From contig CAMCUA010000005.1 of the NCBI GenBank assembly GCA_945878455.1, forward strand, positions 1-34,361: a stretch of DNA of 34,361 nt, written 5' to 3'. Below, piece after piece: positions 1-34,361 of the stretch. This DNA comes from Asaia bogorensis (GTDB lineage Bacteria; Pseudomonadota; Alphaproteobacteria; Rhodospirillales; CAMCUA01). A model generated the notes under the pieces. It ran no database searches and was not told the DNA's origin. It was given only the letters and a program-made list of their open reading frames with translations. Positions within the stretch are counted from its first letter, which is position 1. Every line of letters starts with the position of its first letter. Both the position numbers and the translations under genes were made by a program.

Positions 1-612
1 AACTATCCCGAAGGCGACGGGGAAGTACTGGACGCGGTCAACAATCCGGATGACGCCACCGCCGGCAGCCGCCAGGTCCCCTTCGCACGCGAACTGTGGA
101 TTGAGCGCGAAGACTTCATGGAAGACCCGCCGAAGAAATTCTTCCGCCTGGCGCCCGGCCGCGAAGTGCGCCTGCGCTATGGCTATCTGATCACCTGTTC
201 CGACGTAGTCAAGGATGCCGCCGGCGAGGTGATCGAGTTGCGCTGTCGCTACGATCCGGCGACGCGCGGTGGCAACGCGCCCGATGGCCGCCGTGTCAAG
301 GCGACCTTGCATTGGGTCTCAGCCCGCCACGCGCTAGATGCCGAGGTGCGACTTTACGACGCGCTATTCACCACGGTGACGCCGGGAGCCGGCGGCGACT
401 TCCTCGACGACATCAACCCGCAATCGCTGACCGTTCTGACCGACTGCAAACTGGAACCCGCATTGATCGACACGGCGGCCGGCGAGGCGGTGCAGTTCGA
501 GCGGCTGGGCTATTTCTGCGCTGATCCCGACAGCAGCGCATCGGCACCGGTCTTCAACCGCACCATCGGCTTGCGCGATACCTGGGCCAAGGTGCAGTCG
601 CAAGGCGGCTGA
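1..612 (+). CDS. glnS: Glutaminyl-tRNA synthetase, C-terminal part (5' end outside window)
   Basis: This frame is open from base 1 and ends at a TGA, giving about 203 residues, so the catalytic domain and start lie upstream. The visible part reads as the C-terminal anticodon-binding beta-barrels of class I GlnRS/GluRS-type enzymes. Recognisable segments are [14 protein letters not shown], the run [20 protein letters not shown], and [18 protein letters not shown] near the middle. The final stretch [14 protein letters not shown] followed by [14 protein letters not shown] is typical of the GlnRS C-terminus. The enzyme charges tRNA-Gln in the cytoplasm. The tail ends normally, so nothing suggests truncation at the 3' end. 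Confusion with a GluRS is unlikely because those have a helical anticodon domain. Confidence 0.95.
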
Positions 613-645
613 CGGCCGCTCCTTATAGGGAAAGGAACGACGGCA

Positions 646-1431
646 ATGGCGGAACTGGATAACAAGGTCGCCGTGATCACCGGCGGCTCGCGCGGTATCG
701 GTCTCGGCTGCGCCGAACGCCTGGCGGAGGAGGGGGCTGATCTGATGATTACCGCCACCAACAGCGGACGCCTGGCCGCCGCCGCGCAGCGCATTGCCGG
801 AACGACGGGCCGGCGGGTCGAATGGTGCGCCACCGATCTCAGAACCTTGGAGGGCTGCCAGGCCGTGGCGGCAAAGACACGGGCGGTCTATGGAGGCTGC
901 GACATCCTGGTCAACTGCGCCGGGGCCACGCAGAGCGGCCGCTTCCCGGACCAGCCGGACGAGGAATGGCTGGACGGCTTTGCCCTCAAATTCTTCGGTG
1001 CGGTGCGCCTCAGCCGATTGTTGTGGCCGGAAATCAAGAAGCGGCACGGCACGGTGATCAACATCGTTGGCGGTGCGTCGCGCACCCCGTCGGCCAACTT
1101 CATGGTCGGCGGCGCGGTCAATGCGGCGCTGTCGAATTTCTCCAAGGCCTTGGCCGACCAGGGGTTGAAGGACGACGTCAACGTCAACTGGATTCTGCCC
1201 GGCATGACGCAGACTGAGCGCTTGAACGAATTGCAGGCCAAGCGCGCCGAGCTGGCCGGCAAAAGCATCGAAGAGATTCGCCGCGAGACGCTTGTCGCCC
1301 AGGGGCTGCGCCGCATCGGCGAACCCGCCGATACCGCCCATCTGGTGGCCTTCCTGTGTTCGCCCCGCTCGCGCCACATCCATGGCGCCGGTATCGCCGT
1401 CGATGGCGGTGCCACAAAGGGGGTCTATTAG
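646..1431 (+). CDS. SDR-family protein with a non-canonical active site
   Basis: The protein has 261 residues, the usual size of a classical short-chain dehydrogenase. The Rossmann nucleotide motif GGSRGIGLG (13-21) and the NCAGA motif (90-94) are intact, and the end VDGGATKGVY is a normal SDR tail. The catalytic tetrad is not there. Aligned on spacing, Asn becomes Lys115, Ser becomes Gly142, Tyr becomes Gly155 and Lys becomes Asn159 within the segment FMVGGAVNAALSNFSKALA. The fold and cofactor binding may persist while ordinary hydride-transfer chemistry is doubtful. It lies 33 nt after glnS with an AAAGGA ribosome site. The TAG stop overlaps the edge of a palindromic element. The substrate cannot be inferred. 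Confidence 0.85.
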   Translation: MAELDNKVAVITGGSRGIGLGCAERLAEEGADLMITATNSGRLAAAAQRIAGTTGRRVEWCATDLRTLEGCQAVAAKTRAVYGGCDILVNCAGATQSGRFPDQPDEEWLDGFALKFFGAVRLSRLLWPEIKKRHGTVINIVGGASRTPSANFMVGGAVNAALSNFSKALADQGLKDDVNVNWILPGMTQTERLNELQAKRAELAGKSIEEIRRETLVAQGLRRIGEPADTAHLVAFLCSPRSRHIHGAGIAVDGGATKGVY

Positions 1432-1527
1432 TGTCCTGCCCCCGAAGTTCGCTGCATCTTGCAGCAAACTTCGGGGATGAGCGGGCCACTGATTTTGTAA
1501 CGCGACGTGTCCCAAATCGGGACACTA
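1429..1527. mobile_element. MITE-like palindromic element flanked by TA
   Basis: The segment opens TAGTGTCC and closes GGACACTA, an 8-bp inverted repeat including a TA dinucleotide at each end. It holds no gene. Inside are a 17-bp arm hairpin (1440-1476) and a second hairpin, GTGTCCC-aaatc-GGGACAC (1507-1525). Short, non-coding, terminally inverted elements bounded by TA are typical of MITEs mobilised by IS630/Tc1-type transposases, so this is the preferred reading. The SDR gene's stop codon TAG is made of the left TA plus the first base of the element. A plain bidirectional terminator pair is the alternative. Family assignment is inference. Confidence 0.45.
1440..1476. terminator. Strong hairpin between convergent genes
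   Basis: Two 17-nt arms beginning CCCCGAAGTT and ending AACTTCGGGG pair around a 3-nt loop with one mismatch. It lies between the SDR gene (+) and the DMT transporter gene (-), so it could stop transcription from both sides. No clear T-run follows on either strand, so rho-independent activity is uncertain. It is also the core of the MITE-like element. Confidence 0.4.
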
Positions 1528-1534
1528 GCGGCCC

Positions 1535-2404
1535 TCAGCGTCTGCGTTCGCCCCAGAGGTTAATGGCGTTGCCAGCCAGGATAATGGCGGCACCGATGGT
1601 AACCACGACCTCCAACGGTTCGCCGTAGGCATAGACGCCGATGGCCACCGCCACCGGTAGGCGCAGGAAATCGAGCGGCATCAGCACCGTGGCCTCGGCA
1701 TGGCGGAAGGCCTGGGTCATGCAGTAATGCGCCGCCATCGAGCCGATGCCGACCACGGCCAACCAGGGCCAGAGTGCCGGCGACGGCCATACCCATCCCG
1801 GAAGGGCCGGGAGCATGGTCACCGGCAACTGCATCACGGCCATGTAAAAAACCACGGAAGCATTAGCTTCGGTGGTTGTCAGATGGCGGGTGATCACATA
1901 GACGCTGGCATAGCAGACGGCGGCGAACAGTACGGCCAACGAGGCTGTGTCGATGATGGCGATGCCGGGGCGCAGGATAACCGCCACGCCGATCAACCCA
2001 AGGGCGATCGCCGCCAGCCGATAACGGTTCGGCCGTTCGCCAAGAAAGAAGGCGGCCAGCAGCGCCGTCCAGACCGGTGTGGTGAACTCGATGGCAAAGA
2101 CTTCGGCCAACGGGATGGCGGCGACACCGGTGAACCAGCCCCATTGACCGCCAAGATGGATCATGTTGCGCCCGAGATGGGTGAAGGGCCGCGCAGTGCG
2201 CAGGTTGGCGATGCCGATTCGCGGCAGTAAGGCCAGCATGATGAGCAAGCTGACCGCACCGCGTGCGAACAGTATCTGAAAGACGTTGAGTTCGGCTGAC
2301 AACTCTCGGCCGGCAATGGCCATAGCCAGAAAGCTCAGGATGGCGCCACTCATCCACAGCATGCCGCGCGGCGTTTCCCTGTACGCAGGCGCGGGCATGG
2401 CCAA
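1535..2404 (-). CDS. DMT-superfamily (EamA) membrane transporter
   Basis: The 289-residue protein is almost entirely hydrophobic, with about ten membrane segments in two halves, the size and pattern of drug/metabolite transporters with two EamA domains. Typical features are an N-terminal MLWMSGAILSFLAMAIAGRE segment, FLGERPNRYRLAAIALGLIGVAVIL ending the first half, and YGEPLEVVVTIGAAIILAGNAI near the end of the second. It should sit in the inner membrane and export or import a small metabolite; the substrate cannot be told. It starts just after the methyltransferase stop, at TTG (2404) with AGGA about 10 nt upstream or at ATG (2398). The two are probably one transcript. Confidence 0.88.
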   Translation of the reverse strand: MAMPAPAYRETPRGMLWMSGAILSFLAMAIAGRELSAELNVFQILFARGAVSLLIMLALLPRIGIANLRTARPFTHLGRNMIHLGGQWGWFTGVAAIPLAEVFAIEFTTPVWTALLAAFFLGERPNRYRLAAIALGLIGVAVILRPGIAIIDTASLAVLFAAVCYASVYVITRHLTTTEANASVVFYMAVMQLPVTMLPALPGWVWPSPALWPWLAVVGIGSMAAHYCMTQAFRHAEATVLMPLDFLRLPVAVAIGVYAYGEPLEVVVTIGAAIILAGNAINLWGERRR

Positions 2405-2409
2405 TGGTG

Positions 2410-3135
2410 TCAGTTCCTGCTGGTGGCCTGGGCCGGGGATGGCCGGGGTGTCAGCACGGCGATAAAACTGGCGGTCCAGATACTGGGCGCATCACCAAAC
2501 AGACAGGCTGCTACACCTTCGCTCAGGCGCTGCAGAGCCCGACGCCAACCGGTGCGTCGGTAAACGGGCAGGCAATGCGGTGGAGAAAATCCGGCGGCAT
2601 AGGCAACTTGGCGCAGGCTATCGGGTGTATAAGCGGCTTTGTGGGTAACGTCGCCGAAGTGGTGCTTCAGCCCGAATGGCGAGGCAGCATTCGGTAAGCG
2701 CAGTACGATTCGGCCATCTTGCGCCAGATGCCGCTGCAGCCGTTCGAGCAAGCCAACGCCCTCGACCGGCGAGAAATGCTCGAAAACGTCGAGCAAAACT
2801 ATGCGATCGTAGCATCGACCGGACAGTTCCCCATCCAAGGCTGTCTGGATGCCAGCGATGCGGACATGTCCGTGCAAGTCCTTTGGCATGTATTCCAGGA
2901 CGCGAGGTTCGCTGTCGATACCGAGAAAATTGTCGACACGGCGTTGCCGCAAGTAGGCCAAGAACAGACCCGTGCCGCAACCCAACTCGAGGAACGACAG
3001 ATTGGCCGAACAGGATGCCGGCCGCCAGACCTGTTCGTCGAATTGACGCTGGTGTTTGCGCTTCGGTTCTGCGGCAGCATAGGTGCGGTCCGCTGCACAG
3101 GCAGCGTAGAAATCCTCGATCCGCTCAATGGCCAT
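2410..3135 (-). CDS. Class I SAM-dependent methyltransferase
   Basis: A 241-residue protein with the SAM-binding motif LELGCGTG (49-56), an acidic end to strand 2 (GIDSEP), and the post-motif DRIVLLDVFEHFSPVEG, as in the Methyltransf_23/11 families. Such enzymes transfer a methyl group from S-adenosylmethionine; the acceptor is not evident. The pattern LDVFEHF with a following LRLPNAASPFGLKHHFGDVTH resembles methyltransferases of surface-glycan or small-molecule clusters, but no such genes surround it. The ATG touches the TAA of the csaA remnant upstream (TAAATG), so its translation may depend on that short frame. The C-terminus runs to the DMT transporter start. Confidence 0.85.
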   Translation of the reverse strand: MAIERIEDFYAACAADRTYAAAEPKRKHQRQFDEQVWRPASCSANLSFLELGCGTGLFLAYLRQRRVDNFLGIDSEPRVLEYMPKDLHGHVRIAGIQTALDGELSGRCYDRIVLLDVFEHFSPVEGVGLLERLQRHLAQDGRIVLRLPNAASPFGLKHHFGDVTHKAAYTPDSLRQVAYAAGFSPPHCLPVYRRTGWRRALQRLSEGVAACLFGDAPSIWTASFIAVLTPRPSPAQATSRN

Positions 3136-3288
3136 TTAGAACAGCCACCCGCCACTGGGAACGGGAAGTGCCGGAGGGACCAGCCCCACATTGCCGGCGG
3201 TATCGGGAATGCCCGGATCCAGACATGCCGACAGAAAAGGGCCGATGCGCACGTCGACCTTCAGGAAATCGTCGAAGGTGATGGTCAT
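3136..3288 (-). pseudogene. csaA: csaA remnant with a large internal deletion
   Basis: The 50-residue frame starts MTITFDDFLKVDVRIG, the start of CsaA, a tRNA-binding-domain (EMAP-type) protein of about 110 residues with chaperone-like activity. It jumps straight to PFLSACLDPGIPDTAGNVG and ends PVPSGGWLF, which matches the CsaA C-terminus (IGPF...GFPD...GNV...PVPNGGRLF as I recall it). About 60 central residues are missing and the frame is kept, with the junction at an IG that occurs at both sites in the family. The OB-fold core is gone, so it is unlikely to bind tRNA. It may survive because its stop codon adjoins the methyltransferase start. A GTG start at 3348 would add 20 unrelated residues. 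Confidence 0.75.
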
Positions 3289-3365
3289 GGTGGCTACCCC
3301 GTTCGGCGTCGGCTGAACCTGACCGAGGGGAATTGCCGCGTCAAGCACGGGGAGACCAAATGAAA

Positions 3366-3387
3366 GGGCCGCCCCGAAGGGCGGCCC
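3366..3387 (-). terminator. Terminator downstream of the phasin gene
   Basis: Read on the minus strand, GGGCCGCCC-TTCG-GGGCGGCCC is a perfect 9-bp stem with the very stable TTCG tetraloop, followed by TTTCATTTGG. It begins about 30 nt after the phasin stop, so it should end the phasin transcript and shield the csaA-remnant/methyltransferase genes from it. Confidence 0.8.
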
Positions 3388-3417
3388 ATCATCATCGCAA
3401 CGTCTGACGAACGAGGA

Positions 3418-3912
3418 TCAGACGGACTTTTTCGTGGCGCTGCCGTTGGCGGCCAAAGTCTTAAACTCATCCATCTGCTCGGTAACCCGGGCGTTGATGA
3501 TCTCGACAGCTTCGGCGTTCGACTTCGCAGCGATCTCGGCAAGTTCACGGCCCTGATCGGCAAAGCGCTTGTAGGCGCCTTGGACGAACTCAACCTGCTT
3601 GATGGCGGCGTCGCGAGGCGTGCTCGCCTTGACGATGGATTCCATCGCCGTATTGGCATCCTTGAAGCCGTCGCGGGCAATTTCGGCCTGACGGCGGGCG
3701 AATGCCTGCAACCCGTCGAATACCTGACGCTGGGCGGTGATCAGGGTTTCGAAAGTCTTGCGCTGGCTGTCGGTGACAGCCTTAACGTCAATCACCGGCA
3801 TTTCGGTCGGACCAGTGAATTTGCTGAACTGCTCCATCACCTTCGACGGATCGAAAGCCGCCCACATCTTGGTGATGTCCGTTTCCGGGGTAGCGTATGG
3901 TGTCTTTGCCAT
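3418..3912 (-). CDS. Phasin family protein
   Basis: The protein has 164 residues from an ATG with GGAG 8 nt upstream. It is helical, polar and amphipathic, with no signal peptide. The core reads QRKTFETLITAQRQVFDGLQ then ARRQAEIARDGFKDA, followed by KQVEFVQGAYKRFADQGRELAEIAAKSNAEAVEIINARV. This is the alphaproteobacterial phasin_2 pattern. Phasins coat polyhydroxyalkanoate granules and control their size and number. A Lys-rich tail (TKKSV) is usual. A longer frame upstream to 4074 lacks a ribosome site and runs through the operator-like inverted repeat, so it is rejected. No PHA synthase gene is present in the window. Its regulation is probably linked to the repeats at 3950-4027. Confidence 0.9.
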   Translation of the reverse strand: MAKTPYATPETDITKMWAAFDPSKVMEQFSKFTGPTEMPVIDVKAVTDSQRKTFETLITAQRQVFDGLQAFARRQAEIARDGFKDANTAMESIVKASTPRDAAIKQVEFVQGAYKRFADQGRELAEIAAKSNAEAVEIINARVTEQMDEFKTLAANGSATKKSV

Positions 3913-3949
3913 GAGAGGAGCTCCATCTTCAATAAACTGTTCGCAGGAA

Positions 3950-4027
3950 TTATGTTGCACTGCACAACTTGCATTAAATAGGCGGTCGATCCTCGGAGTC
4001 AATAGATTATTTTGCAGTGCAACATAA
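3950..4027. promoter_or_regulatory. Inverted 15-bp repeats upstream of the phasin gene (PhaR-like operator)
   Basis: The 15-mer TTATGTTGCACTGCA at 3950-3964 recurs exactly in inverted orientation at 4013-4027 (TGCAGTGCAACATAA), 48 nt apart. Each copy has the internal palindrome TGCAsTGCA. PhaR repressors of polyhydroxyalkanoate genes bind TGC-rich palindromes upstream of phasin genes, so a PhaR operator pair is the natural reading. The pair lies 38-115 nt before the phasin ATG, in a locally AT-rich stretch likely to hold the promoter. The regulator assignment is inference. Confidence 0.6.
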
Positions 4028-4093
4028 AAACAACAACACTCCTTTCGCAAGGATGGAGGCGATCCGCGCGGCATTCAACTCGACGCCTCGAAC

Positions 4094-4741
4094 CTACGCG
4101 GCTTCCTCGCCGCGTTTCTGGCGATGGCGTTGTCCGCCGCAGATGCCGCTCAACCATCCCGCCATGGACTCGGCCCGCGCCAAGCCCTTGTCCAGGGCAG
4201 CCATCGTCTTGGCCATGTCCGGGCTATCGTCACTCAGCCAGATGCGGAATGCGCCGGCCGCGACAAGCGCCAGTCCCTGGGTGCGCAGCAATCCGCGCAT
4301 GCCGCTGGTCGGAATGCCGGCCATCTCCAGCATGGAAGCCATCGAGCGCAGCGCGCGCGGCGCCGCGCACAGAAACGTAAGCGGATCGGACCGACTTCCC
4401 GCCATCAAGGCAACGATGCCCTCTCGCCGTGCCGCCAGCGCATCGAAGCGGCGCATCAGCAGGTCGAAAAGCCGGTCGCGTGGGCTGTCGGCCGCATCCG
4501 TGGCACCGCCATGCAGGACCTGACGGTCAATATCGGCGATCAGGCCCGTGACGATGGCGGCCCGGGTGGGGGCGACGGCATGCACCTCGGCCGGTGGAAG
4601 TCCTGCACGCTGGGCGATATCGGCCAGCGTCACGTTTGGCCAGCCGCTTTCCACGGCCAATGCCAGAGCGGCGGCGAAGACGCTCTCATTGGGGTTGGTC
4701 GCTGGCTTGGGTGTGGCGGCGGGGCGGGCTTTGCGGGCCAT
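4094..4741 (-). CDS. TetR-family transcriptional regulator
   Basis: The 215-residue protein starts at ATG 4741 with AAGGGA just upstream. After a basic Ala/Pro-rich tail (MARKARPAATPKPATNPNE), residues of about 24-70 form the TetR helix-turn-helix: FAAALALAVESGWPNVTLAD then IAQRAGLPPAEVHAVAPTRAAI. The rest is a helical ligand-binding domain. The recognition helix is less canonical than in classic TetR (no SxGxxYxHF pattern), as in several alphaproteobacterial regulators of this length. It lies upstream of the phasin gene on the same strand and diverges from the sigma-factor gene. It may regulate either; the effector is unknown. A TTG start at 4756 is possible but poorer. Confidence 0.78.
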   Translation of the reverse strand: MARKARPAATPKPATNPNESVFAAALALAVESGWPNVTLADIAQRAGLPPAEVHAVAPTRAAIVTGLIADIDRQVLHGGATDAADSPRDRLFDLLMRRFDALAARREGIVALMAGSRSDPLTFLCAAPRALRSMASMLEMAGIPTSGMRGLLRTQGLALVAAGAFRIWLSDDSPDMAKTMAALDKGLARAESMAGWLSGICGGQRHRQKRGEEAA

Positions 4742-4753
4742 CGGTATCCCTTG

Positions 4754-4842
4754 CAATCGATCCGTCCTGGGCTTCGGCCGCCGACAAGGCGGGTCAAGGC
4801 TGCGGGCGGAGGCTGGGCCTTCAATCGATCATTCAGTATACT
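4754..4842. promoter_or_regulatory. Divergent control region between tetR-like and sigma-factor genes
   Basis: The 9-mer CAATCGATC appears at 4754-4762 and again at 4822-4830, one copy near each gene. A TATACT hexamer at 4837-4842 is a reasonable -10 for the rightward gene, though no good -35 lies at the usual distance. The repeats could be operator half-sites for the TetR-type regulator. This is suggestive only. Confidence 0.3.
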
Positions 4843-4867
4843 ACAAAAGTACCGTGGTGCGGAACTG

Positions 4868-5812
4868 ATGGAACGATTCGACGCCGGCCTCGCGATGACA
4901 GGTGACACAAACGGGGACTGGACGGCGGAAAAGCATACCGTCATGAACAGACCGACTGTAGCCCCGGCAATCCGCTTGCTGCGCACCGCCGCGCAGCAAC
5001 CGATGCTGCGCCACGACGAGGAAACGCGCCTGGCCCGCGAAGCCTCGGCCGGCGATCGCGCAGCGGAAGGCCATCTCATCCTCAGCCACCTGCGTGTCGT
5101 CATCAAAATCGCCCGCGGCTACCGCCATTCCGGCGTGCCGATGAACGACCTGGTGCAACAGGGCACGCTTGGCCTGATCCATGCCGTGCGCAAGTTTAAT
5201 CCGGATCGCGGCATCCGATTGTCAACTTATGCCATGTGGTGGATCCGGGCCTCGATCCAGGAACATGTGGTGCGCTCCTGGTCACTGGTTCGCGTCGGAA
5301 CCACAAACGGACAGAAAGCCCTGTTTCTACGCCTGCGGCGAATGTCGGCCGAATGGCTCGGCAACGCCGAGGAGATGAGTGATGACATCGTTCACAAGCT
5401 GGCCCGGGGTTTCGGAGTCACCGCTGCGGAAGTCGCTGCCCTGGCCCGCCGATTGGCGGGCGGCGGTGACCAGCCCCTTGAACCTCAGGTGGCAGATCCG
5501 GGGGCGGGGTCGTCCGGCGCGTTGCATTCCGGCTGGCTCGGTTTCCTCGCCTCGTCTCAGCCTAATCCCGAAGAAGCCCTGGCCCAGGTCAGCGAACGCC
5601 GCTTCCTCGATGACATTGTCGCGCGCGCACTCGGTATGCTGCCGCCGCGCGAACGATTGATCATCGAGCGCCGCTATTTGGCCGAAGCCCGGGCCACCTT
5701 CGATGCCATCGGCCGCGAGATCGGCCTGTCCAAGGATCGGGTTCGACAATTGGAACGGATCGCATTGGATAAGCTGCGTACCCTGCTGCAACCCGCCTTC
5801 AGGGAAGGTTAG
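4868..5812 (+). CDS. rpoH: RNA polymerase sigma-32-type factor (RpoH paralogue)
   Basis: A group 3/RpoH sigma-70-family factor of 314 residues from ATG 4868, or 289 from ATG 4943. Region 2 is clear: HLILSHLRVVIKIARGYRHS, then DLVQQGTLGLIHAVRKFNPDRG, then LSTYAMWWIRASIQEHVVRS and WSLVRVGTT. The following segment QKALFLRLRR aligns with the RpoH box (QRKLFFNLR) that distinguishes sigma-32. Region 4 carries LPPRERLIIERRYL and the helix-turn-helix TFDAIGREIGLSKDRVRQLE. It should direct transcription of heat-shock or stress genes. Alphaproteobacteria often carry two RpoH copies, and the altered box suggests this is the second. The first start has GGAACTG before it and is used here; the second fits family length better. 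Confidence 0.88.
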   Translation: MERFDAGLAMTGDTNGDWTAEKHTVMNRPTVAPAIRLLRTAAQQPMLRHDEETRLAREASAGDRAAEGHLILSHLRVVIKIARGYRHSGVPMNDLVQQGTLGLIHAVRKFNPDRGIRLSTYAMWWIRASIQEHVVRSWSLVRVGTTNGQKALFLRLRRMSAEWLGNAEEMSDDIVHKLARGFGVTAAEVAALARRLAGGGDQPLEPQVADPGAGSSGALHSGWLGFLASSQPNPEEALAQVSERRFLDDIVARALGMLPPRERLIIERRYLAEARATFDAIGREIGLSKDRVRQLERIALDKLRTLLQPAFREG

Positions 5813-5819
5813 TTGGCCT

Positions 5820-6650
5820 TTAGCCGGCCAGTTCCTTGCCGCGACGGGTGGCGGCGGCGACGGCGCGGGTCATCAGCCCTTGCAGGCTGGCATCGCCGTC
5901 GCTCATCAAGACATCGAGTGCCGCTGCGGTGGTACCGCCCGGGCTGGTGACATTGCGGCGCAGCACGGCGGCCGTTTCCGGCGAACGTGCCAACAGTTCG
6001 CCCGCACCCGATACGGTGGCGCGGGCCAGGCGCTGCGCCAGTTCGGTCGGCAATCCGGCTTCCTTTCCGGCCGCCTCCAGGCATTCGGCCAGGAGAAAAA
6101 CATACGCCGGGCCGCTGCCCGATACGGCGGTCACAGCATCCATCAGCGATTCGTCGTCGACCCAGGCCACCTCGCCGACCGCTTCCAGCAGGTCGTGACA
6201 GCGGCGGACCTGATCGTCGCTAACCCGGTCGTTGGGGCAGGCGACCGTGATGCCGCGTCTCACTGCTGCTGGGGTATTGGGCATGGCGCGCACGATGGCG
6301 GCGCGCTCGCCCAGCATGGCTGCGAAGGAATCGATGGTGCGTCCAGCGGCAATCGACAGGAAGACAACTTCCGGTCCGGCCAGATCGCGGTAGGCGGGAA
6401 CAATAGCATCCATGACCTGCGGCTTGACGGCGAACACAACGACGCCGGGCGGGCTATCGCTGGCCGCTTCTGCCGCCGTCGTGCGCACGGCAACGCCATG
6501 ATGCTCGCGCACGCATGAAGCCTGGATCGGATCGGGTTCGACAACGGCGATGTCGCCGGCCGGCATGCCGCGATCGAGCCATCCCGCCAGCAACGCACTG
6601 CCCATCTTGCCGCCACCGACCAGCAGCAAGCCCGGTCGCCTGATGGCCAT
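5820..6650 (-). CDS. proC: Pyrroline-5-carboxylate reductase
   Basis: The 276-residue protein matches ProC in length and layout. An N-terminal Rossmann motif LLLVGGGKMGSALLAGWLDR is followed by VVFAVKPQ, the RAMPNTPAAVRRGIT segment and the C-terminal dimer domain with TAVSGSGPAYVFLLAECLE and VTSPGGTTAAALDVL. It reduces 1-pyrroline-5-carboxylate to proline with NAD(P)H in the cytosol, the last step of proline synthesis. It follows the YbjN-like gene by 4 nt, so the two are surely co-transcribed. It ends 7 nt from the convergent sigma-factor gene with no hairpin between them. Confidence 0.96.
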   Translation of the reverse strand: MAIRRPGLLLVGGGKMGSALLAGWLDRGMPAGDIAVVEPDPIQASCVREHHGVAVRTTAAEAASDSPPGVVVFAVKPQVMDAIVPAYRDLAGPEVVFLSIAAGRTIDSFAAMLGERAAIVRAMPNTPAAVRRGITVACPNDRVSDDQVRRCHDLLEAVGEVAWVDDESLMDAVTAVSGSGPAYVFLLAECLEAAGKEAGLPTELAQRLARATVSGAGELLARSPETAAVLRRNVTSPGGTTAAALDVLMSDGDASLQGLMTRAVAAATRRGKELAG

Positions 6651-6654
6651 TGTC

Positions 6655-7158
6655 TCAAGCCTCGCCGACGGTCTCGATCATGGAAAGAGTCATGGCGTCG
6701 AGCGGCGTGCGTCCGCCCCAGATGACGTACTGGAAGGCCGGATAAAATCGCTCGCACTCGACAAGGGCCGTATCGACCACGTCTTCCATCTGCTCGACGG
6801 TTGGGCCGCCTTGACCGCGCAACGGCAAGGCATGGCGGAACAACGGCAGGCCATCGTCCTCCCACATGCCGAAATGGCCGAGCCACAATTTTTCGTTGAT
6901 TAAGGCGAGCAGTTCGTGGACCAGCTTACGCCGCTCGTCGGGCACCCGCATATCGAAGGCGCAGGTTACGTGCAGGGCACTGGCTTCATCATTCCAGGCG
7001 AAATAGAGACTGTAATCGCACCAGCGACCTGGCACCTGAACAGCCATCTCGTCGTCATTGCGTCGATCGAATAGCCAATCGTTGGTGCTGGCGATCTGTT
7101 CGACCACATCGAGCGGCTTATGCTCGTGGGTCACGCCAAAGTGACTTGTCGTCGTCAT
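6655..7158 (-). CDS. YbjN domain-containing protein
   Basis: A 167-residue soluble protein from an ATG preceded by GAGGAGA, a good ribosome site. It reads as the YbjN family: PLDVVEQIASTNDWLFDRRNDDEMAVQVPGRW, then YSLYFAWNDEASALHVTCAF and ELLALINEKLWLGHFGMWEDDGLPLFRHALPLRG. YbjN proteins resemble type III secretion chaperones in fold and are thought to act as regulators or chaperones; the biochemical role is unsettled. In many alphaproteobacteria the gene sits directly before proC, as here. The 255 nt between it and ubiK hold a perfect Shine-Dalgarno-like sequence but no gene that I can support. Confidence 0.9.
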   Translation of the reverse strand: MTTTSHFGVTHEHKPLDVVEQIASTNDWLFDRRNDDEMAVQVPGRWCDYSLYFAWNDEASALHVTCAFDMRVPDERRKLVHELLALINEKLWLGHFGMWEDDGLPLFRHALPLRGQGGPTVEQMEDVVDTALVECERFYPAFQYVIWGGRTPLDAMTLSMIETVGEA

Positions 7159-7413
7159 GTCCGCTTCTCCTCGAAAGGGGGAGTCTGTTAAAGCGGCGCT
7201 CGGGAGGGACGATACGCAAGATGTAGTGTGAGCCGCCAAATGTTGCGAATTCGTTACCTCCTTCCTACAATCTGTAGCCTGCCAAATGAGGATGGTCGAC
7301 GCAAGGGGCCTTTTGCATCGCAACGCAATCTTATTGTGGAAAACTAAAAATGAGGGGCGGCAGTGAGGGATAACCCTAGGTCTGCATCGCACCCAAAGCC
7401 TGAAATTCGGCGC

Positions 7414-7722
7414 TCAGTTCCCGGCGCGCTCGCCGCTCGCCCGACGGCTGCGGGATTTCAGTTTGGCTTCGGCGGTCGGCGCCATCGCAGCTTCCAGCAC
7501 CGCGACCCGCTGCTCGAGCACTTCTTGCGCGGCGCGTGCCTTGGCAGCCATATCGCGCACCGCTTCGAATTCCTCGCGCGGCACCACATCCATGCGCGCC
7601 AGCATCCCTTCGATGCGTTGGTGGATCAGGCTCTCAATTTCCTCTTTGATACCGGCGGCGGTGGAGACGGCGCCGCCTGCTATCCGGGCGAGGTCTTCGA
7701 AGAAACGGCTCTTGGTCTGCAT
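7414..7722 (-). CDS. ubiK: UbiK-type accessory factor (BMFP/YqiC family)
   Basis: The 102-residue protein starts MQTKSRFFEDLARIAGGAVS, with the amphipathic N-terminal helix of the family. It then has EEIESLIHQRIEGMLARMDV followed by VPREEFEAVRDMAAKARAAQE and a coiled coil (VLEQRVAVLEAAM). The basic tail KLKSRSRRASGERAGN is typical of alphaproteobacterial members. In E. coli UbiK assists ubiquinone synthesis and related proteins show membrane fusogenic activity. The start at 7722 is chosen because family members begin at this Met; 21 further codons are open upstream. It diverges from hldD. The ubiK name is by family; function here is inferred. Confidence 0.85.
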   Translation of the reverse strand: MQTKSRFFEDLARIAGGAVSTAAGIKEEIESLIHQRIEGMLARMDVVPREEFEAVRDMAAKARAAQEVLEQRVAVLEAAMAPTAEAKLKSRSRRASGERAGN

Positions 7723-7898
7723 GGCGGCTACCGCGGTTCTGAGGGGCAATGTCGGTACTATGACTTCCGCCGCGCACCGGCGCAACCCGGCCCCGCCTTG
7801 CGGCCTTCGGCATGCTCACCTATAAGGCGGGCTCACCTGTGGGACGTCGCGGGCCCTTTGGGCCAGAGGGCGATAACCCTTGGAAAGCGGGGAATGCC

Positions 7899-8879
7899 GT
7901 GTACGTGGTGACGGGCGGCGCCGGTTTCATCGGCTCCAACATCGTGGCCGGCCTCGAAGCCCGCGGCGGTTGCGACATCGTTGTTGCCGACATGCTCGGC
8001 ACGGGCGAGAAATGGCGCAATATCGCCAAGCGCGAATTGGCCGATCTAATACCGCCGCAGGCTCTGCTGCCGTTTCTCGGCACGCATGCGTCGCGGGTGC
8101 GTGCGGTGCTTCACATGGGTGCCATTTCGTCGACAACGGAGACCGATGTCGATGCCTTGGTGCGCGACAACGTCCGACTGTCCCTCGATCTATGGCATTG
8201 GTGCGCGGCACAAAGCGTGCCGCTGATCTATGCGTCCTCGGCCGCCACCTATGGCGATGGTGCAGCCGGCTTTCGCGATGACGATTCGCCCGCCGCGCTC
8301 GCCCGTCTCCGGCCGCTCAACGCCTATGGCTGGAGCAAGCACCTGTTTGACCGCCGCGTGGCGCGCCTGGTGGCGACCGGCGGTCCGGTGCCGCCACGGT
8401 GGGCCGGATTGAAGTTCTTCAACGTTTACGGCCCGAACGAATACCACAAGGGCGGCCAAAAAAGCGTCGTCGCCCATATCGTCCCCGAGGCCAAGGCCGG
8501 GCGTCCGGTGAAGCTGTTCCAATCCCACCGGCCGGATTATCCGGACGGCGGCCAGATGCGCGATTTCGTTTGGGTCGACGATTGCGTTGCCATGGTCCTG
8601 GCGCTGCTTGACCGGCCGGTGACCAACGGCATCTACAACTGCGGTACCGGCAAGGCGCGTAGCTTCGCCGATCTCGCCCGCGCCGTGTTCGCCGCCCTGG
8701 ACCTAGAACCGCGCATTGAATACGTGCCGACGCCCGAACCGTTGCGCGAGCGGTACCAATATTTCACGCAAGCGGAAAACGGCCGCAACGCGGAACTCGT
8801 TTCTGCTTGGACGCCGTTGGAAGACGGTGTCGGCCGCTACGTGCGCGACTATCTGAACGCCGCCGATCCTTACCGCTAA
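7899..8879 (+). CDS. hldD: ADP-L-glycero-D-manno-heptose-6-epimerase
   Basis: The 326-residue protein matches HldD/RfaD, an extended SDR. It has the NADP site MYVVTGGAGFIGSNIVAGLE (1-20), then HMGAISSTTETD, ASSAATYG with the active-site serine region (112-119), Y143-xxx-K147 in YGWSK, and FNVYGPNEYHKG. RDFVWVDD and a C-terminal ERYQYFTQAE complete the pattern. It epimerises ADP-D-glycero- to ADP-L-glycero-manno-heptose for the lipopolysaccharide inner core, so the organism should make heptose-containing LPS. The start is GTG 7899 after GGGGAA; an ATG at 7812 would add a 29-residue lead absent from the family. lgt follows 12 nt downstream, so they are likely co-transcribed. Confidence 0.94.
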   Translation: MYVVTGGAGFIGSNIVAGLEARGGCDIVVADMLGTGEKWRNIAKRELADLIPPQALLPFLGTHASRVRAVLHMGAISSTTETDVDALVRDNVRLSLDLWHWCAAQSVPLIYASSAATYGDGAAGFRDDDSPAALARLRPLNAYGWSKHLFDRRVARLVATGGPVPPRWAGLKFFNVYGPNEYHKGGQKSVVAHIVPEAKAGRPVKLFQSHRPDYPDGGQMRDFVWVDDCVAMVLALLDRPVTNGIYNCGTGKARSFADLARAVFAALDLEPRIEYVPTPEPLRERYQYFTQAENGRNAELVSAWTPLEDGVGRYVRDYLNAADPYR

Positions 8880-8891
8880 AGTCAATTCAGC

Positions 8892-9683
8892 ATGCTGGCC
8901 ATCGCCTTTCCCGCCTTCGATCCGATCATCGTACAGATCGGTCCGTTTGCCATTCGTTGGTATGCGTTGGCCTATGTCGGTGGCCTGCTGCTCGGCTGGC
9001 GCTATATGCGCCAGCTGGCGGTCCGAACTCCGCAGGTGGTGTCCGCCTTGGATGTCGACGATTTCCTGATTTGGGCGACGCTCGGTGTCGTCCTCGGCGG
9101 TCGCGCCGGCTATGTGCTGTTCTATCAGCCAGCATACTTCGCCCAGGATCCGCTCGCGATCCTGGAGGTCTGGCGCGGCGGCATGGCGTTTCACGGCGGA
9201 TTTCTCGGCGTCGCTGTCGCCACTCTGCTCTATACCCGTGCCCGCAAAATCCCGTTCCTGGTCTTCGCCGATCTGCTCGCCGTGGTGGCGCCCATTGGCT
9301 TGCTGCTCGGCCGCATCGCCAATTTCGTCAACGGCGAGCTGTGGGGGCGGGTCAGCGACGTGCCCTGGGCCGTGGTCTTTCCCGGCGGCGGCCCGCTGCC
9401 ACGCCATCCCAGCCAGTTGTACGAAGCGCTGCTCGAAGGCTTTGTCCTGATGATTGTTCTCGGCCTGCTGGCGCGCCACGAACGGGTGCGCCGGCGTCAC
9501 GGTCTGCTTAGCGGCGTGTTCCTGCTGGGCTACGCCCTAGCACGCGGCTTCGTTGAACAGTTCCGCCAGCCAGATGCGTCTATCGGCTTCCTGTTTGGCG
9601 GCAGCACCATGGGGCAATGGCTGTCGCTGCCGATGGCGGCGGTGGGTGTACTGCTGATCGTCCGCGCCCGGGTGCGGGGTTGA
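8892..9683 (+). CDS. lgt: Prolipoprotein diacylglyceryl transferase
   Basis: A 263-residue inner-membrane protein with about seven membrane segments. Family marks are GPFAIRWYALAYVGGLLLGW near the N-terminus, GGMAFHGGFLG containing the essential His, and the Lgt signature GRIANFVNGELWGR, followed by RHPSQLYEALLEG. It moves diacylglycerol from phosphatidylglycerol to the lipobox cysteine of preprolipoproteins, the first step of lipoprotein maturation. A plausible substrate is encoded nearby (the lipoprotein at 11772-12638). Its TGA overlaps the ATG of the following methyltransferase (ATGA-type overlap), which indicates translational coupling. Confidence 0.96.
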   Translation: MLAIAFPAFDPIIVQIGPFAIRWYALAYVGGLLLGWRYMRQLAVRTPQVVSALDVDDFLIWATLGVVLGGRAGYVLFYQPAYFAQDPLAILEVWRGGMAFHGGFLGVAVATLLYTRARKIPFLVFADLLAVVAPIGLLLGRIANFVNGELWGRVSDVPWAVVFPGGGPLPRHPSQLYEALLEGFVLMIVLGLLARHERVRRRHGLLSGVFLLGYALARGFVEQFRQPDASIGFLFGGSTMGQWLSLPMAAVGVLLIVRARVRG

Positions 9684-10798
9684 TGCGGCCGACTCCGGCC
9701 AACGCGTCTGAACGCCTGCACGATCTTCTGCTCCAACGCATCGCCCTGACCGGGCCGCTCACCGTCGCCGAATATATGGCCGAAGCGCTCGGTCATCCGC
9801 GGCATGGCTATTACCGCACCCGCGATCCGCTCGGTGCTGCCGGCGACTTCGTCACGGCGCCGGAAATCAGCCAGATGTTCGGCGAGCTGATCGGTCTTTG
9901 GGCTGCTGTCGTCTGGCAGTCGGCGGCGGCGCCGGCGCCGCTGCATCTTGTCGAATTGGGTCCCGGACGGGGCACCTTGGCCAAGGATGCCTTGCGCGCC
10001 GCCGCCCGGGTGCCGGCCTTTCTCGACGCCGTGCAGCTGCATCTGGTCGAGACCAGCCCCGTGCTGCGCCAAGTACAGGCGACGAACCTGGCCGGCGTTC
10101 CCCTGCGCCATCCCGTGCGCTGGCATGATGGCATCGCCACCCTACCCGATGGCCCGTTGCTGATCGTCGCCAACGAGTTCTTCGACGCGTTACCGATCCG
10201 CCAATTCCAGCGCGGCGCCGCCGGCTGGCACGAACGCCTGGTCGATGCCGGCCCGGACGGCGGACTGCGCTTCGTGCTCGGCCCGCCTGCGCCATTCCAA
10301 CCCTTGGTGCCGCTCGCCTTGCGCGACGTGGCGCCGGGCGTCGTCGTCGAGGTATCGCCCGCTTCCATCGGTCTGATGGCGGCCTTGGCCGGCCGTATCG
10401 CGACGGGCGGTATCGCCATGCTAGTGATCGACTATGGCCATGCCGCAGGCGGTGCCGGCGAAACGCTGCAGGCTGTACGCCGCCATGAATTCGCCGATGT
10501 CCTGGCCGATCCTGGCGAGGCGGATTTGACCGCCCATGTCGATTTCGCGGCCCTTGGCCGAGTCGCGGCGGAAGCCGGGTGTGCGGTACATGGCCCCATC
10601 GGCCAGGGTGCCTTTCTGACGGCGCTCGACATCGCTGCTCGCGCCAAGACCTTGAGTCACGCCGATGGCGGTCGCCATACGGCGGCGGTAGGCGCTGCCG
10701 TGGAACGGTTGACGGGGGCGACGGCCATGGGTGACCTGTTCAAGGTGTTGGCCCTAACCCACCCGAGTCAGCCCAAGCCACCCGGTTTCGATGGTTGA
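9683..10798 (+). CDS. MidA/NDUFAF7-type SAM-dependent methyltransferase
   Basis: The 371-residue protein starts at the ATG overlapping the lgt stop. It shows the COG1565 pattern: GPLTVAEYMAEALGHPRHGYY at the N-terminus, GDFVTAPEISQMFGELIGLW, the SAM-binding strand LVELGPGRGTLAKDALRAAA, VANEFFDALPIRQFQ, and VIDYGHA later. The mitochondrial relative NDUFAF7 methylates an arginine of a complex I subunit during assembly, so a role in NADH dehydrogenase biogenesis is plausible but unproven in bacteria. The order lgt, this gene, pgeF is widespread in alphaproteobacteria and supports both the call and the start. An upstream in-frame start would lie inside lgt and is rejected. Confidence 0.92.
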   Translation: MRPTPANASERLHDLLLQRIALTGPLTVAEYMAEALGHPRHGYYRTRDPLGAAGDFVTAPEISQMFGELIGLWAAVVWQSAAAPAPLHLVELGPGRGTLAKDALRAAARVPAFLDAVQLHLVETSPVLRQVQATNLAGVPLRHPVRWHDGIATLPDGPLLIVANEFFDALPIRQFQRGAAGWHERLVDAGPDGGLRFVLGPPAPFQPLVPLALRDVAPGVVVEVSPASIGLMAALAGRIATGGIAMLVIDYGHAAGGAGETLQAVRRHEFADVLADPGEADLTAHVDFAALGRVAAEAGCAVHGPIGQGAFLTALDIAARAKTLSHADGGRHTAAVGAAVERLTGATAMGDLFKVLALTHPSQPKPPGFDG

Positions 10799-10849
10799 TG
10801 GCACGCCTGCCTGTTTGCCCTGAATTGCCGCGCGTCGCATAATCGCAGC

Positions 10850-11647
10850 ATGGATTCGTCGCGTCCCATACCTGAAACCTTGCAGGCGTCGCCGCTCGCC
10901 AAGTTGTCCGGTATCCGCCATGCGTTCTTCTCTCGCCGCGGCGGCAATAGCAGCGGTCTTTTTGCCGCGCTCAACTGCGGCCTCGGTTCGGGCGACGACA
11001 AACAGGTGGTGGCGGCCAACCGCGCTGCCGCCATGAGTGAACTCGGTCTGTCGGCAGCGGCGCTGACCACGCCCTTTCAGATTCATTCGACCCGCGTGCT
11101 GACGGTGGTCGATCCCTGGCCGGGCGGACCCGGCGCTCCGCAAGGCGATGCGGTGGTGACCGACCGGCCGGGTATTGCGCTCGGTATCCTGACCGCCGAT
11201 TGCGTGCCGGTGCTGTTCGCCGATGCCCGGGCTGGCGTCATCGGCGCGGCCCATGCCGGCTGGAAGGGCGCCATCGGCGGCGTGTTGGAAGAAACGGTGC
11301 AGGCCATGCAATCCCTCGGGGCGGCAGCCGATCGGATCGTCACCGCCATCGGCCCCTGCATCCGCCAAAATTCCTACGAAGTCGGCGACGATTTTCGCGA
11401 ACGCTTTCTGGCCGCCGACCCCCGTAACGACCGGTACTTTTCGCCAGGCAGCCGCGCTGGCCATTGCCAGTTCGACCTGGCCGGCTATACCGTCGCCCGC
11501 TTGTCGGCCATAGGCCTAGCCGCTGTCGGCGACAACGGATATGACACCTGCGCCGATGCCGAACGCTTTTTCAGCTATCGGCGCAGCGTGCTCAACGGCG
11601 AAGGCGGCTATGGCCGCGCCCTGGCGGCCATAGCCATGGTAGAATGA
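10850..11647 (+). CDS. pgeF: Peptidoglycan editing factor PgeF (YfiH/laccase-domain family)
   Basis: The 265-residue protein carries the YfiH/YlmD motifs. These are RHAFFSRRGGNSSGLFAALN, QIHST with a metal-type His, ILTADCVPVLFAD with the conserved Cys, AAHAGWKGAIGG, AIGPCI and FSYRR near the end. In E. coli PgeF prevents mis-incorporation of L-Ser or Gly for L-Ala in peptidoglycan stem peptides; relatives cleave purine nucleosides or were once called multicopper oxidases. It lies 51 nt after the MidA-like gene, in an otherwise envelope-oriented operon. The final TGA overlaps the ATG of a 37-codon membrane ORF. Confidence 0.94.
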   Translation: MDSSRPIPETLQASPLAKLSGIRHAFFSRRGGNSSGLFAALNCGLGSGDDKQVVAANRAAAMSELGLSAAALTTPFQIHSTRVLTVVDPWPGGPGAPQGDAVVTDRPGIALGILTADCVPVLFADARAGVIGAAHAGWKGAIGGVLEETVQAMQSLGAAADRIVTAIGPCIRQNSYEVGDDFRERFLAADPRNDRYFSPGSRAGHCQFDLAGYTVARLSAIGLAAVGDNGYDTCADAERFFSYRRSVLNGEGGYGRALAAIAMVE

Positions 11648-11757
11648 CGCCGGATACCAATGCCTTTCAGCCATCGGGCCGCTTTCCCATGCCATACCTC
11701 ATCATTCTCTGTCTCGTCTTCATCCTGGCCATGATGGCGACCTGCGTCATAGCGTAA
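11644..11757 (+). CDS. Predicted 37-residue single-pass membrane protein
   Basis: This frame starts with an ATGA overlap on the pgeF stop and ends in TAA 14 nt before the lipoprotein gene. The product is MTPDTNAFQPSGRFP followed by a hydrophobic helix, MPYLIILCLVFILAMMATCV, then IA. The N-terminal 15 residues are polar and the rest could span the membrane once. Translational coupling at both sides argues that it is real. No family is recognised, and it contains no lipobox. A chance frame remains possible because it is so short. Confidence 0.5.
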   Translation: MTPDTNAFQPSGRFPMPYLIILCLVFILAMMATCVIA

Positions 11758-11771
11758 GGACGGAGTCGGCG

Positions 11772-12638
11772 ATGCTGTCGCGGATGCTGCATCCCTATGG
11801 CTTGTTGGTGTGGATCGTTGCCATTTGGCTGGCGGCTTGCGGCGAATTGCCGCGCCCGTTCCACGAATCGACCAATCCGCTGGCCCAGCCGGACGAAACC
11901 GTCGACATCGTCATCGCGCCGCTGTCCGGCATACCGGAACCTTTGGCACGCCAAATGGCGGGTAAGATTGCCGAGCACCTGGGTCGGATCGACATTCCGG
12001 CGGTCGTCGGCACCGCCCGCAATGCACGTTACCGGCTCATTGGGACAGTGAACGATACTGTGCCGGCTCCCGATGTGGCGGTCGTGCATTGGCTGCTGCT
12101 CGATGCCGACGGTAACGCTGTCGGCGTTCACGATCAGGGCATCGGCGGTACGTTGGAAGACTTTATGAGCGGCGAGCCTCGCCTCCTCGAACGGATCGGT
12201 GCCATGGCGGCGCGCGCGCTGGCCCGCGTCACCGCCGATGCCGACAGCGGCATCGCGCCGCCGGCCGCAGGATCGCTCATGGTCGAGGCGGTTCAAGGCG
12301 CCCCCGGCGATGGCAATGGTGCGTTGGCGCGGGCCATGCGTCAGGCGTTAGTTCGTGGCGGCCTTCCCGTCGTCGATGCGGGATACCCTTCGGCCTATCG
12401 GCTACTGGGCGAGGTCGATATCACCCCGCCGCAGGCTGGCAGGCAGGCGGTCCGCATTGTCTGGCGGGTCGTGGCCCGTGACGGCACACCCAGCGGCCGG
12501 GCCGTCGGCCGCGCCGCCCAGGAGAACGTTCTTGCCGCTGGCAGCCTGGACGGTGCCTGGGGTGAAGCGGCGACGGCCATCGCCTCCGCCGCTGCGCAAG
12601 GCATTGCCGATATTATCAAACGCGACGGCGGTAGTTAG
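11772..12638 (+). CDS. Predicted lipoprotein with two related halves
   Basis: The 288-residue protein begins with a lipoprotein signal peptide whose lipobox LAAC ends at Cys23, so it should be lipidated by Lgt (encoded upstream) and anchored in the outer or inner membrane. The mature part has two similar units. One runs about 44-155 (DIVIAPLSGIPEPLARQMAG, ARYRLIGTV, VAVVHWLLLDADG) and the other about 175-285 (LMVEAVQGAPGDGNGALARAM, SAYRLLGEVDI, VRIVWRVVARDG). Each has a helix, an AYRLLG-type strand and a WxxxxxDG turn. GGAG lies 8 nt before the ATG. No named family is recognised. It closes the hldD-lgt-pgeF run. Confidence 0.85.
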   Translation: MLSRMLHPYGLLVWIVAIWLAACGELPRPFHESTNPLAQPDETVDIVIAPLSGIPEPLARQMAGKIAEHLGRIDIPAVVGTARNARYRLIGTVNDTVPAPDVAVVHWLLLDADGNAVGVHDQGIGGTLEDFMSGEPRLLERIGAMAARALARVTADADSGIAPPAAGSLMVEAVQGAPGDGNGALARAMRQALVRGGLPVVDAGYPSAYRLLGEVDITPPQAGRQAVRIVWRVVARDGTPSGRAVGRAAQENVLAAGSLDGAWGEAATAIASAAAQGIADIIKRDGGS

Positions 12639-12680
12639 GGCGTGGCATCGGCAACGGGCCGCACCTGCGATGCGTAGCAG

Positions 12681-14801
12681 CTATCGCCCTTCGCGGTACC
12701 AGCCGGCCATTAAGCCACCCAAGGCGAGAGCAAGGATCAGCAATCCCGGCATCAAGGGTAACGGTGCCTGGCCGACCACGGTGAAGGCCTCGTTGCGCAC
12801 CAGGCCGATCCAACCATTGCCACTACTATCGCGGTCGGTGCGCACCCGGCGCAGGTCTGGCATACCGCCGTCCTCGAGCCAGAACAGGCCACCGCCGGTG
12901 GCATGGGCTACAGGTGCAAGTTTTTCGTCGGTGGTGCGCAGATCAGCGAATTCGACGGGGTTAAGATTGCCCGAGGCGGCCAAGGCAATCTTCTCACCGT
13001 CGGTAACGCGATAGAGCCCGGTTTCCTCGACCGGCATGGTGGTACGCGCCACGCCGCCGCGTACTGGCGTCAGAGCAAGCGAGCGGGTCTCGCCAGAGGG
13101 CGTCGTTACGGCAATGGTCGGCAACTCGGGCTGCAGGCTGCCGCGCTCGACGGTCAGCCGACCGTCCTCGATGTGGGCGGCCAGCCTTTCCTCTTCCAAT
13201 TCCGGCTCTTTCATCAGCCAGTGCGATACCCGGCGCAGCAGTTCGGCGTAGGGACCGCCGCCTTCGTAGCCGCGCGCCCACAGCCAGGCATGGTCGCTCA
13301 TGATCTGGGCGACGCGGCCTTCTTCCACCCGGTCGAGCAGCAGCAGCGGCCGGTTGTCGAGCCCTTCCATCAGCGTTTGGCCGGAACGTACGTCGACTTC
13401 CACCTGGCGCAGCCAGCGGCCCCAATCCGGGCGCGCTGGATTGGCCCCCACCGGCAGCGATGCGGTGACGGGATGGCGCGTGCCGAGGTCGCTCAGGATC
13501 GGTGGAAAGCTCTGTTCGATCACCCGGCCGGTGGGCGATCCCGGCATCACTTGTCCGAGCGGCGTGTCGAACAGACTGCGATTGCCGGTGAACTCGGGAC
13601 CGTTCGACACCAACAGAGCACCGCCCTTGCGCACGTAGTTCTGGATATTGTCGAAATAGGACGGCGGCAAGACGTCGCGCACGATGTAGCGGTCGAAGAC
13701 GATCAGGTTGAATTCGTGCAGCCGCACCTGGAACAGTTCCTGGATGGGAAAGACGATCAACGACAGTTCGCGCAGCGGCGTCATGTCGTCCTTCTCGGGC
13801 GGCCGCAGGATGGTGAAATGCACCAGATCGACCGAAGGATCGGACTTCAGCAGGTTGCGCCAGGTGCGTTCGCCGGCATGAGGCTGGCCGGAAATCAGCA
13901 GCACCCGCAGCCGGTCGCGGACGCCGTTGATGCTGACTGCCGAACGGTTGTTCTGCACCGACAGCTCGCCCTCGACGGGTTCGGCTTCCAGCTCCAGCAC
14001 GGTCGGGCCGGCATGTTCCAGCGTAAAGGTCAGCGGTGTCGGGCGGCCTAATGTCGCTGACATGGTTTCCGGATCGCCGCCATCGCGGCGCACGCTGACA
14101 CGGACCTGTGGCGCGCCCACGGTCGGGGTCTGTCCGACGCCTTGATCCTCTACCCGGTAGACGACGGTGACCTCTTTGTCGACCAAGCCGAAGGTGGGCG
14201 TCGATTCGACGATCAGGCGGCGGTCGCGCTCGCCGTGCTTGCCGGTCAGCAGGACGTGCGTCGGCGCGTTCAGGCGCAGGCCTCGGCCCTCGCCGGGTGC
14301 CGTGTCGCGCTTGTCGAGGGGCGGCACGTCATGCACCTGGCCGTCGGTGATCAAAATGGCGCCGGCAAATCGCCGCGCCGGTATTTCGGCCAGCGCTTCT
14401 TCCAGGCTACGAAACAGGGTCGTGCCATCGTCGGAACGTTCGCGGCCACGGTCGGTGGACCGCACGATGCGCAATTCCAGGTCGTTGTAGGCCGCTGCCG
14501 CTTCGCTCAACTTGGCCAGGGCTTGTTCGCTTCGCGCCCGGCGATCGCCGACGTTCTGGCTACGCGATTCATCGACGACGACAACGGCGATGTCTGGACG
14601 CGGCTCGCGTTCCTCGCGAATGATCCGCGGGTCGAGCAAGGCCAAGGCCAAAACCGAGAGCACCAACAGGCGCAGCACCATGCCTCGGCTGCGACGGACG
14701 GCGCCGAGCAGCACGAAGGCCAGCCCGATCGCAAACAGCGTCGCGATCAGCGGCCAGGGCATTACGGGGTCGAAGGTGATGCTACCGGTCACGGTTCCCA
14801 T
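12681..14801 (-). CDS. Large membrane-anchored VWA/glutamine-amidotransferase-like protein
   Basis: A 706-residue protein with two N-terminal membrane helices (about 14-35 and 42-58), a long periplasmic-type body and a C-terminal helix (LPLMPGLLILALALGGLMAG). After the helices IAVVVVDESRSQ has the DxSxS pattern of VWA metal sites, and FAGAILITDGQVHD follows as in VWA folds. Mid-protein LRVLLISGQPHAGERTWRNL starts a ThuA/GATase1-like region with YFDNIQNYVRKGGALLVSNG. It is the last gene of the MoxR-DUF58-BatA/DUF4159 operon, whose products are thought to act on envelope or metalloprotein assembly; the substrate is unknown. The start may instead be the Met at residue 14. Confidence 0.78.
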   Translation of the reverse strand: MGTVTGSITFDPVMPWPLIATLFAIGLAFVLLGAVRRSRGMVLRLLVLSVLALALLDPRIIREEREPRPDIAVVVVDESRSQNVGDRRARSEQALAKLSEAAAAYNDLELRIVRSTDRGRERSDDGTTLFRSLEEALAEIPARRFAGAILITDGQVHDVPPLDKRDTAPGEGRGLRLNAPTHVLLTGKHGERDRRLIVESTPTFGLVDKEVTVVYRVEDQGVGQTPTVGAPQVRVSVRRDGGDPETMSATLGRPTPLTFTLEHAGPTVLELEAEPVEGELSVQNNRSAVSINGVRDRLRVLLISGQPHAGERTWRNLLKSDPSVDLVHFTILRPPEKDDMTPLRELSLIVFPIQELFQVRLHEFNLIVFDRYIVRDVLPPSYFDNIQNYVRKGGALLVSNGPEFTGNRSLFDTPLGQVMPGSPTGRVIEQSFPPILSDLGTRHPVTASLPVGANPARPDWGRWLRQVEVDVRSGQTLMEGLDNRPLLLLDRVEEGRVAQIMSDHAWLWARGYEGGGPYAELLRRVSHWLMKEPELEEERLAAHIEDGRLTVERGSLQPELPTIAVTTPSGETRSLALTPVRGGVARTTMPVEETGLYRVTDGEKIALAASGNLNPVEFADLRTTDEKLAPVAHATGGGLFWLEDGGMPDLRRVRTDRDSSGNGWIGLVRNEAFTVVGQAPLPLMPGLLILALALGGLMAGWYREGR

Positions 14802-14834
14802 CTTCCCATGGTTCCAGGTTTCCCGCGATACCGG

Positions 14835-17582
14835 TCATTGGCCGAGGCGGTTGATGATGGCAGGCAGGTGGACTTGGTCTGCCTTGTAGTTACCCGTCAG
14901 CGTATACATGATCATGTTGATGCCGACGCGATAGGACCATTCGCGCTGCCGCTCGCCACCCGGCACCACGGCAAACAGCGGCTGTTGCGCATCGTTCATC
15001 GCCCAAGCAGCGGCCCAGTCGCTCGAACCGACGATGACCGATGATACGCCGTCGTTGATGCGTTCGCCCGTCCGCTCCACCCATACCGGGCCACCGGTGT
15101 AGCGCCCCGGAAAGTCGCGCAGCAGGTAATAGGCGCGACCCAGCACGTGATCCTCCGGCAAGGCGACCAGCGGCGGCAAGTCCAGGTCCTCGCCGATCCG
15201 GCGCAAGACGCCGGCATGATCGCCGCTTTCGCCGTCGCGGGTATCGAACAACAAGGTGCCGCCATTGCGCATATAGGCGTTGATGCGGTCGGCGGCCACC
15301 GCCGACAGCTTCTGCTGAGCGTCGCTCATGGGCCAATAGATCATGGGAAAGAACGACAGTTCGTCGCGCTCTGGATTGATTCCTACGGGATCGCCCATCT
15401 CCGCTGCCGTGCGCCGGTTGACGATGACCCCCAGGCCCCGCAAGCCCTGCCGGCTGACGTCGTCGACTTGATTGTCGCCGGTCAGCACGTAGGCCAGCCG
15501 GGTGGTCAAGCTGGCCATCATGGCAAAGGCATCGCCGGTCTGGCCTTGGGTTTGGACCAAACCTGGTGCCGGGGCTCGGGTCTGGGCCGGCGCATCGGGT
15601 GCCGCGAAGGGCAACAACGCCAGGGCCAGCATCGCCGGCCGCGTCACGTACAACAGACGCCGGAGCCCCAGGCTGGCGATCAGGTCGACTACTGCTAGGA
15701 TGAGGGCTGCCAAGAGCAGCCACGGGCGTGCATCGGTTTCATGCGCCGTACCGTATGACTCGGCCGTCACCGAATTGTCGAGAGGCGGCAGGGTCTGCGG
15801 ATCGGCCAGGCCTTGGCTGAGGTTCAGCGCCCGGCGCGCTTCCTCCTCACCATAATAACCCGGCGGGTGGCGCGGGCCGACCGTGGTGCGTTCCAATTCG
15901 TTGGCGATCACCGGCAAGGCTGCCGCCGGCGGCGGACCGATACGTCCGAAACCGTCCAGGCTTTGCATCGGCGGCAGCGGCGTGGTGCCTTCGGTGCCGC
16001 CGATGCCCTGGCTCAAGTTGACAAACTTGCGCAGCATTTCGACGAAGACTCCGCTCAATGCCAAATCCGACCATTCCGTATTGGCGGTGGTATGCACCAG
16101 CACCAACCATCCATCGCCGCGCTTCTCGGCCGTGACAAGGGGCGTGCCGTCGCTCAATCTTGCCCAGGTCTTGGCGGCAAGGTCGATGGACGGTTCGGCC
16201 AGGACTTGGCGGCGGAAGCGGATGTTGCCGGTCGAACGGATGCCATACAGCGGGCTGCTTTCGTCGATGGCGGCCAGCGTCGCTGGGCGGCCCCAAGCCA
16301 GCGCGCCTTCCAAGATGCGATCGCCCGGGCGCAGGCGGACTGGCAGCAGGCCATCGACCTCCTGGGCCAGGCGCGGACCGGCGAAACGCACTGCCAAGCC
16401 GCCCTTGCCGATCCACGCTTCCAAACGCTTGCTTTCGCTATCGGCCAGCACCCCAGGGTCGGCCAGTATGATCACCGCGAGTTGACGTTCCAACAACGAG
16501 TCGACCGATCCTTTGCGGAGTTCGGTGAAGGGCGACAGCGCCCGCTCCAGATAAAATAAATCGCCCAACAACGGCTGCTCGGCCAATGTACCTTGAGCCG
16601 ATACCAACCCGACCGGCCGGCGGCGCCAGTGCTCGTCGAGCAGGACGACGGCGGCGGCTGTCTCTTCGTTTTCGATTTGCAGGCGCGACAGCCTGTTGCG
16701 CAGTTCCGGCGGCAGCAGGAAACGCGCCTGTGCCGTCCGCTCACCCGCGGCGAAGGCGATGCCTTGGCGGCCCAATACCGTGCCATCCTCGCCATAGGCC
16801 AGCACGACGGTATTGTCGGTGGCCTCGCCCGTAGCCCGCGTCACGCTGATGCGCAGCGCGGCGCCATCGCTCACGGGTGGACGCAGGACGTGAGCTAGGG
16901 CGCTTGCCGCATCGGCATAGAGTGTGACGGAACCGATGCCGGCCAAGGCTTCGGCGGTTGCCTCGGCGGTGCCGTCGTCCAGTCCATCGCTCAGCCAGGC
17001 GACTTGGGCCGTCGGCAGCCCCGCCAGTTGGACGGCCTCCCGCAGACGGGCGACGGCGGCGGTGCGGTCGCCGGGCCATGGCTTCGGTTGCAGGCCGCGC
17101 AGGAGCAAGCGGGCCTCGCCGGGCGACATCGGACCGGCGTTTCGCGCCGACTCTCCAACCTCGCCGGTCAGCGTCGCCGTGGCGGCGAACATGACCGGGC
17201 GGTTCTGCCGTTCGGCTTGGTCGAGCAGGCTGCCGATGGTGGTTTCGCGCGACGCCCACTCGCGCCCGGCGGCCCAGCCGTCGTCGATGAACAGCACCAG
17301 CGGACCGTTGCCGAGTAACGCGGTGGCGGCGTTAAATAAGGGATGGGCCGCGACCAGGATGATTAACGCAGCCAACAGCATGCGCAGGATCCACAGCCAT
17401 AACGGCGCTTTGACTGCGCTTTCCTGGCGCGATGCCAGACTCAGCAACAGGCGTATGGGCGGGAACTGCACTCGTTGCGGCGCTGGTGGGGTCAGGCGCA
17501 GCAACCACCAAATCACCACCAGCGAGGCTAGGGCCGCCAGCGCCCAAGGTGCGGCGAACGACAAGGTGCCTAGGCTCAGCAT
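14835..17582 (-). CDS. BatA-like membrane protein with C-terminal DUF4159 domain
   Basis: This 915-residue protein opens with FAAPWALAALASLVVIWWLL, the BatA N-terminal helix, followed by PPAPQRVQFPPIRLLLSLAS and a second helix near 60-80. A VWA-like segment follows (PLVLFIDDGWAAGREW). Another membrane pair lies near 650-690. The end, from about 700, is DUF4159: RLAYVLTGDNQVDDVSRQGL, FFPMIYWPMSDAQQ, YMRNGGTLLFDTRDGE and a final WSYRVGINMIMYTLTGNYKA. Its ATG follows GAGG. It lies 61 nt after the DUF58 gene and 33 nt before the next large protein gene. It probably forms an inner-membrane complex with its neighbours; no biochemical role is established for DUF4159. Confidence 0.86.
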   Translation of the reverse strand: MLSLGTLSFAAPWALAALASLVVIWWLLRLTPPAPQRVQFPPIRLLLSLASRQESAVKAPLWLWILRMLLAALIILVAAHPLFNAATALLGNGPLVLFIDDGWAAGREWASRETTIGSLLDQAERQNRPVMFAATATLTGEVGESARNAGPMSPGEARLLLRGLQPKPWPGDRTAAVARLREAVQLAGLPTAQVAWLSDGLDDGTAEATAEALAGIGSVTLYADAASALAHVLRPPVSDGAALRISVTRATGEATDNTVVLAYGEDGTVLGRQGIAFAAGERTAQARFLLPPELRNRLSRLQIENEETAAAVVLLDEHWRRRPVGLVSAQGTLAEQPLLGDLFYLERALSPFTELRKGSVDSLLERQLAVIILADPGVLADSESKRLEAWIGKGGLAVRFAGPRLAQEVDGLLPVRLRPGDRILEGALAWGRPATLAAIDESSPLYGIRSTGNIRFRRQVLAEPSIDLAAKTWARLSDGTPLVTAEKRGDGWLVLVHTTANTEWSDLALSGVFVEMLRKFVNLSQGIGGTEGTTPLPPMQSLDGFGRIGPPPAAALPVIANELERTTVGPRHPPGYYGEEEARRALNLSQGLADPQTLPPLDNSVTAESYGTAHETDARPWLLLAALILAVVDLIASLGLRRLLYVTRPAMLALALLPFAAPDAPAQTRAPAPGLVQTQGQTGDAFAMMASLTTRLAYVLTGDNQVDDVSRQGLRGLGVIVNRRTAAEMGDPVGINPERDELSFFPMIYWPMSDAQQKLSAVAADRINAYMRNGGTLLFDTRDGESGDHAGVLRRIGEDLDLPPLVALPEDHVLGRAYYLLRDFPGRYTGGPVWVERTGERINDGVSSVIVGSSDWAAAWAMNDAQQPLFAVVPGGERQREWSYRVGINMIMYTLTGNYKADQVHLPAIINRLGQ

Positions 17583-17643
17583 GGCGACCTCGTCGGCGGC
17601 ATCCCTTGCCGCATAAGTGTCGATGGATGTAGGCGTGTGCCCA

Positions 17644-18525
17644 TCACATCTTCTCGCTCATGCTCATGGTGACGAACAGCGGCAGCAAGGCCGCTTGCGG
17701 CGGCTGATCCGTGCGGTGCACGGCAAAGGTCCAGCCGACGGCGCGGGTCATGTCGCGCAGGGCCTCGCGAAGATGGGCGAGCAGGGCCTGGTAATCCGAG
17801 CGAATGGCTTCGACGCGGCCGATGATGATGTCGCCCTCTTGCTCCAGTCCCTGAAACTGGACACGCCCGTCGAAGGGCAGGGCTTCCTCGATGGGGTCCA
17901 TCACCTGCACGAGATGGCCGCGCAAGCCATGCCCGGCCAGTCCCTCGACCGCGCGCCGAATTTCTTCCAGCGGCGACAGAAAGTCGCTGAAAATCGCCAC
18001 CCGGGCGTAACGCGGCAGCGGTTCGACGGAGGGCACACTCGCCGTCGAGGCGGCTTTGTCCTCGATTAGGGCGGCCAGTCGGTTCATGGCGCCACGGCCG
18101 CCCGAAGGCGGCAAGCCGGAACCGAGCAGGGCGACATGTTCGCCACCGCGCACCAATAGCGACGCCAGCGCCAGCAACAGCAGGTTGGCCCGCTCCGCCT
18201 TTTCCGGCCGGTCGCGCCCGCCGGTGAAGTGCATCGACGGTGAGGTGTCGCGCCACAGCCAGATGCTCTGCGCCGCTTCCCACTCCGTCTCGCGCACATA
18301 GACCGGCACCGACTTGGCCGACTGGCGCCAATCGATGCGCTGTGCCGAGTCGCCAGGCTGATAGCGACGAAATTGCCAGAAGGTTTCGCCTTGCCCGACC
18401 CGACGCCGGCCGTGCACGCCTTGCGACACCATCGAGGCGACGCGCTCGGCCGCTACTAGCAAAGGCGGCAGTTCAGCGGCTACCGCCTCGGCGCGCAGGC
18501 GCAAGGGCACGGCGGCTTCGCTCAT
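17644..18525 (-). CDS. DUF58 domain-containing protein
   Basis: A 293-residue protein with the DUF58 signature: VGQGETFWQFRRYQPGDS, then AQRIDWRQSAKSVPVYVRE (44-79), followed by the VWA-like metal motif DTSPSM (93-98). The rest has LLALASLLVRGGEHVALLG and RYARVAIFSDFLSPLEEI, consistent with a VWA fold. DUF58 proteins nearly always lie next to MoxR ATPases, as here (46 nt after it), and are thought to be the partner or client adaptor. The membrane helices often found at the N-terminus of larger DUF58 proteins are missing, so this is a short soluble type. Confidence 0.92.
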   Translation of the reverse strand: MSEAAVPLRLRAEAVAAELPPLLVAAERVASMVSQGVHGRRRVGQGETFWQFRRYQPGDSAQRIDWRQSAKSVPVYVRETEWEAAQSIWLWRDTSPSMHFTGGRDRPEKAERANLLLLALASLLVRGGEHVALLGSGLPPSGGRGAMNRLAALIEDKAASTASVPSVEPLPRYARVAIFSDFLSPLEEIRRAVEGLAGHGLRGHLVQVMDPIEEALPFDGRVQFQGLEQEGDIIIGRVEAIRSDYQALLAHLREALRDMTRAVGWTFAVHRTDQPPQAALLPLFVTMSMSEKM

Positions 18526-18571
18526 GCCGCCTCCGGTACCGCTGGATGGGATGGGCGGCAGTGCGCCAGCG

Positions 18572-19588
18572 TCACGAAACCCTCTCGCACAGTTTGTCGA
18601 TAATCTGCCCGACGCCGACGCCTTCGGCCCGGGCCGCGAAGTTCAACGCCATGCGGTGGCGCAGGATCGGATGGGCCAGTGCCATGACGTCATCGATGCT
18701 GGGCGACAGGCGGCCTTGGGTAACGGCCCGGGCGCGCACACCCAGCATCAAGGCCTGGCTGGCGCGTGGCCCCGGCCCCCACGAAACATGGCGGCGCACC
18801 GCGTCGATATCGCTGCCTTCCGGCCGGCCGCTGCGGACGATCTTGAGAATGGCCTCGACGACGCTTTCGCCGACGGGCACGTGGCGCACCAACCGCTGTG
18901 CCTCGATCAGGTCGTCGGGGGTCATGACACGCGGTGCGTGTTCCTCGCGGGCGCCGGTCGTGGCGATCAGCACGTCGCGCTCGGCCGCCAAATCGGGGTA
19001 TTCGACATCGATCTGCATGAAGAAGCGGTCGAGCTGGGCTTCCGGCAGCGGATAGGTGCCTTCCTGTTCCAGCGGGTTCTGCGTTGCCAGCACGTAAAAC
19101 GGCCGCGGCAGGATATGATGATGCCCGGCCACGGCCACCCGATGCTCCTGCATCGCCTGCAACAGGGCCGATTGGGTGCGTGGGCTGGCGCGGTTGATTT
19201 CGTCGGCCATCAGCAGCTGACAGAACACCGGACCCTGGATGAAACGGAATGACCGCCGGCCGGTATCCGATTCCTCCAGAACCTCGGAACCCAGGATATC
19301 GGCGGGCATCAGGTCGGGGGTGAACTGGACACGGCGCGATTCCAGGCCAAATACGGTACCAAGGGTATCGACCAGCTTGGTCTTACCGAGGCCGGGAACG
19401 CCGATCAACAGCACATGGCCGCCGGCCAGCAAGGTGATCATAGTTTCCTCGATGACCGTTGGCTGGCCGAAGATGACCCGTCCGATACCGGCCTTGGCAT
19501 CGCGGATGCGCTGGCCGAGCGCCTCGATGGCGTCGATCAGCTTCTGGGAATCGTTTAGGTTGGTGACGGTATCGACGATGGGGGTCAA
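18572..19588 (-). CDS. MoxR-family AAA+ ATPase
   Basis: A 338-residue AAA+ ATPase with Walker A GVPGLGKT (63-70), Walker B LLMADEINRA, sensor region FYVLATQNPLEQEGTYPLPE then AQLDRF, and a C-terminal lid. This is the MoxR subfamily pattern. MoxR proteins act as chaperone-like ATPases that mature protein complexes or insert metal cofactors together with VWA-domain partners. It is the first gene of a four-gene leftward operon. The start appears to be TTG 19588, with GGAG about 9 nt upstream, since no good ATG is near. Only 43 nt separate it from the divergent DUF1285 gene, so both promoters are compressed there. Confidence 0.93.
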   Translation of the reverse strand: MTPIVDTVTNLNDSQKLIDAIEALGQRIRDAKAGIGRVIFGQPTVIEETMITLLAGGHVLLIGVPGLGKTKLVDTLGTVFGLESRRVQFTPDLMPADILGSEVLEESDTGRRSFRFIQGPVFCQLLMADEINRASPRTQSALLQAMQEHRVAVAGHHHILPRPFYVLATQNPLEQEGTYPLPEAQLDRFFMQIDVEYPDLAAERDVLIATTGAREEHAPRVMTPDDLIEAQRLVRHVPVGESVVEAILKIVRSGRPEGSDIDAVRRHVSWGPGPRASQALMLGVRARAVTQGRLSPSIDDVMALAHPILRHRMALNFAARAEGVGVGQIIDKLCERVS

Positions 19589-19631
19589 GCCGGCGTCTCC
19601 GCTGCGGGTGAAAGTACGTTACAATACGTTA

Positions 19632-20276
19632 ATGATGCTCAACGCAAAATCTAACGCAAATGCAGTTCTGTTCGTGGCGGACCCCGACTTGCCGTTGCCG
19701 CCGGCCATCCCGCGCGGACGCACCAACTGTGGCGACATCGACATTCGCATTGCCCGGGACGGCACGTGGTATCATGAAGGCTCTCCAATCGGCCGGTTGG
19801 AATTGGTCAAACTCTTTGCCGGTACACTTACACGCGATCGGTCGGAGGGGTATTGGTTGGTCACCCCGGCCGAAATGGCGCGTATCCGCGTCGATGACGC
19901 ACCCTTCATCGCTGTCGACATGTTGGTATTTGGCCAGGGGCGCGATCAGGTTCTGACCTTCCGTACCAATATCGACGAGTCGATAACCTGCGATGACCGT
20001 CATCCGATTCGAGTGGCTATCGATCCCAAGACCGGGGAACCTTCGCCCTACGTGACGGTGCGGCAACGAATGGAAGCCCGCATCGTGCGCAGTGTCTATT
20101 ATGATCTGGTATCGCTGGGAACGGAAGAAAAGGTGAATAACGAGTCCGTGTTCGGTGTCTGGAGCGCGGGAACGCTGTTCATACTAGGCCGGCTGGATGA
20201 CGCCGGCATCGATGGCGCCGCCACGCAGGCCGGCGCCCCCACGCCATTTGGCGCCCCGAGGGAGGCAGGATCGTGA
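19632..20276 (+). CDS. DUF1285 domain-containing protein
   Basis: The 214-residue protein matches the DUF1285 pattern: CGDIDIRIARDGTWYHEGSP, IGRLELVKLFAGTL, EGYWLVTPAEMARIRVDDAP then FIAVDM, and a cupin-like end. The family is widespread in proteobacteria and has no assigned reaction. The frame continues upstream, but that part overlaps moxR on the other strand and lacks family resemblance; the start at 19632 (MMLNAKSN) is chosen. The stop TGA overlaps the GTG start of the Nudix gene, so the two are translationally coupled. The C-terminal 25 residues (TQAGAPTPFGAPREAGS) are low-complexity. Confidence 0.85.
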   Translation: MMLNAKSNANAVLFVADPDLPLPPAIPRGRTNCGDIDIRIARDGTWYHEGSPIGRLELVKLFAGTLTRDRSEGYWLVTPAEMARIRVDDAPFIAVDMLVFGQGRDQVLTFRTNIDESITCDDRHPIRVAIDPKTGEPSPYVTVRQRMEARIVRSVYYDLVSLGTEEKVNNESVFGVWSAGTLFILGRLDDAGIDGAATQAGAPTPFGAPREAGS

Positions 20277-20917
20277 CGCGAGACTGGTTATTGGCCCGCC
20301 TGGCGCCGCCGCCCGCCGCCTTCCGTGGCGACCACGATCTCAATCCCGGTTGGGCTCCCGGCGATGGGGCGCCAGAGGAAAGTCTGACCCGGGCGGCCGT
20401 CTTGGCGCCCTTGGTCGAACGTCCCGACGGGCTGACCGTGCTGCTGACCCGGCGTACCGATCACCTGGCCCATCACCCTGGCCAGATCAGTTTCCCGGGC
20501 GGCCGCCAGGAACCCGACGATGCTACCCCTGAACACGCGGCGCTGCGCGAGACCGAAGAGGAAATCGGACTGCACCGGCGCCATATCGAAATCCTCGGCC
20601 GGCTCGATCCCTATGTCACGCGGACCGGTTTTCACATCACGCCGGTGGTGGCGCTGGTCCGCCCGCCCTTCGAATTGGTCCCCGATCCGCACGAGGTGGC
20701 CGAAGTCTTCGAGGTGCCGCTAGCCTTCCTGCTCGATCCGGCCAATCATCAACGCCACAGTCGGACGCATAAGGGCAATGAACGGCAATTCTACGCCATG
20801 CCCTATGGCAATTATTACATCTGGGGGGCAACCGCGGGCATGCTGATCAATCTGTACGACAGGCTGTCGGCCGATTCGTCGACCGTGGCGGCGGCGTCTG
20901 CCGGTGGTTCGCCGTGA
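20273..20917 (+). CDS. Nudix hydrolase, CoA pyrophosphatase type
   Basis: A 214-residue protein starting at GTG that overlaps the previous stop. Nudix box residues are at 76-98: GGRQEPDDATPEHAALRETE then EEIG, with the metal-binding Glu residues present. The preceding LLTRRTDHLAHHPGQISFPG is the UPF0035 signature that marks CoA pyrophosphatases (NudL/PCD1 type), which split CoA into phosphopantetheine and 3',5'-ADP. The C-terminal part includes EVFEVPLAFLLDP and YAMPYGNYYIWGATAGML, which fit that subgroup. The GTG of the DUF6111-like gene overlaps its stop. Confidence 0.92.
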   Translation: MTRDWLLARLAPPPAAFRGDHDLNPGWAPGDGAPEESLTRAAVLAPLVERPDGLTVLLTRRTDHLAHHPGQISFPGGRQEPDDATPEHAALRETEEEIGLHRRHIEILGRLDPYVTRTGFHITPVVALVRPPFELVPDPHEVAEVFEVPLAFLLDPANHQRHSRTHKGNERQFYAMPYGNYYIWGATAGMLINLYDRLSADSSTVAAASAGGSP

Positions 20918-21189
20918 TCCGCGTCCTGATCGAATTCCTGCTGCCGTTCCTGCTGCCGATCGCGATCTTCGTTGCCTGGATATTGCTCAGCCACCGGTGG
21001 CAGGGTCAGGACCAGTCGGTTGCCGAACGGCTGCGTGGCGGTCCCTGGCTGTGGCTGATTGTGGCTTCGGTCCTGCTGCTGGTGGCGGCGCTCGCCTATT
21101 CCGCCCTGACCGGCGGTGCCCCGGCTGGTTCCAAGTATCGGGCCCCGCATCTGGAGAACGGCCGGGTGGTGCCGGGCACTTTCGAGTAG
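20914..21189 (+). CDS. Small DUF6111-like membrane protein
   Basis: A 91-residue protein from a GTG overlapping the Nudix stop. Two membrane helices are clear: IEFLLPFLLPIAIFVAWILL (about 6-25) and WLWLIVASVLLLVAALAYSAL (about 45-65). The C-terminus is polar and ends KYRAPHLENGRVVPGTFE, a conserved-looking tail. Such small proteins are common between the Nudix and CCA-enzyme genes of Rhodospirillales and related alphaproteobacteria, from memory. The function is unknown. The context of tight coupling suggests the gene is expressed together with the CCA enzyme. Confidence 0.8.
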   Translation: MIRVLIEFLLPFLLPIAIFVAWILLSHRWQGQDQSVAERLRGGPWLWLIVASVLLLVAALAYSALTGGAPAGSKYRAPHLENGRVVPGTFE

Positions 21190-21201
21190 TTGGTCCGGCC
21201 G

Positions 21202-22506
21202 GTGAGCGAACATTCCCCTGTCGTCGAAGCCAACGGCAAGCTGCCGCCGCAGCCGTGGATGGCTTGGCCCGAGACCCGCGCCGTCGTTGCTGCCCTGTCC
21301 GCCGAAGGCGCCGAAGTGCGTTTCATCGGCGGCTGCGTGCGCGATTCCATCCTCAAGCGGCCGGTTACCGATATCGACATCGCCACGCCGGATCATCCCG
21401 AACGGGTCGTGGCACTGTTGCAGCGTGCCGGCATCCAAGCGGTGCCGACCGGCATCGATCACGGCACGGTCACCGCCGTTGCCGGTGACCGGCAATTCGA
21501 GGTGACGACGCTGCGCATCGATGTGGAGACCGACGGGCGCAGGGCCAAGGTCGCCTATACCGACGACTGGGTCGCCGACGCGGCCCGCCGCGACTTCACC
21601 ATCAATACCTTTTCCTGCACGCTGGATGGCGACTTGTTCGATCCGTTCGAGGCGCTGGGCGATCTGGCGCGCGGGCGGGTGCGCTTCGTCGGCAATCCGA
21701 CGCAACGCATTGACGAAGACGTGTTGCGTATCCTGCGCTTCTTTCGCTTCCAGGCCTATTACGGCCGCCCGCCGGCCGATGCGGAGGCACTGGCCGCCTG
21801 TCGGCTGCGCGCGCCGCGCCTCGACAGCCTATCGGGCGAACGGGTGCGCAACGAACTGCTGCGCATCCTGCTCGCTCCCGATCCGGCCGCTGCCCTACTG
21901 CTGATGCGCGGCGAGCGCGTGCTCGAAAGGGTTTTGCCCGAAGTTGGCGAAAGGACCCGCCATATCGGCCGTCTGCGCACGTTGGTCTGGCTGGAAACCC
22001 GAGCGCTCGGCATGGATGCCATCGAACCGGATACGATGCGGCGGCTGGCCGCCGTGCTTGACACCGACGCCGAAGGCGCCGCCCGCGTCGCCAAACGGCT
22101 GCGCCTGTCCAATAGACAGACGGATCGGCTGATTGGCTTGGCAGCGCCCAGCTTCGACATTGTCGCCAGCATGCAGGACGACGCCTTGCGCCGCGCGTTG
22201 CATCGCTGGGGCGGCGAGACGGTGCGCGATCTGGCGCTGATCGGCTGGGCGGCCGAGCGCGCCGTCGACACCCGCCAACCGGAAGCCCGCACAGCCGCCT
22301 GGCGTACCATCGTCGAAGCGGCGGCGACTTGGCGGCCGATAGCCTTCCCGCTGCACGGCCGCGATGTGCTGGCCCTTGGCCTCGCGCCCGGGCCCGCCGT
22401 CGGCCAAGCAATTAAGCGAGTCGAGGATTGGTGGGAGGAAGGTGGCTGCCGGGCCGACCGCGAGGCCTGCCTGGCGCGGTTGACGGCGATTGTCAGGGAG
22501 CGTTGA
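21202..22506 (+). CDS. cca: CCA-adding tRNA nucleotidyltransferase
   Basis: The product has 434 residues from GTG 21202, or 438 from TTG 21190, just after the preceding stop. The class II nucleotidyltransferase head is textbook: VRFIGGCVRDSILKRPVTDI then DIAT with the metal-binding DxD, HGTVTAV, RRDFTINTF and DVLRILRFFRFQAYYGRPPA, followed by a helical neck and tail. The enzyme adds or repairs the 3' CCA of tRNA. Alphaproteobacterial forms have this length, so there is no truncation. No HD phosphohydrolase motif is seen, unlike the E. coli enzyme. The stop TGA is followed by nine G residues. Confidence 0.93.
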   Translation: MSEHSPVVEANGKLPPQPWMAWPETRAVVAALSAEGAEVRFIGGCVRDSILKRPVTDIDIATPDHPERVVALLQRAGIQAVPTGIDHGTVTAVAGDRQFEVTTLRIDVETDGRRAKVAYTDDWVADAARRDFTINTFSCTLDGDLFDPFEALGDLARGRVRFVGNPTQRIDEDVLRILRFFRFQAYYGRPPADAEALAACRLRAPRLDSLSGERVRNELLRILLAPDPAAALLLMRGERVLERVLPEVGERTRHIGRLRTLVWLETRALGMDAIEPDTMRRLAAVLDTDAEGAARVAKRLRLSNRQTDRLIGLAAPSFDIVASMQDDALRRALHRWGGETVRDLALIGWAAERAVDTRQPEARTAAWRTIVEAAATWRPIAFPLHGRDVLALGLAPGPAVGQAIKRVEDWWEEGGCRADREACLARLTAIVRER

Positions 22507-22559
22507 GGGGGGGGGTAGCGTGTGACCTTGGTCACACCTGCCGGCGCGCAGCATGTTAT
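22507..22559 (+). promoter_or_regulatory. G9 tract and consensus CRP-type site before a membrane-protein gene
   Basis: Directly after the cca stop there is a run of nine G (22507-22515). Next, GTGTGACCTTGGTCACAC (22520-22537) contains TGTGA-N6-TCACA exactly, the consensus for CRP-type regulators. A possible -10 TGTTAT lies at 22554-22559. The palindrome centre would then sit near -38 to -42, typical for CRP activation. It is 61 nt before the ATG of the next gene. The link to a CRP homologue is inference. Confidence 0.55.
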
Positions 22560-22597
22560 CGTGCAAGCGTGCGAGCTTCGGGAGCTGCGGTGCGGTC

Positions 22598-22924
22598 ATG
22601 GTCATGCCGAGAGACGACAATCTTCGCTTGATCGGCGCGGAGGAAGAAGCGCGTCACATCCTCGAACACCTGCGCAGCGCTTCTTACGCAACGATGTTCT
22701 GTCTTCTATCAGCTGCTGCATGCCTTGGAGTTGGTTATTTCGTTGTGACGCATGGCGATTGGATAGGATTGTTTACGGCCGACAGGGAAACCGCGCTGAT
22801 CTGGGCAGCCTTAGCCTGTTCGCTCAGCTGTTTTTTTTCCACCTTCTACGGTGCCCGCGTTGTCCGATACCTCTGGTATCGTCACCAGCACCAGACTTTC
22901 CTGCGAAAGTACAATCGCCTCTAG
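22598..22924 (+). CDS. Predicted two-TM membrane protein, unknown function
   Basis: The product is 108 residues if it starts at ATG 22598 (106 from ATG 22604; both are weakly placed relative to a GGAG). It begins with a charged region (PRDDNLRLIGAEEEARHILEHL). Two membrane spans follow: SYATMFCLLSAAACLGVGYFVV and ALIWAALACSLSCFFSTFYG. The C-terminus is basic and aromatic: RVVRYLWYRHQHQTFLRKYNRL. The cytosolic-type N-terminus and positive end suggest both termini face the cytoplasm. No family is recognised. It is preceded by a consensus CRP-type site and faces cysH in opposite orientation. Confidence 0.65.
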   Translation: MVMPRDDNLRLIGAEEEARHILEHLRSASYATMFCLLSAAACLGVGYFVVTHGDWIGLFTADRETALIWAALACSLSCFFSTFYGARVVRYLWYRHQHQTFLRKYNRL

Positions 22925-22955
22925 GCGCCTTGAACCCACGGCCGCCGTCCAACCC

Positions 22956-23735
22956 TTACAGGTGGATGCCGCACTCGGTCTTGGCCGTCCCGGCCCAGCG
23001 GCCGGCGCGGGCTTCTTCGCCGGGCTGCACGGCGCGGGTGCAGGGGGCGCAACCGATGGACAGAAAACCGCTTTCGAACAGTGGGTGGCGCGGCAGCCGG
23101 TGGCGCGCGTAATAGGCGTCGATGTCCTCGGGCGTGAATTCGATCAGCGGATTGACCTTCAGCCGCCCCTGGGTGAGTTCGAGACTGGGCAACGAGCTGC
23201 GCCCCCCGCTTTGATAGCGTTTGCGTCCGGTCGCCCAGGCGGCGAAACCGTCCAATGCCTTGTCCAGCGGCCAGACCTTGCGAATGGCGCAACAGGCGTT
23301 GGGGTCGCGCTGCCACAGATCGCCGTGCGGGTCGTGGCGGGCGATGTCGCGAGATTCCACCTGGATGATGCGCACGCCGGTCAGGCCAAGATGGGCGCAC
23401 AGGTCGGTGCGGTAGGCCTCGGTCTCGGGAAACAGCTTGCCGGTATCGAGGAAGATTACCGGCAATGACCGGTCGACCTTGGCCGCCATATGCAGCAGTG
23501 CGGCGGATTCCGAACCGAACGAAGAGATAATGGCAAAGCGCCCGGGTACCACTTGAAAGGCAATGGCGGCGATCAGTTCAGGGCCCGTTAGGTGCCCGTA
23601 ACGGGCTTTGACCTGGCTCAATTCCTCGCGGCTGATGCCTTCCGGGGCGGCTTCGACGGCAATGGCCGCCCGTTGCGAGGCTCCCCCCACCGAGACTAGA
23701 TCCATAGTAGCCGTGGCGGCACGAAGCGCGATCAT
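22956..23735 (-). CDS. cysH: Assimilatory APS/PAPS reductase, iron-sulfur type
   Basis: The 259-residue product (start at 23735; another Met at 23705 is equally possible) has the reductase fold: IISSFGSESAALLHMAAKVD then RSLPVIFLDTGKLFPET, followed by RKRYQSGG and EFTPEDIDAYYARHRLPRHP. It carries CCAIRK in the middle and, near the end, IGCAPCTRAV. The CC...CxxC set binds a [4Fe-4S] cluster and marks the APS-using class. A C-terminal ECGIH motif supplies the catalytic Cys. It reduces adenylylsulfate to sulfite in cysteine synthesis. No sulfate adenylyltransferase or cysI gene lies in the window. An AT-rich stretch with an inverted repeat lies upstream. Confidence 0.93.
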   Translation of the reverse strand: MIALRAATATMDLVSVGGASQRAAIAVEAAPEGISREELSQVKARYGHLTGPELIAAIAFQVVPGRFAIISSFGSESAALLHMAAKVDRSLPVIFLDTGKLFPETEAYRTDLCAHLGLTGVRIIQVESRDIARHDPHGDLWQRDPNACCAIRKVWPLDKALDGFAAWATGRKRYQSGGRSSLPSLELTQGRLKVNPLIEFTPEDIDAYYARHRLPRHPLFESGFLSIGCAPCTRAVQPGEEARAGRWAGTAKTECGIHL

Positions 23736-23767
23736 TCTAAAAAACACTGGTCTTTTGGGTAATGTCC

Positions 23768-23794
23768 ATAAAAACAATATGAGCGTGTTTTTAT
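23768..23794. promoter_or_regulatory. AT-rich 9-bp inverted repeat upstream of cysH
   Basis: ATAAAAACA and TGTTTTTAT are perfect inverted repeats with a 9-nt spacer, 33 to 59 nt before the cysH start in an island that is far more AT-rich than its surroundings. An operator or UP-element-rich promoter is plausible. It could also be a weak hairpin downstream of hemF, but it has no flanking T-run on the minus strand. Confidence 0.4.
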
Positions 23795-23853
23795 AAACTT
23801 CAATCCATTTATTTTGTGTATATTAGCGTGCTGCCGCGAGGTCCTGCGTCGCC

Positions 23854-24726
23854 TCAGGGCCAGGCGACATCGGGTGGCAGCGACATCAGGATGGCTTCCG
23901 TATTGCCGCCGGTCATTAAGCCGAAGCGGGTTCCGCGGTCGTGCAGCAGGTTGAATTCCACATAACGGCCGCGCTTGATCCGCTGCGCCTGGCGGTCTTC
24001 CGGGGTCCAGCTTTCATCCATATGACGGCGCACCAGCCGGGGATAGACCTCGAGGAAGGATTCGCCAATGGCCCGAGTGAAGGCGAAATCGGCGCCCCAA
24101 TCGCCGGAATTTAGCCGGTCGTAAAAAATGCCGCCGACGCCGCGCGGCTCATTGCGGTGCGGCAGGAAGAAATAGCGATCGCACCAATCCTTATATTCGA
24201 CATAGGCCCCGGGGCGATAGGCGTCGCAGGCTGTCTGAAAGGCGGCGTGGAAATCCCGCGTATCGTCGGCCACTGGTGTGACGGGCGTCAGGTCGCCGCC
24301 GCCGCCAAACCACCAGTCGGCGGTAACGATCATGCGGGTGTTCATATGCGCCGCCGGCACATTGGGCGAACAGGGGTGGGCGACCAGTGAAATGCCGGAA
24401 GCCCAAAACCGAGGATCCTTGTCGGCGCCGGGAATCTCCTTGCGGAACGGCTCGGTAAACTCGCCCCAGACGGTCGATACGTTGACCCCGACCTTCTCGA
24501 ACACCCGGCCGCGCATTACGGCCATGACACCGCCGCCGGCCTCGCCCTCGGGCGGGCGTTGCCAGGCGGTGCGAACGAAACGCCCGGGCGCTCCGCTGCT
24601 GGCCGGATTGGGTCCGGCTACGGCGTCCTCGATGGCCTCGAAGGCGGAGCAGACGCGGTCGCGCAGGGTTGTGAACCAGTCGGCGGCCGCTTGCTTCTGG
24701 CGCTCGGCAGAAAGGTTCATCGGCAT
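23854..24726 (-). CDS. hemF: Oxygen-dependent coproporphyrinogen III oxidase
   Basis: A 290-residue protein matching HemF throughout: [71 protein letters not shown] and [20 protein letters not shown] with [10 protein letters not shown]. It converts coproporphyrinogen III to protoporphyrinogen IX in heme synthesis using O2, so the organism respires oxygen at least part of the time. Its ATG directly follows the trmL TGA (TGAATG), which implies coupled translation. A 7-bp stem (GTCGCCT/AGGCGAC, 23848-23868) spans the stop but has no T-run. Confidence 0.96.
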
Positions 24727-25203
24727 TCAGTCCTGAGTTGGATGTTCGCTTGTTTGGCGCAAGGCCTCGCCCAATACCATCGCAGCGGACAGTGCGACGT
24801 TGAGCGACCGCAAACCGGCCCGCATGGGAATCCTTACGACGGCATCGGCCGCGGCATGAACGGCGACGGGAGCACCGGCGGCTTCGCTACCGACCATAAG
24901 ACAATCATCCTTAGCAAAGCGAAAGTCTGTATAGGGGATTGCTCCGCGCGTCGACAACAGGATCAGCCGACCGTGGGATGCCGAATCCGGTTGCTGCCGG
25001 GTGGCGATGAAGGCCTCCCAGGAGGCATGCCGGGTCATATCGACGCCGTCCAGATAATCCATGCCGGCCCGGCGCAGCCGCCGGTCGGACAAGACGAAAC
25101 CGGCCGGCTCGATCAGGTCGACTTGTGTGCCGAGGCAGGCGGCCAATCGGAGCATGGCGCCGGTATTCTGCGGGATATCGGGCTGAACGAGTATGAGGCG
25201 CAA
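24727..25203 (-). CDS. trmL: tRNA (cytidine/uridine-34 2'-O)-methyltransferase
   Basis: A SPOUT-class RNA methyltransferase of 158 residues if started at TTG 25203, which gives MRLILVQPDIPQNTGAMLRL, the family's standard beginning; E. coli TrmL has 157. Other motifs are DLIEPAGFVLSDRRLRRAGMD, DCLMVGSEAAGAP and VRIPMRAGLRSLNVALSAAM, the knot that binds SAM. It methylates the ribose of the wobble base in tRNA-Leu isoacceptors. An ATG at 25257 would add 18 basic residues and is less likely. The TTG has AGG about 9 nt upstream. It diverges from petA and couples to hemF. Confidence 0.9.
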   Translation of the reverse strand: MRLILVQPDIPQNTGAMLRLAACLGTQVDLIEPAGFVLSDRRLRRAGMDYLDGVDMTRHASWEAFIATRQQPDSASHGRLILLSTRGAIPYTDFRFAKDDCLMVGSEAAGAPVAVHAAADAVVRIPMRAGLRSLNVALSAAMVLGEALRQTSEHPTQD

Positions 25204-25304
25204 GGTTCTTGCCTGTTTGCCGCCACCTGGACGGCACCTAGTCGGTTGTATTCGCATGTGTCTTCGCCGGTCGGTTAGGCTGGGCCGGCCAAGCCTTTGT
25301 CCCT

Positions 25305-25332
25305 TTGCAAGCAAGGGGAATTGCATTATACC
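25305..25332 (+). promoter_or_regulatory. Possible sigma-70-type promoter for petABC
   Basis: TTGCAA (25305-25310) and TATACC (25327-25332) are separated by 16 nt and match sigma-70 hexamers at four positions or better. The site lies 137 nt before petA in the divergent gap with trmL. CCCTTTGC-aa-GCAAGGGG (25301-25318) forms a hairpin over the -35, which could be a regulator site. It has not been tested by any comparison. Confidence 0.35.
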
Positions 25333-25469
25333 CACGCCCGGAATCGGTTCTACGGCGGTCGGTGGCACGGCGCTCAAAAGCGGCTGTACTTCGGCTTCCA
25401 CTGTCCAAGACCACGGCTAGCTATCGACAGCCGGCCTCTCCGTATGGTGGGCGAGGAAAAGGATTGCGC

Positions 25470-26027
25470 ATGAGTGATACGGCAATGACGGCCCCCGGTG
25501 GTCATGACGACGACGGGACGACTCGACGGGATTTCCTTCTTTTCACGACCTTGACGGCGGGCGCGGTGGGTGCCGGGCTCTCGGTCTGGCCGCTCATCGA
25601 TACGATGAACCCGGCCAAGGACGTGCTGGCCCTGTCCTCGACTGAAGTCGATCTGACGCCGGTCCAGGAAGGACAGGCGATCACGGTCGTTTGGCGCGGC
25701 AAGCCGGTCTTCATCCGTCGCCGGACCCAGGCAGAAATCGCCGCCGCCCGTTCCGTGGTGGTGGCTGATCTCCCCGATCCGCAGCCTGACACTGCTCGTG
25801 TCAAACAGCCGGCGTGGTTGATCCTGGTCGGCGTCTGTACTCATTTGGGCTGCATTCCGCTGGGTCAGAAAAGCGGTGATGCACGGGGCGATTTCGGTGG
25901 TTGGTTCTGTCCCTGCCACGGTTCGCATTACGACACGTCCGGGCGCATTCGCCGGGGCCCGGCACCGGCAAATCTGCCCGTGCCGCCCTACGAATTCCTG
26001 AACGATACATCCGTCCGCATCGGCTAG
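25470..26027 (+). CDS. petA: Ubiquinol-cytochrome c reductase, Rieske iron-sulfur subunit
   Basis: A 185-residue protein starting at ATG with AGGA upstream. A twin-arginine motif [10 protein letters not shown] (18-27) and a following helix form the membrane anchor exported by Tat. The Rieske cluster ligands lie in CTHLGC (123-128) and CPCHGSHYD (147-155). This is the high-potential [2Fe-2S] subunit of the bc1 complex, taking electrons from ubiquinol to cytochrome c1 on the periplasmic side. It is the first gene of a classic three-gene fbc/pet operon; petB begins 11 nt after its stop. Confidence 0.98.
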
Positions 26028-26038
26028 GGGGCGCCACC

Positions 26039-27274
26039 ATGAGCAAGCCGACCTGGACCAACCCGGTTGTCCGGTGGATCGATTACCGCCTGCCGGTATT
26101 CACCTTCGCCAACGAACAGCTGATCGAATATCCGACGCCGAAGAACCTGAATTACTGGTGGAACTTCGGTTCTCTGGCCGGCATCGTGCTGGTGATCATG
26201 ATCGCCACCGGCATCTTCTTGGCCATGCACTACACACCGCATGTCAGCATGGCCTTTGCCAGCGTCGAACGCATCATGCGTGACGTGAACTACGGCTGGC
26301 TGATCCGCTACATTCACATGAACGGCGCGTCGTTCTTCTTCATCTGCATCTATATCCATCTGTTTCGCGGCCTCTATTACGGGTCCTACAAAAGCCCCCG
26401 CGAAATTTTGTGGATCATCGGCGTGTTGATCATCCTGACCATGATGGCCACCGCCTTCATGGGTTACGTGCTGCCCTGGGGCCAGATGAGCTTCTGGGGG
26501 GCGACCGTGATCACCAATCTGTTTTCGGCCATTCCGCTGATAGGCGAGTCCATCGTGTCTTGGTTGTGGGGCGGTTTCGCTGTCGACAACCCGACCCTGA
26601 ACCGCTTCTTCTCGCTGCACTATCTGTTGCCTTTCGTTATATTCGCCTTGGTCTTCCTGCACCTGTGGGCCTTGCATGCGCATCACTCCAGCAACCCGCT
26701 GGGTATTGAGATGAAGGGGCCGCAAGACTCTATCCCCTTCCACCCGTACTACACGGTGAAGGATGCCTTCGGGTTGGGCGTCTTGATGCTGGCGTTGTTG
26801 GGCTTCGTCTTCTTCGCGCCCAACTTCTTCGGCGAGCCGGACAATTACATCGAGGCGAACCCGCTGGTGACGCCGACCCATATCGTACCGGAATGGTACC
26901 TGCTGCCCTTCTACGCCATCTTGCGGGCGATCCCGAACAAGCTTTTAGGCGTCATCGCCATGTTCGGTTCGATCCTCATCCTGGTGCTGGTGCCGTGGCT
27001 GGATACCTCGCGGGTGCGCAGCGCGCGTTTCCGTCCGGTCTATCGGGTGTTCTTCTGGGTCTTCCTCGCCGATTGCATCGTGCTTGGCTATGTCGGCGCC
27101 AATCCGCCGGAAGGCTGGTTCATCACCGTCGGTCAGTTGTCCACCTTCTGGTATTTCTTCCACTTCCTGATCGTATTGCCCCTGGTCGGATGGTTGGAAC
27201 GACCCCGACCTTTGCCGGATAGTATTTCGGCATCGGTCATGACTGGTAAGGGCAAGGAGGCGGGTCATGCATAA
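26039..27274 (+). CDS. petB: Ubiquinol-cytochrome c reductase, cytochrome b subunit
   Basis: The 411-residue protein has eight membrane helices. Heme ligands pair as His93/His107 and His194/His208, each 14 apart, as required for two b hemes. The Qo-site PEWY motif is at 284-287. It moves electrons between the quinone sites of the bc1 complex. The start is the ATG at 26039 following GGGGCGCCACC; petC begins within its last codons (8-nt overlap), so synthesis of the subunits is coupled. The length agrees with alphaproteobacterial proteins. Confidence 0.98.
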
Positions 27275-28028
27275 AGCTTTGCTCGCCCTACTGCTGGCCG
27301 GGACGGTTCTTGTACCGCAATCTTCGCCTCAGGCCGCCGAAGGCAGCGCGCCGCCGGCTCAGGCGTGGTCCTTCAAGGGGGTCTTCGGCACTTACGACCG
27401 GGCTGCTGCACGTCGCGGCCTGCAATTATATCGCGAGGTGTGCGCGGCCTGCCATTCGCTGAACCTGGTCGCCTTCCGACATCTCGGGGACATCGGTTTC
27501 CGCGAACCGGAGGTCAAGGCGGTGGCCGAAGCCTACAAGGTCAAGGACGGTCCCGACGATGCCGGCGACATGTTCGAGCGCGCCGGTCGGCCGAGCGATT
27601 ATTTCCCGGCGCCTTTCGCCAATGCCAAGGCGGCGCGTGCCTCTAACGGCGGCGCCTTGCCGCCGGATCTGTCGCTGATCGCCAAGGCGCGCAAGCAGGG
27701 ACCGGATTACCTTTATGCCCTGATGACGGGCTTCAAGGCGCCGCCGGCCGGCATGACGCTGATGCCGGGGATGAACTACAACGAATATTTCCCCGGCCAT
27801 CAGATCGCCATGGCGCCGCCCCTGGTGGAAGGCGCCCTGACCTTCGCCGATGGCACGACAGCGTCCGTTTCGCAGATGGCCAAGGATCTGGTGACGTTTC
27901 TTTCATGGACGGCGGAACCCGAGATGGAGGCGCGCAAGCGCCTGGGCGTCAAGGTGATGCTGTTCCTTCTGGTATTGACCGGCTTGCTTTATGCCTTGAT
28001 GCGAACCATCTGGCAGAAACTGCATTAG
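27267..28028 (+). CDS. petC: Cytochrome c1 subunit of the bc1 complex
   Basis: A 253-residue precursor with a signal peptide ([20 protein letters not shown], cleaved near AAEG). CAACH (59-63) binds heme c covalently. The later [16 protein letters not shown] region includes the axial Met, and a C-terminal helix [16 protein letters not shown] anchors it in the inner membrane. It passes electrons from the Rieske centre to soluble or membrane cytochrome c. The gene overlaps petB by 8 nt and is followed by a likely terminator. Confidence 0.98.
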
Positions 28029-28069
28029 GTCGGACCCGCCCGGTCCGTCCGGGCCGCCGAGTGATGAAG

Positions 28070-28113
28070 ACGCCCTCGTCGGCGGCCTGCGGTGGCCCGG
28101 CGGGGGCGTTTTC
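28070..28113 (+). terminator. Probable intrinsic terminator of petABC
   Basis: ACGCCC (28070-28075) pairs with GGGCGT (28104-28109), with further G-C pairing between, and is followed by TTTTCGTT. It lies 41 nt after the petC stop and before the ribosome site of the next gene, as expected for operon end. Confidence 0.6.
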
Positions 28114-28151
28114 GTTCCGCCGCGCTGTCGCGCGTCGGGTGGAGAAGTCGG

Positions 28152-29291
28152 ATGATCATGGTCCAGGCCGCCAAAGTTCCGCGCGCCGGGGTTATCCTGC
28201 GCGATGCAACCCTCGCCGACGTCCCAGCGTTATTGGGTTTGGAAGAACGCTGCTTTGCGATCGACCGCCTGTCACGGCGCAGCTTTCAGCACCTGGTCGC
28301 GCACGGAAATGCCATCTGCCAGCTGGTTGAGCGCCAAGATGATATTCTCGGCTACGTGCTGGTGCTGTTCCGACAGGGCTTACCGATGGCCCGTATGTAT
28401 TCCCTGGCCGTCGATCCCGATGCGCAGGGGCAGGGGCTCGGGCGCATGCTCCTGGAAGCCGGAGAGGCGGCGGCCCGGGCACGTAACTGCGTTACCATGC
28501 GGCTTGAAGCGCATCTTCATAACGATGCCGCCATCGGCCTTTATGCGGCGGCAGGGTATCGGGAGTTCGGCATCTATCCGGACTATTACGAGGATCACGC
28601 CGATGCCAAACGGTTCGAGAAGCGGCTGATTACCGGTCCGGGTCCCGACCAGACGCGGGTTCCTTATTATGCGCAGACCCTGGAATTCACCTGCGGGGCG
28701 GCGGCGCTGATGATGGCGATGGGGGCGCTCGACCGGAATCTTCGTCTCGACCGCCGGTTGGAGTTGCGCCTGTGGCGCGAATCGACCACGGTCTACATGA
28801 CCAAGGGCCACGGCGGCTCCGGACCGCATGGCTTGGCCTTGGCCGCTTATCGGCGGGGCTTCGATGTTCGGGTTCATGTCAGCGACGAGACGGATTTGTT
28901 CATCGATTCCGTGCGCAGCGCGCATAAGAAAGAAGTCATCCGTCTGGTCGAAGAAGATTTCCTCGCCGAGATCGCCGAGACCGATATGGTGGTGCAGCGC
29001 GGAAGGTTGGGCATCGACGATCTCGCCGCCTCTTTCGCCCGGGGTGCCGTGCCGGTGGTGATGGTCAGTTCCTATCGCTTCGATCGCAAGAAAATGCCGC
29101 ACTGGGTGACGCTGGCCGACATCGATGACCAGTTTGTCTATGTGCACGATCCCTTCGTCGACGTGAAAGAACAGCAAAGTGCCACCGACTGTATGAGCAT
29201 GCCGATACCGCGTGCTGAATTCGCCCGGATGGTCCGTTATGGCCGGGCTCAGCTCCAGGCCAGCATCGTGCTGGGCCCGGGCCGGCACTGA
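28152..29291 (+). CDS. GNAT acetyltransferase fused to a C39-type cysteine peptidase
   Basis: The 379-residue protein begins at ATG after GGAG. Residues about 13-158 are a RimI-like GNAT domain: MYSLAVDPDAQGQGLGRMLL (82-101) forms the acetyl-CoA loop and HNDAAIGLYAAAGY (123-136) carries the family Asn and Tyr. From about 170, a papain-like C39 peptidase follows. The Gln175-x5-Cys181 pair in YYAQTLEFTCGAAAL, His317 (KMPHWVTL) and Asp333 (VHDPFV) give a full catalytic set. The acetylated group and cleaved peptide are unknown. It precedes a RimK-type ligase by 16 nt, a pairing I recall elsewhere in proteobacteria. A peptide-modifying pathway is inferred. There is no signal peptide. Confidence 0.88.
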   Translation: MIMVQAAKVPRAGVILRDATLADVPALLGLEERCFAIDRLSRRSFQHLVAHGNAICQLVERQDDILGYVLVLFRQGLPMARMYSLAVDPDAQGQGLGRMLLEAGEAAARARNCVTMRLEAHLHNDAAIGLYAAAGYREFGIYPDYYEDHADAKRFEKRLITGPGPDQTRVPYYAQTLEFTCGAAALMMAMGALDRNLRLDRRLELRLWRESTTVYMTKGHGGSGPHGLALAAYRRGFDVRVHVSDETDLFIDSVRSAHKKEVIRLVEEDFLAEIAETDMVVQRGRLGIDDLAASFARGAVPVVMVSSYRFDRKKMPHWVTLADIDDQFVYVHDPFVDVKEQQSATDCMSMPIPRAEFARMVRYGRAQLQASIVLGPGRH

Positions 29292-29307
29292 GCGGCCGGC
29301 CCCCGCC

Positions 29308-30804
29308 GTGCTGGTCGTCATTGTCGATCGTTGGACCAAGCAACGGCTGCTCGAAGCAGGATTTGCCGATCTGAACGTGCGCGTTGTGACCGCCAGGGAA
29401 TACGTTGGCTTTCCCCGGGCCTTTGGGCGTCGCGGCACGCGGATCATCAATCTCAGTCGCCGTTACGCCTATATGGACTACGGCTACTACTGCTCGCTGC
29501 TGGCAGAAGCCCGCGGCCATCGGGTGATACCCACCGTGACCGGCATTCTCACCTTGGGCAGTCGCGCCTTGTCTCGCCTTGCCCTGCCGGAACTGGACGC
29601 CGCTCTGCGGCGGCGCATCTCGCGCCTGTCCGAACCGCCGGAACCGATGTTCGACCTGTTCGTCGCCTTCGGACAGACGGACGATTCCCGGTTTCAGAAG
29701 TTGGCCCGTCATGCCTTTGACCGATTCCGCTGCCCCTTGTTGCTGCTGCGGATCGAAAATCGCGAAGACGGCTGGTGCGTGCGCTCCGTCCGGGCGCTGG
29801 CCAGCCGCGATCTCAACGAAGACCGCTTCGCCCTGTTCCAGCTGGCGCTCGAGCGCCACCTGCGCGTCGGCTTCGGCCGGCAGGCTGCACGCAGCGCGCC
29901 GCGTTACAGCATCGCCATGCTGCACAATCCGCGTGAAGCCTTTCCGCCGTCATCGCCGCGCGCCTTGCGCCGCTTCATTCGGGCCGGCATGTCGCTGGGT
30001 ATGGAAGTGGAGCTGATCGAACCGAAAGATCTGTTGCAGATCGCTGAATACGACGCCCTGTTCATCCGCGAAACCACTTCCATCGACGATCACACCTATC
30101 GGGTGGCGCGCCGGGCCGAATACGAAGGCATGGTAGTTCTCGACGATCCGGATTCGATCGTGCGCTGTACCAACAAGGTCTTCCTGGCCGAACTGCTGGC
30201 CGCCAACGGCGTACCTTCGCCGCGCACCGTGGTATTGGAGCCCGACCGCCTGGCCGCCGCGGAATCGGAATTAGGCTATCCGATGGTCTTGAAGGTGCCC
30301 GACGGATCGTTTTCGCGCGGCATCCACAAAGTTCAGAATCGTGAGGAACTGCGCCAGCGTGCCAGCGAACTGTTCAAGCGGTCGGATGTGATTCTGGCGC
30401 AGCAGTATGTCTATACCGACTACGATTGGCGGGTCGGCATCCTCAACGGCCGGCCGTTGTTCGTCTGCCAGTACTTCATGTCGCGCCATCACTGGCAGAT
30501 CATTCGTCACGGGGCCAGCGGACCGGCCCTCGGGCGCGCCCGCACCTTCTCGGTCGAAGAAGCGCCGAAGGCTGTGGTCGAAACGGCGTTGCGCGCCGCC
30601 CGCCTCATCGGCGACGGATTGTACGGCGTCGACCTCAAGGAGACTGCCGACGGAGTCGTCGTCATGGAGGTCAACGACAATCCGAATATCGACGCTGGCA
30701 TCGAGGATCAGGTGATGGGCGATGCCCTGTATCTGGCGATCATGGAAGAATTCGCCCGGCGGCTCGATCATCGCCGCCGCTCCCCCGGCTCGCCGCCGCT
30801 CTGA
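29308..30804 (+). CDS. RimK-type ATP-grasp ligase with N-terminal RLAN domain
   Basis: A 498-residue protein from GTG 29308 (MLVVIVDRWTKQRLLEAGFA), 16 nt after the GNAT/C39 gene. About 1-195 is the RLAN-type domain often fused to RimK-like ATP-grasp enzymes, including IINLSRRYAYMDYGYYCSLL. The ATP-grasp domain spans about 200-490: NKVFLAELLAANGVPSPRTV, YPMVLKVPDGSFSRGIHKVQ and DVILAQQYVYTDYDWRVGIL. Metal ligands fit Asp442 in YGVDLKET and Glu454/Asn456 in VVMEVNDNPNID. RimK relatives add amino acids by amide bonds to protein tails or small acceptors. The target here is unknown. A frame continuing upstream overlaps the previous gene and is rejected. Confidence 0.88.
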   Translation: MLVVIVDRWTKQRLLEAGFADLNVRVVTAREYVGFPRAFGRRGTRIINLSRRYAYMDYGYYCSLLAEARGHRVIPTVTGILTLGSRALSRLALPELDAALRRRISRLSEPPEPMFDLFVAFGQTDDSRFQKLARHAFDRFRCPLLLLRIENREDGWCVRSVRALASRDLNEDRFALFQLALERHLRVGFGRQAARSAPRYSIAMLHNPREAFPPSSPRALRRFIRAGMSLGMEVELIEPKDLLQIAEYDALFIRETTSIDDHTYRVARRAEYEGMVVLDDPDSIVRCTNKVFLAELLAANGVPSPRTVVLEPDRLAAAESELGYPMVLKVPDGSFSRGIHKVQNREELRQRASELFKRSDVILAQQYVYTDYDWRVGILNGRPLFVCQYFMSRHHWQIIRHGASGPALGRARTFSVEEAPKAVVETALRAARLIGDGLYGVDLKETADGVVVMEVNDNPNIDAGIEDQVMGDALYLAIMEEFARRLDHRRRSPGSPPL

Positions 30805-30819
30805 CGCCTGCAGCTGCCA

Positions 30820-31209
30820 TTAGGGCCGATGGTCCATAAGTTCCCGCACTGCATGGACCAGATCGGCCATCCGCAGCGGTTTGCCCATGACGCGGATGGG
30901 TCCTAACGTATCCATGGTGGCAGGATCGACAGCTTCGCGCATGCCGGTCAACAGGATGACCGGCAGGTCGGCGCGAATGCGGCGCGCCTGTCCGATCAGT
31001 TCCTGACCGTCCATGATCGGCATCAATAGATCGGTCACCAAGACGTCGAAGGCATAGGGGTCGCGTGCCAATTCGGCCAGGGCTTCCACACCGTTGGTGT
31101 GGCCGGTGACCCGTAGTCCCAGGTGCCGCAACTGTACTTCGCTTGCCGCCAACAGTTCTCGTTCATCGTCGAGGAACAGCACGCGCGGCCCATCTTGCTC
31201 ATCAGCCAC
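30820..31209 (-). CDS. Single-domain response regulator (CheY-like receiver)
   Basis: The 129-residue protein is one receiver domain. Acidic residues Asp14-Asp15 (FLDDE), the phospho-acceptor Asp60 (VLVTDLLMP), Thr88 (LLTGM) and Lys110 (MGKPL) are all present, so it should be phosphorylated by a histidine kinase. No output domain or kinase gene is nearby. The start is GTG 31209 with GAGG upstream. It is convergent with the ATP-grasp ligase gene (15 nt) and divergent from mtnP. Whether it has a role in chemotaxis or stalk-type signalling cannot be told. Confidence 0.93.
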   Translation of the reverse strand: MADEQDGPRVLFLDDERELLAASEVQLRHLGLRVTGHTNGVEALAELARDPYAFDVLVTDLLMPIMDGQELIGQARRIRADLPVILLTGMREAVDPATMDTLGPIRVMGKPLRMADLVHAVRELMDHRP

Positions 31210-31373
31210 CGCTTGGTCCTCTTTCCCCTACCGCTCGCAAGGAGCCATGACTCGATGCTATTGGTAACACGACGTTCGTCGCAAGGCGATGGTCCCGCTA
31301 CCTCTCGAATGTAATTGCACCCTTGACTGTTCGATGCAAAAAATTGGCGCCAACCACGAGGGAATGAATTGAT

Positions 31374-32273
31374 ATGGCCCCAAATTCCGGCACGCCGCCG
31401 GTTGTCGGCATCATCGGCGGCAGCGGCGTTTACCAGATCGAGGGGCTGCAGAACGCTCAATGGCGGCGCGTCGCATCGCCCTTCGGCACACCGTCCGACG
31501 AATTCCTGTTCGGCGAGCTGGATGGGCAGGGCGTCGTCTTTCTGCCGCGTCATGGACGCGGCCACCGCATCCCGCCCAGCGAACTGAACTTCCGCGCCAA
31601 CATCGACGCCTTGAAGCGCTGCGGGGTTACCGAGATCGTCAGCCTCAGCGCCTGCGGCTCGTTCCGCGAGGATCTGCCGCCAGGCACCTTCGTCATCGTC
31701 GATCAATTTATCGATCGCACCTTCGCGCGCACCAAGTCTTTTTTCAGCACTGGCATGGTGGCGCACGTCGGTTTCGGCCACCCCGTCTGTTCGCGCCTCG
31801 GCGATCATCTGGAATCGGCCGCCGAGGGGTTGGGTATCGCGACGGTACGGCGCGGCACCTATCTGGTGATGGAAGGGCCGCAGTTTTCCACCTTGGCCGA
31901 GTCCAAGCTTTACCGCTCCTGGGGTTGCGATGTAATCGGCATGACCAACATGCCGGAAGCCAAACTCGCCCGCGAGGCCGAGATGTGCTACGCCACCGTC
32001 GCCATGGTCACCGACTACGACTGCTGGCATCCCGAGCATGACCACGTCACTGTCGATGCGGTGATCAAGGTACTGCTCGGCAACGCCGACAAGGCGCGCA
32101 ATCTGGTCAAGGCGACGATCCCCCGCTTGGCCGGACGTCAGGACATCTGCTCCGCCGGCTGTCACCGCGCCTTGGACAACGCCCTCATCACCGCGCCGGA
32201 GGCCCGCGATCCGGCTGTATTGGCCAAGCTCGATGCGGTCTCCGGGCGCGTGCTTGGCGTGCGCAGGCCATGA
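31374..32273 (+). CDS. mtnP: S-methyl-5'-thioadenosine phosphorylase
   Basis: A 299-residue family-2 nucleoside phosphorylase. Motifs are [36 protein letters not shown] then [46 protein letters not shown] and VTDYDCWH. The MTNMPE pattern marks the MTA-specific enzyme over general purine phosphorylases. It cleaves methylthioadenosine with phosphate to adenine and methylthioribose-1-phosphate. The 164 nt upstream hold no obvious regulator; a TTGACT exists at 31324 without a convincing -10. Its TGA overlaps the mtnA ATG (ATGA). Confidence 0.96.
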
Positions 32274-33391
32274 AGGTCGGTGGGCGGCACTACCGTTCGA
32301 TCTGGCGCACGGCGGACGGCCGGGCCGTCGAGATCATCGACCAGACCAAACTGCCGCATGCCTTCGTCACGTGCCGGCTGGAGACGGTTGCCGATGCCGC
32401 CCATGCCATTCAGGTCATGCTGGTGCGGGGCGCGCCGCTGATCGGGGCGACTGCCGCCTATGGCCTGTGCCTGGCCCTGCGCGACGATCCGTCCGACCAG
32501 GCCTTGCGCACCGCCTACGACGCCTTGGTCGTCACCCGGCCGACGGCGATCAACTTGCGATGGGCTTTGGACGAGATGCTGGCTGTGCTCGCCCAGCTTC
32601 CGACCAGTCGCCGCACCGAAGCCGCTTGGCGCCGCGCCGCTGAGCTGTGCGACGAGGATGTAGCAATCAATTCGGCGATCGGCGAGCACGGCCTGGAATT
32701 GATCCGCCAGGCATGGCAACGCAAGGGCCAGCGTGGCCGTGTCGAGGTATTGACTCATTGCAATGCCGGTTGGCTGGCCACTGTCGACTGGGGCACGGCG
32801 CTGGCGCCGCTCTACAAGGCGCACGATGCTGGTATCCCGATTCACGTCTGGGTCGACGAAACCCGGCCGCGCAATCAGGGCGCTCACCTGACCGCTTGGG
32901 AGTTGGGCGGACATGGTGTGGCGCACACCGTCATCGTCGATAACGTCGGCGGCCATCTGATGCAGCGTGGCCAGGTCGATCTCTGCATCGTCGGCACCGA
33001 CCGCACCACGGCCGGCGGCGATGTGTGCAACAAGATCGGCACCTACCTGAAGGCGCTGGCCGCCCATGACAATGGCGTGCCCTTTTATGTCGCGCTGCCG
33101 TCGCCGACCATTGATTGGAACCTGGAGAGCGGCGCCGACATTCCCATCGAACAGCGTACGCCCGACGAGGTGGCCCGCATCGCCGGGCGCACCGCCGACG
33201 GATCTGTGGTCGAGATCACGATAACGCCGGAAAACAGCCCGGCAGCGAACTATGCCTTCGATGTGACCCCGGCCCGTCTCGTCACTGCCCTGATCTGCGA
33301 ACGCGGCGTCTGCGCCGCCTCGCGCGCCGGATTGCTCGGCCTGTTTCCAGAACGGGTCCCCGAAGCTAAGGGCGGTGGCGGGCCGATTTGA
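32270..33391 (+). CDS. mtnA: Methylthioribose-1-phosphate isomerase
   Basis: The 373-residue protein matches MtnA/eIF2B-alpha-like isomerases: [30 protein letters not shown] with the catalytic Cys164, [19 protein letters not shown] and [20 protein letters not shown] with Asp244. It turns methylthioribose-1-phosphate into methylthioribulose-1-phosphate. It overlaps mtnP by 4 nt. None of mtnB, mtnC or mtnD follows, so downstream use may be an aldolase or RuBisCO-like shunt as known in Rhodospirillum rubrum, or genes elsewhere. The last residues (AKGGGGPI) and the TGA stop run into a REP-like palindrome, so the native 3' end may have been changed. Confidence 0.96.
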
Positions 33392-33424
33392 AACCGGCCC
33401 CTACGCGCGTAGAGGCGGGTTTCA
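33389..33424. repeat. REP-like 36-bp palindrome at the mtnA stop
   Basis: The 18-nt arms TGAAACCGGCCCCTACGC and GCGTAGAGGCGGGTTTCA are reverse complements except at two positions and have no spacer. The first three bases are the mtnA stop codon. It resembles the GTAGGGGCGGGTTTGAAACC-type palindromes dispersed in many bacterial genomes. It lies between convergent genes and may serve as a terminator or as a transposase-mobilised REP sequence. Only one copy is seen in this window. Confidence 0.55.
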
Positions 33425-33446
33425 AAGCCGCCTGTCTTTCCTCTGC

Positions 33447-34116
33447 TCAGCCGACGTTCTTGCGGAAGAAGTCGAGCGTGCGTTCCATCGCCTGCTTGGC
33501 GCTGGTCGGATGGAAGCTGCCGCGCTGGTCGCAATGAAAACCGTGGCCGGCGTCCTTATAGATGAACAGCGGCAGGTTGGGGTGCTTGGCGCGGACTGCC
33601 TCGACCTTCTCCAGCGGGATGCTGGCGTCCTTCTCGCCGAAGTGCAGCATGGTGGGGCAGGTCGGCTTCTCGTCCTTGAAGTCGTGGAGCTGTCCGCCGT
33701 AGTAGCACGAGGCGGCAGCAGGCTTTATCCGGCAGGCCGCCAGCCAGGAAAGCGATCCGCCCCAGCAGTAGCCGACGACGCCGACCTTGCCGGCACCCTT
33801 CACGGCGTCCATGGCGGCGGCAACGTCCTTCAATGCGTCATCCCAGGCGATTTTGCCGCGAATATCGAGGCCGGCGGCGATATCAGTCTGCTCGTAGCCC
33901 AATTCGATGCCCTTCTTGACCCGGTCGAACAAGGGCCGGCGCGATGGCCAGATAGCCTTGCGCGGCGAAACTGTCGGTCACGGCGCGTATGTGGCTGTTG
34001 GCACCGAAGATTTCCTGGATGACAACGATCCCGCCGCGCGGCTTGCCCGTCGGTTCGGCCTTGTAGGCGTCGAATGCATGTCCGTCGGCGGCCTTCAAAG
34101 TGATGGTCTTGCCCAT
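33447..34116 (-). pseudogene. Dienelactone-hydrolase-family gene with one-base frameshift
   Basis: Two frames together make a complete dienelactone hydrolase of about 222 residues. The first part starts MGKTITLKAADGHAFDAYKA, with IVVIQEIFGANSHIRAVTDS. The second has KVGVVGYCWGGSLSW with the nucleophile Cys, FGEKDASIPL with Asp and AGHGFHCDQ with His. The break is at GCCCTTGTTCGAC, where CTG TTC GAC (L-F-D) would be expected, so one extra T (33931-33932) shifts the frame. Either the gene is recently inactive or a sequencing error occurred. The ATG has GGAGG. An IS30-type element begins about 100 nt upstream of it. Confidence 0.8.
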
Positions 34117-34218
34117 GACGTATTCCTCCCTGAGTGATGGCGGCTGGATTTAAGCAGGGAGAAAGCCGGGCGGGCAAGGCCGCTGCCGGCACATTCAGAC
34201 GTTGAAGCGGAAAAGACG

Positions 34219-34361
34219 CTAAATTCTCATTCCAAGTGCAACACCGTTATGCTTCGGAGTTGCGATGGGAATTCACTATGGTCAGCTCGACCTTGATGAG
34301 CGTTACGAGCTTTATCGTCTCCGGGAGGACGGTAGAGGCGTTCGAGAGATCGGCCGCCTGA
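34219..34361 (+). mobile_element. Left part of an IS30-family element (runs off the window)
   Basis: The transposase frame at 34265 and the preceding ATTCTCATTCCAAGTGCAAC (34220-34239) read like an IS30-family left end. The exact boundary and target duplication cannot be set because the right end lies outside. The start at 34219 is approximate. Confidence 0.5.
34265..34361 (+). CDS. IS30-family transposase, N-terminal part (truncated by window end)
   Basis: An ATG opens a frame that stays open to the last base, 32 residues: MGIHYGQLDLDERYELYRLR then EDGRGVREIGRL. This is the helix-turn-helix start of IS30 transposases (family consensus MxxHYxQLSxEERxxIYxLxxxGxSxxxIAxxL, from memory), which bind the element ends. 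The DDE catalytic core lies beyond the window. Whether the element is intact is unknown. Confidence 0.82.
   Translation, partial: MGIHYGQLDLDERYELYRLREDGRGVREIGRL

Follow-up and report, generated by a model that had tools for sequence, protein, structure and literature searches.

The gene at positions 646 to 1,431 (+) of the window, the 34,361-nucleotide stretch of Asaia bogorensis DNA analysed here, encodes an SDR-fold protein in which the canonical N-S-Y-K catalytic tetrad is replaced by K-G-G-N, as established from translation, Pfam, alignment and an AF2 model. By analogy with its characterised relatives, the product (P0001) is probably an NADPH-dependent SDR-fold ene-reductase of the AerF/BacG (YwfH) kind. 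Its substrate would most likely be a conjugated acid, ketone or acyl-CoA, a class on which a catalytic Tyr would be unneeded.

The reading frame runs from an ATG at 646 to a stop codon ending at 1,431 and specifies 261 amino acids. The only Pfam models matching P0001 are SDR models, which span its full length (adh_short_C2, PF13561, 9e-41; adh_short, PF00106, 4e-40). The structure prediction proposed in the initial annotation, computed with AF2 from a 35-row alignment, gave a complete classical SDR fold (mean pLDDT 93.9, pTM 0.92) with TM scores of at least 0.9 to many SDR structures, and helix 153–176 occupies the YxxxK position. As that annotation had noted, the nucleotide-binding motif is intact: TGGSRGIG (residues 12–19; 679–702, +), a glycine motif of the TGxxxGxG type for NADP(H) binding, is accompanied by N90-C-A-G (913–924, +), the retained equivalent of the SDR NNAG motif. 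The cofactor suggested by these sequence features is NADPH, a preference inferred because R16 is present and an acidic residue is absent at the end of β2. Among NCBIfam models the top match is NF004779 (PRK06125), an SDR subfamily model to which no function is attached; P0001 scores 193.4 bits, under the curated cut-off of 261, and 33 of 35 clade members match the model at 1e-50 or better.

Alignments with canonical SDRs bear out the claim that all four active-site residues are replaced at canonical spacing. K115 (988–990, +) lies at the catalytic Asn position, G142 (1,069–1,071, +) at the Ser position, G155 (1,108–1,110, +) at the Tyr position, and N159 (1,120–1,122, +) at the Lys position, columns in which canonical SDRs carry N/H, S, Y, and K. 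The intervening spacings of 27, 13, and 4 are the same as in canonical N-S-Y-K, and the tetrad with its YxxxK is absent from P0001. Recruitment of a Tyr and Lys from another segment of the protein is ruled out, since the canonical spacing and the AF2 fold leave no room for it; the model being a complete classical SDR, there is no alternative Tyr/Lys for the site. Two further positions accompany the replacement. N164 (1,135–1,137, +), also found in AerF and YwfH, occurs in 85% of the clade and 0/10 canonical rows, and R192 (1,219–1,221, +), which sits in a T-x-R after the PG motif and is likewise present in AerF and YwfH, occurs in 82% and 1/10, respectively; judged from sequence, R192 may be a candidate substrate-binding residue. 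These percentages derive from a 40-row table selected by the K-G motif, in which counts for K115 and G142 are circular and carry no weight here, whereas the columns for N164, R192, and F112 are non-circular. Strict mutual exclusion between Lys at 115 and Lys at 159 is ruled out by another SDR of the window's genome (L119, G000:C51), which reads K-S-Y-K.

Conservation was evaluated in 36 distinct homologues (37–100% identity) picked by similarity with the motif ignored. The set covers Alphaproteobacteria, SAR324 (L039), and Myxococcota (L040, a deltaproteobacterial MAG assigned to that phylum), with the homologues from other phyla coming from a scan of genome contigs; the class-external phylum sample contained no homologue at 1e-45. 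K115 and G142 are present in 36/36, N159 in 35/36, and G155 in 31/36, and YxxxK was found in none of the 36. The homologue collection that the initial annotation had recommended confirms the stable subfamily that it had suggested, with GGxxNAAL plus K115 and G142 conserved across dozens of homologues; P0001 is most likely an uncharacterised relative of the AerF/BacG kind. No homologue above ~31% identity to P0001 carries N-S-Y-K, and SDRs at ~30–36% identity show other departures from it (K-S-T-R, K-N-T-R, N-S-S-R). Neither a Tyr/Lys pair from elsewhere in the catalytic positions nor a near homologue keeping YxxxK was encountered. Comparison with the same-genus orthologue (92% protein and 83% DNA identity) gives dN 0.046 and dS 0.91 by the Nei–Gojobori method; the ratio of 0.05 means that the gene is under strong purifying selection. 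This ratio and the conserved set of replacements rule out a pseudogene or drift, upholding the earlier argument that loss of all four residues goes beyond drift. The window's genome contains ~40 other SDR matches, ~20 of them canonical N-S-Y-K, and no second K-G-x-N SDR among them.

The solved structure closest to P0001 is AerF of Microcystis aeruginosa, which is the top match with both a single sequence (141 bits) and a profile (254 bits). The fold search likewise places AerF first, as entry 6jhb, a complex with NADPH and 4-hydroxyphenylpyruvic acid (TM 0.92, ~36% identity). YwfH/BacG of Bacillus subtilis reaches 199 bits with the profile and also appears in the fold-match list, at 25% identity in the fold alignment. 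In the tetrad columns AerF reads K-G-S-N and YwfH K-G-N-N against K-G-G-N in P0001, so that K115, G142, N159, N164, and R192 are common to all three; sorbose reductase 3ai1, ranked between AerF and YwfH, is H-S-Y-K and keeps Ser, Tyr, and Lys. With Lys at the Asn position, Gly at Ser, Asn at Lys, and no Tyr, P0001 belongs to an AerF/BacG-type K-G-x-N set, defined by alignment in the present analysis and not by a published family definition. AerF and YwfH/BacG, the only two K-G-x-N proteins to have been characterised, both reduce C=C bonds with NADPH. AerF (PDB 6JH7, 6JHA, 6JHB), an enzyme of aeruginosin biosynthesis with an NADPH-bound crystal structure, differs from P0001 in its Ser at 155, its natural-product cluster, and its prephenate-derived substrate; no cluster of the AerF type was seen at the P0001 gene. 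YwfH/BacG (PDB 3U49, 3U4C, 3U4D) is the NADPH-dependent reductase of bacilysin biosynthesis, where BacG converts epoxy-3E-H2HPP to epoxy-4S-H4HPP (PMC9147277), and entry 3u4c is titled as an NADPH dependent reductase; unlike P0001 it carries Asn at 155, lies on a long branch, and serves a different pathway.

A tree built from the full alignment groups the K-G-x-N rows, AerF and YwfH among them, on a single branch (SH-aLRT 86). Once the four signature columns are taken out, a single clade with AerF and YwfH is not rejected (p-AU 0.54) but appears in only 33% of bootstraps, and the tree constrained to that single clade beats the free search by 0.6 log-likelihood units. These results are compatible with one origin of K-G-x-N in the P0001 clade, AerF, and YwfH, and parallel arrival at K-G-x-N would likewise point to the same chemistry.

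A plausible reaction course can be outlined for P0001 as an ene-reductase. NADPH would be bound via the retained Rossmann motifs, the motifs and the fold themselves being observed. By extension from the two characterised relatives, hydride would be delivered to the β carbon of a C=C bond in conjugation with a carbonyl, the acceptor being an unsaturated acid, a ketone, an aldehyde, or an acyl-CoA; the YwfH structure paper reportedly describes such a conjugate hydride addition. Tyr would be dispensable because the carbonyl is not converted to an alcohol and requires no protonation. K115, on the helix that normally bears the catalytic Asn, probably positions the nicotinamide ribose and/or stabilises the enolate, R192 may hold the carboxylate or CoA, and the α carbon would then be protonated from solvent. 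Mentha isopiperitenone reductase offers a separate precedent among SDRs: with the catalytic Tyr replaced, reduction shifts from the ketone to the C=C bond (PMC4988501). It resembles P0001 in its altered catalytic Tyr and in reducing C=C rather than C=O (PMC4988501), but it is a plant salutaridine/menthone-reductase-like SDR with Glu at the Tyr position, and the parallel is a functional analogy only.

The surroundings of the gene differ between this genus and its relatives. In the window, the 3′ part of glnS (glutamine--tRNA ligase; 1–612, +) ends 33 bp upstream of the SDR gene, and glnS likewise lies upstream within ~33 bp in the same-genus genome; in both, an EamA transporter gene follows downstream on the opposite strand. 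Just 3′ of the SDR stop codon is a strong hairpin (1,440–1,476, +; –35 kcal/mol, z –5.4), which is followed by no T run and received no intrinsic terminator call; it is a possible transcript end. The prephenate-decarboxylase and cupin-isomerase genes of the AerF and BacG pathways are absent among the immediate neighbours (glnS, EamA). In four relatives at 53–62% identity (L039, L040, L068, and L069, from SAR324, the Myxococcota MAG, and two alphaproteobacterial genomes), the SDR gene is flanked by a PanE/ApbA-family gene on one side and an acyl-CoA dehydrogenase gene on the other; a CoA-transferase and a Gfo/Idh oxidoreductase come next, with transporter genes nearby. Some of these loci continue with MaoC, enoyl-CoA hydratase, a second SDR, a TIM-barrel protein, and ABC transporter genes. 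The L068 operon includes a type II dehydroquinase, and its second SDR retains Y-x-x-x-K (PYGAAK); this operon therefore has both kinds of SDR. Among more distant clade members, some have a gene for a CoA-transferase of family III, a carboxyl transferase, or an acyl-CoA dehydrogenase next to the SDR gene, and others have unrelated neighbours. Taken by analogy, the relatives' operons hint that a small acid is catabolised as its CoA-thioester. Neither the window's genome (G000) nor the same-genus genome (G001) contains the operon CoA-transferase, so the operon evidence is indirect and context does not disclose the substrate here. A bolder proposal, which we advance tentatively, is that the K-G-G-N branch could constitute an as yet unassigned enzyme class reducing the C=C bond of a CoA-thioester or alicyclic acid, with a K115-type lysine replacing the tetrad. 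The class would operate within an undescribed catabolic operon of PanE-like protein, K-G-G-N SDR, acyl-CoA dehydrogenase, CoA-transferase, and Gfo/Idh oxidoreductase, sometimes with MaoC/enoyl-CoA hydratase.

Other activities were weighed against ene-reduction. P0001 might be a carbonyl reductase or alcohol dehydrogenase whose active site has been rebuilt, with K115 and ordered water taking over the acid–base work of Tyr and Lys. It is after all an SDR with every cofactor motif retained, and its K-S-T-R and N-S-S-R tree neighbours show the plasticity of the tetrad in this part of the family. However, the characterised proteins with the same residues act on C=C, and neither G142 nor G155 offers a hydroxyl for carbonyl polarisation, making this activity rather unlikely. 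The initial annotation had instead favoured a non-oxidoreductase role, such as a regulator, lyase, or hydratase, and this part of it is not supported: the cofactor motifs are kept, there is no extra domain, the nearest relatives lie in metabolic operons, and AerF and YwfH/BacG, with the same residues, are reductases. A non-redox NADP(H)-binding protein, acting as a redox sensor, scaffold, or pseudoenzyme, would account for the loss of four of four canonical catalytic residues and for a gene that in this genus is detached from its relatives' operon. Against it, P0001 is a single SDR domain with no DNA-binding, signalling, or other regulatory domain by Pfam or AF2, the replacement residues are conserved with active-site strictness, two same-residue proteins are enzymes, and the relatives' gene sits amid catabolic enzymes; a non-redox role is accordingly unlikely. 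A hydratase, lyase, or isomerase with structural or cyclic NADP is the least probable, for although SDR-fold lyases and epimerases exist (mostly extended SDRs) and the relatives' operons contain hydratase-type chemistry, those operons already carry separate MaoC and enoyl-CoA hydratase genes and no characterised K-G-x-N protein has such an activity.

Assignment of P0001 as a probable ene-reductase bears on how such sequences are annotated. Automatic annotation describes K-G-x-N SDRs as oxidoreductases only, although both K-G-x-N SDRs of known activity reduce C=C bonds. Used as a signature, K115-G142-x155-N159 would assign a testable reaction to many bacterial genes and would point toward flavin-independent ene-reductases. 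It also counsels caution against equating a missing YxxxK with a dead enzyme or a regulator.

Other SDRs lacking the catalytic Tyr occur in the window's genome. Four tandem genes (L132, G000:C11:9000-16000) encode K-S-T-R or K-N-T-R proteins, with Tyr to Thr and Lys to Arg at the YxxxK positions and Lys at the Asn position; they form a second Tyr-less SDR group, and tandem genes resembling them are present in the same-genus genome (G001:C9). Two adjoining N-S-S-R SDRs (L133, G000:C35:3000-7500) have Ser for Tyr and Arg for Lys. Their top NCBIfam models are PRK06125 and PRK08339, both under cut-off, and the N-S-S-R type recurs across many of the order's genomes. Three tandem SDRs (L113, L115, and L122, G000:C20:4200-6950) carry TGAVRRNG or a similar motif and read V-G-L-K or V-G-V-K in the tetrad columns, with Tyr lost and Lys kept. 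Elsewhere in the window, at 28,092–30,804 (+), a fusion of GNAT and DUF3335 (C39-peptidase-like) is followed by a gene whose RimK-like ATP-grasp product carries an RLAN domain, the ends of the two ORFs overlapping.
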